Shown in pieces: positions 1 to 64,000 of a stretch of 64,000 bases of DNA; the first letter of the stretch is position 1, and each line of letters begins with the position of its first letter. Source of the stretch: Aggregicoccus sp. 17bor-14 (lineage in GTDB: Bacteria > Myxococcota > Myxococcia > Myxococcales > Myxococcaceae). The notes below the pieces were generated by a model. That model was not told where the DNA came from. It saw nothing but the letters and a program-made list of their open reading frames with translations, and ran no database searches. The translations under genes were made by a program, and so were the position numbers. The DNA is taken from NCBI RefSeq assembly GCF_009659535.1, contig NZ_VJZZ01000004.1, positions 248,001-312,000 on the forward strand, in the 5' to 3' direction.

Positions 1-792
1 CTGCGCGAGCCGGCCCAGCTCCAGCAGGGTGCGCTGCCCGTCGAGCAGGGCGAGCACGCGGTCCTCGTCCTCCTCGAGCTTGCCGTCGCTCCCGCGCTTG
101 CGCGCGACGTAGAGCCGCCCGTGCGGGATGCGCTTCCGGAAGTGCGCCATCTCGTCGATCTTCCGGATGCTGTCCATCAGCAGGCTCTGGGTGGAGAGCT
201 GGATGGTGTGGCCTGCCTTGTCGTCCACCGGCTGGTCCACGAGGAAGAACGCGCCCTCGCGGCACAGCACGATCGCGTGGAAGATCTCGCTCACCTGGTG
301 GGTGACGCACTTGAACAGGTCGTGCGCCTGCAGCAGCCCCTTCTCCACCAGCGCGCGGCCCACCTTGCTGGGGGGGTGCTCGCGCAGGGTCTCCTCCAGC
401 TGGCCGCGCTCCACGTAGCCCAGGCGGATGAGCAGCTCGCCGAGCCGCTCGGCGGGATCGTCACTGGTGGCGCCGCGCACCTCGCCCTCGCGCAGCATCA
501 CCGAGCGCTCGCCGCCGGGCGCGTGCACGCGGATGACGCCGCTCCAGCGCATCTGGCTGAGGAAGGCGATGAGGTCCGAGATGGGAAAGCCTGAGGCATC
601 CCCCGAGAGCACCACGCGCGGAGGCGAGGGCGGGCTGCCGCCCTGCGCGGGCGAGCGCGCGAAGACCAGGAGATCTCCGCTGCCCCCGGTCATCAGGGCA
701 TAGGTGTCCCCCCGGCCTCCGAGCGCCGGGCTGGCCTGGCGCTCTGCCGGGACCAGCTGGCCGGAGGCATCGATGCGAAAGCGCGACGTCAT
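1..792 (-). CDS. DUF4388 (PATAN-type) protein, C-terminus cut by window edge
   Basis: Read on the minus strand from ATG at 792; the frame stays open to base 1, so the C-terminus lies outside the window. After about 65 residues comes a domain containing ISDLIAFLSQMRWSGVIRVH and later GATSDDPAERLGELLIRLGY. This is the layout of DUF4388 proteins, which are abundant in myxobacteria and often attached to receiver, GGDEF or TPR partners. The visible part has no signal peptide or membrane segment, so it is probably cytoplasmic. The downstream part (EDRVLALLDGQRTLLELGRL) resembles the winged-helix-like stretch often following DUF4388. The family is thought to act in signalling or scaffolding, but no biochemical role can be assigned here. 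It lies 7 bases upstream of the DsbA-like gene on the same strand order (that gene ends at 800), so the two may be cotranscribed. Confidence 0.8.
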   Translation of the reverse strand, partial: MTSRFRIDASGQLVPAERQASPALGGRGDTYALMTGGSGDLLVFARSPAQGGSPPSPPRVVLSGDASGFPISDLIAFLSQMRWSGVIRVHAPGGERSVMLREGEVRGATSDDPAERLGELLIRLGYVERGQLEETLREHPPSKVGRALVEKGLLQAHDLFKCVTHQVSEIFHAIVLCREGAFFLVDQPVDDKAGHTIQLSTQSLLMDSIRKIDEMAHFRKRIPHGRLYVARKRGSDGKLEEDEDRVLALLDGQRTLLELGRLAQ

Positions 793-799
793 CGCGGCC

Positions 800-1816
800 C
801 TAGTCCGCGGCCCAGGCGCCGTTGTTCGCGCGCCACTCGGCCTCGTCCTCGGCGCTCTGGCGCAGCTGGTCCTCGGCGTAGCCCAGCTCGTAGGGGCGGC
901 CGTTGAAGAACAGCGAGGGGGTGCCGCGGATGTTCGCGCTGGCGCCCAGCGCCTTGAAGCCCTCGAGCTCCTTCAGGTAGGTGCCCGCCTTGAGCACCTT
1001 CTGCAGCTCGGCCGGGTTGAGCCCCACCTTCTGCACCAGCTTGGGCAGGTTGTCCGGGCCCAGCGCCGTCTGGTTCTCGAAGAGCACGTCGTGCAGCTCC
1101 CAGAACTTGCCCTGGTCGCGCGCCCAGAGCGCCGCCTGCGCGGCCGGAAGCGCGTTGGGGTGCATGGGCAGCGGGTACGGCGCGTAGCAGAAGCGCACCT
1201 TGTCCCCGTTCTTCTTCATGAAGGCGGACAGGCGCGGGTGCGCGGCGCCGCAGGACGGGCACTCGAAGTCCGCGAACTCCACCATCGTCACGGGCGCGCT
1301 CTTGCTGCCCTGGCACAGGCGCTCGTCCACCTGCAGCGGCACGCGCGGGGCGCGGAAGGAGGCGTAGTAGCGGCTGAGCGCCACGATCGCCTCGGTGCCC
1401 GGCACGCCCTCCTTCACCAGGCTCGCGGCGAGGCGCGCCTCGCGCTTGGCGTGGCGGCAGGGGGCGTGCTCCTTGAGGCAGGCGCCCAGGCTGTGCGGGC
1501 AGCCGCAGTAGCAGAACTCGTCGCTGAGCACCGTGGCCAGCTCGCGCTGCGCGTCCGCGGGCAGCGAGGAGAAGTCCATGCCCGGGTAGCTCGCGAGCGG
1601 ACCCGCGCCCCCGGTGCCGTCGCCCTGGCCGTCGCTGCTGCTGCTGGCCGGGGCGGGCGCCGCCGAGCCACTCGCCGCGGCGGCCGCCGGAGCCGGAGGG
1701 GTGTCGCGCACGGCGGGAGGGGTCGCCTTGCTGCAGCCGGCGGCCGCGAGCAGGGTGGTGAGGGCGAGGGAGAACACCTGCGCGCGCGGCATCTGGAAGA
1801 GCGTCTGGGGGAGCAT
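800..1816 (-). CDS. DsbA-family thioredoxin-fold lipoprotein with extra Cys-rich N-terminal motif
   Basis: Secreted thiol-disulfide protein of the DsbA/DsbG type. It starts with a lipoprotein signal ending LTTLLAAAGC, so it is probably anchored in a membrane facing the periplasm. A Pro/Ala/Ser linker follows, then a Cys/His-rich module with FCYCGCPHSLGACLKEHAPC, then a thioredoxin-fold domain opening VTMVEFADFECPSCGAAHP, where CPSC is the CxxC active site. The conserved cis-Pro region is IRGTPSLFFNG. The catalytic half matches the family closely. The CYCGC module is not part of standard DsbA and may bind metal or haem, or carry a second redox pair; that is inference. The longest frame begins at 1846; ATG at 1816 or 1792 gives a more normal signal peptide, and 1816 was chosen without a clear ribosome site. 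Divergent from the asparaginase gene. Confidence 0.85.
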   Translation of the reverse strand: MLPQTLFQMPRAQVFSLALTTLLAAAGCSKATPPAVRDTPPAPAAAAASGSAAPAPASSSSDGQGDGTGGAGPLASYPGMDFSSLPADAQRELATVLSDEFCYCGCPHSLGACLKEHAPCRHAKREARLAASLVKEGVPGTEAIVALSRYYASFRAPRVPLQVDERLCQGSKSAPVTMVEFADFECPSCGAAHPRLSAFMKKNGDKVRFCYAPYPLPMHPNALPAAQAALWARDQGKFWELHDVLFENQTALGPDNLPKLVQKVGLNPAELQKVLKAGTYLKELEGFKALGASANIRGTPSLFFNGRPYELGYAEDQLRQSAEDEAEWRANNGAWAAD

Positions 1817-1915
1817 CAGCCGGGCCTTCGGGGAGGAGGTGGGCACGCCGCGGGTCTTAGCGATGCAGCCAGGGCTTGTAAAGCCACGCCGGCTTTGTCA
1901 GTCAGGGGGCCACCC

Positions 1916-2965
1916 ATGCCCAAAGTCCTGCTGCTGCACACCGGTGGAACCCTCGGAATGGCTGGCGGGCGCCCCTCGGCGCTGCGCCCGGCCGCCTTCT
2001 TCAAGACGCTGAAGGCGCGCGTGCCCGAGCTCTTCGATCTCGCGGACATCGAGCTCGAGCTGTTCAGCAACCTGGACAGCTCGGAGATGCAGCCCGAGCT
2101 GTGGACCCGGATGGCGAAGCACCTGCACCACCGGCTGCCCCAGTTCGACGGCTGCGTGGTGACGCACGGCACGGACACCCTCGCCTACACGGCGAGCGCC
2201 CTCTCCTTCATGCTGCGCGGGCTGCCCTGCCCCGTGGTGCTCACCGGCAGCCAGCGCCCGCTGGGGGAGATCCGCACGGACGCGCGGCTCAACCTCATCG
2301 ACGCGGTGCTCAGCGCGCTCAACGGCCCGCGCGAGGTGAGCATCTGCTTCGACAGCCACCTGTACCGCGGCAACCGCACCCGCAAGGTGAAGGTGGCCGA
2401 GTACGACGCCTTCGAGAGCCCCAACTTCCCCGTGCTGGGCACCCTGGGGGTGGGCACCCACTTCGAGCGCGGCCTGCGGCCGAGCGCCCGCTTCACGCTG
2501 CACGAGCGGCTGGAGCCCCGCGTCTTCCTCCTCAAGGTGTTCCCGGGCCTGGACCCCGCCCTGCCGCTCGCGCTGCTGCCGCACGTGGCGGGCCTGGTGC
2601 TCGAGGCCTACGGCGCGGGCAACTTCCCCATCGCCCCGGAGCTGGGCCGCAGCCTGCAGCCGCTCTTCCAGCAGGCGCGCGCGCGCGGCGTGCCGGTGGT
2701 GGTCATCAGCCAGGCGCACCGCAACGGGGTGGACCTGCGCCTCTACGAGTCCGGCGCGGCCGCGCTCGCCGAGGGCGCCATCGGTGGGGCGGACCTGACC
2801 CCCTCTGCCGCCCTGGTGAAGCTGATGAACGGGCTCGCCTACCACAAGGACCCCGCCCGCCTCGCCCAGTTCATCACCACCCCGGTCGCGGGCGAGCTCA
2901 CCCCGGACCTGCCCGAGCCCACCCCGCGCGGTCCGCGCCACCGCCAGGGCACGCGCCGGCACTGA
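1916..2965 (+). CDS. ansA: Type I (cytoplasmic) L-asparaginase
   Basis: Hydrolyses L-asparagine to aspartate and ammonia. The 349-residue protein has no signal peptide, fitting the cytoplasmic type I enzyme. The first catalytic Thr motif is HTGGTLGM near the N-terminus (Thr12 is the expected nucleophile). The second is VVTHGTDTLAYTASAL, containing the Thr-Asp of the second active-site loop. TGSQRPLGEIRTDARLNL follows, as in the family. The C-terminal half carries the smaller subdomain (PGLDPALPLALL, GLVLEAYGAGNFP) typical of AnsA. The ATG at 1916 begins exactly at the conserved first strand; the open frame extends far upstream but that part is the antisense of the divergent dsbA-like gene. 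The C-terminal tail is short, basic and Pro-rich. Confidence 0.92.
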   Translation: MPKVLLLHTGGTLGMAGGRPSALRPAAFFKTLKARVPELFDLADIELELFSNLDSSEMQPELWTRMAKHLHHRLPQFDGCVVTHGTDTLAYTASALSFMLRGLPCPVVLTGSQRPLGEIRTDARLNLIDAVLSALNGPREVSICFDSHLYRGNRTRKVKVAEYDAFESPNFPVLGTLGVGTHFERGLRPSARFTLHERLEPRVFLLKVFPGLDPALPLALLPHVAGLVLEAYGAGNFPIAPELGRSLQPLFQQARARGVPVVVISQAHRNGVDLRLYESGAAALAEGAIGGADLTPSAALVKLMNGLAYHKDPARLAQFITTPVAGELTPDLPEPTPRGPRHRQGTRRH

Positions 2966-2984
2966 GAAACGCGCGCGCGCCGGT

Positions 2985-3014
2985 TTGCCGGCGCGTGCGG
3001 CCGCCCCCTAGAAT
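2985..3014 (+). promoter_or_regulatory. Candidate promoter of the FHA-GGDEF gene
   Basis: A -35 like TTGCCG (2985-2990) and a -10 like TAGAAT (3009-3014, five of six matches to TATAAT) are 18 bases apart. A start point about 7 bases downstream would fall at 3020-3022, just before ATG 3025, giving a nearly leaderless message. Pattern match only. Confidence 0.4.
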
Positions 3015-3024
3015 GGCCGGCACG

Positions 3025-3954
3025 ATGCCCGGCGGGTCCTTCGAGGAGAAGACGAGCGTTCAGTCGTTCAGCGACCTGCTGGGGCCCGCCGCCCCCGCCC
3101 GCCAGAGCGCCTACCTCATCGTGCTGAGTGCCAAGAGCGCCGCGGGCATCGGGCGCATGCACAAGCTGGAGGGGCCCGAGACCCTGCTCGGGCGCAGCAG
3201 CGAGGCCGGCTTCCAGGTGGAGGACGACGGCATCAGCCGCAAGCACGCCAAGGTGGTGGGCGGCGGCGAGGGGCGCTTCCAGCTCGTGGACCTGGGCAGC
3301 ACCAACGGCACCTACCTCAACGGCCTGCGGGTGAGCACGGCGCAGCTGTGTGACGGAGACCGCATCCAGATCGGCTCCAACACGGTGCTCAAGTTCAGCC
3401 TGCAGGATCAGCTGGAGGAGCAGTACCAGCGCAGCATCTACGACAACGCCACCCGCGACGCGCTGACCCGGCTCTACAACCGCAAGTACTTCCTGGACAC
3501 GCTGCGCAAGGAGTTCGCCTACTGCCTGCGCCACCGCCAGCCGCTCTCGCTGGTGATGTTCGACGTGGACCGCTTCAAGGCCATCAACGACACCTACGGC
3601 CACCCCGCAGGCGACCTCGTCCTGCAGCGCATCGCGCAGCGGGTGCTGGACACGGTGCGCACCGAGGACGTGCTCGCGCGCTACGGCGGCGAGGAGTTCG
3701 CCCTGATGCTGCGCGACTCGCCCGAGGGCCACGCGCTCGCCTGCGCCGAGCGCTGCCGGCAGGCGGTGGCCAGCACCGACTTCACCTTCGGCGGCGCCGC
3801 GCTGCACGTCACCATCAGCCTGGGCGTGAGCACCCTGGTGGACGCGCGCTACACCCAGCCCGAGGAGCTGGTGGGCGCCGCGGACACCTACCTGTACCGC
3901 GCGAAGCACTCGGGCCGTAACCGCGTGGACGCGCGCAGCGTGAGCGGCCCCTAG
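3025..3954 (+). CDS. FHA-GGDEF diguanylate cyclase
   Basis: Predicted c-di-GMP synthase regulated by phosphopeptide binding. An FHA domain occupies about residues 30-130 (LLGRSSEAGF, GISRKHAKVV, LVDLGSTNGTYLNG are the phospho-Thr-binding loops). A GGDEF domain occupies about 150-300 with DALTRLYNRKYF, FDVDRFKAINDTYGH and active site RYGGEEF. An RTED inhibitory I-site sits five residues before GGEEF, so product inhibition is expected. No membrane segment, so cytoplasmic. ATG 3013 is an alternative start four codons upstream; 3025 is preferred because the best -10 box overlaps 3013. FHA domains usually read Ser/Thr kinase signals, and these kinases are common in myxobacteria, so coupling of kinase signalling to c-di-GMP is a reasonable inference. 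A terminator follows. Confidence 0.92.
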   Translation: MPGGSFEEKTSVQSFSDLLGPAAPARQSAYLIVLSAKSAAGIGRMHKLEGPETLLGRSSEAGFQVEDDGISRKHAKVVGGGEGRFQLVDLGSTNGTYLNGLRVSTAQLCDGDRIQIGSNTVLKFSLQDQLEEQYQRSIYDNATRDALTRLYNRKYFLDTLRKEFAYCLRHRQPLSLVMFDVDRFKAINDTYGHPAGDLVLQRIAQRVLDTVRTEDVLARYGGEEFALMLRDSPEGHALACAERCRQAVASTDFTFGGAALHVTISLGVSTLVDARYTQPEELVGAADTYLYRAKHSGRNRVDARSVSGP

Positions 3955-4034
3955 CTGCCCCTGCCTGGCGCACGGGCGGCCAGGCCCCGCGCTCCCCCCT
4001 GCTCCGGGCGCTCCGGCGCACTCCGGGCTGCGGT

Positions 4035-4064
4035 CCCCTCCCGTCGCGGGGGAGGCCTTTTTCC
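4035..4064 (+). terminator. Rho-independent terminator after the FHA-GGDEF gene
   Basis: CCTCCC (4037-4042) pairs with GGGAGG (4050-4055) and is followed by CCTTTTT. It separates the cyclase gene from the rpsU cluster. Confidence 0.65.
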
Positions 4065-4074
4065 CCGCCTTCCC

Positions 4075-4103
4075 TTGCCTTTTGGGCCCCTCTGGGTCAT
4101 ATC
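4075..4103 (+). promoter_or_regulatory. Candidate rpsU promoter
   Basis: TTGCCT (4075-4080) and CATATC (4098-4103) are 17 bases apart, directly after a terminator and about 50 bases before rpsU. This fits a housekeeping promoter driving the macromolecular-synthesis cluster. Both boxes are imperfect. Confidence 0.4.
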
Positions 4104-4153
4104 CGCCGCGCTTTTCCCCAACCCTTTGACGCAAAGCGGAAGGAGGTGACTGC

Positions 4154-4348
4154 ATGCCCGGTATTCGAGTGAAGGACGGCGAGTCCATCGAGAGCGCCCT
4201 CAAGCGCTTCAAGAAGGCGACCGAGAAGGCTGGAATCCTCTCCGAGATCCGCAAGCGCGAGCACTACGAGAAGCCTTCCGTGAAGAAGAAGAAGAAGGCC
4301 CTCGCGGCGAAGAAGCGCGCGGTGAAGAAGGCCCGCAAGACGTACTAG
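4154..4348 (+). CDS. rpsU: 30S ribosomal protein bS21
   Basis: A 64-residue, strongly basic small-subunit protein needed for efficient initiation on natural messages. The N-terminus [20 protein letters not shown] is the bS21 signature, and the Lys/Arg-rich tail ([18 protein letters not shown]) is typical. A near-perfect Shine-Dalgarno GGAAGGAGGTGA lies just before the ATG. It is the first gene of the rpsU-yqeY-dnaG-rpoD order, the macromolecular-synthesis arrangement also seen in other proteobacteria. The strong ribosome site fits high expression. Confidence 0.97.
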
Positions 4349-4461
4349 TCGCGGCGCTTTCACAGCGTGGACGGGGCGGCGGCGCACACGGTGCGCTGCC
4401 CCCTGGCCCCGAAGCAGCAGCTGCAGTCCCCTCCCCCACAGCAGCCCCAGGAGCTTCCTCC

Positions 4462-4920
4462 ATGGCCACCCTCAAGGAGCGGATCGACGCGGACCTGAAG
4501 GACGCGATGCGCTCGAAGAACGAGCTCACCCTCAGCGTGCTGCGCATGCTCAAGAGCGCGGTGAAGTACAAGGAGGTCGAGCCGGGCGCCCAGGCCCTGG
4601 ACGACGCGGGCGTGCAGAAGGTCATCGCGACCCTCATCAAGCAGCGCCGCGACTCCATCCAGCAGTACCAGGACGCGGGCCGCCCCGAGCTCGCGCAGAA
4701 GGAGGAGCAGGAGATTGGCGTCCTCCAGAGCTACCTGCCCCAGCAGCTGAGCGCGGACGAGCTCGCCCAGCTGGTGCAGGCCGCCGTGGCCGAGTCCGGC
4801 GCCCAGAGCGCCAAGGACATGGGCATGGTGATGAAGGCCGTGCAGCCCAAGGTGGCCGGCCGCGCCGAGGGCAAGGCCGTGAGCGACGCGGTGAAGGCCG
4901 CGCTCGCGAAGCTGGGCTAG
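4462..4920 (+). CDS. yqeY: YqeY family protein (GatB/YqeY domain)
   Basis: A 152-residue cytoplasmic protein of the YqeY family, which shares the tRNA-binding helical domain found at the C-terminus of GatB. MATLKERIDADLKDAMRSKN and the later VLQSYLPQQLSADEL, GMVMKAVQPKVAGRAEGK and VSDAVKAAL are the family landmarks. The precise reaction of YqeY is unsettled; a role linked to tRNA or amidotransferase function is inferred from homology only. It stands between rpsU and dnaG, a conserved position in many bacteria. AGGAGCTTCC upstream supplies a ribosome site. Confidence 0.93.
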   Translation: MATLKERIDADLKDAMRSKNELTLSVLRMLKSAVKYKEVEPGAQALDDAGVQKVIATLIKQRRDSIQQYQDAGRPELAQKEEQEIGVLQSYLPQQLSADELAQLVQAAVAESGAQSAKDMGMVMKAVQPKVAGRAEGKAVSDAVKAALAKLG

Positions 4921-4937
4921 TCCGCCCCGAAGCGCTC

Positions 4938-4961
4938 CCGGGGCCGAGAATCCGGCCCCGG
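4938..4961 (+). promoter_or_regulatory. GC hairpin between yqeY and dnaG
   Basis: CCGGGGCC (4938-4945) pairs perfectly with GGCCCCGG (4954-4961) across an 8-base loop. No U-tract follows, so it may act as a pause, partial terminator or processing site rather than a full stop. Bases 4941-4965 also resemble a palindromic motif at 25242-25266. Confidence 0.45.
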
Positions 4962-5106
4962 AGGCAGCTCCCCTGTTCAATGGCCTGCTGCGTCACCCGC
5001 AAGACGGCGGGTGCGGGCGGGAAACTTGTGTGCGGGGCGCGGGCCCATTAAGGGCTAGGGAGGAAGCCTGTCCCTCCGCCGTGCGCGCGGGGGGTGCCCT
5101 GGGCTC

Positions 5107-5121
5107 GAGGAGTGGGGCCTG
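5107..5121 (+). promoter_or_regulatory. Shine-Dalgarno and CTG start that decide the dnaG N-terminus
   Basis: GAGGAG at 5107-5112 lies six bases before CTG at 5119, which opens the frame S-I-P-E-H-K-I-E-E. No ATG, GTG or TTG occurs in this frame between at least 5077 and GTG 5149, and starting at 5149 would delete the conserved DnaG N-terminus. Confidence 0.6.
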
Positions 5122-6984
5122 TCCATCCCGGAGCACAAGATCGAAGAGGTGCTCGCCCGCGTGGATCTGCTGGGGCTGGTCTCCCGCCACGTGGAGCTGA
5201 AGAAGTCGGGGCGCTCCTACAAGGGCCGCTGCCCCTTCCACCAGGAGAAGAGCGCCTCCTTCTACGTCACCCCGGAGATGCGCCGCTTCAAGTGCTTCGG
5301 CTGCCAGGCGGGCGGCGACGCCATCTCCTTCGTCCAGCGCTACCTGGGCAAGACCTTCCTGGACGCCGTGCGCGACCTCGCGCGCGAGGCCGGGGTGGAC
5401 CTGGAGGGCGCCGAGGACCCGGGCGCCCGCGAGCGCCAGCAGCTGAAAGAGGCCACGGACCTGGCCGCCGAGCACTTCAAGGCCCTGCTCTGGAGCGACG
5501 AGGGCGCACGCGCCCGCCGCTACCTGGTGGAGGAGCGCGGGCTCTCCGAGGAGACGGTGCGCGCCTTCGGGCTGGGCTGGGCGCCGGCCGGCTGGAGCCT
5601 GCTCGCGGACAAGCTGCAGAAGGCGGGCATGACGGACTGGGGGCTCAAGGCCGGCCTCATCAGCCCCCGCAGCCGCGGCGAGGGCTACTTCGACTTCTTC
5701 CGCAGCCGGGTCATCATCCCCATCCGCGCCCCGGAGGGCCGCCCCATCGCCTTCGGCGCGCGCCTGCTCGCAGACCCCAACGCCCCGCCCTCCGAGGATG
5801 GCGGCCGCGAGGGGCCCAAGTACCTCAACTCGAAGGAGAGCCGGCTCTACAACAAGAGCGAGACGCTCTACGCCCTGGACCAGGCGCGCGAGGAGATCCG
5901 CCGGCGCAAGAGCGCGGTCCTCGTGGAGGGCTACTTCGACGCCATCGGCCTGCACCAGGCCGGGGTGCGCCACGCGGTGGCCCTCTGCTCCACCGCCCTC
6001 ACCGCGGGGCACCTGCAGGCGCTCGCGCGCGCCGAGGCCAAGGAGCTCGTGCTCCTGCTGGACGGCGACGAGGCGGGGCTCAAGGCCGTGGAGCGGCTCG
6101 CCGGCCCCCTGCTCGCCGCGGGCACCCCCACGCGCGTGGGCCTGCTGCCCACCGGGGATGACCCGGACACCTTCGCCCGGCGCGAGGGGGTCCAGGGGGT
6201 CGAGCGCCTGCTCGCCTCCGCGCAGCCGCTCACCGCCTACCTCTTCACCAGCATCCTGCCCGCGGGGCGCGAGGCCACCTTCGAGGAGAAGCTGGCGGCG
6301 CTCGCGCGGCTGCGGGGCGTGGCGGCGCAGCTCCAGGTGGGCCTGGTGCGCTCCGCCTTCTTCGGGGCCATGGCGGCCCACTTCGGGCTGCCCGCCCAGG
6401 AGCTGGAGGCCGAGCTCAAGGGCAAGGCGCCCCAGGTGAAGCCCGTGCCCAAGCCGGGTGAGGGCGCCCCCGGGACCACCGACGCCTCGGGTGCCGCCGC
6501 CCCGCGCGCCGCCCCGGTGCGCCCTCCGGACGCGCTGGAGGCCTGGTACGTGGCCATGGTGCTGCGCGAGCCGCGCCTGCTCGCGCGCGACCGCTTCCGG
6601 CTCGTGGACGAGCTCACGCATCCAGGGCTGCGCCGCGTGCTCGCGCTCGCTACATCGGGGGGTGGCGCCGAGGACGCCCTCTTCGAGGCGCCCGAGGTGC
6701 TCAAGCGCCCCCTCGAGGCAGCCGCCCGCCAGCTGCCGACAGAGGGCGAAGCCCTGGAGGCGGCCTTCCTCACCGTGTGCCGCCGCCTCAAGTTGCGCCG
6801 TATCGACGAGCAGCTCACCCACCTGAGGAAGACGGCGGCCACCCTGGCAGGAGCAAGCGAGCTGACGGAGGAGACCCGGGCCCTCGTCTCGGAGCGGGTC
6901 GAACTACTGGCCCTGCGCAAGCGGGTTCAGGAAGAGATGGTCCCCTCGGGAACGGGAACAAAGAGCCCGATGCAACCGGTTTGA
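5119..6984 (+). CDS. dnaG: DNA primase, probable CTG start
   Basis: Synthesises RNA primers at the replication fork in partnership with DnaB helicase. The N-terminal CHC2 zinc domain has GRCPFHQEKSASFYV and FKCFGCQAGGDA (Cys, His, Cys, Cys ligands). The TOPRIM catalytic core has VLVEGYFDAIGLHQAG and the metal-binding LLLDGDEAG. A Pro/Ala linker at about residues 440-470 leads to the C-terminal helicase-binding region. About 621 residues from CTG 5119, normal for bacterial primases. From the first GTG (5149) it would lack the usual I-P-E-H-K-I segment, so the CTG with its GAGGAG site is preferred. It is third in the rpsU-yqeY-dnaG-rpoD cluster. Confidence 0.95.
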   Translation: MSIPEHKIEEVLARVDLLGLVSRHVELKKSGRSYKGRCPFHQEKSASFYVTPEMRRFKCFGCQAGGDAISFVQRYLGKTFLDAVRDLAREAGVDLEGAEDPGARERQQLKEATDLAAEHFKALLWSDEGARARRYLVEERGLSEETVRAFGLGWAPAGWSLLADKLQKAGMTDWGLKAGLISPRSRGEGYFDFFRSRVIIPIRAPEGRPIAFGARLLADPNAPPSEDGGREGPKYLNSKESRLYNKSETLYALDQAREEIRRRKSAVLVEGYFDAIGLHQAGVRHAVALCSTALTAGHLQALARAEAKELVLLLDGDEAGLKAVERLAGPLLAAGTPTRVGLLPTGDDPDTFARREGVQGVERLLASAQPLTAYLFTSILPAGREATFEEKLAALARLRGVAAQLQVGLVRSAFFGAMAAHFGLPAQELEAELKGKAPQVKPVPKPGEGAPGTTDASGAAAPRAAPVRPPDALEAWYVAMVLREPRLLARDRFRLVDELTHPGLRRVLALATSGGGAEDALFEAPEVLKRPLEAAARQLPTEGEALEAAFLTVCRRLKLRRIDEQLTHLRKTAATLAGASELTEETRALVSERVELLALRKRVQEEMVPSGTGTKSPMQPV

Positions 6985-6992
6985 GTTCGCGT

Positions 6993-7022
6993 TTGTAAGA
7001 AACCCCGACTTTGCGGTAGATC
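6993..7022 (+). promoter_or_regulatory. Candidate internal promoter for rpoD
   Basis: TTGTAA (6993-6998) and TAGATC (7017-7022) are 18 bases apart in the AT-richer gap between dnaG and rpoD. An rpoD-specific promoter is common in this cluster. Motif match only. Confidence 0.4.
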
Positions 7023-7073
7023 GGCCGGCTTCGCTGCAGGCCAAGGCCCTGTTTTTCTAGGAGAAGTTTCCGA

Positions 7074-9194
<2,121 letters not shown>

Positions 9195-9220
9195 GCCGCA
9201 AGAGAGCAGCCGGTAGCACC

Positions 9221-9262
9221 CGAAGCCCCCGCTCCCTCGTGGACCGGGGGCTTCGTCGTTCT
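9221..9262 (+). terminator. Rho-independent terminator after rpoD
   Basis: CGAAGCCCCC (9221-9230) pairs with GGGGGCTTCG (9246-9255), ten base pairs, followed by the T-rich TCGTTCT. It closes the rpsU-rpoD cluster. Confidence 0.85.
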
Positions 9263-9278
9263 CTAGAGTCGGTTCGGT

Positions 9279-9596
9279 ATGGCGACGAAGAAGCCCACTC
9301 CCCTGCCCTTCCCCGAGGCCGTGGCGCGCGCCGTGCGCGCGATTCCGCGCGGCCAGACGCGCTCCTACTCGCAGGTGGCGCTGTACGCAGGCCGCCCGGG
9401 CGCAGCGCGCGGCGTGGGCCGCGAGCTGAGGACGCTGCAGAATGTCCCTTGGTGGCGCGTGATCCGCGCGGACCACACGCTCGCGCCCGCGGTGGCGCAC
9501 GAGCAGGCCCAGCGCCTGCGCGCCGAAGGCGTGAAGGTGGCGCACAAGGGGCTGGTGTGGCGCGTGAGTGTCCCCTCTCCTTCTGGGTCAAGGTGA
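9279..9596 (+). CDS. Alkyltransferase-like (ATL) DNA-damage-sensing protein
   Basis: A 105-residue protein matching the DNA-binding C-terminal domain of O6-alkylguanine-DNA alkyltransferase: FPEAVARAVRAIPRGQTRSY is the recognition helix region. The normal active site PCHRV is replaced by PWWRVIRADH, so the alkyl-accepting Cys is missing. This is the hallmark of ATL proteins, which bind O6-alkylguanine without repairing it and hand lesions to nucleotide excision repair. A TAGAGT box sits 9 bases before the ATG with a TGGACC 18 bases further up, so the message may be nearly leaderless. It is followed by a tRNA gene. Confidence 0.85.
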   Translation: MATKKPTPLPFPEAVARAVRAIPRGQTRSYSQVALYAGRPGAARGVGRELRTLQNVPWWRVIRADHTLAPAVAHEQAQRLRAEGVKVAHKGLVWRVSVPSPSGSR

Positions 9597-9672
9597 GGGA
9601 AGCGGCTCCTCACCGTGCGCCCTTGTGCAAGCGGCCCCGCCGGGGTTACTCACGCACTCGCGGAAAGCTCGA

Positions 9673-9745
9673 GGGCCCTTAGCTCAGCGGTTAGAGCTGT
9701 CGGCTCATAACCGATTGGTCCCTGGTTCGAATCCAGGAGGGCCCA
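9673..9745 (+). tRNA. tRNA-Ile2 (anticodon CAU, lysidine type)
   Basis: A full cloverleaf: acceptor GGGCCCT/AGGGCCC, D-arm AGCTCAGCGGTTAGAGCT, anticodon loop CTCATAA (CAT), T-arm CTGGTTCGAATCCAG. No CCA is encoded. With a CAT anticodon it could be mistaken for tRNA-Met. The UUAGCUCAG.GGUUAGAGC, CUCAUAA and UUGGUC features match elongator tRNA-Ile2, whose C34 is changed to lysidine by TilS to read AUA. The 3' end of a minus-strand open frame overlaps it. Confidence 0.88.
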
Positions 9746-10595
9746 ACCTCTCCCCCCTCGCGAGCCGGAGCAGCGCCAGGCCGTCCGTGGCGAAGGTGCT
9801 GCCGGGGATCCGGAAGGGCACCACGTTGGTCAGCCCGATCGTGACCCCCAGGAAGAGCACGGCATCGAGGAAGCTCGCGACGGGCGAGCCCCCTTGCCCC
9901 ACGCGGTGGCCCAGGGCCCCCTGCAGTGCCAGCGCGACACCGGCCGCGGCGAAGTTCCCCAGTGGGCCTCCGGCGACGAAGAGGGCCATGGCGCGCCTCG
10001 GATGACGCACGGGGCGCACCTCCATCCGTGCCCACCCGTCGACGCCCGGGTGCAGCGCGAGGCGGGTCCACTCCAGTCGCCAAGCGCCGCGCTCGCGCCA
10101 CAGGAGCAGCGGCCCCACGGCCAGCCGCTCGAAGCGAAACCCGACGAGGTGCCCCGCGAGGACGTGCGAGAGCTCGTGGCAGAGGAGGTGCAACGGCGCC
10201 ACCAGCCACGTCGTGAGCAGGAACCAGGCGGGGCTGAAGCTCGCAGGCCGGAACGCGACGAAGAGGATGAGCCCGGCAGGCCACGTGACGGCGAGCGCGT
10301 AGGGCGCGTAGCGATCGTAGAGGCGCTGGGCGCCCTAGAGCCGCTCCACCGAGTACCCGCGCACGCCCCGCCAGCAGAGGCCGGCCCCGTAGACAGCGAG
10401 GGTGCTGGAGAACAGGCCGAGACCGACGACCGTCCAGGGTCGTGCCGTGGGCGGATGCGACCACACCACCACCACGTACGTGAGCGTGCCGAAGAACAGG
10501 GCGATGACGAGCCCCAGGAGGACGAGCACGGCGCGGACGACGGGCGAGTGCCGCTCCAGCTCCGGGTGGGCTGCGGTGCGAACGGGGATGCGCAT
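9705..10595 (-). pseudogene. M50-like membrane metalloprotease, broken by an in-frame TAG
   Basis: One continuous minus-strand frame encodes first an 86-residue part with two hydrophobic helices (ending GVRGYSVERL), then TAG (10337-10335), then a longer part starting GAQRLYDRYAPYALAVTW. The second part has CHELSHVLAGH, the HExxH zinc motif of site-2-protease-like peptidases, and further helices (AMALFVAGGPLGNFAAAG). The second part has no ATG; its only candidate start is GTG at 10202, which would remove the helix before the zinc motif. A single TGG to TAG change would explain the break. The last 13 residues (to stop 9705) are read antisense through the tRNA-Ile2 gene and are not natural protein. 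Two separately translated proteins, readthrough or a base error remain possible. Confidence 0.6.
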
Positions 10596-10806
10596 CGCGC
10601 GCACTGTCCCATGGGAGCCGAGGCCCCGTCACTGCGGGGAGCCGGCCGACCTCAGGGCGCGCCCACCACCCGGCCCTCGCGGGTGTGCGCCTGCACGAGG
10701 GTCTGCACGAAGCCGCGGGTCACCTGCAGGTCGTGCCGCTCGGAGTCGGGCACGTCCGGCGCGGTGCCGCGGCGGAGGGTGAGGGCTGAGCGCGCGGGGA
10801 CGCGCT

Positions 10807-11196
10807 TCAGGCCTTCGCGTGGCGGCCGCGCTCGCCCTCGTCGCGGCCGTGGACCATGGCCGGGGGGCTCGTCACCTCCACCGCGCTGAAGGTCTCCAGG
10901 ACCTTGTAGGTGTGGCTCTGGCCCTTGAGCACGACCCAGGAGTCGCCGGGGCCGAGCAGCAGCACCTGCCCCTCCACGTGCAGCTCCGCGCGGCCCTTGA
11001 GGCAGTAGCCCACCGTCTCGTAGTCGCGGACGGAGAGGGGCTTCGCCTCGCCCGGCTGCTCGTCCTCCCACAGCCGCATCCCCAGCTTGATGCCGCTCGC
11101 CAGGTACTTCTGGCCCATCTCACCGCGGGGGGAGAACTGCGAGCTCACCTTGGTGACACTCGTGTCCTTCTGGGCGTCCTTGGGCGTGCCGGCCAT
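10807..11196 (-). CDS. Cupin-domain protein
   Basis: A 129-residue soluble protein with a single cupin barrel. The motifs YETVGYCLKGRAELHVEG and LGPGDSWVVLKGQSHTYKVL correspond to the two conserved cupin strands. The first lacks the usual HxH pair, so metal binding may be altered. AGGAAGG upstream of the ATG is a good ribosome site. Substrate unknown; small cupins bind or isomerise sugars, or act as sensors. About 170 bases on its 3' side hold no convincing gene. Confidence 0.75.
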   Translation of the reverse strand: MAGTPKDAQKDTSVTKVSSQFSPRGEMGQKYLASGIKLGMRLWEDEQPGEAKPLSVRDYETVGYCLKGRAELHVEGQVLLLGPGDSWVVLKGQSHTYKVLETFSAVEVTSPPAMVHGRDEGERGRHAKA

Positions 11197-11332
11197 CGGG
11201 GGTTCCTTCCTGTGAGGGTGTGGGGCTCAAGTTAAGGAAGGCGCCGCGCACGGCAGCCCGCAAAGACGACGCCCGCTCACTCCCCGGGGGGTTGAGCGGG
11301 CGTCGGACGCACGCGGGCCTCATGGCGCGGTG

Positions 11333-11524
11333 TCACTCGAAGCCGTCAGGCAGCGGCTGCGGCCCGGGCACGATCCCCGCGATGTCGGGATCCACGCCGT
11401 CCTCGGCGGGCCCCTTCTCCGCCTTCTCGCGCTTGCGCTGCTCGCGCTTGGCGTCCTTCTCCTTCACCTTCTCCTGACGGGCCAGTTCCTTCTGACGCTT
11501 CGACATTCCAGGGTGCTGGGGCAC
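11333..11524 (-). CDS. Small basic conserved-type hypothetical protein
   Basis: About 63 residues, highly charged: MSKRQKELARQEKVKEKDAK then an Arg/Glu/Lys helix and a tail VDPDIAGIVPGPQPLPDGFE. GTG at 11524 is chosen because AAGGAGG lies five bases before it; ATG at 11506 is an alternative. The first half is probably one long helix that could bind nucleic acid or ribosomes, but there is no recognised domain. It lies downstream of cspA on the same strand after a strong terminator that overlaps its upstream region, so it probably has its own promoter or depends on readthrough. From memory, similar small proteins occur in other myxobacteria. Confidence 0.65.
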   Translation of the reverse strand: MPQHPGMSKRQKELARQEKVKEKDAKREQRKREKAEKGPAEDGVDPDIAGIVPGPQPLPDGFE

Positions 11525-11546
11525 GGTGGCCTCCTTCTGCTCTGTG

Positions 11547-11589
11547 ACCAAAACACAAAAGGCCCAGCCTCGCTGTGGAGACCGGGCCT
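11547..11589 (-). terminator. Strong rho-independent terminator of cspA
   Basis: On the minus strand AGGCCCGGTCTC pairs with GAGGCTGGGCCT (12 pairs, two of them G-T; bases 11589-11578 and 11571-11560) around a 6-base loop, followed by TTTTGTGTTTT. It ends the cold-shock transcript. Confidence 0.88.
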
Positions 11590-11617
11590 CGGGCTTCCAA
11601 CGGAAGCGACGTGCGCG

Positions 11618-11818
11618 TTAGACCGGGCGCACGTTCTGCGCCTGCAGGCCCTTGGGGCCCTTGGCGACTTCGAACTCCACGCGCTGACCCTCAGCCAGAG
11701 TACGGAACCCGTTCGTCTGGATGGCGGTGTGGTGGCAGAACACGTCCTCGCCACCCTCCTGCGCGATGAAGCCGAAACCCTTCGCGTCGTTGAACCACTT
11801 CACGGTACCAGTTGCCAT
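11618..11818 (-). CDS. cspA: Cold-shock protein (CspA family)
   Basis: A 66-residue single cold-shock domain that binds single-stranded RNA and [23 protein letters not shown] contains RNP1 (KGFGFI), and [12 protein letters not shown] contains RNP2 (here VFCHH). The last residues [14 protein letters not shown] complete the fold. The start at 11818 fits the family; the open frame extends upstream through ATG at 11839 (MKEEEQA), whose sequence forms the purine-rich AAGAAGAAG ribosome site. A hairpin in the leader covers an upstream GGAGGG. A strong terminator follows, so the message is probably monocistronic. It is divergent from the CpxP-like gene. Confidence 0.95.
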
Positions 11819-11846
11819 TGCTTGTTCTTCTTCTTTCATGGGGCAA

Positions 11847-11867
11847 ATCCCTCCGGTGAAGGAGGAT
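11847..11867 (-). promoter_or_regulatory. Hairpin in the cspA leader masking a GGAGGG
   Basis: On the minus strand ATCCTCC pairs with GGAGGGAT (one bulged base) about 30 bases before the cspA start. The 3' arm holds a Shine-Dalgarno-like GGAGGG. The remaining gap up to 12121 (about 250 bases) shows no other gene; it should hold the divergent promoters of cspA and the CpxP-like gene. Confidence 0.4.
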
Positions 11868-12121
11868 CCCCGCTTGCCTTGGCGCACATTCGCCTCGGCG
11901 ACATCCCTCTTAACGCGCCCGTCGTCCCACGTCGAGCCAGGGTTTCTCCGGACCGTCCGAAGATCCCCCGGGGCCCGGTGGGGCTGGGGCGGGATGCGTC
12001 ATTCAGAACGGTGCCGGGGGCCCTCGGCATTCCTCGCGCTTCACACTTCTTCACCCCCCTGAGGCGAGCGCTTCACACCCCCTCCCTACCCTTCGCGCAT
12101 CCCTTTTCCGGAGGCAGGCAG

Positions 12122-12574
12122 ATGGTGGGTTTCATCGCTGGGGTGGCAGTGGGGTTCGCGGTGCTGGTGGTGGCGCGGGGCGTGGGCCGCAGGCGCTGGG
12201 GCGCCCGGGCGGGGGGCAGGCGCTGGCGCGGCGGAAGGCACGGGCTGCTCGCCCGCCTGGACACCACGTCCGAGCAGGAGGCCGTGTTCGCCCAGGTGCG
12301 CTCCGAGGTGCAGGCGGTGCTCGCGCAGCTGCGCGCCGAGCTCCCCCTCACGCGCGAGGCGGCCGCCGCCAGCGTGCGCGCGGAGCACTTCGACGCGGAG
12401 GGATTGCGCGAGCGCTTCGCGCGCCACGCGGCGCTGCTCGAGGAGCTGCAGCGCACGGCGCTGGGGGCGCTCGCGCGGGTGCACGAGGCGCTGCGGCCCG
12501 CGCAGCGCCAGGAGCTCGCGGCGATCCTCGCCGGCAGCGCGCACGGCTGCGGCCGCCCCCGCCTGGCGCGCTAG
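12122..12574 (+). CDS. CpxP/Spy-like periplasmic stress-sensor protein
   Basis: A 150-residue protein with one N-terminal membrane helix (MVGFIAGVAVGFAVLVVARG) and an Arg-rich stretch, then a helical domain. The segment EHFDAEGLRERFARHAALLE followed by LRPAQRQELAAIL resembles the LTxxQ-containing helices of the Spy/CpxP/CnrX family of periplasmic chaperones and heavy-metal sensors, although the LTxxQ signature is weak. GGAGG precedes the ATG. It ends 9 bases before the response-regulator gene, so it probably forms one operon with the two-component pair and modulates the kinase, as CpxP does in enterics. That role is inferred from family and context. Confidence 0.7.
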   Translation: MVGFIAGVAVGFAVLVVARGVGRRRWGARAGGRRWRGGRHGLLARLDTTSEQEAVFAQVRSEVQAVLAQLRAELPLTREAAAASVRAEHFDAEGLRERFARHAALLEELQRTALGALARVHEALRPAQRQELAAILAGSAHGCGRPRLAR

Positions 12575-12583
12575 AGTCTCCGC

Positions 12584-13267
12584 ATGTCCACGCGCGTCCT
12601 GCTCATCGATGACGATGCCCGCATGTTCGAGCTGCTCGCCGAGTACCTCGGCCAGCACGGCATCAACGTGGCCCACGCGCCGGACGGCGGGCGAGGGCTC
12701 GCGGCGCTGGAGGCGGGCACCTACGACGCGGTGCTGCTGGACGTGATGATGCCGGGGCTGGACGGGCTGGAGGTGTGCAAGCGCATCCGGCTCAAGAGCC
12801 ACATCCCGGTGCTCATGCTCACCGCGCGCGGCGACGAGACCGACCGCGTGGTGGGGCTCGAGCTGGGCGCGGACGACTACCTGCCCAAGCCCTTCAGCCC
12901 CCGCGAGCTGCTGGCGCGGCTGCGCGCCGTGCTGCGCCGCTCGCAGCCCGGGAGCAGCGCGGAGCGGCTCGAGGAGGGTCCGGTGAGCCTCGACGTCTCG
13001 GCGCGCGAGGCGCGGGTGGAGGGGCGCACGGTGGACCTCACCGGGCTCGAGTTCGACCTGCTGGTGGCGCTGGTGCGGCGCGCGGGCCGCGTCATCCCCC
13101 GCGAGGCGCTGCTGGGCGAGGCGGGCCGCAACGACACCGTGGTGAGCGAGCGCACGGTGGACGTGCACATCAGCCACCTGCGCCAGAAGCTGGGGGACGA
13201 CCCACCGCGCCTCATCAAGACCGTGCGCGGCGTGGGCTACGTGTTCGCGCGGGACGGTGCCGGGTGA
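12584..13267 (+). CDS. OmpR/PhoB-family response regulator (CpxR-like)
   Basis: A 227-residue transcription factor. The receiver domain (1-120) has the acidic pocket LLIDDD, phospho-acceptor Asp53 in VLLDVMMPG, the Thr of LMLTARG and the Lys of LPKPF. A winged-helix DNA-binding domain follows (about 130-225; LTGLEFDLLVALVRRAGRVI, VDVHISHLRQKLG, VRGVGYVF). All phosphorylation residues are present. The last base pair overlap GTGA joins it to the sensor kinase gene, indicating translational coupling. TAGAGT lies just before the start, so a minor promoter is possible, but the main transcript likely begins before the CpxP-like gene. Confidence 0.95.
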   Translation: MSTRVLLIDDDARMFELLAEYLGQHGINVAHAPDGGRGLAALEAGTYDAVLLDVMMPGLDGLEVCKRIRLKSHIPVLMLTARGDETDRVVGLELGADDYLPKPFSPRELLARLRAVLRRSQPGSSAERLEEGPVSLDVSAREARVEGRTVDLTGLEFDLLVALVRRAGRVIPREALLGEAGRNDTVVSERTVDVHISHLRQKLGDDPPRLIKTVRGVGYVFARDGAG

Positions 13268-14583
13268 GGCGCCTGCACCGGCGGCGCGCCGGGGCGCTCG
13301 GCCCCTTCGTGCGGGCGCACCTGCACCGCCGCCTCTTCGTCTGGTTCGGGCTCTCCATCCTCGTCACCGGCATGGTGGTGGTGGCGGTGATGAGCCTCTT
13401 CGCCGGCCCCTCCCCGTGGCACAGCGAGGCGAACCGCGCCCAGGCCTTCCTCGCCGCGCGCTACGCGGAGGCCTGGAAGGACCCGGCGGCCCGCACGCGC
13501 CTCACCCGCTCGCTCGCGCAGGAGCTCGCGGTGGACGTGGAGGTGCTGGACGCTCAGGGCCACCTGCTCGAGCGCGAGGGGCCCGCCTGCCCCGACGCGG
13601 ACGTGAGGCTGGACGTGCCGCGCGAGGGCGCGCGCCTGGGCTCCTTGAACATGTGCTTCGGGCGCAACCGCCCGCACCAGCCGTGGCGCGTCGCGCTGCC
13701 GCTCTTCGTCGCGGGCGTGATGCTGTGGCTGCTCTCGGGGAAGATTGCGTGGGGGCTCGCACGCCCCATCTCCGAGCTGGTGCGGGCCGCCGGTGAGCTG
13801 GGCGCGGGAAGGCTCTCCGCGCGCGCGCAGCTCGGCCGCCATGCCACGGGCGAGGTGCAGCTGCTCGCCACGGCCTTCAACGACATGGCGGCGCGCATCG
13901 AGCGCCAGGTGGGCGACCAGCGCGAGCTGCTCGCCACCGTGTCTCACGAGCTGCGCACCCCCCTGGGCCGCCTGCGCGTGCTCGCGGAGCTGCTGCGCGA
14001 CCGGGGCGGTGACCCGCGCACCGTGGACCAGGTGGACCGCGAGGTGGTGGAGCTGGATGCGCTGGTGGGCGAGCTGCTCGCCAGCTCCCGCATGGACTTC
14101 GGGCAGCTCAACGCGCGGCCGCTGGAGGCCTGCGACCTCGCGGGCCGGGCGCTCGAGCGCGCGAGCCTGCCGGCGAGCGCGCTGAGCGTGGAGACGGCGA
14201 GCGGCAGCCTCGTGGGCGATGCCACCCTGCTCGGGCGCGCGCTCGCGAACCTGCTGGACAACGCCCGCAGGCACGGCGGCGGCGCGCGCACCCTGCGCGT
14301 GCTCGAGCGCGAGGGCCAGCTCGCCTTCTGCGTGGAGGACGCGGGGCCCGGCCTCGCTCCGGGCGAGGAGACGCGCATCTTCGAGCCCTTCTACCGGCGC
14401 GAGCACGGCGGGGAGGCCGGCTCGCTGGGACTGGGGCTCACCCTGGTGCGGCGCATCGCGCAGGCGCACGGCGGCGACGCATTCGCGGAGAACCGCGCCG
14501 GGGGCGGCGCGTGCGTGGGCTTCACCGTGGGGCGCGCGCTCGCGGAGGCAGCGGCGCGCCATCCTGGCCAGCGCAGCGCCTGA
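13264..14583 (+). CDS. Sensor histidine kinase (CpxA/EnvZ type)
   Basis: A 439-residue inner-membrane kinase, cognate to the preceding regulator. TM1 (about 24-45, LFVWFGLSILVTGMVVVAVM), a periplasmic sensor loop of about 90 residues, TM2 (about 140-160, LPLFVAGVMLWLL), a HAMP linker, then the dimerisation domain with phospho-acceptor His228 in ATVSHELRTPLGRL. The ATP-binding domain has NLLDNARRHGGG (N box), VEDAGPGL (G1) and LGLGLTLVRRI (G2). The GTG start at 13264 overlaps the TGA of the regulator. The sensor loop is compatible with binding the CpxP-like partner. Confidence 0.93.
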   Translation: MRRLHRRRAGALGPFVRAHLHRRLFVWFGLSILVTGMVVVAVMSLFAGPSPWHSEANRAQAFLAARYAEAWKDPAARTRLTRSLAQELAVDVEVLDAQGHLLEREGPACPDADVRLDVPREGARLGSLNMCFGRNRPHQPWRVALPLFVAGVMLWLLSGKIAWGLARPISELVRAAGELGAGRLSARAQLGRHATGEVQLLATAFNDMAARIERQVGDQRELLATVSHELRTPLGRLRVLAELLRDRGGDPRTVDQVDREVVELDALVGELLASSRMDFGQLNARPLEACDLAGRALERASLPASALSVETASGSLVGDATLLGRALANLLDNARRHGGGARTLRVLEREGQLAFCVEDAGPGLAPGEETRIFEPFYRREHGGEAGSLGLGLTLVRRIAQAHGGDAFAENRAGGGACVGFTVGRALAEAAARHPGQRSA

Positions 14584-14631
14584 GTCGCACGCCACGACGA
14601 TCGATGAGGGGCGGTGCGAGGGGCGGCTCGC

Positions 14632-15396
14632 CTAGCCCGCGCTGAACGTGAAGCTCAGCTCGGTGGCGCCGTCCGCCGCCACCTTCACCTCGGCGCTGCG
14701 CGTGCCGAGCGACTCGTGCCAGGCCTCCACGGTGTACGTGCCCGGCGGGAGCCCCTCGAGCGCGAAGTGACCTGCGGCGTCCGTCACCGCGAAGTGCGCG
14801 CTGGGGCTGACGACGATCCACGCGAGCATCCACGGGTGCACGTCGCACTTCACGCGCAGCACCTCCGCCGCTCGCGGCACCTCGCCCTTCACCGGCGGGC
14901 CCTGGGGCGGCTGCACCTCCTGGAGCACCGAGTCCGGGCCCTGCAGCACGCGCACCCCGTGCAGCGTGGGGTCGCTGTTGTGCACCTCGATGGCCTGCCC
15001 CGCGAGCGCGCCCTGCACCCGCGGCACGTAGGCACAGGCCTTCTGGTCGAGGACGACCGGCCCCTGGGGCTTCGGCGCCGGCTCGCCTGCGACCGGGCCC
15101 TTGATGCGCACCAGCACGTTCTCGAGCAGGCCGTCGTGCACCGCGATCGCCGGCTCCGCGCTCGCGGCGCCCTCGCACGCAGGGTCGCTCGCGGTGTTGA
15201 TGCGCGTCATGCGCGGGGTGGCGCCTTCATAGCGCACCGTGCCCGTCACCTTGCCGCGGGCAGAGGTGGTGGGGACAGTGGCGGGAGGGCTCGCGGGCTT
15301 CGGTGCGGGGGCGGCAGGCGCGGGCTTCTCGCAGCTCCCGGTTCCCAGCAGCAGTGCAGCGGTGACTGCGGTGCTCCAGCGGCGCGGAGTCCTCAT
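14632..15396 (-). CDS. Lipoprotein with cupredoxin-like copper site and Ig-like C-terminal domain
   Basis: A 254-residue exported protein; the N-terminus LLLGTGSCEK is a lipobox. A Pro/Ala linker leads to a beta domain with VEVHNSDPTLHGVRV-like sequence and VKCDVHPWM, where the His, Cys, His and Met are arranged like a type-1 copper (blue copper) site. The C-terminal part (HFALEGLPPGTYTVEAWHES) is a carboxypeptidase regulatory-like beta-sandwich. Such proteins in myxobacteria occur near haem-copper oxidase genes. Here the next gene upstream is cyoE, which makes haem O, so a role in respiratory electron transfer or copper delivery to an oxidase is a fair inference. It could instead be a structural envelope protein. 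Confidence 0.8.
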   Translation of the reverse strand: MRTPRRWSTAVTAALLLGTGSCEKPAPAAPAPKPASPPATVPTTSARGKVTGTVRYEGATPRMTRINTASDPACEGAASAEPAIAVHDGLLENVLVRIKGPVAGEPAPKPQGPVVLDQKACAYVPRVQGALAGQAIEVHNSDPTLHGVRVLQGPDSVLQEVQPPQGPPVKGEVPRAAEVLRVKCDVHPWMLAWIVVSPSAHFAVTDAAGHFALEGLPPGTYTVEAWHESLGTRSAEVKVAADGATELSFTFSAG

Positions 15397-15457
15397 CCTG
15401 GTCCCCTCCCTGCGCGTGACACGGATGCACGGCAGCTGCGCACTTCCCTCACCCCGA

Positions 15458-15478
15458 CCCTCTCCCCGAGGGAGAGGG
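15458..15478. repeat. Short intergenic inverted repeat (REP-like)
   Basis: CCCTCTCCC (15458-15466) and GGGAGAGGG (15470-15478) are separated by CGA, inside the gap between cyoE and the lipoprotein. The wider unit CTCACCCCGACCCTCTCCCC resembles a short palindromic element found in many GC-rich genomes. It may also act as a weak terminator or RNA-end stabiliser. Confidence 0.5.
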
Positions 15479-15489
15479 AGGACACAGGA

Positions 15490-16371
15490 CTAGACGGTGG
15501 TGCGGTCCAGCATCAGGGCCGCGAAGAGCCCCGTGAGGTAGAGCAGGGAGAAGAAGAAGGTCTGGCGCGCCCACGGCTTGTCCAGCCGGCGGAAGAAGCC
15601 CCACGCGGCGATGCCGAGGAAGCCCGCGCCCAGCACCAGCGCGGCGCCGAGGTACCACACGCCCGCGATGTGCAGCTGGTAGGGCAGCAGCGTCGTCGGC
15701 ACGAGCGCGAGCGTGTAGAGCAGGAGCTGCAGCCGGCTCGACTCGTCCCCGCGCTCCAGCGGCAGCGAGGTGAGCCCGGCCGCCGCGTACTCCTCCTTGC
15801 GGAACAGCGCGATCGCGATGAAGTGCGGGATCTGCCAGAGGAAGAGGATGGCGAAGAGCGCGTAGCCGCCCGCGTCCACCTGCCCCGTGACGGCCGTCCA
15901 GCCCATGAGGGGCGGCAGCGCGCCGGGCACCGCGCCCACCAGCATCGCGGCGGAGGTGCGCGCCTTGAGCGGCGTGTAGAGCAGCACGTAGCTGAGCAGC
16001 GCGAGCAGCCCCAGCGCCGCGGTGAGCAGGTTCGCCGCGAGCCACAGCGAGGGCAGCGAGATGGCCGCGAGCGAGAGCCCGAACCAGAGCGCCACCGCCG
16101 GCTCCATGCGCCCCGAGGGCAGCGGCCGGCTCGCGGTGCGCCTCATGTAGCGGTCGCTGTCGCGCTCGATGAAGCAGTTGAACGCGTTGGCCGCGCCCAC
16201 CGTGCCCGCGGTCGCGATCATGGCCACCAGCATCCGCGCGAGCGACATCCCACCCGGCGCGAGCCACATGCCGCCGGCCGTGGTGGCCAGCACCAGGCTC
16301 GAGAGCCGCGGCTTGGTCAGCGACACGAGGTCCGCAGTGGTGGTGGAGAGGCTCAAGGCTCGGGTGCTCAC
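15490..16371 (-). CDS. cyoE: Protoheme IX farnesyltransferase (haem O synthase)
   Basis: Adds a farnesyl chain to haem B to make haem O, the precursor of haem A for terminal oxidases; UbiA superfamily, inner membrane. The 293-residue protein has about nine hydrophobic helices. The prenyl-diphosphate/Mg motif is NAFNCFIERDSDRYMRRTAS, and a second acidic loop is nearby. LTKPRLSSLVLATTAGG is the typical start. GTG at 16371 is preceded by GGAGGCAGC, a good ribosome site. It is upstream of the cupredoxin-like lipoprotein on the same strand (93-base gap), and no oxidase subunit genes are adjacent. Confidence 0.95.
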   Translation of the reverse strand: MSTRALSLSTTTADLVSLTKPRLSSLVLATTAGGMWLAPGGMSLARMLVAMIATAGTVGAANAFNCFIERDSDRYMRRTASRPLPSGRMEPAVALWFGLSLAAISLPSLWLAANLLTAALGLLALLSYVLLYTPLKARTSAAMLVGAVPGALPPLMGWTAVTGQVDAGGYALFAILFLWQIPHFIAIALFRKEEYAAAGLTSLPLERGDESSRLQLLLYTLALVPTTLLPYQLHIAGVWYLGAALVLGAGFLGIAAWGFFRRLDKPWARQTFFFSLLYLTGLFAALMLDRTTV

Positions 16372-16521
16372 GCTGCCTCCAGGAAGTGCGCTCCAGCCAG
16401 CGGCAGGACTGCCAGAGCTCTGCGGCGCGTGGATAGCCAGGGTCTGCTCCCGAGTTCAAGCGGGCAGCGCCTGCCCGCTCCCCCCAGGCCATCAGCCTGC
16501 CTTGTCCGGGACATCCGGCGC

Positions 16522-18945
16522 CTACTCGGCCAGGCGCTGGGCGTCCGCGGCGAACTCGCCCTTCGGATCGCGCTTGAGGTACTCCTGCGCCGTGGTGCGG
16601 GCCTTGGCCGCCTGCTTCCCCTCCTTCGCGAGGAAGCTCGCGTAGAAGTAGTAGGCGGGCGCGTAGGACTCGTCCGCGGTGAGCGCCTTCTGGAAGGTCT
16701 CGTCGGCCTTGGCCACGTCTCCCTTGGCCTGCAGCACCCGGCCCAGCTCGGTGAGCGTGGCGGCCACGCGGTCGCCCTGGCCCACGAACTCCCGGCTGGC
16801 CAGCTCGAGCGCCTCCTGGGCCTTCGCCAGCTCGCCGCGCTCGCGGTACACGCTGCCCATGGCGAGCCGCGCCTCGGGGTTCTTCACCTTGGGGTCCAGC
16901 AGCGCGCGGTCGTAGGCGGCGAGCGCCTCGGCCGTCTTGCCCTGGCGCCGGTACGCGTTGCCCAGCATCAGCACCAGCTTGGGGCTGTTGCCCATGGTCT
17001 TGAGCGCGGTGGTGAGCGCCTGCGCGGCCTCGGCCTCGCCGCCGGGCTTGCCCATCAGCGCGCGCGCCAGCTCCACGTGGTACTGGGCGCGGCTGCCGTC
17101 CATCTGGATGGCGCGGCGGATCTCCGCCGCGGCCGCGTCGTACTGGCCCTCGCTCGCGAGGCGGCGGCCCTTGATGACGAGCAGCTCCGGGTTGCTGCGG
17201 TCCAGCGCGAAGCCCGTCTCCTCGCTCTTGAGGACCTCCGCGCGCGCCTGCTCCTTGTCCAGGGGCACGCCGGTGCTCGCGGAGAGCTTCTGCTGGAACT
17301 CGGGCTTGTAGTCCGGCAGGTCGCGGCTGAGGCGCGAGACGAGCAGCGAGCGCGCGAGGTGCGCGGTCGCCAGCTGGCGGGGGCTCGGGGGCGGGTCCGA
17401 GTCGATCAGCGTCTTGAGCATCTTCGCCGCGAGCTCGTAGTTGGGCTGCTCCTGCTCGAGCATCAGCAGGCTGCGGCCGAGCAGCGACGCCGGGTGGTTC
17501 TTCTCGTAGCGCAGCGCGAGGTCGTAGTTCTTCCACGCCTGGCTGTCCTGGCCGCGCCGCAGGTAGAGCGCGCCGAGCGCCGCGTAGATGCGCGCGTCGT
17601 CTGGCGAGAGCTGCTGCGCGCGCTCGAGGCTGTCGCGCGCGCGCTCGAGGTCGCCGGCGTTGGTCTGGATGAGCCCCAGGGTGAGGTAGAGCAGCGGGCT
17701 CGCCTTGTCCTGGGCGTCGAAGGCCTTCACCCGGCCCTCCAGCTCGCCGAGCGCCTCCGAGCCCTTGCCGGCGTAGCTCTTGAGCAGCGCGTCCGCGGCG
17801 TAGAGGTAGCTGCTCACCTCGCCGGACTTCTTGCCCGCCGCGAGGTGCTCCTCGGCGAGCTGGCGCGCGGAGTCGCCGCCGCCGTGCTCACCCCAGCGGA
17901 TGGCGTAGGCGTAGGCGAGGTAGCCGTGGGCGGCGGTGGAGTCCGGGTTCACCTCGAGCGCGTGGTCGGCCGCCTCGGAGGCCTTGCGGTAGCTGTCGTA
18001 GGAGTCGTGCTTCAGCTCCTCGCTCGCCTCGCGCAGGTACTTGGTGAACTTGTAGTTGCGCTGCGCGCTCCAGCGTCCGTAGGCCCAGTAGCCGCCCACC
18101 GAGACGGGCAGCGCCACCATCAGCACCAGCGCCATGGTGCGGCTCGTGGACGAGCGGGCCGGGCGGCGCCGACTGCCGGGCGCGTCGTCGTCGTCCTCCT
18201 CCACCTCGTCGTAGGCCTCCGCCTGCACCCGGGCGACCGGGCGGGGCGCGGGGCGCTGCGGCTGTGCGGCGGCCGGGGCCACCGCGCGCGCGGCGCCCGT
18301 GCTGCTCGTGCGGGGCGCGGCGCCCGTGCTGGAGGAGGCGCTGGAGGAGGCGCTGGAGGAGGCGCTGGCCGACGCAGCGGGCTGCGCCGCGGCGGGCGAG
18401 GGCAGCAGGACGGGAGGAGCGCCCGGCCCGGTGAGGGGTGCGCGGGGCGCTGCGGGGGTGGGCGCGGGAGCCGCGGCGACCGGGGCGGGCGCGGCGACGG
18501 GAGCGGCCGCGGCGCGCGGCGGCTCCACCTGGTGCTGCTCCAGCAGCGCGCGGGTCTCGGGGTCGGCGGGGTCCGCCTCGTAGGCGCGCAGCAGGTTCGC
18601 CCGGCCCGCCTCGGCCTCGCCCGTCTTGAGCTGCAGGGCCCCTGCGAAGCGCAGCGCGTGCTTGTCCGCCGGCTGGACCTGGAGCGCGCCGAGCGCCTCC
18701 TCCAGGGCCTTCTTGTCCTTGCCCTGCTCGGCGTACACGCGGGCGAGCAGCAGGCGCGGGCTCGCGAGCGAGGGATGCGCCTTCACGCCCTTCTTGCAGA
18801 CGACCATCGCCTCCATGAAGCGGCCCATGCCGAGGTACGCCTCGGCGAGCGGCCGGTACGCCTCGGAGGAGGGATCGGAGGCAAAGGCATGCTCGAGCTT
18901 CGCGAGCTCGGCCGGACTCAGCGTCTTGGCGGGCGTGGTGGACAT
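16522..18945 (-). CDS. Large TPR-repeat membrane protein
   Basis: An 807-residue protein of tetratricopeptide repeats. The cytoplasmic N-terminal part (about 1-140) has TPR helices such as YRPLAEAYLGMGRFMEAMVV. A long Pro/Ala/Ser-rich low-complexity linker follows. One membrane helix sits near residues 272-290 (ALVLMVALPVSVGGYWAYG). The rest (about 300-807) is a string of TPRs (ARIYAALGALYLRRGQDSQA, PKLVLMLGNAYRRQGKTAEA) probably in the periplasm. Such proteins serve as protein-interaction platforms; no enzyme domain is seen. It could belong to an envelope, motility or secretion complex, but context does not say which. A tRNA-Ala gene lies divergent upstream. Confidence 0.85.
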   Translation of the reverse strand: MSTTPAKTLSPAELAKLEHAFASDPSSEAYRPLAEAYLGMGRFMEAMVVCKKGVKAHPSLASPRLLLARVYAEQGKDKKALEEALGALQVQPADKHALRFAGALQLKTGEAEAGRANLLRAYEADPADPETRALLEQHQVEPPRAAAAPVAAPAPVAAAPAPTPAAPRAPLTGPGAPPVLLPSPAAAQPAASASASSSASSSASSSTGAAPRTSSTGAARAVAPAAAQPQRPAPRPVARVQAEAYDEVEEDDDDAPGSRRRPARSSTSRTMALVLMVALPVSVGGYWAYGRWSAQRNYKFTKYLREASEELKHDSYDSYRKASEAADHALEVNPDSTAAHGYLAYAYAIRWGEHGGGDSARQLAEEHLAAGKKSGEVSSYLYAADALLKSYAGKGSEALGELEGRVKAFDAQDKASPLLYLTLGLIQTNAGDLERARDSLERAQQLSPDDARIYAALGALYLRRGQDSQAWKNYDLALRYEKNHPASLLGRSLLMLEQEQPNYELAAKMLKTLIDSDPPPSPRQLATAHLARSLLVSRLSRDLPDYKPEFQQKLSASTGVPLDKEQARAEVLKSEETGFALDRSNPELLVIKGRRLASEGQYDAAAAEIRRAIQMDGSRAQYHVELARALMGKPGGEAEAAQALTTALKTMGNSPKLVLMLGNAYRRQGKTAEALAAYDRALLDPKVKNPEARLAMGSVYRERGELAKAQEALELASREFVGQGDRVAATLTELGRVLQAKGDVAKADETFQKALTADESYAPAYYFYASFLAKEGKQAAKARTTAQEYLKRDPKGEFAADAQRLAE

Positions 18946-19173
18946 TGATGACGCAGATGGCGCAGCGATCGGGAGCGCGGGGAGCAGCGTGCAGCAGGCC
19001 CGCGGAAGGTCGCGGGAAAAGAGGATTTTTTATGTCACCCGCGCCCTGCCGCGTCAATTCCGCATGCGGGTGCTGCACATCTCGCCTTGACAGGTGAAAT
19101 GCCGTTGGGTATCTCGCGGTTCCCTTCGACGGACCCAACCCGCCGCAGGACAGCAGCACGCAGTGCCAGTTGT

Positions 19174-19249
<76 letters not shown>

Positions 19250-19250
19250 C

Positions 19251-19305
19251 GCTGAAAATCGAAGGGCCCCAGTGCAAAACACTGGGGCCCTTCGGCTTTT
19301 CAGCG
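19251..19305 (+). terminator. Very strong terminator after tRNA-Ala, nested inverted repeat
   Basis: CGAAGGGCCCCAGTG (19260-19274) pairs with CACTGGGGCCCTTCG (19280-19294), 15 perfect pairs around CAAAA, followed by GCTTTT. Outer arms GCTGAAAA and TTTTCAGC also pair, so it can stop transcription from both sides. Confidence 0.95.
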
Positions 19306-19338
19306 TCGAGCGTTGTGGGCACAAGTGCGTTGCAATGG

Positions 19339-19363
19339 TCGCCCCCTTTGTTATCGGGGGCGA
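19339..19363 (+). promoter_or_regulatory. Hairpin abutting the start codon of the Hsp70 operon
   Basis: TCGCCCCC (19339-19346) pairs perfectly with GGGGGCGA (19356-19363) around a 9-base loop, and the 3' arm ends at the base before ATG 19364. No other ribosome site is visible, so translation start must involve this arm. It could be a translational switch. Confidence 0.6.
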
Positions 19364-19984
19364 ATGACCGAGCAGGCTTCGCTTTCCTTCTTTGCGCGTC
19401 TCTGGCTCGCCTTCCTCTGCTTCTGGCGCGTCCTCGTCTCCCGCCCCTTCGCCCAGGCCGTGCTGCCGGCGAGCCGCGCCTATGACGAGGGCACGCTCGC
19501 GCAGCTGCCCTCAGGCTCCACGCTCCAGCCCAAGGCCGCGCTGCCCGACAAGGCGCCCGCGCCCAAGGCTCCCGCCGCCCCCGTCCGCCCGCCGCCCGAG
19601 AAGGAGCACGCCTCGGGGCTCGCGGTGCTGGGCATGCTGCAGCGCGAGGGCCGCCTCATCGACTTCCTCCAGGAGGACGTGGCCGCCTTCTCGGACGCGG
19701 ACGTGGGCGCCGCCGCGCGCATCGTGCACGAGGGCTGCCGCAAGGTGGTGCAGCAGTACCTCGCGCTCGAGCCGGTGCTGCAGGAGTCGGAGGGGGCGCG
19801 CGTGAGCGTGCCGGTGGGCTTCGATGCGCAGCGCATCCGGCTCACCGGCAACGTGGCCGGCCAGCCCCCGTTCGCCGGCAGCCTCAAGCACCACGGCTGG
19901 GTCACCACCGCGGTGCGCTTCCCGGAGCTGAGCGGCGCGCTGGATGCGCGCGTGCTCGCGCCCGCCGAAGTGGAGCTGCCCTAG
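19364..19984 (+). CDS. DUF2760 protein of the Hsp70 operon
   Basis: A 206-residue protein matching the DUF2760 family, known mainly from genes beside unusual Hsp70s. The N-terminal segment (SFFARLWLAFLCFWRVLVS) is hydrophobic and may anchor it. A Pro/Ala/Lys linker follows, then the conserved domain from SGLAVLGMLQREGRLIDFLQ through FSDADVGAAARIVHEGCRKV to FAGSLKHHGWVTTAVRFPEL. The start at ATG 19364 is chosen because a hairpin ends at it and the upstream codons are non-coding. It lies 33 bases before the first Hsp70 gene. Function unknown; a co-chaperone or membrane-adapter role is inferred only from constant linkage. Confidence 0.82.
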   Translation: MTEQASLSFFARLWLAFLCFWRVLVSRPFAQAVLPASRAYDEGTLAQLPSGSTLQPKAALPDKAPAPKAPAAPVRPPPEKEHASGLAVLGMLQREGRLIDFLQEDVAAFSDADVGAAARIVHEGCRKVVQQYLALEPVLQESEGARVSVPVGFDAQRIRLTGNVAGQPPFAGSLKHHGWVTTAVRFPELSGALDARVLAPAEVELP

Positions 19985-20017
19985 CCCTCCCCTGCCCTTC
20001 AGGAGCCTCCTCCTCCC

Positions 20018-21880
<1,863 letters not shown>

Positions 21881-21892
21881 ACACCCCCGCCC

Positions 21893-24682
21893 ATGCACAT
21901 CGTCGGCATCGACCTGGGCACCACCCACTGCGCCGTCGCGGCGGTGGACCCCTCTCGCGGCGGGGCTTCGGCCCCCGTGCAGGACTTCCCCGTGCAGCAG
22001 CTGGTGGGCCTGGGTGAGGTCGCGCCGCGCAAGCTGCTGCCCTCCACGCTCTATGTCCCGGCCGGCAGCGAGCTCGCGCCCGAGAGCCTGCGCCTTCCCT
22101 GGGGGGAGGAAGTTCCCGTGGTCGGCGAGTTCGCGCGCTGGCAGGGCGCGCGCGTGCCGGGGCGCCTGGTGGCGAGCGCGAAGAGCTGGCTGTGCCACCC
22201 CGGCGTGGACCGCAGCGCGCCCATCCTCCCGTGGGGCGCGGGAGCGGACGTGGCGAAGCTCTCCCCGGTGGAGGCGAGCGCGCTGCTCCTGCGCCACATG
22301 GCGCGCGCGTGGGACGCGGCGCACCCGGACGCGCCGCTCGCGCAGCAGGAGGTGGTGATCACCGTGCCCGCCTCCTTCGACGAGGCGGCGCGCGCGCTCA
22401 CGGTGAGCGCGGCCCGGCGCGCAGGGCTCGAGCGCTTCACCCTGCTCGAGGAGCCGCAGGCGGCCTTCTACGACTTCACCGCGCGACACCGCGCGGACCT
22501 GGCCCAGGCGCTCGCGGGCGTGCGGCTGGTGCTGGTGGTGGACGTGGGCGGCGGCACCACCGACTTCACCCTGGTGCACGCGGGCGTGTCCCCCGAGGGG
22601 CCCATCCTGCGCCGCCTCGCGGTGGGCGAGCACCTGATGCTGGGCGGCGACAACATGGACGCCGCGCTCGCGCGCCGGGTGGAGGAGAAGCTCTCGGCCG
22701 GAGGCCGCCGCCTCGGCGCGACCCAGTGGACGCAGGCGCTGCAGGCCGCGCGCGTGGCGAAGGAGTCGCTGCTGGGCGAGGCGCCCCCCGAGCGCTACGG
22801 CGTGTCGCTCGTGGCCGGGGGAAGCCGGCTGCTGGGTGGGAGCCTCTCCACCGAGCTCACCCGCGAGGAGGTGGAGCAGCTGGTGCTGGACGGCTTCCTG
22901 CCGCGCTCCGCCCCGGACGAGCGCCCGCGGCGCGCGGCGCGCATGGCGCTGCAGGAGCTGGGGCTCCCCTACGCGCAGGACGCGGCCATCACCCGCCACC
23001 TCGCCGCCTTCCTCCAGCAGCACGCGGAGGCGGGCCACGCAGCGCTGGGCGAGCCGCACGCGCCGGGCGCCCTGCCCCGCCCGGATGCCGTGCTGCTCAA
23101 CGGCGGCGTCTTCAACTCGCCGGCCATCACCGAGCGGCTGCTGGACGCGGTGAGCGCGTGGTGGCCGGGCGCGCCGCGCATCCCGCTCCTGCGCCACGAG
23201 TCGCTCGAGCTCGCGGTGGCGCGCGGCGCGGCCTACTACGGGCTGGTGCGCCGCGGCCTGGGCCTGCGCATCGGCGGCGGCGCGGCGCGCGCCTACTACG
23301 TGCGGCTGGAGGCGGCCCCCGGCTCCGGGGACACGCAGCCGCAGGCCCTCTGCCTCATCCCGCGCGGCTTCGAGGAGGGGCAGAGCGTGGAGCTGGGCCA
23401 GCAGCCCTTCACGCTCGCGCTCGGGCGCCCCGTGCAGTTCGCGCTGCTGTCCACCACCTCGGACCGCATCGACAAGCCCGGGGACGTGGTCGCGCTCGCC
23501 GAGGACCTCAAGCCCCTGCCCCCCATCCACACGCTGCTCAAGGGCGCCTCCGGCAAGGCGGCCGAGGTCCCGGTGCACCTGCAGGCCGCGCTCACCGAGA
23601 TAGGCACCCTGGAGCTCTCCTGCGTCTCGGACGTGGCGGACGAGCGCTGGCGGCTCGAGTTCGAGCTGCGCGGGCAGGCCGGCACGCACGAGCTCACCGT
23701 CACCGAGTCCATGCCGGCGCGCTTCGCCGAGGCGAAGGAGGACATCGAGCGCGTCTACGGCAGCAAGCCCCTGCCGGTGGGCCTCAAGGACGTGAAGCAG
23801 CTCACCCGCACGCTCGAGGGCGTGCTGGGCCCGCGCGAGGGCTGGCGCGTGCCAGTGCTGCGCGAGCTGTGGAGCAGCCTCTACGCGGGCGCCTCCAAGC
23901 GCCGCCGCTCGGCGGATCACGAGCGCGTCTTCTTCAGCCTGCTGGGCTACACGCTGCGCCCCGGCTTCGGCTACCCGCTGGACGCCTGGCGCGCCGAGCA
24001 GACCTTCTCCCTCTTCGAGCCGCTGGTGAACGCGCACGCCGAGAAGGCGGTGTGGATCGAGTTCTGGGTGATGTGGCGCCGCATCGCCGGCGGCCTGAGC
24101 GAGGCGCAGCACGCGCGGCTCTACGCCTACCTCGAGCCGCACCTCGCGCGCCGCGTGCCGCCGGAGCTGAAGCCCCAGAAGAACGCGCCGAAGCCCAAAG
24201 GCGTGCAGCCCGAGGGGCTGGACGAGATGGTGCGGCTCGCCGCCTCGCTCGAGCACCTGGAGGCGGCGCAGAAGGAGCAGCTGGGCGGGCACGTCGCCGC
24301 GCGCCTGCGGGCCGAGGCCAGGAGTGGCGGCCCCTGGGCGTGGGCCCTGGGGCGGCTCGGTGCGCGCGTGCCGCTCTACGGCAGCGGCCACAAGGTGGTG
24401 GGGGTCGAGGCCGCCGAGGCCTGGCTCGCGCTGCTGCTGGAGCTGGGGCTGGGGCGCATCGACGGGGCGGCCTTCGCCGCGGCGCAGCTCGCGCGCCTCA
24501 CGGGAGACCGCACGCGCGACCTGGACCCGGCCTTGCGCGAGCGCACGCGCGCGGCCCTCGTCGAGGCGAAGGCCGCGGAGGGCTGGGTGCGGATGGTGAC
24601 CGAGGTGGTGGAGCTCGCAGCGGCGGACGAGGCGCGCGCGCTGGGCGACACGCTGCCCGCCGGCCTGCGGCTGGGCGCCTGA
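21893..24682 (+). CDS. Hsp70-family protein with C-terminal DUF3731 domain
   Basis: A 929-residue second Hsp70 of the same operon. The ATPase half parallels its neighbour: VGIDLGTTHCAVAAV, VVDVGGGTTDFTLV, VLLNGGVFNSPAITERLLD. The beta-sandwich region (IHTLLKGASGKAAEVPVHLQ, ALTEIGTLELSC) follows. The last 340 residues (from about FAEAKEDIERVYGSKPLPVG) form a helical extension matching the DUF3731 type, with EGWRVPVLRELWSSLYAGAS, FFSLLGYTLRPGFGYPLDAW and EFWVMWRRIAGGL. The pair probably arose by duplication, with the long partner gaining a dedicated domain. Its stop is one base from the stop of the convergent zinc-ribbon gene, leaving no room for a terminator. Confidence 0.9.
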   Translation: MHIVGIDLGTTHCAVAAVDPSRGGASAPVQDFPVQQLVGLGEVAPRKLLPSTLYVPAGSELAPESLRLPWGEEVPVVGEFARWQGARVPGRLVASAKSWLCHPGVDRSAPILPWGAGADVAKLSPVEASALLLRHMARAWDAAHPDAPLAQQEVVITVPASFDEAARALTVSAARRAGLERFTLLEEPQAAFYDFTARHRADLAQALAGVRLVLVVDVGGGTTDFTLVHAGVSPEGPILRRLAVGEHLMLGGDNMDAALARRVEEKLSAGGRRLGATQWTQALQAARVAKESLLGEAPPERYGVSLVAGGSRLLGGSLSTELTREEVEQLVLDGFLPRSAPDERPRRAARMALQELGLPYAQDAAITRHLAAFLQQHAEAGHAALGEPHAPGALPRPDAVLLNGGVFNSPAITERLLDAVSAWWPGAPRIPLLRHESLELAVARGAAYYGLVRRGLGLRIGGGAARAYYVRLEAAPGSGDTQPQALCLIPRGFEEGQSVELGQQPFTLALGRPVQFALLSTTSDRIDKPGDVVALAEDLKPLPPIHTLLKGASGKAAEVPVHLQAALTEIGTLELSCVSDVADERWRLEFELRGQAGTHELTVTESMPARFAEAKEDIERVYGSKPLPVGLKDVKQLTRTLEGVLGPREGWRVPVLRELWSSLYAGASKRRRSADHERVFFSLLGYTLRPGFGYPLDAWRAEQTFSLFEPLVNAHAEKAVWIEFWVMWRRIAGGLSEAQHARLYAYLEPHLARRVPPELKPQKNAPKPKGVQPEGLDEMVRLAASLEHLEAAQKEQLGGHVAARLRAEARSGGPWAWALGRLGARVPLYGSGHKVVGVEAAEAWLALLLELGLGRIDGAAFAAAQLARLTGDRTRDLDPALRERTRAALVEAKAAEGWVRMVTEVVELAAADEARALGDTLPAGLRLGA

Positions 24683-24683
24683 G

Positions 24684-25106
24684 CTAGCCCTGCAGCGCCT
24701 GCGCGGGCGCGGGCGGCTCGGGGACGAGCTCGAGGGGCGCGGGCGCAGGCTGCGCGGCCGCCACCACCTGCAGCTCGGGAGTCGCGGCCTCGGCCGCCAC
24801 CGCCAGCTCCGCCGGCGCGCTCGCGGCCGCCTCGGCGCCCGCCTTGGGCTTCTTCGTGCCGGCGCCCGAGCGGCAGCCGCGGCACCAGGGCTGGTTGCGG
24901 ATGGCGCCATCCGCCATCTTGCGCAGGCCGAACTGCGCCAGCGGGCGCAGCGTCTTGCACTTGAGGCACATGAGCGAGATGAGCACCTCGTGCCCGTCCG
25001 CGTCGTAGACGGCGGACTTGCGCCGCTTGCGCGGCTGCCCCGGCTCGCGCGCCGGTGCCTTCTCAGGCGCCGGAGGCGCCATCATCGGGGTGACTTTGTA
25101 AAGCAT
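24684..25106 (-). CDS. Zinc-ribbon-like small protein with Ala/Pro-rich tail
   Basis: A 140-residue protein of unknown function. After a basic segment (REPGQPRKRRKSAVYDADGH) come MCLKCKTLRPLAQFGLRKM and, 12 residues later, PWCRGCRSG. Two CxxC pairs suggest a single zinc ribbon. The rest is a low-complexity Ala/Pro/Glu tail. GGAGGG lies six bases before the ATG. No membrane segment. Possible nucleic-acid-binding or regulatory role, but only the zinc site is visible. Confidence 0.7.
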   Translation of the reverse strand: MLYKVTPMMAPPAPEKAPAREPGQPRKRRKSAVYDADGHEVLISLMCLKCKTLRPLAQFGLRKMADGAIRNQPWCRGCRSGAGTKKPKAGAEAAASAPAELAVAAEAATPELQVVAAAQPAPAPLELVPEPPAPAQALQG

Positions 25107-25241
25107 GTGTTTCCCTCCACTCGCCGCAGCAGCGCGTGCTACCGCCCCGCGGCTTTCGCTTGCGAAAGCTGCCCCAGGCGGACGATCCGGTGCGCGGCGG
25201 CCCTAGAGTATGGACTCGCCCCGACATTGCAAACCGCTCCA

Positions 25242-25266
25242 GGGCCGAAAATTCGGCTCCGGAGCC
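25242..25266. repeat. Double palindrome, similar to one upstream of dnaG
   Basis: Two adjoining palindromes (GCCGAAAATTCGGC and GGCTCCGGAGCC). The 25-base unit matches 4941-4965 at 21 positions. The rest of the 25107-25355 gap has no gene; it should contain the zinc-ribbon gene promoter. Confidence 0.4.
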
Positions 25267-25355
25267 GTTTCACCAGGGATCTCCACGGGTTGCAGTGCGA
25301 AACATTCCTGATCCTGCGAGCGCTGCGGAGCCGATTTCTCGGGCCCCGGCGGCGA

Positions 25356-26612
25356 TCAGGGCGCGGAGCGGCGCCGGCGGCGCTGCAGCAGCACGGCGCT
25401 CAGCGCGAGCAGGGCCGCGCCCGGCACGGAGCTGGAGGTGCAGCTGCAGCTCGTCCCGTCGTCGCCGCCCGGCGGCACGCTGCCGCCGCTGCCCGGGGGC
25501 ACCACCCCGCCGCCGCCGCTGGGGGCGCCCGCGTCCACGGTGCCGCCGTCGCCGCTGCCGGCGTCCGCGCGCGTCGCGAGCGGGGGCGTGAAGGCCTGCG
25601 CGACGGACTGCCACGCGACCAGCTTCGCGTTCTGTGCGCCGCCGCTGTTCGTCCCGTCCACCGCCACCAGCACGCCGCTCGGGTAGCCGCCGTCCGCGGC
25701 GGTGCCCAGCGGGGCGCTGTCGATCGCGAGCGCGAGACTGGTCTCCACCGCGTCGATGCCGCCGTCCGCGGCGATCTGGAAGGTGCCGCGCACGGCGTGC
25801 GGCGGGTCGCGGTCCAGCACGGTGAAGGTGCTCGTGCCCGAGGTGCCGCTCGCGGAGACGAGGTAGCCCCGCCCGTCCTCCAGCGCGTAGAGCGCGAGCC
25901 CCTGCACGGCGCTGCCCAGGGTACCGCCGTCGAGGTCCAGCGCGCTGCCCGCGTCCGAGCCCTCGGGTGCAGCGTCGAAGCGCCACAGCTGCCCGGAGAC
26001 CTCGGCCACGTAGAGCGCCGCCGCCCGCTCGTCCACCGTCACCGCGCGCGCGGGCCCCGGCACGGAGAGGAGGCGGCCCGGGGTGACGGCGATGCCCCCG
26101 TCCAGCTCCGCGCTCAGCTCCAGCTGCTGGAGCTGGCCCAGCTCGTTGCCCACGAAGGCGAAGAAGCGGCCATCCGCGCTGCTCGCGTACAGCTTCACCG
26201 TGCGCACGTTGCCGATGTCGGAGCTCGCGGTGCGCAGCTGCTGCAGGCTCGCGCCGCCGTCCGGCTGGCCCACCACCGCGAAGAGCGAGAGCGCCGGGTC
26301 CACCGCCGCCGCCACCAGCGGCACGGTGGCGGTGCCGAAGCGGAAGCCGTCGTGCACGTCCACGCCGGTGACCACGCCCGAAAAGAACTGGCGGTTGCTC
26401 CCGTTCAGCCCCTGCACGTAGAGCCCGGTGTTGCGGTCCGCGAGCAGCACCAGGCTCTGCTCGGGCCGCGACGGGTTGGGCCAGAAGGCGACGCCGGAGA
26501 CCGCGCCGGTCCCCACGCCGTCCGTCTCGGCGGTGGGCTGCACCTGCAGCTGCGCAGCGGCCGTTCCCGCCAGGAGACACGTCGTCAGCCACACTGCCGA
26601 GCGGATGCGCAC
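25356..26612 (-). CDS. Phytase-like (BPP) beta-propeller surface protein with MYXO-CTERM-like tail
   Basis: A 418-residue exported protein. The signal peptide is WLTTCLLAGTAAAQ. The main domain follows the Bacillus-type beta-propeller phytase pattern: ETDGVGTGAVSGVAFWPNP, LVLLADRNTGLYVQGLNG and VDERAAALYVAEVSGQLWRF. Phytases of this family remove phosphate from inositol hexaphosphate with calcium; whether catalytic residues are intact is not decided here. A Gly/Pro/Asp-rich linker leads to DDGTSCSCTSS, a hydrophobic helix and RRRRR. This has the Cys-plus-helix-plus-Arg layout of the MYXO-CTERM sorting signal, which targets proteins to the myxobacterial cell surface. GTG start with GGAGGG before it. 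Strong taxonomic marker. Confidence 0.85.
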   Translation of the reverse strand: MRIRSAVWLTTCLLAGTAAAQLQVQPTAETDGVGTGAVSGVAFWPNPSRPEQSLVLLADRNTGLYVQGLNGSNRQFFSGVVTGVDVHDGFRFGTATVPLVAAAVDPALSLFAVVGQPDGGASLQQLRTASSDIGNVRTVKLYASSADGRFFAFVGNELGQLQQLELSAELDGGIAVTPGRLLSVPGPARAVTVDERAAALYVAEVSGQLWRFDAAPEGSDAGSALDLDGGTLGSAVQGLALYALEDGRGYLVSASGTSGTSTFTVLDRDPPHAVRGTFQIAADGGIDAVETSLALAIDSAPLGTAADGGYPSGVLVAVDGTNSGGAQNAKLVAWQSVAQAFTPPLATRADAGSGDGGTVDAGAPSGGGGVVPPGSGGSVPPGGDDGTSCSCTSSSVPGAALLALSAVLLQRRRRRSAP

Positions 26613-26793
26613 GCGCTGCCCTCCCTTGGGTCACACCTGTCTAGGGTCGCAGGCGGGTGATCGCAAGCCGGGCGCCGGATGGAGAACGGTTGGCGGGTGG
26701 CGGAGCGTCAGGTAGAAGGCCCTGGCTTCCTCCGCCCGTACAGCCCATGCCCCCCTCCCCCTTCCGCCCCGCCTCTGCTGGAGCCCCCGCGCG

Positions 26794-27723
26794 ATGAGGG
26801 TCCTGGTCACCGGCGCGGACGGCTTCGCGGGCCGCCACCTGTGCGCGCACCTGCGCGAGGCGGGCGACGAGGTGGTGGAGCTGCACGGCCCGCGCGCCGC
26901 GGAGCTGGGCAGCAGCGCGCGCCACGTCGACCTCACGCACGAGGCCGCGGTGCGCGACGCGGTGGACGAGACGCAGCCCGAGGGCGTCATCCACCTGGGC
27001 GCCTTCGGCTCCATCGTGAAGAGCCACGCGCACCCCGCGCGCGCGCTCGCCGTCAATGCGCTGGGCACCACGAACCTGCTCGCGGCCGTGCGCGACCGCT
27101 GCCCGCGAGCGCGCGTGCTGGTGGTCAGCTCCTGCGAGGTGTACGGCCCGCTGCCCGAGGGCGTGAGCGCCACCGAGGCGAGCCCCCTGCAGCCGGTGAG
27201 CCCCTTTGCCGCCTCGAAGGTCTCCGCCGAGCTGATGGCCGGCCTCTTCCACCGCAGCTACGGGCTCCACGTCCTGGTGGCGCGCCCCTTCAACCACCTG
27301 GGCGCGGGCCAGGAGCCCACCTTCGCCGTGCCCTCCTTCGCCGCGCAGCTGCGCGCCATCGCCCGCGGAGACCGCGAGCCGGTGCTGCGCGTGGGCAACC
27401 TGGACCCGGTGCGCGACTACACCCACGTCTGGGACATGGTCGCCGGCTACCGGCTGCTCTTGCGCGAGGGGCGCGCCGGGGAGACCTACAACCTGTGCAG
27501 CGGCGAGGGGCACACCTTGCGCAGCGTGCTCGACGAGATGCTCGCGCTCAGCGGGCTCTCGGTGCGCCTGGAGCTGGATCCCGCGCGCCTGCGGCCCGCG
27601 GAGATTCCGCGCCTGGTGGGCGTGGCGGAGCGCGCCCGGGCGCTGGGCTGGAGGCCGCAGCGCACCCTCACCGAGGCGCTCTCGGACGCGCTGGGCCGGC
27701 CCGTCGCGGTGGCCACGCCCTAG
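26794..27723 (+). CDS. NAD(P)-dependent sugar-nucleotide epimerase/reductase-like SDR (Tyr replaced by Phe)
   Basis: A 309-residue extended short-chain dehydrogenase resembling GDP-6-deoxy-4-keto-mannose reductase (Rmd) and GDP-mannose dehydratase. The Rossmann motif is LVTGADGFAGRHL; VVSSCEVYGPL carries the catalytic Ser. The YxxxK site reads SPFAASKV, so the usual Tyr is Phe138 with Lys142 kept. The nucleotide-sugar part has RPFNHLGAGQEP and VRDYTHVWDMV. The loss of Tyr may reduce or change activity. It opens a glycan-building locus, and its stop overlaps that of the convergent glycosyltransferase by four bases. Confidence 0.85.
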   Translation: MRVLVTGADGFAGRHLCAHLREAGDEVVELHGPRAAELGSSARHVDLTHEAAVRDAVDETQPEGVIHLGAFGSIVKSHAHPARALAVNALGTTNLLAAVRDRCPRARVLVVSSCEVYGPLPEGVSATEASPLQPVSPFAASKVSAELMAGLFHRSYGLHVLVARPFNHLGAGQEPTFAVPSFAAQLRAIARGDREPVLRVGNLDPVRDYTHVWDMVAGYRLLLREGRAGETYNLCSGEGHTLRSVLDEMLALSGLSVRLELDPARLRPAEIPRLVGVAERARALGWRPQRTLTEALSDALGRPVAVATP

Positions 27724-28847
27724 CCGCGCCCGGAGACGTCGCCGAGCACTTCCCGGTAGGCCTGCGCCGTGAGCTCCGCGGTGCGCGCCCAGGTGAAGGC
27801 GGCCGCCTGCGCGCGGCCCCGCTCGGCCCACGCCCGGCGCTCCTCCTTCGAGCGCAAGAGCCGCGCGAGCGCCGCGGCGAGCCCCTCCGCGTCGTCCGGG
27901 CGCACCGCGAGCGCGCCGTCCCCGCACACCTCGGGCAGGGCGCCCGCGTCCGAGACGATGGTGGGCACCCCCAGGCGCATCGCCTCGAGCGGCGGCAGCC
28001 CGAAGCCCTCCATGCGCGAGGGGAACACGAAGGCCGCGGCGCGGCGCATCAGCGCGTAGAAGGCGGGCGCCTCCTGGTAGCCGAGCGCGCGGATGTCGTG
28101 CCCCTCGCTCCTCATCCGCGCGATGCGGGCCTCGGCGTTGCCCGAGCCGAACCAGCGCTGCCCGGCGAGCACCAGCGGCGCCGGGCGGCCCGCGGCGCGC
28201 AGGCGCTCGAGCGCATCGAGCACCAGCCCCACGTTCTTGCGCACGTCCAGGGAGCCCGCGTACAGCACGTAGTCCTGCGGCAGCCCCAGCGCGTCGATGA
28301 AGCTCGCGGTGGGCTGCGCGGGCTCGCCCGCGTGCGCGTCCACGTGGTCCACGCCCAGGGGCGTCACCTGCGTCTTGCCGCGCGCGGCGGGGTAGCGCTC
28401 GAGCAGCTCGCGCTCGGTGTGGCGGCTGTTGCAGAGGATGCGGTCCGCGAGCCCCACGCTGTGGCCCAGCCACAGCCGGAACTGCCAGCGGAAGGGCGTG
28501 GACACGCTGTGGGGGAGCGTGAGCGGGATGAGGTCGTGCACCGTGAGCACGAGCCGCTTGCCCGGGGGCCTGCGCAGCGGGAGGTTGAAGTTGCCCAGGG
28601 CGTGGAAGAGCGGCGCGGGGCTCGCGCGCAGCTGCTGCGGCAGGCGTCCGAGCACCCAGGCGCTGCGCCCCAGCTCCCCGCGCGGCCCCTCTCCGGAGAC
28701 GCGGGCCCCGAGCCGCTCGAGCGCCACGCCGTGCGCCTCGAGCGCCCCGGCGAGGCAGCGGGTGTAGAGGCCGATGCCCGTGGTGGGCTCGTCCCAGAGG
28801 CTCGCGTCGAGCGCGACCGGCGGCAGGGAGGGCAGAGGCGGCTGCAC
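27720..28847 (-). CDS. Family 4 glycosyltransferase
   Basis: A 375-residue GT-B fold enzyme that moves a sugar from a nucleotide donor to a glycan acceptor. The N-terminal half has HDLIPLTLPHSVSTPFRW and the acceptor region LADRILCNSRHTERELL. The C-terminal half carries the donor motif FVFPSRMEGFGLPPLEAM, which includes the ExxxxxxxE signature of retaining GT4 enzymes. GSLDVRKNVGLVLDALERL is the usual mid-domain. It is on the opposite strand to the other locus genes and starts divergently from the tandem glycosyltransferase, suggesting a shared promoter region (28848-28894). The GTG start at 28847 is not firm. Confidence 0.88.
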   Translation of the reverse strand: MQPPLPSLPPVALDASLWDEPTTGIGLYTRCLAGALEAHGVALERLGARVSGEGPRGELGRSAWVLGRLPQQLRASPAPLFHALGNFNLPLRRPPGKRLVLTVHDLIPLTLPHSVSTPFRWQFRLWLGHSVGLADRILCNSRHTERELLERYPAARGKTQVTPLGVDHVDAHAGEPAQPTASFIDALGLPQDYVLYAGSLDVRKNVGLVLDALERLRAAGRPAPLVLAGQRWFGSGNAEARIARMRSEGHDIRALGYQEAPAFYALMRRAAAFVFPSRMEGFGLPPLEAMRLGVPTIVSDAGALPEVCGDGALAVRPDDAEGLAAALARLLRSKEERRAWAERGRAQAAAFTWARTAELTAQAYREVLGDVSGRG

Positions 28848-28894
28848 GAGCGCCTCATAGCACGCGCAGCGCCTGTGATACGCAGGCAGGCGCC

Positions 28895-31192
28895 ATGGCC
28901 GTCCACCAGCTCATCCCCAGCTTCGTGCCCGGAGACGCCTCGGCCCAGGCCGCGCTGCACCTGCAGCTGCTGCTGCGCCGGCTCGGCCACGCGGGCGGCC
29001 TGTACGCGGGGGAGGTGGCCTCCGGGTACGCCGCGCTCGCGCACCCCGCGCGCGCGCTGTCCCCTGCCCCGGAGGATTGGGTCCTCTACCACCATGGCAT
29101 CGGCTCGCCCCTGAGTGGGCAGCTGATGCACCTGCGCTGCCGCCGCGGCGTGGTCTTCCACAACATCAGCCCGCTGCGCTTCTACCGGGGCACGCGGCTC
29201 GCGGGAGAGCTCGCCGCGGGACGGGCCCAGCTCGCCGCGATGGCGCCCTTCGTGGAGGTGGCGCTGGGCGTCTCGGACTTCAATGCGCGGGAGCTGCGCG
29301 CTGCGGGCCATGCGCGCGTGCACACCGTGCCGCTCTTCGTGGAGCCGGAGCGCTTCGCGCGCGACGTCGCGGACCCGCGGCTGCTCGCGCGCCTCGCGCG
29401 CCCGGGGCTCACGCTGCTGGGCGTGAGCCGGGTGATGCCCCACAAGCGCGTGGAGGACCTGCTACGCCTGCATGCCGAGGTGCGCCAGCTGCGGCCCGAC
29501 GCGCGCCTGCTGCTCGTGGGCGGCTACGAGCCGGGCAGCCGCTACTTCCGGGCCCTGCAGCGACAGGCGCACGCGGCCGGGGGCGTGAGCTTCCTCGGGC
29601 GCCTCGGGCACGCGCAGCTGGTGGCCGCCTACCGCGCCGCGGACCTCTTCGTCTCCATGAGCGAGCACGAGGGCTTCGGCGTCCCGCTGGTGGAGGCGAT
29701 GGCCGCCGAGCTCCCGGTGCTCGCGTACGCGGCCGCCGCGGTGCCCGAGACGCTGGGCGGCGCGGGAGTGGCCTTCGACGAGAAGCGCTACGCGCTGCTC
29801 GCGGAGCTCGCGTGCGAGCTGGGCGAGAACGGCCCCCTGCGCGCGCGCGTGCTCGCCGGGCAGCAGCGCCGGCTGCGCGACTTCTCCGCGGACGCGGCCC
29901 AGGCGGCCCTGGTGCGCGCGCTGCCCGAGCTCTCCCAGCCCACCGCGCCCGCCTCCCCTCGCCCGAGGCGCAGGGCCGCCGCCGGTGCGCCTCGCCGGCC
30001 GCGCGTGGCGCTCGTGGTGCAGCGCTACGGCGAGGTGACGGGCGGCGCCGAGCGGCACGCGCAGCAGGTGGCCCAGCACCTGGCGCCGCACTGGGAGCTC
30101 ACCGTGCTCACCACCTGCGCGAAGGATCACCTCACGTGGGAGAACGAGTTCCCGCCGGGCCCGGATCGCGACGGCCGGGTGCGGGTGCTGCGCTTTCCCG
30201 TGGAGCGGGTGCGCCACATGCGCCCCTTCAACGCGCTCTCGCGCACGCTGTTCGCCCGTCCCCGCGCGCACGACCGGCTCACCGAGGAGCGCTGGCTCGC
30301 CGAGCAGGGCCCGGTGGCGCCGGGGCTCCTGCGCCACCTGGAAGCGGAGGGCGCGCGCTACGACGGCGTCCTCTTCTTCACCTACCTCTACGCGCCCACC
30401 GCCTGGGGTCTGCCCATGGTCGCGCGCCGCGCGCTGGTGGTGCCCACCGCGCACGACGAGCCCCCCTTGCGCTTCGGTGCCTTCCGCGACGTGTTCGAGC
30501 GCCCGCGCGCGCTCCTGTGCAACACGCCCGAGGAGCTGGCGCTCCTCTCCCGGCTCTACCCCGCGCACGCCCCCGCGCAGGTGGTGGGCGTGGGGGTGGA
30601 CCGGGTGCGCGGCAGCGCCCGGCGCTTTCGGCACAAGCACGGGCTGAGCCGCCCCTACCTGCTGTACGTGGGCCGCATCGAGGCCGGCAAGGGCATCCCC
30701 GAGCTGCTCGCGCACCACCGCCTGCTGCGCCGCCAGTACGCGGACGCGCCGGACCTGGTGCTCGCCGGGGCGCTGCACATGGAGCGCTCGCGGCTCACCG
30801 GCGAGGGCGTGCGCTACGTGGGCCGCGTGGAGGAGCAGGAGAAGCACGACGCGCTCGCCGGGGCGCTCGCCGTGGTGGTGCCCAGCCGCTACGAGAGCCT
30901 CTCGCTGCTGGTGCTGGAGGCGCTCTCGCACGCGACGCCCGTGCTGGTGAACGCCGGCTCCGAGGTGCTGGTGGGCCAGGTGCAGCGCAGCGGCGGCGGG
31001 CGCGCGTACGCGGACTACCCGGGCTTCGTCAGCGCCCTGCGCGAGGTGGGCGAGCAGCGCGAGGCGCTGGGACGCCGTGGCCGCGGCTTCGCGCAAGCGC
31101 ACACCTGGCCGAAGGTGGTGGCCGCCTACCGCCGCGAGCTTGCCCGCATCCTCGAGACCCCACTCGAGCCCCTGAAGGAGACACGCCAATGA
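28895..31192 (+). CDS. Two fused family 4 glycosyltransferases
   Basis: A 765-residue protein made of two complete GT-B units joined by an Arg/Pro/Ala-rich linker near residues 350-370. Unit one has YHHGIGSPLSG, LGVSRVMPHKRVEDLLRLHA and the donor site FVSMSEHEGFGVPLVEAMAA. Unit two restarts with VALVVQRYGEVTGGAERHA, then LLYVGRIEAGKGIPELLAHH and VVVPSRYESLSLLVLEAL. Both keep the ExxxxxxxE motif, so two successive sugar transfers by one chain are plausible. The ATGA overlap with the next gene indicates tight coupling. Donor and acceptor are unknown; the neighbouring SDR suggests deoxy-mannose-type sugars. Confidence 0.9.
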   Translation: MAVHQLIPSFVPGDASAQAALHLQLLLRRLGHAGGLYAGEVASGYAALAHPARALSPAPEDWVLYHHGIGSPLSGQLMHLRCRRGVVFHNISPLRFYRGTRLAGELAAGRAQLAAMAPFVEVALGVSDFNARELRAAGHARVHTVPLFVEPERFARDVADPRLLARLARPGLTLLGVSRVMPHKRVEDLLRLHAEVRQLRPDARLLLVGGYEPGSRYFRALQRQAHAAGGVSFLGRLGHAQLVAAYRAADLFVSMSEHEGFGVPLVEAMAAELPVLAYAAAAVPETLGGAGVAFDEKRYALLAELACELGENGPLRARVLAGQQRRLRDFSADAAQAALVRALPELSQPTAPASPRPRRRAAAGAPRRPRVALVVQRYGEVTGGAERHAQQVAQHLAPHWELTVLTTCAKDHLTWENEFPPGPDRDGRVRVLRFPVERVRHMRPFNALSRTLFARPRAHDRLTEERWLAEQGPVAPGLLRHLEAEGARYDGVLFFTYLYAPTAWGLPMVARRALVVPTAHDEPPLRFGAFRDVFERPRALLCNTPEELALLSRLYPAHAPAQVVGVGVDRVRGSARRFRHKHGLSRPYLLYVGRIEAGKGIPELLAHHRLLRRQYADAPDLVLAGALHMERSRLTGEGVRYVGRVEEQEKHDALAGALAVVVPSRYESLSLLVLEALSHATPVLVNAGSEVLVGQVQRSGGGRAYADYPGFVSALREVGEQREALGRRGRGFAQAHTWPKVVAAYRRELARILETPLEPLKETRQ

Positions 31193-31677
31193 AGCTCTTG
31201 GGACGCGACATCCCGGCGCGCGAGCTGCTCGCGCGCCTCGAGGAGCGGCTGCGCGAGCGCGGGCTGCCCACCAGTGAGCCCGTGGACCTGCCGGACGAGG
31301 GAGTGGAGCCGCGGGTGGACCCGCTCAGCCACAACCTGCGCGCGCTGGAGGAGAACGCAGACCCCACGCGCGCCCTGCCCCTGCACACCCACCGCGGCGG
31401 CGCCGGCCAGCTGGTGGTGGTGGCCAAGTGGGCCTTCCGCAAGGGCTGCCAGGTGCTGATCAACGAGACCCTGGAGCGCCAGAAGGTCTTCAACGGCCAC
31501 GTGCGCGACAGCTACGCCCAGCTGTCTGCCGAGGTGCTGCAGCTGCGCGAGGAGGTGGCGCGGCTGCGCGCGGCCGCGGCCGCCTCGCCGCCCCCGCCTC
31601 CCAAGGCCCCCAAGGCCTCCGCCGCGCCTACCCGCCGCCGCAAGACGCCCGGGCGCTCGCCCGTCAAGCGCTCGTAG
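31189..31677 (+). CDS. Glycan-locus accessory protein, coiled-coil
   Basis: A 162-residue protein translated from an ATG overlapping the preceding TGA. It has LLARLEERLRERGLPT, then WAFRKGCQVLINETLERQKVFNGHVRDSY-type sequence followed by a coiled-coil (QLSAEVLQLREEVARLRAAA) and a basic Pro/Lys-rich tail. From memory, a similar FRK...F.NE...Q..FN pattern occurs as an extension on many glycan-cluster methyltransferases and glycosyltransferases, where it may mediate assembly. It has no enzyme motif. Function is inferred from context only. Confidence 0.7.
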   Translation: MKLLGRDIPARELLARLEERLRERGLPTSEPVDLPDEGVEPRVDPLSHNLRALEENADPTRALPLHTHRGGAGQLVVVAKWAFRKGCQVLINETLERQKVFNGHVRDSYAQLSAEVLQLREEVARLRAAAAASPPPPPKAPKASAAPTRRRKTPGRSPVKRS

Positions 31678-31722
31678 TCTCCCCCGTGCGGCCCGCGGCA
31701 CGGGCGGCTAGCATGCCGCCGC

Positions 31723-32655
31723 ATGTCGCACGCCGCCGCCCTGCGCCCCCTGCCCCCGCCCGCCGCGCAGCCCTCCACCTGCTACCTGTGCGGTGGCGGC
31801 CGCCTCGCGCTGCGCTACCCGGCCCGGGGCGGCTCGCAGGCGCCGGACGCTTCGGCCTACAACTGCACGAGCTTCGGCCACCGCACCCATCCGCCCATCT
31901 GGGGCTGTGAGAGCTGCGGGCTGCAGTTCCAGTGGCCGCTGCGCGAGGCAGAGGAGCTGCTGGGCGCCTACCGCGACGTGGAGGACCCGCTCTACGTGGC
32001 GGAGCGCGACAACCGCTACCTCACCTTCCGCCGCGTGCTCCGGCACGTGGGCGCGCACGGCGAGGGCCAGCGCCTGCTCGACGTGGGCGCCTACTGCGGC
32101 TACTTCGTGGACGTGGCGCGCGAGGCCGGCTACGCGGCCGAGGGGCTGGAGCTCTCGCGGTGGGCCGCGGAGCAGGCGCGCAGCCTCGGGCTCACGGTGC
32201 ACGGCGAGACGCTCGCGCAGCGCGCCGCGCGCGGGGGCAGCTACGACGTGCTCACGCTCTGGGACGTGGTGGAGCACTTCGCCGATCCGCGCGAGGAGCT
32301 GCGCCAGGCCTTCCGGCTCGTGCGGCCCGGCGGGCGCATCTTCCTGTCCACCATCGATGCGGGCAGCCTCGTCGCGCGCCTGCTGGGCGCGCACTGGCCG
32401 TGGCTCATGGACATGCACCTCTTCTACTTCGACCGCACCACGCTCGGCGCGCTGCTCGAGGAGGTGGGCTTCCGGGTGACCCGCGCCGTCGACTACACGC
32501 ACATCGTGTCGTCCGGGTACCTGCTGCGAAAGGCGGGCGCCAGCTTCCCGTGGCTCGCGCCCCTCGCGCGCCTCGCCGGCAAGGTGGCGCCCGCGCGCCT
32601 GCCCATCCCCATCAGCCTGGGGGACAATATGTTGATCGAGGCCCGGCGCCCCTGA
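31723..32655 (+). CDS. SAM-dependent methyltransferase with N-terminal zinc knuckle
   Basis: A 310-residue class I methyltransferase. CYLCGG and WGCESCGLQF form a putative zinc site of the type found before sugar or lipid methyltransferases. The SAM motif is RLLDVGAYCGYFVDVAREAG; motif II acidic is AEGLELSRWAAEQAR, and YDVLTLWDVVEHFADP is the motif IV region. RPGGRIFLSTID completes the fold. It is probably a tailoring enzyme methylating a sugar of the locus. TAGCAT eight bases before the ATG could be a -10 of a leaderless promoter, though no clear -35 accompanies it. Confidence 0.88.
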   Translation: MSHAAALRPLPPPAAQPSTCYLCGGGRLALRYPARGGSQAPDASAYNCTSFGHRTHPPIWGCESCGLQFQWPLREAEELLGAYRDVEDPLYVAERDNRYLTFRRVLRHVGAHGEGQRLLDVGAYCGYFVDVAREAGYAAEGLELSRWAAEQARSLGLTVHGETLAQRAARGGSYDVLTLWDVVEHFADPREELRQAFRLVRPGGRIFLSTIDAGSLVARLLGAHWPWLMDMHLFYFDRTTLGALLEEVGFRVTRAVDYTHIVSSGYLLRKAGASFPWLAPLARLAGKVAPARLPIPISLGDNMLIEARRP

Positions 32656-32669
32656 GGCACACTGCCCGC

Positions 32670-34643
32670 GTGCCCTCCGCTCCCGTCGGCGCGCGCGCCG
32701 CGCCCCCGCAGGACCCGTCCTCGCCGCAGCCCCTGCCGCCCTCCGCGCCGCGGCGCACCCGCGTGCTCGCGCTGCTCACGCACGCGGGGGTCCTCGCGCT
32801 GAGCACGGCACTCGGGGTGTGGCACACCTGGCCGCTCGCGCTGACGCTGCGGGGCGGGTGGATCGCGGGGCACCTGGACGATCCCTGGATGAACGCCTGG
32901 CACCTGTGGTGGATGCGCCGGGCGCTGTGGAGCACGCCGCACAATCCCTTCGAGACTCCGCTGCTGCACTGGCCGCTGGGCGCGCAGATGTACTGGCACA
33001 CCCTGGCGCCGGCGAAGACGGCGTGGGGCGTGCTGCTCCTGCCGTGGCTTCCGCCCGAGGGGGCGCACAACGTCGTCATCCTCGGCACGTTCACGCTCAC
33101 CGGCTACACCGCGTGGCTGCTGATGCGCAGCGTGCTCGCGCGCGCCGGCACCTCCGGCGCGCTGGGCGCGGTGGCCGCGTTCGCCGGGGCCTGCGTCTTC
33201 AACCTCTCGCGCTACCACCTCACGCACGCCGTGGCGCACGTGAACCTGGCCTCGCTCGAGGGCCTCCCGCTCTCCCTCTTCTTCTTCCTGCGCTGGCTGG
33301 ACGGCGGCCGGCGGCGCGACCTCGCGGGCCTGGGGCTCTCGGCGCTGTACCTCGCCCTGTGCGACTACTACTACCTCGTCTACGTGGCGCTCTTCTGCGC
33401 GGCGTGGCTCGTGGCCCAGCGCTGGCGCGAGGGAGGCCTGCTCGCGCGCGGAGCGTGGAGGAGCCCCACGCTGCGCCGGGGCGCGGCGGCCGCGGTGGTG
33501 GCAGGCCTGTGCACGGCGCCCATCGTCCTCGCGCTGCTCGCGCACGCCTTCCCCCCGCCCACGTCCCCGCACCACGGTGACTCGGACTACTACGCGGACC
33601 TGCTGGGCTTCGTGCTCCCCGACCGCGCCTCCGCGCTGTTCGCCACCCTGTCCTCCGAGCTGCAGCAGCAGGTGCTGCGGCTGCCGGGCAACATGGAGGA
33701 GAACGGCTACTTCTTCGGGTGGGTCACGCTCGCGATCGCCGTGCTCGCGCTGCGGCGGCGCGCGCCGGACGCCGCGCGCTGGGCAGGCATCGGCGGAGGC
33801 TTCGTGCTGCTGTCGCTGGGCACCTGTCTCTCGGTCGGCGGCGAGACGCGGCTGCCGGTGGCGCCGCTGCTGGTCGCGGCGATGCTCGTCGTCACGCTGC
33901 TGCGGCCGTGGCGCGCGGGCGGCCCCGCGCGCGACCTCTACGTCCTGGGCCTGCTCGTCGCCGCCGCCTGCCTGCTCTCACCGCCCACGGCCTTCGGCCG
34001 CGCCTGGAGCGTGGAGCTGCCCCTGCCCTACCCCCTCTTCAAGCAGGTGGTGCCCTTCTTCAGCCGCGGCGGCATGCCGGTGCGGCTCGCGCTGATGGGC
34101 ACGCTGAGCCTGGGCGTGCTCGTCGCCTTCGCCGCGGCGCAGCTCGGCGCGTGGGCGGCGCGCGAGGGGCGCTCGGCGCCGCTGGGGCTCGCCTGCGCGG
34201 GCGCGGTGGCGCTGGTGCCCACGCTCGAGTACCGCTCCGCCCCCTTCCCGCTCACGCAGCTGCCGCCGCGCAGCGCCATCTTCGACCGCATCCGGGCGGA
34301 GCCGCCGGACGTGGCGGTGTTCGTGGACGGGCACCCCATTTCGCAGTTCGAGCAGGTGTGGCACGAGCACCCCATCTCCGCCGCGCGCCTCTCGCGCGTG
34401 CCGGTGCCCGAGGCGGAGCTCGTGCAGTCGCGCCTCTACCGCGCGCTGCAGGACCTGCGCGAGCTGGACGGGCCCGTCTCCCCGGAGGAGCAGGCCCGGA
34501 TGCGCGGCTTCCTGCGCGAGCACCACTTCCGCTACTACGTCACGCACTACGGTGACCCGCGGCTGCAGCGCTTCGTCACCGAGGTGCTCGGCGGCACGCA
34601 GGTGTACCGGGACGCCTACGTGCTCGCCTACACCTTCGACTGA
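32670..34643 (+). CDS. Polytopic membrane protein, glycosyltransferase-C-like
   Basis: A 657-residue inner-membrane protein from GTG 32670, 14 bases after the methyltransferase. About ten to twelve hydrophobic helices (VLALLTHAGVLALSTALGVW, LGAVAAFAGACVFNLSRYHL, CDYYYLVYVALFCAAWLVAQ). The first loop GGWIAGHLDDPWMNAWHLWW has paired Asp residues, as in GT-C enzymes that use lipid-linked donors. The C-terminal soluble part is about 120 residues. Family assignment is by layout rather than a close motif. It could build or modify a membrane-linked glycan. It ends 9 bases before the convergent acyl-CoA dehydrogenase gene. Confidence 0.7.
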   Translation: MPSAPVGARAAPPQDPSSPQPLPPSAPRRTRVLALLTHAGVLALSTALGVWHTWPLALTLRGGWIAGHLDDPWMNAWHLWWMRRALWSTPHNPFETPLLHWPLGAQMYWHTLAPAKTAWGVLLLPWLPPEGAHNVVILGTFTLTGYTAWLLMRSVLARAGTSGALGAVAAFAGACVFNLSRYHLTHAVAHVNLASLEGLPLSLFFFLRWLDGGRRRDLAGLGLSALYLALCDYYYLVYVALFCAAWLVAQRWREGGLLARGAWRSPTLRRGAAAAVVAGLCTAPIVLALLAHAFPPPTSPHHGDSDYYADLLGFVLPDRASALFATLSSELQQQVLRLPGNMEENGYFFGWVTLAIAVLALRRRAPDAARWAGIGGGFVLLSLGTCLSVGGETRLPVAPLLVAAMLVVTLLRPWRAGGPARDLYVLGLLVAAACLLSPPTAFGRAWSVELPLPYPLFKQVVPFFSRGGMPVRLALMGTLSLGVLVAFAAAQLGAWAAREGRSAPLGLACAGAVALVPTLEYRSAPFPLTQLPPRSAIFDRIRAEPPDVAVFVDGHPISQFEQVWHEHPISAARLSRVPVPEAELVQSRLYRALQDLRELDGPVSPEEQARMRGFLREHHFRYYVTHYGDPRLQRFVTEVLGGTQVYRDAYVLAYTFD

Positions 34644-34652
34644 GGCGGGGCT

Positions 34653-35795
<1,143 letters not shown>

Positions 35796-36004
35796 GGTCT
35801 GTGCACTCCTCTGCGGGGTACGGGTGGGGCGTTACGACGCACTGCGCTGTCGCCGCATCCTGCCCAGTCCCCCCGCCGGGGGGAACCGGGAAGGTGGCCG
35901 CCTACACCGGCGCCTGACCCGGGGACCCGGGCCGCCTGCCCGCCGGGCTGTTATCGTGGCCTGCGGGGTGAGAGTCCCCGCGGGTGGCCCCCGCCCCCAC
36001 GCGC

Positions 36005-37345
36005 ATGAGTCCCCCCTCCCCTCCCTCGCCTCCGGGCGCCTCCCTCGCCGAGCGCCTCGCGCGCGTGCCCTCCCTGCACCTGCAGGACGCGCAGGGCCGC
36101 CCCGTGCGCGACCCGCGCGAGCAGGCCCGGGCGCTCGCGCGCAGCTTGCGCGAAGCGGGCCTCGAGCCCGGTGACCGGCTCGCGGTGCAGCTGCCCAACG
36201 GGCCCGCCTTCGTCACGGCGCTGCTCGCGTGCGCCGAAGGGGGCCTCACCTTCGTGCCGCTCCCGCTCGCGTTGGAGGGCGCCGCGCTGCAGGGGCGGCT
36301 GCAGGCCGCGGGCGCGGCGGCGCTGCTGGGCGAGCGGGGGCTGCAGGTGTCGCCTCAGAGCCCGGTCACACCCATGCAGGGCGAGCCCCCCGCGGTCATC
36401 CTCTTCACCAGTGGCAGCGAGGGCGTGGGGCGCCCGGTGGCGCTGGGTGGGCGCGCGCTCTTGCACGTGGTGGACACGCACCGGCCGCTGCTCGGCGTGG
36501 ACGCCTCCACCCGCATCACGGGCTACCTGTCCTGGAGCCATGCCTTCGGCTTCACGCTGGAGCTGCTGCTCGGGCTGCTCGCGGGAGCGCAGCTGCGCTC
36601 GGTGCCCGCGGCGGACTTTCCCGCGGCCCTCACGGAGGCGCCTGCGGACTTCCTGCTCACCGTGCCGCGCATGCTGGAGCGGCTGGAGGTGGGCGCGCTG
36701 CGCTCGCTGCAGGGCGGCATCGTGGGCGGAGCGCCCGTGCGCGGGGCGCTGCGCGAGCGGCTCGTGGGCAGCCGGCTGCGCGTGGGCTACGGGCAGACGG
36801 AGTGCGCCCCGGGTGCGACGCTCGGCGAGCCGGGGGAGTGGGAGCTGGACGACTTCCTCGGCCGGCCCGTGGGCTGCGAGCTGCGGCTGGACGCGCCCGG
36901 CGAGCTGGGGCTGCGCGAGCTGCTGCTGCGCGGAGACAACCTCGCGCTGGGGTACCTCGTCGATGGAGCGCTGCAGCCCATGGTGCGCCCGGACGGCTGG
37001 CGCGCCCTCGGCGACCTCGGGCGCGCGGCGCATGGCGGCTACGTCTTCGAGGGGCGGCGCGACGAGCTCTTCAAGCTGGACAACGGGCGCATGGTGAACC
37101 CCGCGCCGCTCGAGGCTCCCTTCGGCGGGCGCATCCTGCTGGTGGGCGCGGGGCGCGAGCGGGTGCAGCCGCTCGCGCGCGGCGAGGAGCCCGCGCGCTT
37201 CGAGCTGCCCGTGCCCCACCTCCCCCCGCGCCTCATGCCCGAGGCGTTCTGGAACGCCTGCACCACCCCGAGCGGCAAGGTGTCGCGCCGGCGCGCGCAG
37301 CAGCTGTTCGAGCAGATGACCGAGCAGTCCTTCGAGGAGTCATGA
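36005..37345 (+). CDS. AMP-forming acyl/aryl ligase-like (ANL) enzyme
   Basis: A 446-residue member of the acyl-CoA synthetase/adenylation superfamily, shorter than the usual 500-550. The P-loop is ILFTSGSEGVGRPV, with Arg instead of the usual Lys. YGQTECAPGA corresponds to the adenine-binding A5 motif, GWRALGDLG and GYVFEGRRDELFKLDNGRMV to A7/A8, and CTTPSGKVSRRRA to the catalytic Lys region. It may adenylate a small aryl acid. The stop overlaps the start of the ammonia-lyase gene (ATGA), so the two are translationally coupled. A coumarate-like substrate made by the neighbour is a reasonable guess. GTG at 35984 is an alternative start. Confidence 0.8.
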   Translation: MSPPSPPSPPGASLAERLARVPSLHLQDAQGRPVRDPREQARALARSLREAGLEPGDRLAVQLPNGPAFVTALLACAEGGLTFVPLPLALEGAALQGRLQAAGAAALLGERGLQVSPQSPVTPMQGEPPAVILFTSGSEGVGRPVALGGRALLHVVDTHRPLLGVDASTRITGYLSWSHAFGFTLELLLGLLAGAQLRSVPAADFPAALTEAPADFLLTVPRMLERLEVGALRSLQGGIVGGAPVRGALRERLVGSRLRVGYGQTECAPGATLGEPGEWELDDFLGRPVGCELRLDAPGELGLRELLLRGDNLALGYLVDGALQPMVRPDGWRALGDLGRAAHGGYVFEGRRDELFKLDNGRMVNPAPLEAPFGGRILLVGAGRERVQPLARGEEPARFELPVPHLPPRLMPEAFWNACTTPSGKVSRRRAQQLFEQMTEQSFEES

Positions 37346-38850
37346 CGCCCCGCCTCGTCTTCGATCGCACCCGTCCCCTCACGCCCGCGGACCTGGAGCT
37401 CGCCGCGGAGCCGCTCGAGGTGAGCCTCTCCGGCCCCGTGCGCGCCGCCGTCGCACGCTGCGCGGCCTTCGTGCTCGAGCAGCACGCGCAGGGGACGCCC
37501 ATCTACGGGATGAGCACCGGCTTCGGGCCGCTCGTGGCGTACGCGGCGGCGCCGAGCCCCGGAGAGCAGGGGCTGGGGCTCATCGACCACCTGCGCGCAG
37601 GCCAGGGCGAGCTGCTGCCGCCGCGGCTCGCCCGCGCGATGCTGCTCGCGCGCGTGGGCTCGCTCGCGCAGGGGCACTCGGGCGTGAGCGTGCAGGTGCT
37701 GGAGGACCTGTGCGCCGCGCTCGCCACGCCCTTCGCGCCCGCGGTGCCCGAGTGGGGCTCGGTGGGCGCGAGCGGGGACCTCACTCCCCTTGCCCACGCG
37801 GTGGGGGCGCTGCGCGGCGAGGGAGAGGCCTTCTACGGCCGCGAGCGCATGCACGCGGCCGCGGCGCTGGAGCGCGCCGGCCTGCGCAGGCTTGCCCTGC
37901 AGGGGCGCGACGCGCTGGGGCTGGTGAACGGCACCTCGCTCACGGCCGCCGCCGGGGCGCTCGCCGTGTGCAGCGCGCGGCGCGCGGTGTCCGCCGCCAT
38001 CGACCTCACCGCGCTGCTGGTCGAGACGCTGGGCGCGGGCGACGGCTTTGCCGCGCCCGCGCTGCTCGCCGCCTCGGGGCACCGCCCCGCGCTCGCGGTG
38101 GCGCTGCGGCTGAGGGAGCGGCTGCAGGGCGCGCGCGTGCGCAGCGGCCGTCCGCTGCAGGAGGCCTACAGCCTGCGCTGCACGCCGCAGCTGGTGGGCG
38201 CCGTGGAGCAGACGCTGCAGCACGCCGAGCGCGTGGTGACGGCGGACCTCAACGGCGTGAGCGACAATCCGCTCTTCTTCCCCGAGCAGGGCGAGGTCAT
38301 CCACGGGGGCAACTTCTTCGGCCAGCAGGTGGCCTTCGCCGCGGATGCGCTGAACGCGGCGCTCACCCAGCTCGCGAACCTGGCCGAGCGCCAGCTGGAT
38401 CTCCTGATGGACCCCGCGCGCAACGGCGGCCTGCCGCTGCTGCTCTCCGCGCAGCCCGGCGCGCAGTCGGGGCTCGCCGGCGTGAACCTGGCGGCCACCG
38501 CACTGGTCGCCGCCATGCGCCGCTACGCGAGCCCGGCGAGCATCCAGAGCCTGCCCACCAACGGGCACAACCAGGACGTGGTGCCCTTCGGCACGCAGGC
38601 GGCGCTCGAGGCGCTGCGCCAGGCGGAGCGCCTCTCGCTCGTACAGGGCTCGCTCGCGCTCGCGCTGCGCCAGGCCGCGCACCTCGGCGCCCCGGCCCCG
38701 GCCCCGGCCTCGCCCGCAGGCCGCGCGCTCCTCGAGACCCTGTGCGCCCGCGCAGCGCCGGTGGCCCCGGACCGCCCGCTGGGCGAGGACGTGCGCCAGC
38801 TCGCCGCCCTCCTCCAGCAGCGCCCGCTCACGCCGCTCGAGCCGGACTAG
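37342..38850 (+). CDS. MIO-type aromatic amino-acid ammonia-lyase, tyrosine-lyase-like
   Basis: A 502-residue lyase of the histidine/phenylalanine/tyrosine family. The self-made MIO cofactor arises from Ala143-Ser144-Gly145 in GSVGASGDLTPLAH. Catalytic Tyr55 is in IYGMSTGFGPL. The selector position reads LIDHLRAG (His83-Leu84); His-Leu is the tyrosine-lyase signature, Ser-His being usual in histidine lyases and Phe-Leu in phenylalanine lyases. LQEAYSLRCTPQ and IHGGNFFGQQVAF are further family sites. It likely makes p-coumarate from tyrosine, or acts as a 2,3-aminomutase, which cannot be excluded. Coupled to the ANL gene. Confidence 0.85.
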   Translation: MTPRLVFDRTRPLTPADLELAAEPLEVSLSGPVRAAVARCAAFVLEQHAQGTPIYGMSTGFGPLVAYAAAPSPGEQGLGLIDHLRAGQGELLPPRLARAMLLARVGSLAQGHSGVSVQVLEDLCAALATPFAPAVPEWGSVGASGDLTPLAHAVGALRGEGEAFYGRERMHAAAALERAGLRRLALQGRDALGLVNGTSLTAAAGALAVCSARRAVSAAIDLTALLVETLGAGDGFAAPALLAASGHRPALAVALRLRERLQGARVRSGRPLQEAYSLRCTPQLVGAVEQTLQHAERVVTADLNGVSDNPLFFPEQGEVIHGGNFFGQQVAFAADALNAALTQLANLAERQLDLLMDPARNGGLPLLLSAQPGAQSGLAGVNLAATALVAAMRRYASPASIQSLPTNGHNQDVVPFGTQAALEALRQAERLSLVQGSLALALRQAAHLGAPAPAPASPAGRALLETLCARAAPVAPDRPLGEDVRQLAALLQQRPLTPLEPD

Positions 38851-39410
38851 CCCCCGAGCTTCGCGAAGAGGTCCGCCTCGAGCGCGCGCAGCCCCGCGTC
38901 GTCCCCGTGCTTCGCCGCCTGGAACCAGGGGTAGAAGGCGTAGACGAGCGGCGCGCGGCCCTCCTGCAGCAGGATGACCACGGGGTTGAAGTGGCGCGGG
39001 CCGCTGAGCCTGCGCCACAGGCGCGCGGCGGGGCTGTCCGGCCACCCGGCGCGCTCGGACCAGTCGAGCACGGCGAAGTCCCTCCCGAGACGCGGCAGCC
39101 ACTCGCGGGCGATGTGGGGCCCCCACACGGGAGAGTCGGAGAGCACCAGCACGCCGCGCTTGCCCCCGGCCTGCAGCGCGCGCAGGTCCGCGCGCACCCG
39201 GGCGCGCAGGGTGAGCCACCCCGCGACCAGCGCCGCCACGGCGAGCGCGAGCGGCAGCGCGAGCCTCCAGCGGCCGTGCTGCGCGAGCAGCGTGGCGAGC
39301 ACCGTGGGCGCGAAGAGCGGCAGCAGGCAGCCGGCGGGCAGCGTGCCGTAGGTCGGCAGCGGCGTGGGGGCGCGCGGGCGCTTCCGGGGCCTCTCAGCGC
39401 CGGCTTCCAC
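38847..39410 (-). CDS. Small membrane-associated protein of unknown function
   Basis: A 187-residue protein with two adjacent hydrophobic helices (AGCLLPLFAPTVLATLLAQH, LALPLALAVAALVAGWLTL) after a basic N-terminus, then a soluble domain with SDSPVWGPHIAREWLPRLGR, FAVLDWSERAGW and NPVVILLQEGRAPLVYAFYP. No family recognised. It overlaps the 3' end of the upstream lipoprotein gene by 17 bases, and its stop overlaps the stop of the convergent lyase gene by 4 bases. It probably forms an operon with the lipoprotein. Confidence 0.7.
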   Translation of the reverse strand: MEAGAERPRKRPRAPTPLPTYGTLPAGCLLPLFAPTVLATLLAQHGRWRLALPLALAVAALVAGWLTLRARVRADLRALQAGGKRGVLVLSDSPVWGPHIAREWLPRLGRDFAVLDWSERAGWPDSPAARLWRRLSGPRHFNPVVILLQEGRAPLVYAFYPWFQAAKHGDDAGLRALEADLFAKLGG

Positions 39411-40104
39411 CGTAGGCCTCGAGCATGTCGCGGTAGTTCTTCTCCAGCTCTGCCTCGCGCGTGAGCACCAGGTCCACGTTCTTGTCGCCGTAGCGCTTTC
39501 GCACCTCGGCGAGCCCGCGCAGGGTCTGATCCTGCTCGCGCAGCGCGCGCAGCTTGGGCTCCAGCTCCTGCTGCTGGGCGGGCGGCAGCTTCTGGCGCAG
39601 CGCCTCGGTGGCGCGCAGCTCCTCGTCGTAGCGCATCACCTGGGCCAGGTGCCGCTGGCTCACCACGTCCGTGACGATGCGCCCCAGCCCGTTCACGTCC
39701 GCCTCGCTCAGGCCGGCCTCCTCGCGCGCCTGGGCCTCGGCGCGCGCCTTGGCCTGGATGAGCGCCATGGAGCGCTCCACGGCGGCGCTGCTCGCGGCCT
39801 CGCCGCCCGCCCCCCCGTCCGCGACGCCCCCCGCGAGCCCCTCCAGGCCGCGCACCAGCTCCGCCTGCACGCGCAGCATGGCGCGCTGGTAGCCCACGTA
39901 GGCGTTCAGCTTCGCCGGGGTGACGGTGTAGGGCCCCTCGGCCTCCTCCTGATCCGCCCGGTCCGCGGCCCGGGCCGCCTGCTCGCGGGCGTCCGGGGCG
40001 GGCGCCTCCCGCTCCCCGCGGGAGCACCCGGCGAGCGCCCCCACCCCGGCGAGTGCCCCCGCCAGCAGCACCGCGCCCCTCCAGCCCCGTCCGCTGCGAT
40101 CCAT
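39394..40104 (-). CDS. Lipoprotein with coiled-coil C-terminal half
   Basis: A 236-residue exported lipoprotein: LLAGALAGVGALAGCSRG gives the lipobox and Cys. A long helical part follows (TVTPAKLNAYVGYQRAMLRV, LPPAQQQELEPKLRALREQD). GGGAG six bases before ATG 40104 supports this start over the longer frame. No recognised domain. Its 3' end overlaps the next gene, suggesting a two-gene unit. Function unknown. Confidence 0.75.
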   Translation of the reverse strand: MDRSGRGWRGAVLLAGALAGVGALAGCSRGEREAPAPDAREQAARAADRADQEEAEGPYTVTPAKLNAYVGYQRAMLRVQAELVRGLEGLAGGVADGGAGGEAASSAAVERSMALIQAKARAEAQAREEAGLSEADVNGLGRIVTDVVSQRHLAQVMRYDEELRATEALRQKLPPAQQQELEPKLRALREQDQTLRGLAEVRKRYGDKNVDLVLTREAELEKNYRDMLEAYGGSRR

Positions 40105-40269
40105 GTGCCACTCCCGTTGCGCGTGTTCTCGTGCCGCAGGACGGGGTGTTTCCCCTGCCCCGGGGCCTCGGCGGGGAGTATAGGAAAGGGCGCGACGGGG
40201 CGCGTCAGAAGCCGCACTCGGGAGAGCCGGTTTCCCTCTCGGCGGCACTGAACATTTGGCGCATTACCT

Positions 40270-40299
40270 TTGACCGCGTCGGCGGGCGTCGTGTAGGTA
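40270..40299 (+). promoter_or_regulatory. Candidate sixA-like gene promoter
   Basis: TTGACC (40270-40275, five of six matches) and TAGGTA (40294-40299) are 18 bases apart in the divergent gap 40105-40330. The start point would be about 25 bases before the TTG start. Confidence 0.5.
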
Positions 40300-40330
40300 C
40301 GGCGACCCCCGAAGCCAGTCTGGAGGCACT

Positions 40331-40831
40331 TTGAGGATTTTCCTGGTGAGGCACGCGGACGCGGACGCTGAGATCCCCGAAGGGCTGGGGGACGAGGCGC
40401 GGGCGCTGACCGCCAAGGCGCGCCAAGCGGCGCTGGCCCACTTCACCTCCCTCTCGGAGCGCATGGGGCCCATCTCGCTCGTGCTCGCCAGCCCGCTGGT
40501 GCGCACCGTGCAGACGGCGCAGATCCTCTCGCTCGCCACGAAGCACGAGGGCTCGCTCAAGGCGCACCGCTGCCTCCTGCCGGACATGCCGGTGGGGGCG
40601 GTGGAGTCCGTGCTCGCCGAGCACGCGGGGCAGCACCTCGCGCTCGTGGGGCACCAGCCCTCGATGGGGGCCCTGGCCGCCCACCTGCTCGGGATGCAGG
40701 CCTTCCCCAAGCCGGTGAGCCCCGGCACGGTCATCGCGCTCGAGCGCTCCCCCGAGGCCTCCGCCGAGCCCGCGCGGCTCCTCTTCTACGCCGCGCCCGG
40801 CCAGCAGGTGCTGGACAGCATCAATCCCTGA
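40331..40831 (+). CDS. sixA: SixA-type phosphohistidine phosphatase
   Basis: A 166-residue enzyme of the histidine-phosphatase superfamily, removing phosphate from histidine. The catalytic motif is FLVRHADADAE (RH, then acidic). TSLSERMGPISLVLASPLVR and LALVGHQPSMGALAAHLLG supply the second Arg and second His. The size matches SixA, which acts on HPt domains in phosphorelays. TTG 40331 is the start, with GGAGG four bases before it. The natural target in this organism is unknown. Confidence 0.85.
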   Translation: MRIFLVRHADADAEIPEGLGDEARALTAKARQAALAHFTSLSERMGPISLVLASPLVRTVQTAQILSLATKHEGSLKAHRCLLPDMPVGAVESVLAEHAGQHLALVGHQPSMGALAAHLLGMQAFPKPVSPGTVIALERSPEASAEPARLLFYAAPGQQVLDSINP

Positions 40832-40880
40832 GGCCCCCTGGGTCTTGGGGGCTCCCTCCCGCAGCACGCCGGGGCCCGCC

Positions 40881-41216
40881 ATGATGGACGAAGCGCCCTA
40901 CAACCAGCTCATCTCGGCCGCCTTCAAGCGCATCCTGAAGGCCGCGGACGCCATCGACCCGGACGTGCTGGAGGCGGACAGCACCGGGGACATGGTGACG
41001 CTCACCGCGCGCTCGGGCGCCAAGTGCATCGTCAACACCCAGCGCGCCGTGCGCCAGGTGTGGGTGGCGGGCAAGGGCCAGGGCATCCACTTCAGCTACG
41101 ACGCCGCGAGCGGCCGCTGGCAGGACGACAAGGGCAAGGGCCTGGAGCTCTTCGCCTTCGTGTCCGAGGTGGTGCAGGACATCTGCGGCGAGCCGCTCGC
41201 GTACGCCGAGCACTGA
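40881..41216 (+). CDS. cyaY: Frataxin-family iron protein CyaY
   Basis: A 111-residue bacterial frataxin, involved in iron handling and iron-sulfur cluster assembly. FKRILKAADAIDPDVLEADS is the acidic first helix, VNTQRAVRQVWVAGKGQGIH the conserved central strand with QVW, and AFVSEVVQDICGEPL the last helix. ATG 40881 and 40884 are both possible; the upstream open codons are probably non-coding. No isc or suf gene is adjacent. It lies 50 bases after the SixA-type gene on the same strand and may share its transcript. Confidence 0.85.
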   Translation: MMDEAPYNQLISAAFKRILKAADAIDPDVLEADSTGDMVTLTARSGAKCIVNTQRAVRQVWVAGKGQGIHFSYDAASGRWQDDKGKGLELFAFVSEVVQDICGEPLAYAEH

Positions 41217-41239
41217 GGCCTCGCGGCCTCTCTCCCCCC

Positions 41240-42262
41240 CTAGCCCATCGAGATGCGGTCGCGGCGCCCCGTGCGCTCGGGCGCATCCACGCGGTTGCCG
41301 CCGGCCTCCTGGGCCCGCGCGAGCGCGGCGGTGGCCGCCAGCAGCAGCTCGGGGAAGCTCACCGGGGCGCGGCTCGCGGCCGGCTCGAACACGGCCACGC
41401 CCACCGAGGCGGTGCGCGGCGCGCTGAAGGAGGGCTCCGGCGCCTCGGCGCCGGGCTCCGGCAGGGGCTGCAGGCCCTGGAGCCGCTCGCGCAGGCGCTC
41501 GGCCACCACGCAGGCGCCCTCGCGCGGCGTGTGGGGGAGGAACACCAGCACGTGGCCGTCCGGCCCCTGCGCCGCGAGGTCGATGTCGCGCACGCCCACC
41601 CGCACGCGGGTGAGCATCGCGGCGGCGAGCGCCGCGCGCTGGGGCTCCGGGAGGGCCTCCGCCTCCCCGCTGCCCGCGTCCAGCGCCACGCGCAGCAGCG
41701 CGATGGGGTAGCGGTAGCGGCGGCTGCGGCGGGCCTCGAAGGTGAGGAAGCGCTCGAGGAAGGCGTAGTCCGCGGCGGTGCTGCTGCCCTCGGGCGTGCC
41801 GGACGCGGCGGCGCGCGCCTCGGCCGCCTGCGCCTGGGCCTCGAGCAGCTGGGCGTGGGCGGCGTGCAGCTGGGCGCGGGCCTCGGCGAGCGCGAGCACG
41901 AGGCGGCAGCTGCTCACCACCGTGGCGCGCTTGAGGGGCCCCACCACGCAGCCGTCCGCGAGCGCGGCCTCGGCGCGGGCGCGCGCGCCGCCCGCGGGGC
42001 CCGCGTCCAGCTCGGGCGCGTAGGCGAGCAGCACGCCGGGGGCAGGAGCGGGCGCCGCCTTGAGCTGGCGGCACAGCGCCTCGCCGTCGAGCGCGGCGGA
42101 CACCGCGGCGAGCACCAGCGCGGGGGCGCGCTCGCGCGCGCGCACGAGCGCCTCCTCGGCGGAGGTGACGACCGTGACCTCGAGGCCGGCCTCCTCCAGG
42201 AAGCTGCGGAGCAGCGTGGCGACCGGAGCAGAGGGCTCGGCGACGAGGGCCCAGGGACGCAT
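41240..42262 (-). CDS. Degenerate receiver plus degenerate GGDEF signalling protein
   Basis: A 340-residue protein with an N-terminal receiver-like fold (VAEPSAPVATLLRSFLEEAG). The expected phospho-Asp position reads LVLAAVSAALDGE, so the acceptor is lost. A coiled linker (about 125-165) leads to a GGDEF-like domain. There, FLERFLTFEARRSRRYRYPI and the active-site strand (AAQGPDGHVLVFLPH) show that GGDEF is replaced. Neither phosphorylation nor c-di-GMP synthesis is expected; it may bind partners or nucleotides. Its ATG overlaps the TGA of frr by one base, so translation is coupled to ribosome recycling factor. Confidence 0.8.
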   Translation of the reverse strand: MRPWALVAEPSAPVATLLRSFLEEAGLEVTVVTSAEEALVRARERAPALVLAAVSAALDGEALCRQLKAAPAPAPGVLLAYAPELDAGPAGGARARAEAALADGCVVGPLKRATVVSSCRLVLALAEARAQLHAAHAQLLEAQAQAAEARAAASGTPEGSSTAADYAFLERFLTFEARRSRRYRYPIALLRVALDAGSGEAEALPEPQRAALAAAMLTRVRVGVRDIDLAAQGPDGHVLVFLPHTPREGACVVAERLRERLQGLQPLPEPGAEAPEPSFSAPRTASVGVAVFEPAASRAPVSFPELLLAATAALARAQEAGGNRVDAPERTGRRDRISMG

Positions 42263-42819
42263 CAGACCTCCATGATCTCCTTCTCCTTCTTGGCCACGAT
42301 CTCGTCCACCTTGACGACGCCCGCGTCGGTCTCCTTCTGCACCCGCTCGGTGGCGCGCTTGAGGTCGTCCTCGGTGATGCTCTTCTCCTTGAGGAGCTCC
42401 TTGAGCATCTCGTTGGAGTCGCGGCGCACGTTGCGGATGGCGACCTTGTGGTCCTCGCCCTTGCTCTTCACCTGCTTGGCGATGTCGCGGCGGCGCTCCT
42501 CGGTGAGCGGCGGGAAGGGCAGGCGGATCATCTCGCCGTCGTTCATCGGGTTGAGCCCGATGTTCGCCTCGCGGATGGCCTTCTCGATGTCCTTGAGCGT
42601 GCCCTTGTCCCAGGGCTTGATGGTGATGAGGCGCGGCTCGGGGCTGTTGAGGTTCGCGACGCCGCTGAGCGGCGTGGGCGTGCCGTAGTAGTCCACGCGG
42701 ATGCCGTCCAGGATGCTGGTGCTCGCGCGGCCGGTGCGCACCTTGCTCAGCTCGCGCTTGAGGTCCTCGAGCGTCTTGTCGATGCGCTGCTTCAGTTCGG
42801 AGACGACGTCTTCGTGCAT
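42262..42819 (-). CDS. frr: Ribosome recycling factor
   Basis: A 185-residue factor that, with EF-G, splits the post-termination ribosome. LKQRIDKTLEDLKRELSKVR and TGRASTSILDGIRVDYYGTP are the N-terminal signature, and LLTIKPWD-type sequence (LITIKPWDKGTL) and RRDIAKQVKSKGEDHKVAIR complete the family pattern. It is last in the rpsB-tsf-pyrH-frr order, as in most bacteria, and its stop overlaps the start of the degenerate signalling gene. Confidence 0.97.
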   Translation of the reverse strand: MHEDVVSELKQRIDKTLEDLKRELSKVRTGRASTSILDGIRVDYYGTPTPLSGVANLNSPEPRLITIKPWDKGTLKDIEKAIREANIGLNPMNDGEMIRLPFPPLTEERRRDIAKQVKSKGEDHKVAIRNVRRDSNEMLKELLKEKSITEDDLKRATERVQKETDAGVVKVDEIVAKKEKEIMEV

Positions 42820-42874
42820 GGCAGGAAAGCTCCGGTGGCTGCTGCTGCTCGGGTGAGGAAGGAAGGCGCTGTGC

Positions 42875-43624
42875 CTAGGCCCAGGTGGTCTCGGGCGTGC
42901 CCACGGTGGTGCCGATGTCGCCGTTGCCCAGCACGGCGCGCGCGATGTTGCCCTGGGCGGTGAGGTCGAACACGACGATGGGCAGCTTGTTGTCCATGCA
43001 CAGCGAGATGGCGGTGGAGTCCATCACGTTGAGGTTCTGGCGCAGCACGTCCATGTACGTGAGCGTGCGGTAGCGGCGCGCGTCCGCCTGCTTCTTGGGG
43101 TCCGCGTTGTACACGCCGTCCACCTTGGTCGCCTTGAGGATGACCTGGGCGTTGATCTCCATGGCGCGCAGGGACGCGGCGGTGTCGGTGGTGAAGTAGG
43201 GGTTGCCGGTGCCCGCGGCGAAGATGACCACGCGCCCCTTCTCCAGGTGGCGCACGGCGCGCCGGCGGATGTAGGGCTCGGCGATCTGCTCCATCTTGAT
43301 GGCCGAGAGCACGCGGGTCTGCAGCCCCTGCTTCTCCAGCGCGTCCTGCAGCGCCATGGCGTTGATGCAGGTGGCGAGCATGCCCATGTAGTCGGCGCTC
43401 GCGCGGTCCATGCCCTCGGTGGAGCCGGCCACGCCGCGGAAGATGTTGCCGCCGCCGATGACCACGGCGAGCTCCACGCCCGCCTGCGCCACCTCGCGCA
43501 CCTCGGAGGCGATGCGGCTGAGCGTGGGGGGATGGATGCCGTACTTGCCCTCCCCCATCAGGGCTTCGCCCGACAGCTTGAGGAGGACGCGCTTGAAGCG
43601 GGGCGGGGTCTGGGAGTCAGCCAT
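42875..43624 (-). CDS. pyrH: UMP kinase
   Basis: A 249-residue hexameric kinase converting UMP to UDP, a member of the amino-acid kinase fold. [19 protein letters not shown] is the N-terminal phosphate loop, [11 protein letters not shown] the second glycine loop, and [20 protein letters not shown] the UMP-binding segment. The C-terminal part [20 protein letters not shown] is also typical. It sits between tsf and frr. No fusion or oddity was noticed. Confidence 0.97.
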
Positions 43625-43783
43625 CGCTCGCGCTTCTATCCCCCGCTCCGGGAACGTTCAACTTCCGAGTCGGAGGAGGTGGGCAGAAGCGGACGGGGAA
43701 AAGCACAGAGGCCCCCCGAGCGCCCGGAGGACCGGACGCCCGCAGGGGCCCCTGCTGTGACGGCTGCGACTGCGGGGGAGGCC

Positions 43784-44437
43784 TTAGGCCTGGCCCAGCG
43801 TCTTGGCGACCTCGGCGGCGAGGTCCTCCTTCTTGCGCTCGATGCCCTCGCCCACCTGGAAGCGGGTGAAGCGGCGGATGGAGATCTTCTCGCCGATCTT
43901 CGCGCCGCGCTCGGTGACCATCTCGTGGATGCGCTTCTTGTCGTCCTTCACCCAGTACTGGTCCACGAGGCAGACGGTCTCGTAGAACTTCTCCAGCTTG
44001 CCCACGAGGATCTTCTCCCACATGGCCTCGGGCTTGCCCGCCTCCTTGAGCTGGGCGCGCTGGATGTCCTTCTCCTTCTCGAGCGCGTCCGCGGGGACCT
44101 CGGTGCGGTCCAGGTACTTGGGGGCGGTGGCGGCGATGTGCATCGCGACGTCGCGCACGAGCGCCTGGAAGTCCTCGTTGCGAGCGACGAAGTCGGTCTC
44201 GCAGTTGACCTCCACCATCACGCCGATCTTGCCGCCGTGCACGTAGGTGCCGATGAGGCCCTCGGCGGCGACGCGGCCCGCCTTGCCCTCCTGGCGGCTG
44301 ATGCCCTTCTTGCGCAGCCACTCGGCCGCCTTCTGGAAGTCCCCGCCGCTCTCGGCCAGGGCCTTCTTGCAGTCCATCATGCCCGCGCCGGTCTGCTCGC
44401 GGAGCTCCTTCACCATCGAGGCGCTGACCTCAGCCAT
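43784..44437 (-). CDS. tsf: Translation elongation factor Ts
   Basis: Nucleotide exchange factor for EF-Tu. The 217-residue protein has MVKELREQTGAGMMDCKKAL (UBA-like N-domain), then KAGRVAAEGLIGTYVHGGK and VNCETDFVARNEDFQALV, the TDFV core. The single shortened dimerisation region fits the compact type of EF-Ts. ATG 44437 is chosen because GGAG lies six bases before it, while the upstream ATG 44443 directly abuts it. A strong hairpin with a T-run separates it from rpsB. A possible terminator (stem near 43710-43730 followed by CTTTTCC on the minus strand) lies before pyrH. Confidence 0.96.
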   Translation of the reverse strand: MAEVSASMVKELREQTGAGMMDCKKALAESGGDFQKAAEWLRKKGISRQEGKAGRVAAEGLIGTYVHGGKIGVMVEVNCETDFVARNEDFQALVRDVAMHIAATAPKYLDRTEVPADALEKEKDIQRAQLKEAGKPEAMWEKILVGKLEKFYETVCLVDQYWVKDDKKRIHEMVTERGAKIGEKISIRRFTRFQVGEGIERKKEDLAAEVAKTLGQA

Positions 44438-44463
44438 CGTCATCTCCGTTGCTGCTAGGGGGA

Positions 44464-44512
44464 TCGAAAAAAAGGAAACGGCCGGGAGGCGCTGGGGAGC
44501 GCCGCCCGGCCG
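44464..44512 (-). terminator. Terminator/attenuator between rpsB and tsf
   Basis: On the minus strand CGGCCGGG and CCCGGCCG (outer) enclose GGCGCT-CCCC-AGCGCC (inner), followed by TTTCCTTTTTTT (44467-44473 are A on the plus strand). It probably lets only part of the rpsB transcripts continue into tsf. Confidence 0.85.
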
Positions 44513-44561
44513 AGCACTCGGGAGGGCTGCGCTCGGGTGAGCGCCGCCCTCGGGAGACTGC

Positions 44562-45563
44562 TTACTCGGTGGGCGCCTCGGCGCTGCCGGAGTCGGCGGC
44601 GGGGGCCGCGTCCGCCGCGGGAGCGGCCGGCGCGTTCTTCATCTCCACCACGGGGCCCCGGCGCTCGTTGCCACCGCGGTCGCCAGCGCCGCGGAAGCCA
44701 CCGCGGTCGCCGCCGCCGAAGCCACGGCGGTCGTCGCGGCGGGGGCCACGGCGGTCGTCGCGGTCACGGCCGCCGCCGCGCTCGTCGCGGCTCTCCTGCT
44801 GGTCGCGCTCGCTGGCGCCGGAGGCCTGGTAGCGGGCCGCGCCCTCGATGCAGGCGTCCGCGATCTTGCTCGTGAAGAGCTTGATGGAGCGGATGGCGTC
44901 GTCGTTGCCGGGGATGACGAAGTCGATGTTGTCCGGGTCGCAGTTGGTGTCGACCACGCCGATCACCGGGATGCCGAGGCGGCTCGCCTCGTGGATCGCG
45001 ATGTGCTCCTTCTTCGGGTCGATCACGAACACGCAGCCGGGCAGCTTGTTCAGGTCCTTCACGCCGCCCAGGTTGCGCTCGAGCTTCTCCTGCTCGCGCT
45101 GCAGGCCGGCCACTTCCTTCTTCGGGAGGCGCTCGAAGGTGCCGTCCTCGGCCATCTTCTCGAGCGTCTTGAGGCGGTCGATGCCCTGCTTGATGGTCTT
45201 GAAGTTGGTCAGGGTGCCACCCAGCCAGCGGCTGGTGACGAAGAACTGGCCGGCGCGGCGCGCCTCCTCGGCGATGGTGTCCTGCGCCTGCTTCTTGGTG
45301 CCCACGAAGAGGACCGAGCCGCCGCGGCTGGTCACGTCCGCCACGAAGCGGAACGCGGCGCGCGCCATGGTGACGGTCTTCTGCAGGTCGATGATGTAGA
45401 TGCCGTTGCGGGCGCCGAAGATGTACGGCTTCATCTTCGGGTTCCAGCGCTTGGTCTGGTGGCCGAAGTGGACGCCGGCCTCCAGCAGCTGCTTCATCGT
45501 GATGCCGCTCGCGGCGGCCATGGCCTGCGCCTGGGTGGGCTGCTGCGTGTCTTGCGTTTCCAT
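44562..45563 (-). CDS. rpsB: 30S ribosomal protein uS2 with Arg/Gly-rich C-terminal tail
   Basis: The core (about 20-260) has [40 protein letters not shown] and [17 protein letters not shown]; standard for uS2. A tail of about 75 residues follows: an Arg/Asp/Gly-rich part ([19 protein letters not shown] region) and an acidic Ala/Pro end. Most bacterial uS2 proteins stop near 240-260 residues, so the tail is an added RGG-like low-complexity part. Start at ATG 45563 (METQDTQQ); the frame is open further upstream. First gene of rpsB-tsf-pyrH-frr. Confidence 0.95.
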
Positions 45564-45686
45564 TGTCGTCTCTCTCGGTTCTTGTTCCGCCACGCCCGCT
45601 TGGGACTGCGCCGGTGGCCCTCCTCTGCGGAGAATCCCGTAGGAGCACCAGTCACCGGACACGGACGTGTGAGTATTTGGTTCGGG

Positions 45687-45731
45687 TGAAAAAACAGCGT
45701 CCGCCCCCGGGGGGACCCGGAAGCGGACGGC
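45687..45731 (-). terminator. Rho-independent terminator after secA
   Basis: On the minus strand CGTCCGC pairs with GCGGACG (bases 45729-45723 and 45704-45698), with GC-rich inner pairing, followed by TGTTTTTT. It closes the secA transcript before the rpsB promoter region (about 45564-45680), which holds no gene. Confidence 0.88.
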
Positions 45732-45844
45732 GTACCTAACAGAACCCCTCCGGGCGCCGCAAGCTTCGTGTGTCCGGGGCCTACAGCCCCGGGACGCCCC
45801 GGCAAGCGGTCTGCCCGGCCGGAGGCCAGGCGAGGGTCAGGGGG

Positions 45845-48682
<2,838 letters not shown>

Positions 48683-48908
48683 GTGATTTGGCTCTCTCGG
48701 CCGAGGCTCGCCTGGCGTGTGTCTTCTGGCCTGTGTCTTGGCGCGCAGATTCTCTGAACGCGGCAGGCGAGTGAAGGGAAATCCCCGGAGACGGAAGATG
48801 TAAGAGGCGGGGGAGACGTGCGAAACCGGCAGTGGTCCTCAACGATTCCCCCTGGCCGGCCGCCCAACGGGGCGGCAGGCCAGACTAAGGCGGATTAACA
48901 CCTTGGCA

Positions 48909-50174
48909 ATGTCGCGCGAACGAAATCCCCGCTCGAAGGGCTCCCGGCCCTCTCAAAAGGCCGGCCCGGGCAAGGGCGGCAAGCCGGGCCCGCGCCCCGC
49001 CCCGGCGCCCTCCGGCGAGCGCCGCCCCGCCTCCCGGGCGCAGCGCGCGGCGAGCGCCGCCTCGGCCCGCAAGGGCTACCACGCAGCGCCCGCTCCGGGC
49101 GCAGGCCCCTCGGCGGCGCGCCCGCCCCCGGTGCCGCCGCGGGTGCGCGCCCCTCCCCTCCCCCGCGAGCCACTGCTGCCGCGCGCCGGGCGCTTCCTCT
49201 GGACCTGCCGCGCGGGCTTCGAGGCGCACCTCTTCGAGGAGCTCGCCTGGGCGGGCGCCGCCCCGCGCCTCGTGGCGGAGGCCCTGGTGGAGAGCGATGT
49301 ACGGGCGGGGCTGCTGCCAGCCTTTGCCCGGCAGGGGCTGCGGGTGCTGGAGGCCTTCGCTCCGTCGGCGCCCGAGGCGGCGCCCGCGCTGCTCGCCGGG
49401 CGCCTGCTCGGCGCCGTGGGCAAGGCGCCCTTCGCGCTGCAGGCCTTCACCCCGGACACCGCGGCGGCGAACCCCCTCGCCTCCGAGGCGGAGGCGCTGC
49501 GCGACGCGGTCGCGGCCGCGCTGCCGGAGGGCCGGGTGCTGGCCGAGCCCGAGCGCGCGCGCGATGCGGGCGGGCTCCTGGTCTCGCTGGTGCTCGCGCC
49601 CGGGCTGCTCGCGGTGGGCAGCGCGCCCGCGCGCGAGGCGCTGAGCCTCGCGCCCGGCGGCCGCCAGCGCATGCGCCGCGAGGCGGATGCGCCGAGCCGC
49701 GCCGCGATGAAGCTGGAGGAGGCGCTGCACGCGCTGCCCCTGGAGCCGGCGCGCGGAGACGTGTGCGTGGACCTGGGCGCGGCGCCGGGCGGCTGGACGC
49801 AGCGGCTGGTGGCGCGCGGCGCGCGCGTCATCGCCGTGGACCCGGCGAAGCTCCTGCCCGAGCTCGCGCGCAACCCGCGCGTGCGCCACGAGCAGGCGAG
49901 CGCCTTCAGCTACGAGCCCGAGGAGCCGGTGGACTGGCTCTTCTGCGACATGGCCTGGCGCCCGCTCGAGGTCGCGCAGCTGCTGGCCAAGTGGGGGCGG
50001 CGCGGCTGGGCGGACCAGCTCGTCGCGAACATCAAGCTGCCCATGGACGACAAGAACCCGGTCCTCGTCCGCGTGCGCCACACGCTGGAGCAGGACGGCG
50101 GCTGGCAGGGCCTGCGCGTGCGCCAGCTCTACCACGACCGCGACGAGGTCACCGTCACCGCGCGCCGGCGCTGA
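48909..50174 (+). CDS. rlmM: RlmM-like 23S rRNA 2'-O-methyltransferase
   Basis: Predicted to methylate the ribose of C2498 in 23S rRNA. The 421-residue protein has a basic, disordered Ala/Pro N-terminal region of about 90 residues, a THUMP-like middle (FLWTCRAGFEAHLFEELAWA onward) and an FtsJ-like domain. SRAAMKLEEALHALP has the catalytic Lys; CVDLGAAPGGWTQRLVARGA is the SAM loop; WLFCDMAWRPLEVAQ has the Asp; LVANIKLPMDDK has the second Lys and RQLYHDRDEVTVTARR the Glu. ATG 48909 chosen over TTG 48903. The basic tail could help rRNA binding. The following gene is 16 bases downstream. Confidence 0.9.
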   Translation: MSRERNPRSKGSRPSQKAGPGKGGKPGPRPAPAPSGERRPASRAQRAASAASARKGYHAAPAPGAGPSAARPPPVPPRVRAPPLPREPLLPRAGRFLWTCRAGFEAHLFEELAWAGAAPRLVAEALVESDVRAGLLPAFARQGLRVLEAFAPSAPEAAPALLAGRLLGAVGKAPFALQAFTPDTAAANPLASEAEALRDAVAAALPEGRVLAEPERARDAGGLLVSLVLAPGLLAVGSAPAREALSLAPGGRQRMRREADAPSRAAMKLEEALHALPLEPARGDVCVDLGAAPGGWTQRLVARGARVIAVDPAKLLPELARNPRVRHEQASAFSYEPEEPVDWLFCDMAWRPLEVAQLLAKWGRRGWADQLVANIKLPMDDKNPVLVRVRHTLEQDGGWQGLRVRQLYHDRDEVTVTARRR

Positions 50175-50190
50175 AGGCCCTTCCCCTCCC

Positions 50191-50886
50191 ATGCCCTACC
50201 CACTCGACGACGCCACCGCGAACCGCCTCGTGAACCTCTTTCCCCGCGTGCTGCAGCGCGAGCGCGAGCCCGTGCAGGCGGCGCTCACCCTGCTGCTCGA
50301 GGCCGAGGAGGCGCGCCGCGGCGCGCCCGACGCCACGGGCGCCCTGGGCGCGCTCGCGCTGCTGCAGGGCACGGTGCTGAAGGAGGAGTACGACCTCTCC
50401 ACCCACGCCCACCACGACGCCTGGCGCGTGGACGCGCTGGTGGCGGACGTGCGCGGCCTCATCCACGTGAACGCGCGGCACGGCTTCGCGGCAGGAGATG
50501 CGCTGCTGCGCGGGGTGGTGGGCGCGCTGAAGGGCGCCTTCCCCGGCGCGCGCGTGGTGCGCCTGCACGGCGACTGCTTCGCCGCGCTGCTCGTGCCCAG
50601 CTCCGGGCTGCAGCTCGATGAAGGCGCTGGCAACGGTTCAGCGGCGCGGGCCGAGGCAGCACTCACGGAGGCGGCGCGCGCGGCGCTGCCCGCAGGCGCG
50701 GAGCTCCCCGGCTTCACGCTCGCGCAGCTCTCGCTCGCCGTGCGCTCGCCCTCCCACTGGCAGGTGCTGGGGCCGCTGGTGTGGGCCGAGCTCGAGCGCG
50801 CCTTCGCGCTCGCGCGCATGGGCGGGGAGCGCGGGGTGCAGCGGCGCACGCTGGAGCTCGCGGGCGCGGTGCCCCTCACGCCCTGA
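50191..50886 (+). CDS. Degenerate GGDEF-like protein
   Basis: A 231-residue protein whose middle follows the GGDEF layout: ADVRGLIHVNARHGFAAGDA corresponds to the usual F-D-D-H-F-K-x-I-N segment, then LLRGVVGALKGAFPGARVVR and the active-site strand RLHGDCFAALLV in place of GGDEF. The signature is lost (HGDCF), so it is unlikely to make c-di-GMP. No I-site is visible. No membrane segment. It lies 16 bases after the rRNA methyltransferase and is probably cotranscribed. The gap 50887-51077 that follows holds no gene. Confidence 0.7.
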   Translation: MPYPLDDATANRLVNLFPRVLQREREPVQAALTLLLEAEEARRGAPDATGALGALALLQGTVLKEEYDLSTHAHHDAWRVDALVADVRGLIHVNARHGFAAGDALLRGVVGALKGAFPGARVVRLHGDCFAALLVPSSGLQLDEGAGNGSAARAEAALTEAARAALPAGAELPGFTLAQLSLAVRSPSHWQVLGPLVWAELERAFALARMGGERGVQRRTLELAGAVPLTP

Positions 50887-51077
50887 GGGGCCCGGTGGGC
50901 GCACCACCCCTGGGCCCGCGCGCCGCGATGGCGCCCGCCCCCTGGGCGGACGCGCAAGCGGGCTGCGGCAGAAGCTGCCCTGCTGCGCAGGCCCCCCCGG
51001 AAAGCGCGCGGCCCGCGCAGGGGTCCGCGAAGGGACTCCCGGGCGGGCCGTGGGGCGCCGTCGCGCTGCGTTCCTCG

Positions 51078-51995
51078 CTACTCCTCGAGGATGAACTTGC
51101 GCGGGTTCTGCGGGATGCCGTTCACGCGCACCTCGTAGTGCAGGTGCGGGCCGGTGGAGCGGCCGGTGTTGCCCACGTTGGCGATGGGGGTGCCGCGCTT
51201 CACGCGGTCGCCCGCCTTCACGTTGATCTTCGCCAGGTGGCCGTAGCGCGTCTTGATGCCATAGCCGTGGTCGATGACGATCACGTTGCCGTAGCCGCCC
51301 TCGAGCCCCGCGAACACCACGGTGCCGTCCGAGGGCGAGAAGACCTCCTTGCCCTGCGGCGCCGCGATGTCGAGGCCGCCGTGCATCACCCGGTCCGCGG
51401 TGTACGGGTCCAGGCGCTGGCCGAAGTCGCTCGTCACCCAGCCGCGCGCCGGCCAGATGGACGGGGTGGAGGCGAGCAGCGACTTCTGGTCCTGGAAGTA
51501 GGCCTGCAGCTCCTGCAGGCTCTGCTCCTGGCGGGTGGCCTCCGCCGAGAGCCGGTCCAGCCGCCCCACCAGCGCCTTGGGCGACTCGGTGGTGGTCAGC
51601 TGGGTGAACTGGGTCTCCGCCGCGGGGGCGGTGGTGCCGGGGGCCGCCTCGGTGGGGCCCATGGCGAGGTTGCGCTGCGGGTCGTTGAGCAGGGTGACCG
51701 CGCGCAGCTTCTGGTCGAAGCGCTCCACGCGGTCGAGCGTGGAGCCGATGTGCTCGATGCGCTCGCGCACCGTCTTGAGCTGGCTGCGCAGGGTGAGGTT
51801 CTCCTCGCGCAGGATGCGGTTCTCGGCGGCGTCCTGCGCCACGGAGAAGTAGTGGACGCTGGCCCCCAGGCCCAGCCCAGCCAGGAGCATGACGCCCATG
51901 CCCACCTGGACCAGGAAGGACTTCTGGATCCGGTAGCGCTTCACCGGAGAGTCGTGATCCGGAACCAGAATCACGGTGTAGGACTTGTTCGCCAC
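51078..51995 (-). CDS. M23-family (LytM) peptidase, membrane-anchored
   Basis: A 305-residue envelope protein. A basic N-terminus and one membrane helix (about 28-50, LVQVGMGVMLLAGLGLGASV), a coiled-coil (about 58-110 and 140-175), then the M23 domain. Zinc ligands His205 and Asp209 are in HGGLDIAA, His284/286 in TGPHLHYEVRVNG. All catalytic residues are present, so it may cut peptidoglycan cross-links or regulate amidases. It is transcribed towards the GGDEF-like gene and away from the Pph1-like gene. Confidence 0.92.
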   Translation of the reverse strand: MANKSYTVILVPDHDSPVKRYRIQKSFLVQVGMGVMLLAGLGLGASVHYFSVAQDAAENRILREENLTLRSQLKTVRERIEHIGSTLDRVERFDQKLRAVTLLNDPQRNLAMGPTEAAPGTTAPAAETQFTQLTTTESPKALVGRLDRLSAEATRQEQSLQELQAYFQDQKSLLASTPSIWPARGWVTSDFGQRLDPYTADRVMHGGLDIAAPQGKEVFSPSDGTVVFAGLEGGYGNVIVIDHGYGIKTRYGHLAKINVKAGDRVKRGTPIANVGNTGRSTGPHLHYEVRVNGIPQNPRKFILEE

Positions 51996-52306
51996 TGACG
52001 GCTCCTCCTCAGACCACTGCCGACTCTTCGACTCGCAAGGCCCCAGAACCTAAGGCCCGCCCGCTCGCCCGACACCTCCCCCACCCACCAGGCGACCCGT
52101 ACGACCGTCAGCCAACCGCCGCTTGGCAGAGCCTCGGCAGGGGGGTCGGGAGCTTTCCCCGAGGCTTGAACAGTGTCAAGGTAAACAATCCCCGTACCTG
52201 TGTGAAACTAATGGGGACTCAAACGATGTGGGGACCGGTGGGGAATGAACGGTGACCCTGGCCAGGAGGAGGACCCGCGGCGGCAGGCCGCGGCCACCGG
52301 GCCCGG
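51996..52306. other. Gene-free gap with an AT-richer promoter-like island
   Basis: No gene. Bases about 52165-52235 are clearly richer in A and T than the surroundings. On the minus strand TTGACA (52179-52174) is followed 17 bases later by AAAGCT (52156-52151), a good -35 with a poor -10, and would serve the M23 peptidase gene. Confidence 0.4.
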
Positions 52307-53068
52307 CTAGGCGCGCGTCTGCACCACGATGGCGGTGATGTTGTCGTCGCCGCCGCGCTCGTTGGCGAGGTCGATGAGGGCCTGGGAGGCCTCCTCGAGC
52401 GAGCGCGCCTGGCGCACGGTCTCGAGCAGCTCGCGGTCCTCGACCATGTTGGCGAGCCCGTCCGAGCAGAGGACGAAGGTGTCGCCCGGCTCGGCGACCA
52501 GCCCCATCACGTCCACCAGCACCTCCTCCTCGAAGCCGACGGAGCGGGTGATGATGTTCTTGTAGCGCGAGTGCTTCGCCTCCTCGGGGGTGATCATCCC
52601 GGCCTTGATCTGCTCGTTGACCAGGGAGTGATCCTCGGAGATCTGCTGGATGAGGTCTCCGCGGATGAGGTAGGCGCGGCTGTCCCCCACGTGGGCGAAG
52701 AAGGCGAAGTCGTCGTGCACCACGAGCGAGATGACGGTGGTGCCCATGCCCGCCAGCCGGGGGTCCTCCTGGGCGGCGGCGAAGATGGCGCGGCAGGCGG
52801 CCTCCACCGAGGCGCGCAGGGCCTCGGGGATGGCGGAGTCCTGCAGGTTCGCGGTGGTGACGAAGGGGTTGTCGCGGGAGTCGCGCGCGCGGCGCAGCTC
52901 CTTGTCGATGGTCTCCACCGCGATGCGGCTCGCGGTGCCGCCGCCGGCGTGGCCGCCCATGCCGTCGGCCACGACGTACAGGTGCAGCTCGTCATCGACG
53001 AGGAAGCTGTCCTCGTTGTGGTTCCGCTTGCGGCCGACATCGGTGAGGCCGGCGGAAACGACTGTCAT
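52307..53068 (-). CDS. PP2C-family protein phosphatase (Pph1/Stp-like)
   Basis: A 253-residue Ser/Thr phosphatase using two metal ions. [64 protein letters not shown] and [13 protein letters not shown] are the PP2C motifs in order, with all metal-binding Asp residues. It would reverse Ser/Thr kinase signals, which are abundant in myxobacteria; Pph1 of Myxococcus xanthus is a related protein. ATG 53068 fits the family start; the upstream codons are Pro/Ala-rich and likely not translated. Confidence 0.95.
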
Positions 53069-53194
53069 GCGGTGGGCCGCGGCGTGCCCTGCGGGTGTCG
53101 ACACGCCCCGGATGCTAGGCGAGGCCCCGGGCCGGGGCAAGGCGGCGACCACAGTGCTACAGCCCTGTCTGTCGCCGCCGGTGCAGCCGCGCGC

Positions 53195-54982
53195 CTAGGC
53201 GGAGCGCCGGAGGCGGCGCCGCTCGCCGCCCCCCTCCCCTGCCGGCACGGGCGCAGGCCCCGCCCCCGGAGCGCCGCGCTTCGCGGGCGCCGGCGCGGCG
53301 GCGGGCCGGGCGCGCTGCTGCTGGGCGGCGCGCACCAGGGCCTCCGCGGCCCCGAGCGCCTCGCGCGTCACCTCCACGCCGGAGAGCATGCGCGCGAGCT
53401 CCTGCGTGCGCTCGGCGCCCGCGGCGAGCGGGACCACCTCGGACACGGTGCGCTCGCCGCGCAGGTCCTTGCGGATGAGCAGGTGCGCGTCCGCGTAGGC
53501 GGCCACCTGCGGCAGGTGCGTGATGCAGAGCACCTGGCGGTGCCCGCTCACGTCGCGGATCATCCGCCCCACCACGTCCGCGATCGCGCCGCTCACGCCG
53601 CTGTCCGCCTCGTCCAGCACGTAGGAGCCGCAGCCGTCGCTGCCGGCGAGCGCGCGCTTGAGCGCGAGCAGCAGGCGGCTGGCCTCGCCTCCGGAGGCCA
53701 CCTTGGCCAGCGGGCGCGAGGGCTCGCCGGGGTTCGCGCTGAAGAAGAACTCCACCTCGTCCAGGCCCTCGGGGCGCAGCGTCTCCGTGGGCGTGACGCG
53801 CACCTCGAAGGCGGCCTTGCCCAGCGCGAGCTGCGAGAGCCCCTCGCGCACGCCGGCCGCGAAGTCCCGGGCGCAGGCGCTGCGCGCCTTGGAGAGGGCC
53901 GTGCCGCTCGCGCGCGCGCGGGCCTCGGCCTTGCGCCGCTCGGCCTCGAGCTCCTCGAGGATCTCCTGCCGGTTGTCCAGCGTGGCGAGCTCCGCCTCCA
54001 GCTCGCCGCGGCGCGCGAGCACCGCCTCGAGCGGCGCCGCGTGCTTGCGGCACAGGCGCTTGATCGCATCCAGGCGCTCGTCCACCTCGGCGAGGCGCTC
54101 GGGGTCGCCGTCCAGCGCCCCCACGTAGCGCCCGAGCCCGCGCCCCGCCTCCTCCAGCTCCGCGAGCGCGCCGCCGAGACTCTGCGCGAGCGGGGCGAGC
54201 GAGGCGTCCAGCTTCAACGCCTCCTGCACGAGCGAGAGGCTCTTGCCCACCACCTCCACCGCGTTGCCGTCCTCGCCCCCGCACAGCAGCGCCTCGGCCT
54301 CGGCCGCCTGGCGCCGCAGCTTCTCCGCCCCGGCGAGCCGCTTGCGCTCGGCGTCCAGCGCCAGGTCCTCGCCCGGCTGGGGGTCCACCCGCACGATCTC
54401 CTCGAGCTGGAAGCGCAGGAACTCGGCGCGCTGGCGCACCTTGGTCTCGTCTCCGCCGAGCGCCTCCATGCGCCCCTGCACGTCGCGCAGGGCCGCGTAG
54501 TCGCCGTAGTAGGCCGTGAGCGCGGCCGAGAGGTCGCCGTAGCGGTCCAGAAGCGCGCGGTGCAGCGCGGCGTCGAAGAGGCTCACGTGCTCGTGCTGCC
54601 CGGCGATGTCCACCGCGCCGCGCATGAGGCGCGCGAGCACGCCCACCGTGACGAGCGCGCCGTTCACGTACGCCTTGCCGCGCCCCGTGCGCCCCACCAC
54701 CCGGCGCACCGAGAGCTCCTCGCCCAGGTCCGGCAGCCCCAGCTCCTCGAGGCGCGCGCCGAGCACGGGGGTGCGCAGGAACACGCCCTCCACCGAGGCC
54801 TCGTCGCAGCCCGCGCGCACGCAGTCCGCATCCGCGCGACCGCCGAGCAAGAGCCCCAGCGAGTCCACCAGGATGCTCTTGCCCGCCCCGGTCTCGCCCG
54901 TGAGCACGGTCAGCCCCGTACCGAAGCCGACCTCCACCTCCTCGATGACCGCCACATTCGAGATGCGCAAGCCCGTGAGCAC
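53195..54982 (-). CDS. recN: DNA repair protein RecN
   Basis: SMC-like ATPase that acts on double-strand breaks. The 595-residue protein has [20 protein letters not shown], Walker [18 protein letters not shown], a coiled-coil middle, then signature [18 protein letters not shown] and Walker [16 protein letters not shown]. The last 45 residues are a Pro/Ala/Arg-rich tail not usual in RecN. GTG 54982 is chosen because a GGAGGGAAG site lies just upstream and it begins the conserved domain. A LexA-type motif lies upstream. Confidence 0.95.
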
Positions 54983-55018
54983 GCCGCTTCCCTCCGTCTG
55001 GCCGCAGTGGGCCTGGAT

Positions 55019-55061
55019 ACTGAACACCCTACCAGTGGCCCCTGACACTGCACAAGCGTTC
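55019..55061 (-). promoter_or_regulatory. Candidate SOS operators upstream of recN
   Basis: On the minus strand CT-N8-GTTCAG (55035-55020) resembles the LexA motif reported for M. xanthus (CT...GTTCAG). Beside it GAAC-GCTT-GTGC (55061-55050) differs by one base from the GAAC-N4-GTTC box. Both lie 38-79 bases before the recN start. Confidence 0.35.
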
Positions 55062-55164
55062 ACCCGGGAGCTCGGACGAGGGCTCGCAGGGCAAGGGGGC
55101 TCGAGCGCAGGAGGCGCGCAGGGGAACGGCGGAGGGGGGCGGAGTTCTTCCGCCCCGATGAGGG

Positions 55165-58100
55165 CTACTCGGGGAGGAACAGGTCCGCGACGTCCTGCTC
55201 GCTCAGCAGCTTGCCGAAGTCCGCGTCCGCGCTGAGCACGCCGGCGGCGAGGTCCTTCTTGCGCTTCTGCAGGGTGAGGATCTTCTCCTCCACCGTGCCG
55301 CGGGTGATGAGCTTGTAGCTGATGACGGCGCGCGTCTGCCCGATGCGGTGGGTGCGGTCGGTGGCCTGGTCCTCGACGGCCGGGTTCCACCACGGATCGT
55401 AGTGGATGACGTAGTCGGCCGCGGTGAGGTTGAGGCCGGTGCCGCCCGCCTTGAGGCTGATGAAGAAGAGCGGCGGGCCGTCCCCGCGGTTGAACTCGTC
55501 CACCTTGCCCATGCGGTCCTTGGTGCGGCCGTCCAGGTACAGGTAGCGCGTGCCCTTCTTGTCCGCCTCGGTCTTCAGCAGCTCGAGCATCTCGGTGAAC
55601 TGGCTGAAGACGAGCGCGCGGTGCCCTTCAGCGATGAGGTCCGTGACGAGCCCGCCGAAGCGGTCCAGCTTCGCGCTGGAGGGCAGGAGCGTTCCGGGCG
55701 GCATCTTGAGCAGGCGCGGGTCGCAGCACACCTGGCGCAGCCGCATCAGCGCCGCGAGGATGCTCACGCGGCTGCGCTTGAAGCCGACCTTCTCGATGCT
55801 CTCGCTCACCTTGCGGCGGCTCTCCTCGAGCACCTCGCGGTAGAGCGCCGCCTGGCCGGGCTCCATCTCGCAGTAGGCCACGGTCTCGGTCTTGGGCGGC
55901 AGGTCCTTGGCCACCTCGGTCTTGAGCCGGCGCAGGATGAAGGGCTGGATGCGGCGGCGCAGCCGGTCGCGCACGAGCGGATCGTTGGCCACCTGGATGG
56001 GCTGCTCGTAGCGGTCGCTGAAGCCCTCGGCGCTGCCGAGGAAGCCCGGCATGAGGAAGTCGAAGAGGCTCCAGAGCTCCGAGAGCCGGTTCTCCAGCGG
56101 CGTGCCGGTGAGCGCGAGCCGCATGTCACAGGGCAGGCTCTTGCACGCCTGCGCGGTGGCGCTGTCCGCGTTCTTGATGTTCTGCGCCTCGTCGAGAATC
56201 ACGTAGCGGAAGCCCACCCCGCTCAGCTCCTCGAGGTCGCGGCGCACGAGCGCGTAGCTGGTGAGCACCAGGTCCATGCCCTTGAGGTCCTCGGCGCGCT
56301 CGCGCCGGTCCTGCCCGTGCCACACCATGGTCTTGAGGCCCGGCGTGAACTTCTCCGCCTCGCGCTCCCAGTTGGCGAGCACGCTGGTGGGGGCGACCAC
56401 GAGGCTGGGCTTGCGCCCCTCGTCGTTCGCCACCTTCTGCAGCATGGAGAGGGCCTGGATGGTCTTTCCCAGACCCATGTCGTCCGCGAGGATGCCGGAC
56501 AGGCCGTGGCGGTGCAGGAACCACAGCCACGCGAGGCCCGACTCCTGGTAGTGGCGCAGGGTCGCCTGCAGGCCCTCGGGCACGGCCACCTTGGGCACGC
56601 CCTGGGTGTCGCGCAGCTCGAGCATCGCCTGGCGCGCCTTGGTCTCCACCTCGGTGAACTCGCCCAGGTCGACGAGCAGGTCCAGCGCCACCGCCTGGTG
56701 CAGGGGCAGGCGCGTGGTCTTGCGACCGGGCAGCGCGCCGGCCTCCTCGAGCAGGTCCGCGGCGCGCTTGAGCTCGGCGACGTCGGCCTCCGCGAAGGAG
56801 CCGTCCTTGAGCGGGACGAACTTGCGGCCCGAGTCCAGCCACATGCGCACCGCGCCCAGGTCCACCTGCTGGTCGTCGGTGACGAACTCCGCGTCCAGCT
56901 CGAACCAGCTCACCCCGCTCATGCCCACGCGGATGCGGGGCTTGAGCTTGGGGCGCAGCCGCACCTTGGGCGCCTGCACGCCGTAGCGCTCCCACTCCTC
57001 GGGGAGCGAGGCGAGCCCGCGCGCCCAGAACTCCACCGCGGCGTCGCCCGTGGCCTCGAAGGCCTGGGCGGGCGCATCGAAGCGGAAGCCCATCTCCACG
57101 AGGCGCTTGCCGGCCGCGCGCTCCTGCTCCTCGCGGCGGCGGTAGAGCTTGCGGCTCTCGCCGCCCACGCCGCTCGCGTAGCCGAGGTGCGTGGCGGTGG
57201 GGCTCACCGACACGGTGGCCTGGCCGTAGCGCGCGGCGAGCTGCGCGCGCACCTTCTCGGGGTTGCCCTCGAGCGTGAGCACGAAGCGCGGCTCCACCGA
57301 CTCGTCCACGTCGATGTTGTCCGCCTTGAGGCTCATCCGGAAGCGCGGCAGGTGCGCGGCGAAGAAGGTGAGCACGCGGTCGAGCTGGCCCGCGGGGAAG
57401 GCCATGTTCGGCTCGAGCAGCCACTTGCGCAGCAGGCGCGGCGGGAAGTCCGGCTCCACCGCGTGCAGGTTCTGCCCGGCGAGCACGAAAGTGCGCCGGC
57501 CCGCGAGCAGGATGACGTCCTTCATCGCCTGGGCGCTGCCGTCGGGGAAGAGCAGCTCGATGCGCGCGAGCGCGCCGTCGGGGCGCGACTCGAGGCGGAT
57601 CTGCGGGCGCGCCGCCTGCTCCATGAAGACCAGCGGCGTACCGCGGTAGATGACGCGGCGCTGGCGCAGCAGGTCCAGCACGTCCACCAGGTCCTCGTCC
57701 GAGAGCACGATGCGCGAGTCGTAGCGGTGCTCGTGCTTCGCGAGCACGAGGAACACGCGCTCGTCCGCGGGCGCGATGCGGGTGCCCGCCTGCAGCACGC
57801 GCTTCACGTGCACCGGGCCCTTGGCCTGCGCGTCCTGGCGCCGCACGTCCACCACCCAGTGGCGGCCCACCGCGCCCGCGCCGGACGGCGTGAGGCGGTA
57901 GAGGAACTCGTAGTCCGGCAGCGAGGAGAGCCCCAGCCAGCTCTCGAGCTTCGCGAGCGCCGGCAGCGTGACGGCCTCGGCGGCCGGGGGCAGGTCCACC
58001 ATCGGGTCGTCGTTGCTCGCCTCCTCGGGCGCGTCGTCGCTCGGAGCGGGCTCGGCCACGCGGGCCACCGGCTGGGGCCGCGCCGCGGCGCCCGGGATGC

Positions 58101-58464
58101 GGAAGCGCGCCGCGTAGATGAGCGCCATGGCCACCACGTGCTTGCAGTGCGGCCCGTACGCGTTCCACGAGGCGCAGGTGCACTTGGAGGTAGCGCGGCC
58201 GTTGGCCACCTCGAGCGAGGACTCGTAGCGCTCGCCGTTGGAGCCGGCGACGAGGGCGCGGATGGTCGAGCCCTCGCGCTGCAGCGCGCTCACGCGGCGG
58301 CTCTCCGCGTACTCGCGGCCCTTCTTGAAGGTGGTGGGCTGGACCTCGGCCTTGAGGGCGCGCAGCCACTGGCCGTCCTGCGCACTGAGGGGTTCTCGGC
58401 TGTCAGCAATCGAAGACACGCGTCGTAGCTCGCCCGGCGAAAAGGGAATCTCTGCGCATAACAC
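55165..58464 (-). CDS. SNF2-family helicase with N-terminal SWIM zinc finger
   Basis: A 1,099-residue double-stranded DNA translocase. SWIM finger: Cys95, Cys97, Cys107, His109 in [17 protein letters not shown] long middle domain of about 500 residues follows (SNF2_assoc-type). Helicase motif [15 protein letters not shown] is near residue 660, motif [13 protein letters not shown] near 758, and the C-terminal helicase half has [33 protein letters not shown]. Such bacterial SWIM-SNF2 proteins are thought to act in transcription or repair, but the substrate is unknown. GTG 58464 is not a firm start; GTG 58419 is also possible. Confidence 0.92.
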
Positions 58465-58574
58465 ACGCCGCCCCCCTCTGGGCGAGGGGTTTGTGCCGCC
58501 CCCGGCCTGCCGCCCCGCAGCCGTCCACTCCTCGCCGGCCGCACAGCAGGCAGGTGTGCGAGCATGTCCGGCGC

Positions 58575-59576
58575 ATGACCTCCGCCTCCCCCCACTCCCC
58601 CAACTGGCCCCGCGTCTTCGTCACCCGGCAGCTGCCTGGCACCGCGCTCGCGCAGCTCGCGGCGCAGGTGGACCTGGAGGTGTGGCCCGGGCCCTTGCCG
58701 CCCCCTCACGGCCTCCTCTGCGAGCGCGCACGGGGGGCAGACGGCCTCATCACCCTGCTCACCGACCGCGTGGACGAGGCGCTGCTCGCGCAGGCGCCTT
58801 CCTTGCGCGCGGTGAGCAACGTGGCGGTGGGCTACGACAACATCGACGTGGCGGCCTGCACGCGCCGGCGCATCGCGGTGGGCAACACGCCGGGCGTGCT
58901 CACCGAGACGACGGCGGACTTCGCCTTCGCGCTGCTGCTCGCGCTCGCGCGCCGCGTGGCCGAGGCGGACCGCTTCGTGCGCGAGGGGAAGTGGAAGACG
59001 TGGGAGCCGGGGCTCTTGCTGGGGCCCGACGTGCACGGGGCCACGCTGGGGCTGGTGGGGCTGGGGGCCATCGGCGCGGCGGTGGCGCGGCGCGCGGCGG
59101 GCTTCGGGATGCGGGTGCTCTACGTGGGGCGCAGCGCGCAGCCGGAGCTCGAGCGGACACTCGCGCTCGAGCGCGTGGACAAGGCGCAGCTGCTCGCCCA
59201 GAGCGACATGGTGAGCCTGCACGTGCCGCTCACCCCGGAGACGCGCGGGTGGCTCTCCCGCGAGGACTTCGCGCGGATGAAGCCGGGCGCGCTGCTGGTG
59301 AACACCGCGCGCGGGCCCGTGGTGGATCAGGCGGCGCTCGTGGAGGCGCTCGCGAGCGGGAGGCTGGGCGGCGCGGCGCTGGACGTGACCGACCCCGAGC
59401 CCCTGCCGCAGGACAGCCCGCTCCTGCAGCTGCCCAACGTGCTGCTCGCGCCGCACATCGCGAGCGCGAGCCACGCGACGCGCGGCAAGATGGCCCAGAT
59501 GGCGGTGGACAACCTGCTCGCGGCGCTCTCGGGCCGCAGGCCTCCCCACTGCGTGAACCCGGAGCTCTACGCGTGA
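58575..59576 (+). CDS. D-2-hydroxyacid dehydrogenase (glyoxylate/hydroxypyruvate reductase type)
   Basis: A 333-residue NAD(P)H enzyme. [20 protein letters not shown] is the nucleotide-binding loop. The catalytic triad is Arg in [14 protein letters not shown], Glu in [14 protein letters not shown] and His in [37 protein letters not shown] matches the D-glycerate/glyoxylate reductase branch. Start at ATG 58575; the upstream open frame has no conservation. The stop overlaps the start of apt (GTGA), so the two genes are coupled. Confidence 0.93.
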
Positions 59577-60106
59577 TCGATCCCCAGCTCGCCGCCGACC
59601 TCGCCGCCCGCCTGCGCGACGTGCCCGACTTCCCCAAGCCGGGCATCGTGTTCAAGGACATCACGCCGGTGCTCGCCGACCCGCGCCTCTTCGCCCGCGT
59701 GGTCACCGCGCTCTCCGCGCCCTTTCGCGGCGAGCACGTCACGAAGGTGGTGGGCATCGAGGCGCGCGGCTTCATGTTCGGCGCCCCCGTGGCGCTCGCG
59801 CTCGGCGCGGGCTTCGTGCCTGCGCGCAAGCCCGGCAAGCTCCCGTGGCGCAGCGTGCAGGAGCGCTACGCGCTCGAGTACGGCACGGACGGGCTCGAGC
59901 TGCACGAGGACGCGCTCGCGAAGGGCGAGCGCGTGCTGGTGGTGGACGACCTGCTCGCCACCGGCGGCACCGCGGGCGCGGTGGGGAAGCTCGTGGAGCG
60001 GCTGGGCGGCGAGCTGGTGGGCTACGGCTTCGTCGCCGAGCTGGGCTTCCTGCCAGGGCGCGCGCGGCTCGGCGGCGCGCGGGTGCAGGCGCTGATCACG
60101 CTGTGA
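59573..60106 (+). CDS. apt: Adenine phosphoribosyltransferase
   Basis: Makes AMP from adenine and PRPP (purine salvage). The 177-residue protein has [20 protein letters not shown] at the N-terminus, [20 protein letters not shown], the flexible loop region [19 protein letters not shown] and the PRPP motif [19 protein letters not shown] 59573 overlaps the preceding TGA. Standard size. The regulatory leader of the short ThrRS gene begins about 30 bases after its stop. Confidence 0.96.
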
Positions 60107-60137
60107 CGCCGCCGCCCCGCTCCCGAAGGGGGGCAGG

Positions 60138-60303
60138 TTGACATCGGGCGCGCATCGCCGCACCCTGTCTCTCGTGAGCTTCGTCATCACTACCGCGACC
60201 ACGACTTCCACCACGACCCGCAAGGGCGGGCTGGGAAGCGTGCGCGCGGCCGACTGACGAGGACCCCGCGCCCCTTCCCGCCCCGCCCGCTGCCGGCGGG
60301 GCG
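60138..60303 (+). promoter_or_regulatory. Predicted threonine attenuator upstream of the short ThrRS gene
   Basis: TTGACA (60138-60143), 17 bases, then CACCCT (60161-60166) as a weak -10; start point near 60173. The leader ORF 60174-60257 encodes eight Thr. Arm 1 CCCGC (60217-60221, over the last Thr and next Arg codons) pairs with arm 2 GCGGG (60226-60230). Arm 2 extended as GGGCGGG (60224-60230) can instead pair with CCCGCCC (60282-60288 or 60277-60283). That is arm 3 of the terminal 9-bp hairpin CGCCCCGCC/GGCGGGGCG (60279-60287/60295-60303). This is attenuator geometry: stalling on Thr codons frees arm 2, forms 2:3 and breaks the final hairpin. No U-tract follows the hairpin, so stopping might be Rho-assisted or translational. 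Confidence 0.65.
60174..60257 (+). CDS. Threonine-rich leader peptide
   Basis: A 27-residue ORF from GTG 60174 to TGA 60257: M-S-F-V-ITTATTTSTTTR-KGGLGSVRAAD. Eight of ten residues from position 6 to 15 are Thr, including two rare ACT codons, which is unexpected by chance in this DNA. It resembles the ThrL peptide of enteric bacteria in its Thr clusters. No Shine-Dalgarno is seen; the predicted start point nearly coincides with the GTG, so it may be read as a leaderless message. The peptide itself is unlikely to function; its translation would sense charged tRNA-Thr for the attenuator. Confidence 0.65.
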   Translation: MSFVITTATTTSTTTRKGGLGSVRAAD

Positions 60304-60380
60304 CGCGCGCGCAGGTGGTCCCTCACACACCGCTCCCCTCCGGCATGGCCCCTCACGCTCCCGAAAGGAGCCTGTACGTC

Positions 60381-61586
60381 ATGCTCGACGAATTCGATCA
60401 CCGCTCCATCGGCCAGCGCCTCGACCTCTTCCACCTGCAGGAGGAGGCCCCCGGCATGGTCTTCTGGCACCCGCGCGGCATGCGCCTCTTCCGCCTCCTC
60501 GAGGAGCGCGTGCGCCAGCACGTGCAACGCGAGGGCTACCGCGAGGTGCGCACCCCCCAGGTGATGGACCAGGCCATCTGGGAGAGCAGCGGCCACTGGC
60601 AGAGCTTCCGCGAGGGCATGCTGCTCGTGGGCGGCGCGGAAGGCCCGGGCCATGCCGCGCTCAAGCCCGTGAGCTGCCCCGCGCACATCCAGCTGGTGCG
60701 CCGCCAGCTGCCCTCCTTCCGCGACCTGCCGCTGCGGCTCGCGGAGTTCGGCCTGGTGCACCGCAACGAGGCCTCGGGCGCGCTGCACGGCCTGTTCCGC
60801 CTGCGTCAGTTCACCCAGGACGACGGCCACATCTTCTGCCGCGAGGAGCAGGTGGCCGCGGAGGTGGCGCGCTTCTGCGGCTCGCTGCGCGCGCTCTACG
60901 CGGACTTCGGCTTCGGGGAGCTGGACGTGGCCTTCTCCAGCCGGCCCGCGGTGCGCGCAGGCGACGACGCGCTGTGGGACCGCGCGGAGGCCGCGCTGCG
61001 CGAGGCGGCGGAGGGCGCGGGGCTCGCGCTGCGCCACCAGCCGGGCGAGGGCGCCTTCTACGGCCCGAAGTTGGAGTTCGTCCTGCGCGACTGGCAGGGG
61101 CGCTCCTGGCAGTGCGGCACCCTGCAGCTGGACTTCGTGCTGCCCGAGCGCTTCGACCTCGCGTACGTGGACTCGGGCGGTGCGCGGCGCCGCCCGGTGA
61201 TGCTGCACCGCGCGCTGCTGGGCAGCATGGAGCGCTTCCTCGGGGTGCTGCTCGAGCAGCACCGCGGCGCGCTGCCGCCGTGGCTCTGTCCCGAGCAGGT
61301 GGCCGTGGTGGGCATGGGGCCACAGGCGGGCGACTACGCGCGGGAGCTCTCGGCGCGACTCGAGGCCGCGGGACTGCGCGTGCAGGTGGAGCCGCGGGCG
61401 CAGTCACTCGCCCGCAGCATCGTCGAGGCCTACCGCGCGGGCATCCCGTACGTGGCGGTGGTGGGCGGACGGGAGCTCGCCCACCGACGGGTGTCGCTGC
61501 GCGGCCGCGGCGAGGACCCGCACGACGTGGGCTTCGAGGAGGCGGTGGCCGAGCTGCAGGAGGCCTGCCGCCCCCTGCCCGGCTAG
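60381..61586 (+). CDS. Short threonyl-tRNA synthetase lacking TGS and editing domains
   Basis: A 401-residue class II synthetase equivalent to the catalytic and anticodon-binding domains of ThrRS. The normal enzyme has about 640 residues; here the first segment is DHRSIGQRLDLFHLQEEAPG, exactly where the catalytic domain begins. Zinc ligands are Cys99 (KPVSCPAH), His150 (QDDGHIFC) and His276 (RPVMLHRALLGSMERF), all present. Motif 2 is LAEFGLVHRNEASGALHG. The C-terminal domain (about 300-400) is present but its last half is diverged. Without editing it may mischarge serine, unless a separate editing factor exists. AAGGAG lies ten bases before ATG 60381; ATG 60345 is a second choice. Confidence 0.88.
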   Translation: MLDEFDHRSIGQRLDLFHLQEEAPGMVFWHPRGMRLFRLLEERVRQHVQREGYREVRTPQVMDQAIWESSGHWQSFREGMLLVGGAEGPGHAALKPVSCPAHIQLVRRQLPSFRDLPLRLAEFGLVHRNEASGALHGLFRLRQFTQDDGHIFCREEQVAAEVARFCGSLRALYADFGFGELDVAFSSRPAVRAGDDALWDRAEAALREAAEGAGLALRHQPGEGAFYGPKLEFVLRDWQGRSWQCGTLQLDFVLPERFDLAYVDSGGARRRPVMLHRALLGSMERFLGVLLEQHRGALPPWLCPEQVAVVGMGPQAGDYARELSARLEAAGLRVQVEPRAQSLARSIVEAYRAGIPYVAVVGGRELAHRRVSLRGRGEDPHDVGFEEAVAELQEACRPLPG

Positions 61587-61615
61587 GGCGCGCCGCTGAG
61601 GGGGACGCCTCCCTC

Positions 61616-62923
61616 TCAGCGGCCGTCGGTGTCGAAGCGGCGCAGCACCACGTCGCGCTCGCCCGCCGCGCTGCGCGTGCTGCCCACCACGAGCACGTCG
61701 CCGGCGCGCGTCACCACCACGTCGCGCGCCTCGTCGTCCGCGGGGCTGCCCCACTGGCGCACCCAGACGGTGTCACCCCGGGCGTCCAGCTTCGCGAGGA
61801 AGGCGTCGCTGCCTCCGCGCGGTGCGCCCTCGAGCGCGCCGCGCGTGGTGCCCGCCACGTACACGCCTCCCGCGGCATCGAGCGCGAGCCCGCTCGCGCG
61901 TGCGGCGTCCTCCGCGCGCCCGAGCCGCCGCGCCCACTCGAGCGTCCCGTCCTCGCGGAAGCGGAAGAGGAAGGCGTTCTGCACGCCGTCGTTTTCGAGC
62001 GCACCCGTCAGCAGGTCGCTGAAGGAGACGGCGAGCAGGTACAGCCCGCCGTGGCCGTCGAGCGCCACCGCGAGGGGCCCGTCGATGTCCGGCGTGCGCA
62101 GCTGCCGCGTCCACGTCCGCGCGTGGTCCGGGCCGAAGCGGGTGAGGAACACGTCGGTACTGCCGGCGCCCTCCCCCTCCATGCCGCCCATGGTGGCGCC
62201 CGCGACGTAGAGCGCGCCGTCCGGCCCCCTCGCGAGCGGGTGGCCCCAGTCGTCTGCCTCCGTGCCGTAGACGCTGCGCCACAGCAGCTGCCCCTGCGCA
62301 TCGAGGCAGTCGAGCGTGGCCTCGGTGCCGCCGCGCGGCTCGGGCGCGGGCGCTCCGAGGCTGCCGGTCCCTGCCACCGAGCCTCCGGAGAGGCACACCT
62401 GGCCGTCGTCGCCGAGCGCGACGCCCATGCCGAGGTCCGTGCCCGGCCCTCCCTGCTGGCGCGTCCAGCGCAGGCTGCCGTCCGCGCCGTAGCGCGCGGC
62501 GTAGAGGTCTCCTTCCGGAGAGGCGCTGCGTCCCGGGAGCGCGCCCTGCGCGGTGCCCACCAGCACGGCGTCGCCCGCCGCATCCACCGCGAGGTCCGCG
62601 AGCGTGTCCGCCTCGGGAGAGCCCAGCTGGCGCACCCACGCGGGGCGCCCGTCCGTCCCGAGCCTCAGGAGGAATGCGTCCTCCGCACCCTGCGCGCCCT
62701 CCGGCGCACCCTCGAAGCGGCCGCGCGTGGTCCCCGCCACGTACACGTGGCAGGCCGCATCCACGCCGAGCGCCACGCCCACGTCGTCCTCCGCCGTGCC
62801 CAGCTGCAGCTCGGACCAGGTGACGCGCGCGCAGACCGGCTCCGCCTCGCCCCCGGCGCAGCCGAGCAGCGCGAGCGCGAGCCCCGCTGCCACGCCTCGA
62901 AGCGCTCCATCGTGGGCTGCCAT
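61616..62923 (-). CDS. Lipoprotein of SBBP-type beta-propeller repeats
   Basis: A 435-residue exported protein with a lipobox (LALALLGCAGG). It contains about seven repeats of 50-60 residues, each with a pattern like YVAGTTRGRFEGAPEGAQG-A-DAFLLRL-G then W-RQLG-S--AD. This matches SBBP (seven-bladed) propellers, common in myxobacterial envelope proteins. Many repeats have Asp-rich turns. Probably surface exposed and involved in binding; no enzymatic site is recognised. A short gene-free gap (62924-63086) follows. Confidence 0.82.
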   Translation of the reverse strand: MAAHDGALRGVAAGLALALLGCAGGEAEPVCARVTWSELQLGTAEDDVGVALGVDAACHVYVAGTTRGRFEGAPEGAQGAEDAFLLRLGTDGRPAWVRQLGSPEADTLADLAVDAAGDAVLVGTAQGALPGRSASPEGDLYAARYGADGSLRWTRQQGGPGTDLGMGVALGDDGQVCLSGGSVAGTGSLGAPAPEPRGGTEATLDCLDAQGQLLWRSVYGTEADDWGHPLARGPDGALYVAGATMGGMEGEGAGSTDVFLTRFGPDHARTWTRQLRTPDIDGPLAVALDGHGGLYLLAVSFSDLLTGALENDGVQNAFLFRFREDGTLEWARRLGRAEDAARASGLALDAAGGVYVAGTTRGALEGAPRGGSDAFLAKLDARGDTVWVRQWGSPADDEARDVVVTRAGDVLVVGSTRSAAGERDVVLRRFDTDGR

Positions 62924-63086
62924 GACGTCCCCCCTCTTGCTCCGGCCCTGCGATGCGCCCGCACCCTGTCGCCACCGGGGTGACGGCGGCGTGACGCGCG
63001 CCCCAGCTTCCCGAAAGAGGGACCCAAGAGCGAGTGGGCCCTCACGGTGGCGCTCGCCCTGCGCATCTTCCGGTGGGGGTAGCCGC

Positions 63087-63608
63087 CTACTCGAAGAGCA
63101 AGTCCATCCGCTCTCCGTCGGAGAGCCGCTCGGGCGGCTTCTGCTCGATGCGGCCCACGAGCGCCGCAGAGCGCGCCTTGCAGACGCTGCGAAGGTCGTA
63201 GGCGATGGGGAAGATCTCCTTCGGCTTCAGCTTCAGGAAACGCGCGAGCGCTGCGGGGCCGCGCTCAGCCGCGTCGAAGTCGAAGTAGCGCGCGAGGTGG
63301 AAGGTGCGGCCATCGCGCGGCACCGAGAGCATGATGAACTGCTGCGTCTGGCGCGGGCTCTTCACGCTCACGTTAGACAGAGTGGCGAAGACCCGGGTCC
63401 CGTTCGCCAGGGTCACCTCGGTCGCCACGATCCGTCCATCCAGGTGGGTCACGGGAAGCTTCTGGACGGCGCGCATCATGGTTTCGCTGTCGCCGTCGCT
63501 CTCCTCGTTCGTGAACTCCCAGACGGGGAACGCGCGCAGGTCATCGGGCGTCAGCTCGCTGACGTCCTTCGTCGGCGCGCGGGGCTTCTTGGCGGGAGCC
63601 TTGGGCAT
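63087..63608 (-). CDS. Hypothetical protein
   Basis: A 173-residue soluble protein. Basic N-terminus (KAPAKKPRAPTKDVSELTPD), then ELTPDDLRAFPVWEFTNEES, VTEVTLANGTRVFATLSNVS-type beta sequence and FDFDAAERGPAALARFLKLK. No known family or catalytic motif was recognised. It appears to be a real gene from codon use and single ATG. It ends 479 bases from the lipoprotein start and lies 25 bases from the CBS gene end. Confidence 0.7.
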   Translation of the reverse strand: MPKAPAKKPRAPTKDVSELTPDDLRAFPVWEFTNEESDGDSETMMRAVQKLPVTHLDGRIVATEVTLANGTRVFATLSNVSVKSPRQTQQFIMLSVPRDGRTFHLARYFDFDAAERGPAALARFLKLKPKEIFPIAYDLRSVCKARSAALVGRIEQKPPERLSDGERMDLLFE

Positions 63609-63633
63609 GAGCCCAAGCCTCCCACAGGAGGGC

Positions 63634-64000
63634 CTAGAAGCGGCTCCAGAACGAGCGGCGCGAGGAGATGCGCTCGAGGGCCTGCTGCAGCTCCTCGTCC
63701 TGGTCGGCGCGGTTGGCCACGTCCGCCATGGCGATGATGCCGAGCAGTCGGTCCTCGCGGTCCACCACGGGCACGCGGCGCACCTGGTGACGGCCCATCA
63801 GCTCGATGACCTCCACGAGCGAGGTCTCCGGGGTGACGGCGTGCACGTCGTCCGTCATCACCTCCTTCACCCGGAACTGCTCGGGGCTGCGCTGGTCGGT
63901 GAAGGCGCGCACCACCAGGTCGCGGTCGGTGACGAGCCCCAGCAGCCGCCCGCCCGGGTCCACCACCGGCACCACGCCCACGTTCTCGTCGCGCATGAGG
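63634..64000 (-). CDS. CBS-domain protein, N-terminus cut by window edge
   Basis: The visible part contains one CBS motif, VGVVPVVDPGGRLLGLVTDRD, then a second, VRRVPVVDREDRLLGIIAMAD, a tandem pair that would bind adenosyl nucleotides. The C-terminus EELQQALERISSRRSFWSRF ends at 63634. The frame is open through 64000, and the ATG at 63996 lies within the first CBS unit, so the true start lies beyond the window. It is probably a stand-alone CBS pair. Function not assignable. Confidence 0.82.
   Translation of the reverse strand, partial: LMRDENVGVVPVVDPGGRLLGLVTDRDLVVRAFTDQRSPEQFRVKEVMTDDVHAVTPETSLVEVIELMGRHQVRRVPVVDREDRLLGIIAMADVANRADQDEELQQALERISSRRSFWSRF

Follow-up and report, generated by a model that had tools for sequence, protein, structure and literature searches.

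The window analysed here is a stretch of 64,000 nucleotides from Aggregicoccus sp. 17bor-14 (Myxococcaceae). Its forward strand carries a short threonyl-tRNA synthetase (ThrRS) gene, preceded by a leader region that holds promoter-like elements, a small open reading frame (ORF) rich in threonine codons, and a series of RNA segments that can pair in alternative ways (Table 1). The preceding neighbour is the gene for adenine phosphoribosyltransferase (apt, 59567-60106), with about 30 bases between its end and the leader's -35 box. A conserved operon with apt was considered and rejected, as among the stretches read apt adjoins in the window genome only. Leader and short ThrRS gene stay together while the neighbour gene changes.

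Table 1. Features of the leader and synthetase locus (positions are those of the window)
Feature	Position	Strand	Remarks
-35 element TTGACA	60138..60143	+	Sequence and spacing kept in most homologues
-10-like element CACCCT	60161..60166	+	Family consensus CAYYTT; 17-nt spacer
Thr-rich leader peptide ORF	60174..60257	+	GTG start, stop ends at 60257; predicted leaderless
Segment 1	60210..60222	+	Covers the final Thr codons; segment 2 is a possible partner
Segment 2	60224..60251	+	Antiterminator-like; end of the ORF, partner of segment 3
Segment 3	60260..60287	+	Pairs with segment 2 or with segment 4
Segment 4	60295..60321	+	Forms the 3′ side of hairpin 3:4 (9 inner bp at 60279-60303, then an outer arm); alternative partner is segment 5
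Segment 5	60331..60347	+	Pairs with segment 4: GCCGG-GGGG with CCCC-CCGGC
SD hairpin GCTCC-CGAAA-GGAGC	60357..60371	+	SD GGAG 60367-60370 is segment 6
Auxiliary threonyl-tRNA synthetase	60381..61586	+	401 aa; catalytic core and anticodon domain

The short enzyme matches TIGR00418 (threonine--tRNA ligase) with 422 bits at a cut-off of 384. Its Pfam domains are tRNA-synt_2b and HGTP_anticodon alone; TGS is missing, and so is the SAD editing domain, which removes Ser-tRNA-Thr. A decayed synthetase is ruled out by the Pfam and NCBIfam domain matches. The catalytic zinc ligands Cys/His/His are aligned and retained in the short enzymes, so the enzyme is probably active. The same genome encodes a second, housekeeping ThrRS of 642 amino acids with TGS, SAD, core and anticodon domain, at 45% identity to the short one. 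No Thr-rich ORF was found in the 400 bases before the core match of the 642-residue enzyme, and those bases belong to its own coding frame, which makes this a weak test.

Within the family, 66 genomes encode orthologues of the short ThrRS (63-69% identical), and one is present in cultured Myxococcus (M. qinghaiensis, L032). Four more were found in myxobacteria further away: G138, G163, G164 and L034, a Polyangiaceae MAG. In the tree the short proteins fall into a single clade (support 100/100), separate from all 36 full-length ThrRS. The full-length ThrRS of two members of the same phylum (L154 in G171 and L155 in G187) groups with Psychromonas (Gammaproteobacteria) and not with the housekeeping ThrRS of the window genome, which suggests horizontal transfer. 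One short-ThrRS match (L013, at G005:C1:6435924-6437117) contains a single in-frame TAG, which could reflect either a premature stop close to the C-terminus or an error in sequencing.

A sequence-only reading of this DNA had pointed to a GTG-started ORF of 27 codons at 60174-60257 with eight Thr codons among codons 6-15. This was exact: the window translation is VSFVITTATTTSTTTRKGGLGSVRAAD, with threonine at codons 6, 7, 9-11 and 13-15. How often such runs arise was estimated by pairing starts with stops 15-45 codons apart over 464 kb of the same genome. Among 6,370 combinations, at least 7 Thr in 10 codons occurs in the leader ORF alone, counted with two alternative starts, and 6 Thr in 10 codons occurs in two short ORFs. 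The homologue set comprised 68 distinct upstream regions, duplicates removed. A Thr-run peptide is encoded in every one (68/68), roughly 170-240 nt 5′ of the short-ThrRS gene, and the leader stop codon falls 100-130 nt upstream of the synthetase start. Leader peptides of distant relatives, for example VLLASATTRTTTTCFGGPLVV, VRRAPHGATTTTTVKSGAVVVCAR and MRRSMTTTTTTTTAAGGAGVVRRAPRD, likewise carry the run. At the Thr columns the third codon base is variable in 21/28, the first in 7/28 and the second in 7/28; these free third positions indicate that selection acts on threonine itself. Threonine codon usage over the 68 leaders (60189-60218 in the window, and the homologues) is ACC 321, ACG 125, ACT 75 and ACA 1, so that ACA is almost missing.

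The TTGACA box that had been noticed just before the leader ORF is found at 60138-60143. From the start of TTGAC to the leader start codon the distance is exactly 36 nt in 55 of the 68 homologues, and 35-38 nt in 63. The -10-like box, at columns -13 to -8 before the leader start, is conserved among 28 representatives; in 26 of the 28 the base at -1 of the start codon is C, and the next base is G or A. A strict sigma-70 scan of the window does not call the leader promoter. An SD-like core was found before the leader in none of the 68 homologues (0/68) and before the synthetase gene in all (68/68). From the promoter spacing, the C followed by G or A at the start and the leaders without SD, we infer that the leader mRNA is leaderless and begins at the leader's GTG or ATG; in the window the predicted transcription start is at or beside the G of GTG.

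The leader RNA folds better than its shuffles (z = -2.55). We split it into six segments, with possible pairs 1:2, 2:3, 3:4, 4:5 and 5:6. Three pairings had been proposed from the letters alone: CCCGC (60217-60221) with GCGGG (60226-60230), GGGCGGG (60224-60230) with CCCGCCC (60282-60288), and a 9-bp hairpin at 60279-60303. All three are borne out, the hairpin as CGCCCCGCC-CGCTGCC-GGCGGGGCG. The arms named there were right as far as they went, but their extent was understated, both alternative helices being much longer, and the further hairpin on the SD (60357-60371) was missed.

Pairing was evaluated with a partner-swap test, in which the duplex energy of native partners is compared with that of partners swapped between species, using 28 representatives and also 11 distinct lineages. 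Segments 2 and 3 were defined as separate, non-overlapping stretches for this test. The 2:3 duplex (-40.3 kcal/mol in the window) gave -36.3 kcal/mol for native versus -33.9 kcal/mol for swapped partners; 0 of 20000 permutations were as good, and 29 of 20000 with the 11 lineages. In a fixed alignment 89.1% of its cells are paired, versus at most 59.8% when slid, and they are mostly invariant. The 3:4 hairpin (-31 kcal/mol) gave 0/20000 permutations with the representatives and 3/20000 with the lineages. In its fixed alignment 87.7% of cells are paired and 10 cells have changed on both sides, which 1 of 500 shuffles reaches; its covariation score exceeds that of every slid version. With segment 3 common to both, the 2:3 and 3:4 helices are mutually exclusive, and this exclusivity and their co-evolution are well supported by the comparisons.

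The 1:2 and 4:5 pairs behave otherwise in the swap test. The 1:2 duplex (-14.6 kcal/mol in the window, -12 to -20 across the 11 lineages) is conserved and strong in every lineage and has no covariation signal, native partners not scoring above swapped ones. The 4:5 duplex (-21.4 kcal/mol in the window) has 98% of cells paired versus 35-60% when slid, among 65 homologues with a defined anchor; it too is strong in every lineage, yet without covariation, native partners being no better than swapped ones. Changes between T and C at the second base of the CYCCG motif retain the pair with segment 4 and lose the pair with the SD. We regard a 4:5 link as plausible. The sequence-only reading had staked its interpretation on conservation of the Thr codons and the paired arms in homologues; both are kept in all of them, with compensatory changes.

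Among the 28 representatives the synthetase SD has an openness of 0.087, against 0.41 for 68 other genes of the genome (with the 11 lineages, p=0.001), and the swap test for 5:6 gave 12/20000 with the representatives and 62/20000 with the lineages. These values support sequestration of the SD in a co-evolving hairpin. In the window the partner of the SD is local (60357-60361) and is not segment 5, and 4:5 pairing would therefore free the SD only indirectly. In 63 of 68 folds the SD is more open with a ribosome placed at the second Thr codon than with one at the stop. The mean opening under equilibrium folding is small, 0.16 with the stalled ribosome versus 0.07, and is clear only in some genera. 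In many Myxococcaceae 3:4 is preferred over 2:3 at equilibrium, even with segment 1 masked. Given this preference and the small SD opening, the switch would have to be kinetic.

A covariance model built on segments 2-4 was run on 189 genomes. It matched 68 of them, with one match each, just upstream of the short ThrRS gene. The matched genomes are the short-ThrRS genomes, all of which were found except G138. An extra weak match (G088, E 0.006) was discarded; it falls within a coding sequence of transporter-like type. A scan of the region with Rfam returned no leader family, Thr_leader included, and no T-box at E up to 10.

The locus thus combines a run of cognate codons, conserved exclusive helices that overlap the leader ORF, and a gene concerning threonine. 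We consider it very likely, at whatever level the output acts, that the leader is a ribosome-mediated attenuator that senses Thr-tRNA and controls the auxiliary, editing-less ThrRS. The Thr attenuator architecture recognized in the sequence-only reading gains support from the Thr run and the compensatory pairing in homologues; the control proposed there would be exerted by threonine or by the charging of tRNA-Thr.

For the way in which the signal would reach the gene we favour the following explanation. Sequence and comparison show a Thr run, mutually exclusive helices 2:3 and 3:4, a hairpin on the SD and a one-to-one link with the gene; to these we add by inference ribosome stalling, pairing of segment 4 with 5, the direction of regulation and, for Myxococcaceae, an output at translation. 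The leaderless mRNA would start at the start codon of the leader. When Thr-tRNA is plentiful, the ribosome would pass the Thr codons, reach the leader stop and cover segment 2; segment 3 would then pair with segment 4, and the SD would be held in its own hairpin (5:6), the OFF state. With scarce Thr-tRNA, the ribosome would stall in the Thr run and mask segment 1, which would leave segment 2 free for segment 3. Formation of 2:3 would in turn leave segment 4 free for segment 5, and the SD would open, the ON state. A bolder reading, which we hold with less than even confidence, is a leaderless, amino-acid-specific translational attenuator acting through a five-helix relay (1:2, 3:4 and 5:6 versus 2:3 and 4:5), which would carry the stall signal over more than 100 nt to the SD and silence an error-prone, editing-less ThrRS until Thr-tRNA becomes scarce.

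For the Myxococcaceae we lean towards translation, by release of the SD, as the main level of output, and think it likelier than transcription termination, since no U-tract follows 3:4 and the SD is buried beyond background. The earlier choice to leave transcription versus translation open for want of a U-tract was sound: none is present in the window, where no terminator-like site with a U-tract was found at 60100-61700. Nor was a U-tract found after 3:4 in the other Myxococcaceae representatives examined, which have at most 3 T in 8.

Classical transcription attenuation is the strongest competitor, doubtful in our judgement but to be taken seriously. In it 3:4 would be a terminator (U-less or Rho-assisted), 2:3 an antiterminator and the SD hairpin incidental. 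The layout of 1:2, 2:3 and 3:4 is the textbook plan for such a device, 3:4 is strong (-31 kcal/mol) and covarying, and GUUUCGCUUUU comes after the hairpin in L151, with a weaker U-rich tail in L152. Against this mechanism stand the missing U-tract in the window and the other Myxococcaceae examined, and the conserved, covarying SD hairpin, which would be superfluous to it. In the distant relative L151 (G138:C1070) the U-rich tail GTTTCGCTTTTC lies directly 3′ of the 3:4 hairpin and is terminator-like; the 8 bases after 3:4 contain 5 T in L151 and 4 in L152. Output may differ among lineages, or may have switched between transcription and translation.

A further proposal concerns what the attenuator is for. 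The auxiliary ThrRS might be chiefly an inducible resistance enzyme against obafluorin or borrelidin, with the attenuator sensing inhibition. This is possible, and compatible with the attenuator rather than an alternative to it, and we think it improbable as the chief role. Second ThrRS copies do confer such resistance (ObaO; PMC11252418, PMC10619133), and the leader would stall whenever the housekeeping ThrRS was inhibited. However, the ObaO-type resistance determinant is Ser at the E. coli Gly463 position (PMC11252418), and the short enzymes tested keep Gly (YGP) in 33/33, without the Gly463-to-Ser change (E. coli numbering). In several genera almost every genome has the gene, which also looks more like a general function.

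We give very little weight to the idea that the Thr run is incidental and that the leader ORF either serves translational coupling or reinitiation or codes for a small protein with a function of its own. Korolev et al. (PMC4833913) propose reinitiation for many leader ORFs of bacteria, but the published reinitiation distance peaks near 10 nt (PMC4833913), and a leader stop 100-130 nt from the synthetase start is too far. Apart from its Thr run and the portion involved in RNA pairing, the peptide is variable; against an incidental run, the threonines are kept in 68/68 with free third positions. A chance GC-rich, Thr-rich sequence without regulatory role has a negligible probability: GC-rich leaders always fold, and 6 Thr in 10 codons is found twice in 464 kb, but chance does not explain conservation in 68/68, a fixed place before the gene, covariation and one covariance match per genome.

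The attenuator reading can be set beside known systems. The thrL leader of thrABC in enterobacteria (Rfam Thr_leader) regulates biosynthesis; it combines Thr and Ile codons with an SD upstream of the leader and a terminator that bears a U-tract. It shares with the myxobacterial leader the Thr-run leader peptide, the exclusive hairpins and the sensing of Thr-tRNA (here proposed); unlike thrL, the myxobacterial leader has a Thr-only run, is predicted to be leaderless, lacks a U-tract and stands before a synthetase gene. Synthetase genes are under ribosome-mediated attenuation, by transcription termination, in pheM-pheST of E. coli and trpRS1 of Streptomyces coelicolor, the latter an auxiliary enzyme that confers drug resistance. 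These differ in amino acid, and neither case involves an enzyme that has lost its editing domain. Translational attenuators of the ermC type likewise conceal the SD of their target gene within the leader RNA, but antibiotics are sensed. A leaderless start is known for trpL of Sinorhizobium meliloti; the leaderless leader peptide is common to both, whereas trpL serves Trp biosynthesis and uses a transcription terminator.

That leader peptide of S. meliloti has been described (PMC7298713). In bacilli, a His leader peptide precedes the synthetase paralogues hisZ and hisS* (PMC2965389), and it is likewise a leader-peptide attenuator before a duplicated aminoacyl-tRNA synthetase gene; it differs in using histidine, in belonging to Firmicutes and in having been found via premature intrinsic terminators (PMC2965389). 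Actinobacteria have the LEU element and SD-sequestering ileS T-boxes (PMC1262725). T-boxes differ in lacking a leader peptide, and the LEU element pairs its own Leu codons directly with the SD (PMC1262725). The enzyme itself recalls T2 of Anabaena, an error-prone ThrRS with impaired proofreading that is made under zinc shortage beside the accurate T1 (PMC4787780). Both are second ThrRSs beside a housekeeping one, but in T2 an editing domain remains in degenerate form and control is exerted by Zur and zinc, whereas the myxobacterial short ThrRS is without TGS and editing domains and has a Thr leader.

Leaders before synthetase paralogues, SD-hiding leaders and leaderless leader peptides thus exist, each known only separately. 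New relative to the sequence-only reading are the auxiliary status of the short ThrRS beside a full-length one, the predicted leaderless leader and the sequestered synthetase SD. That reading knew of no description of such a system in myxobacteria, and the literature searched agrees: we found no work joining Myxococcus with leader-peptide attenuators. Nor did we find there a Thr leader before a ThrRS gene; an earlier prediction is possible in a 2010 survey of synthetase attenuators. That survey, by Lopatovskaya et al., was reportedly a comparative one.

As far as the searched literature shows, a leader-peptide attenuator would here be described for the first time in myxobacteria, and no earlier case has a Thr-run leader that precedes a ThrRS gene. 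The covariance model marks a new RNA family that is found once per genome. Sensing of tRNA charging tied to a synthetase without proofreading would be a testable case of regulated translation accuracy. If the relay is true, only starvation or inhibition of ThrRS would lead these bacteria to give up accuracy in exchange for threonylation capacity.
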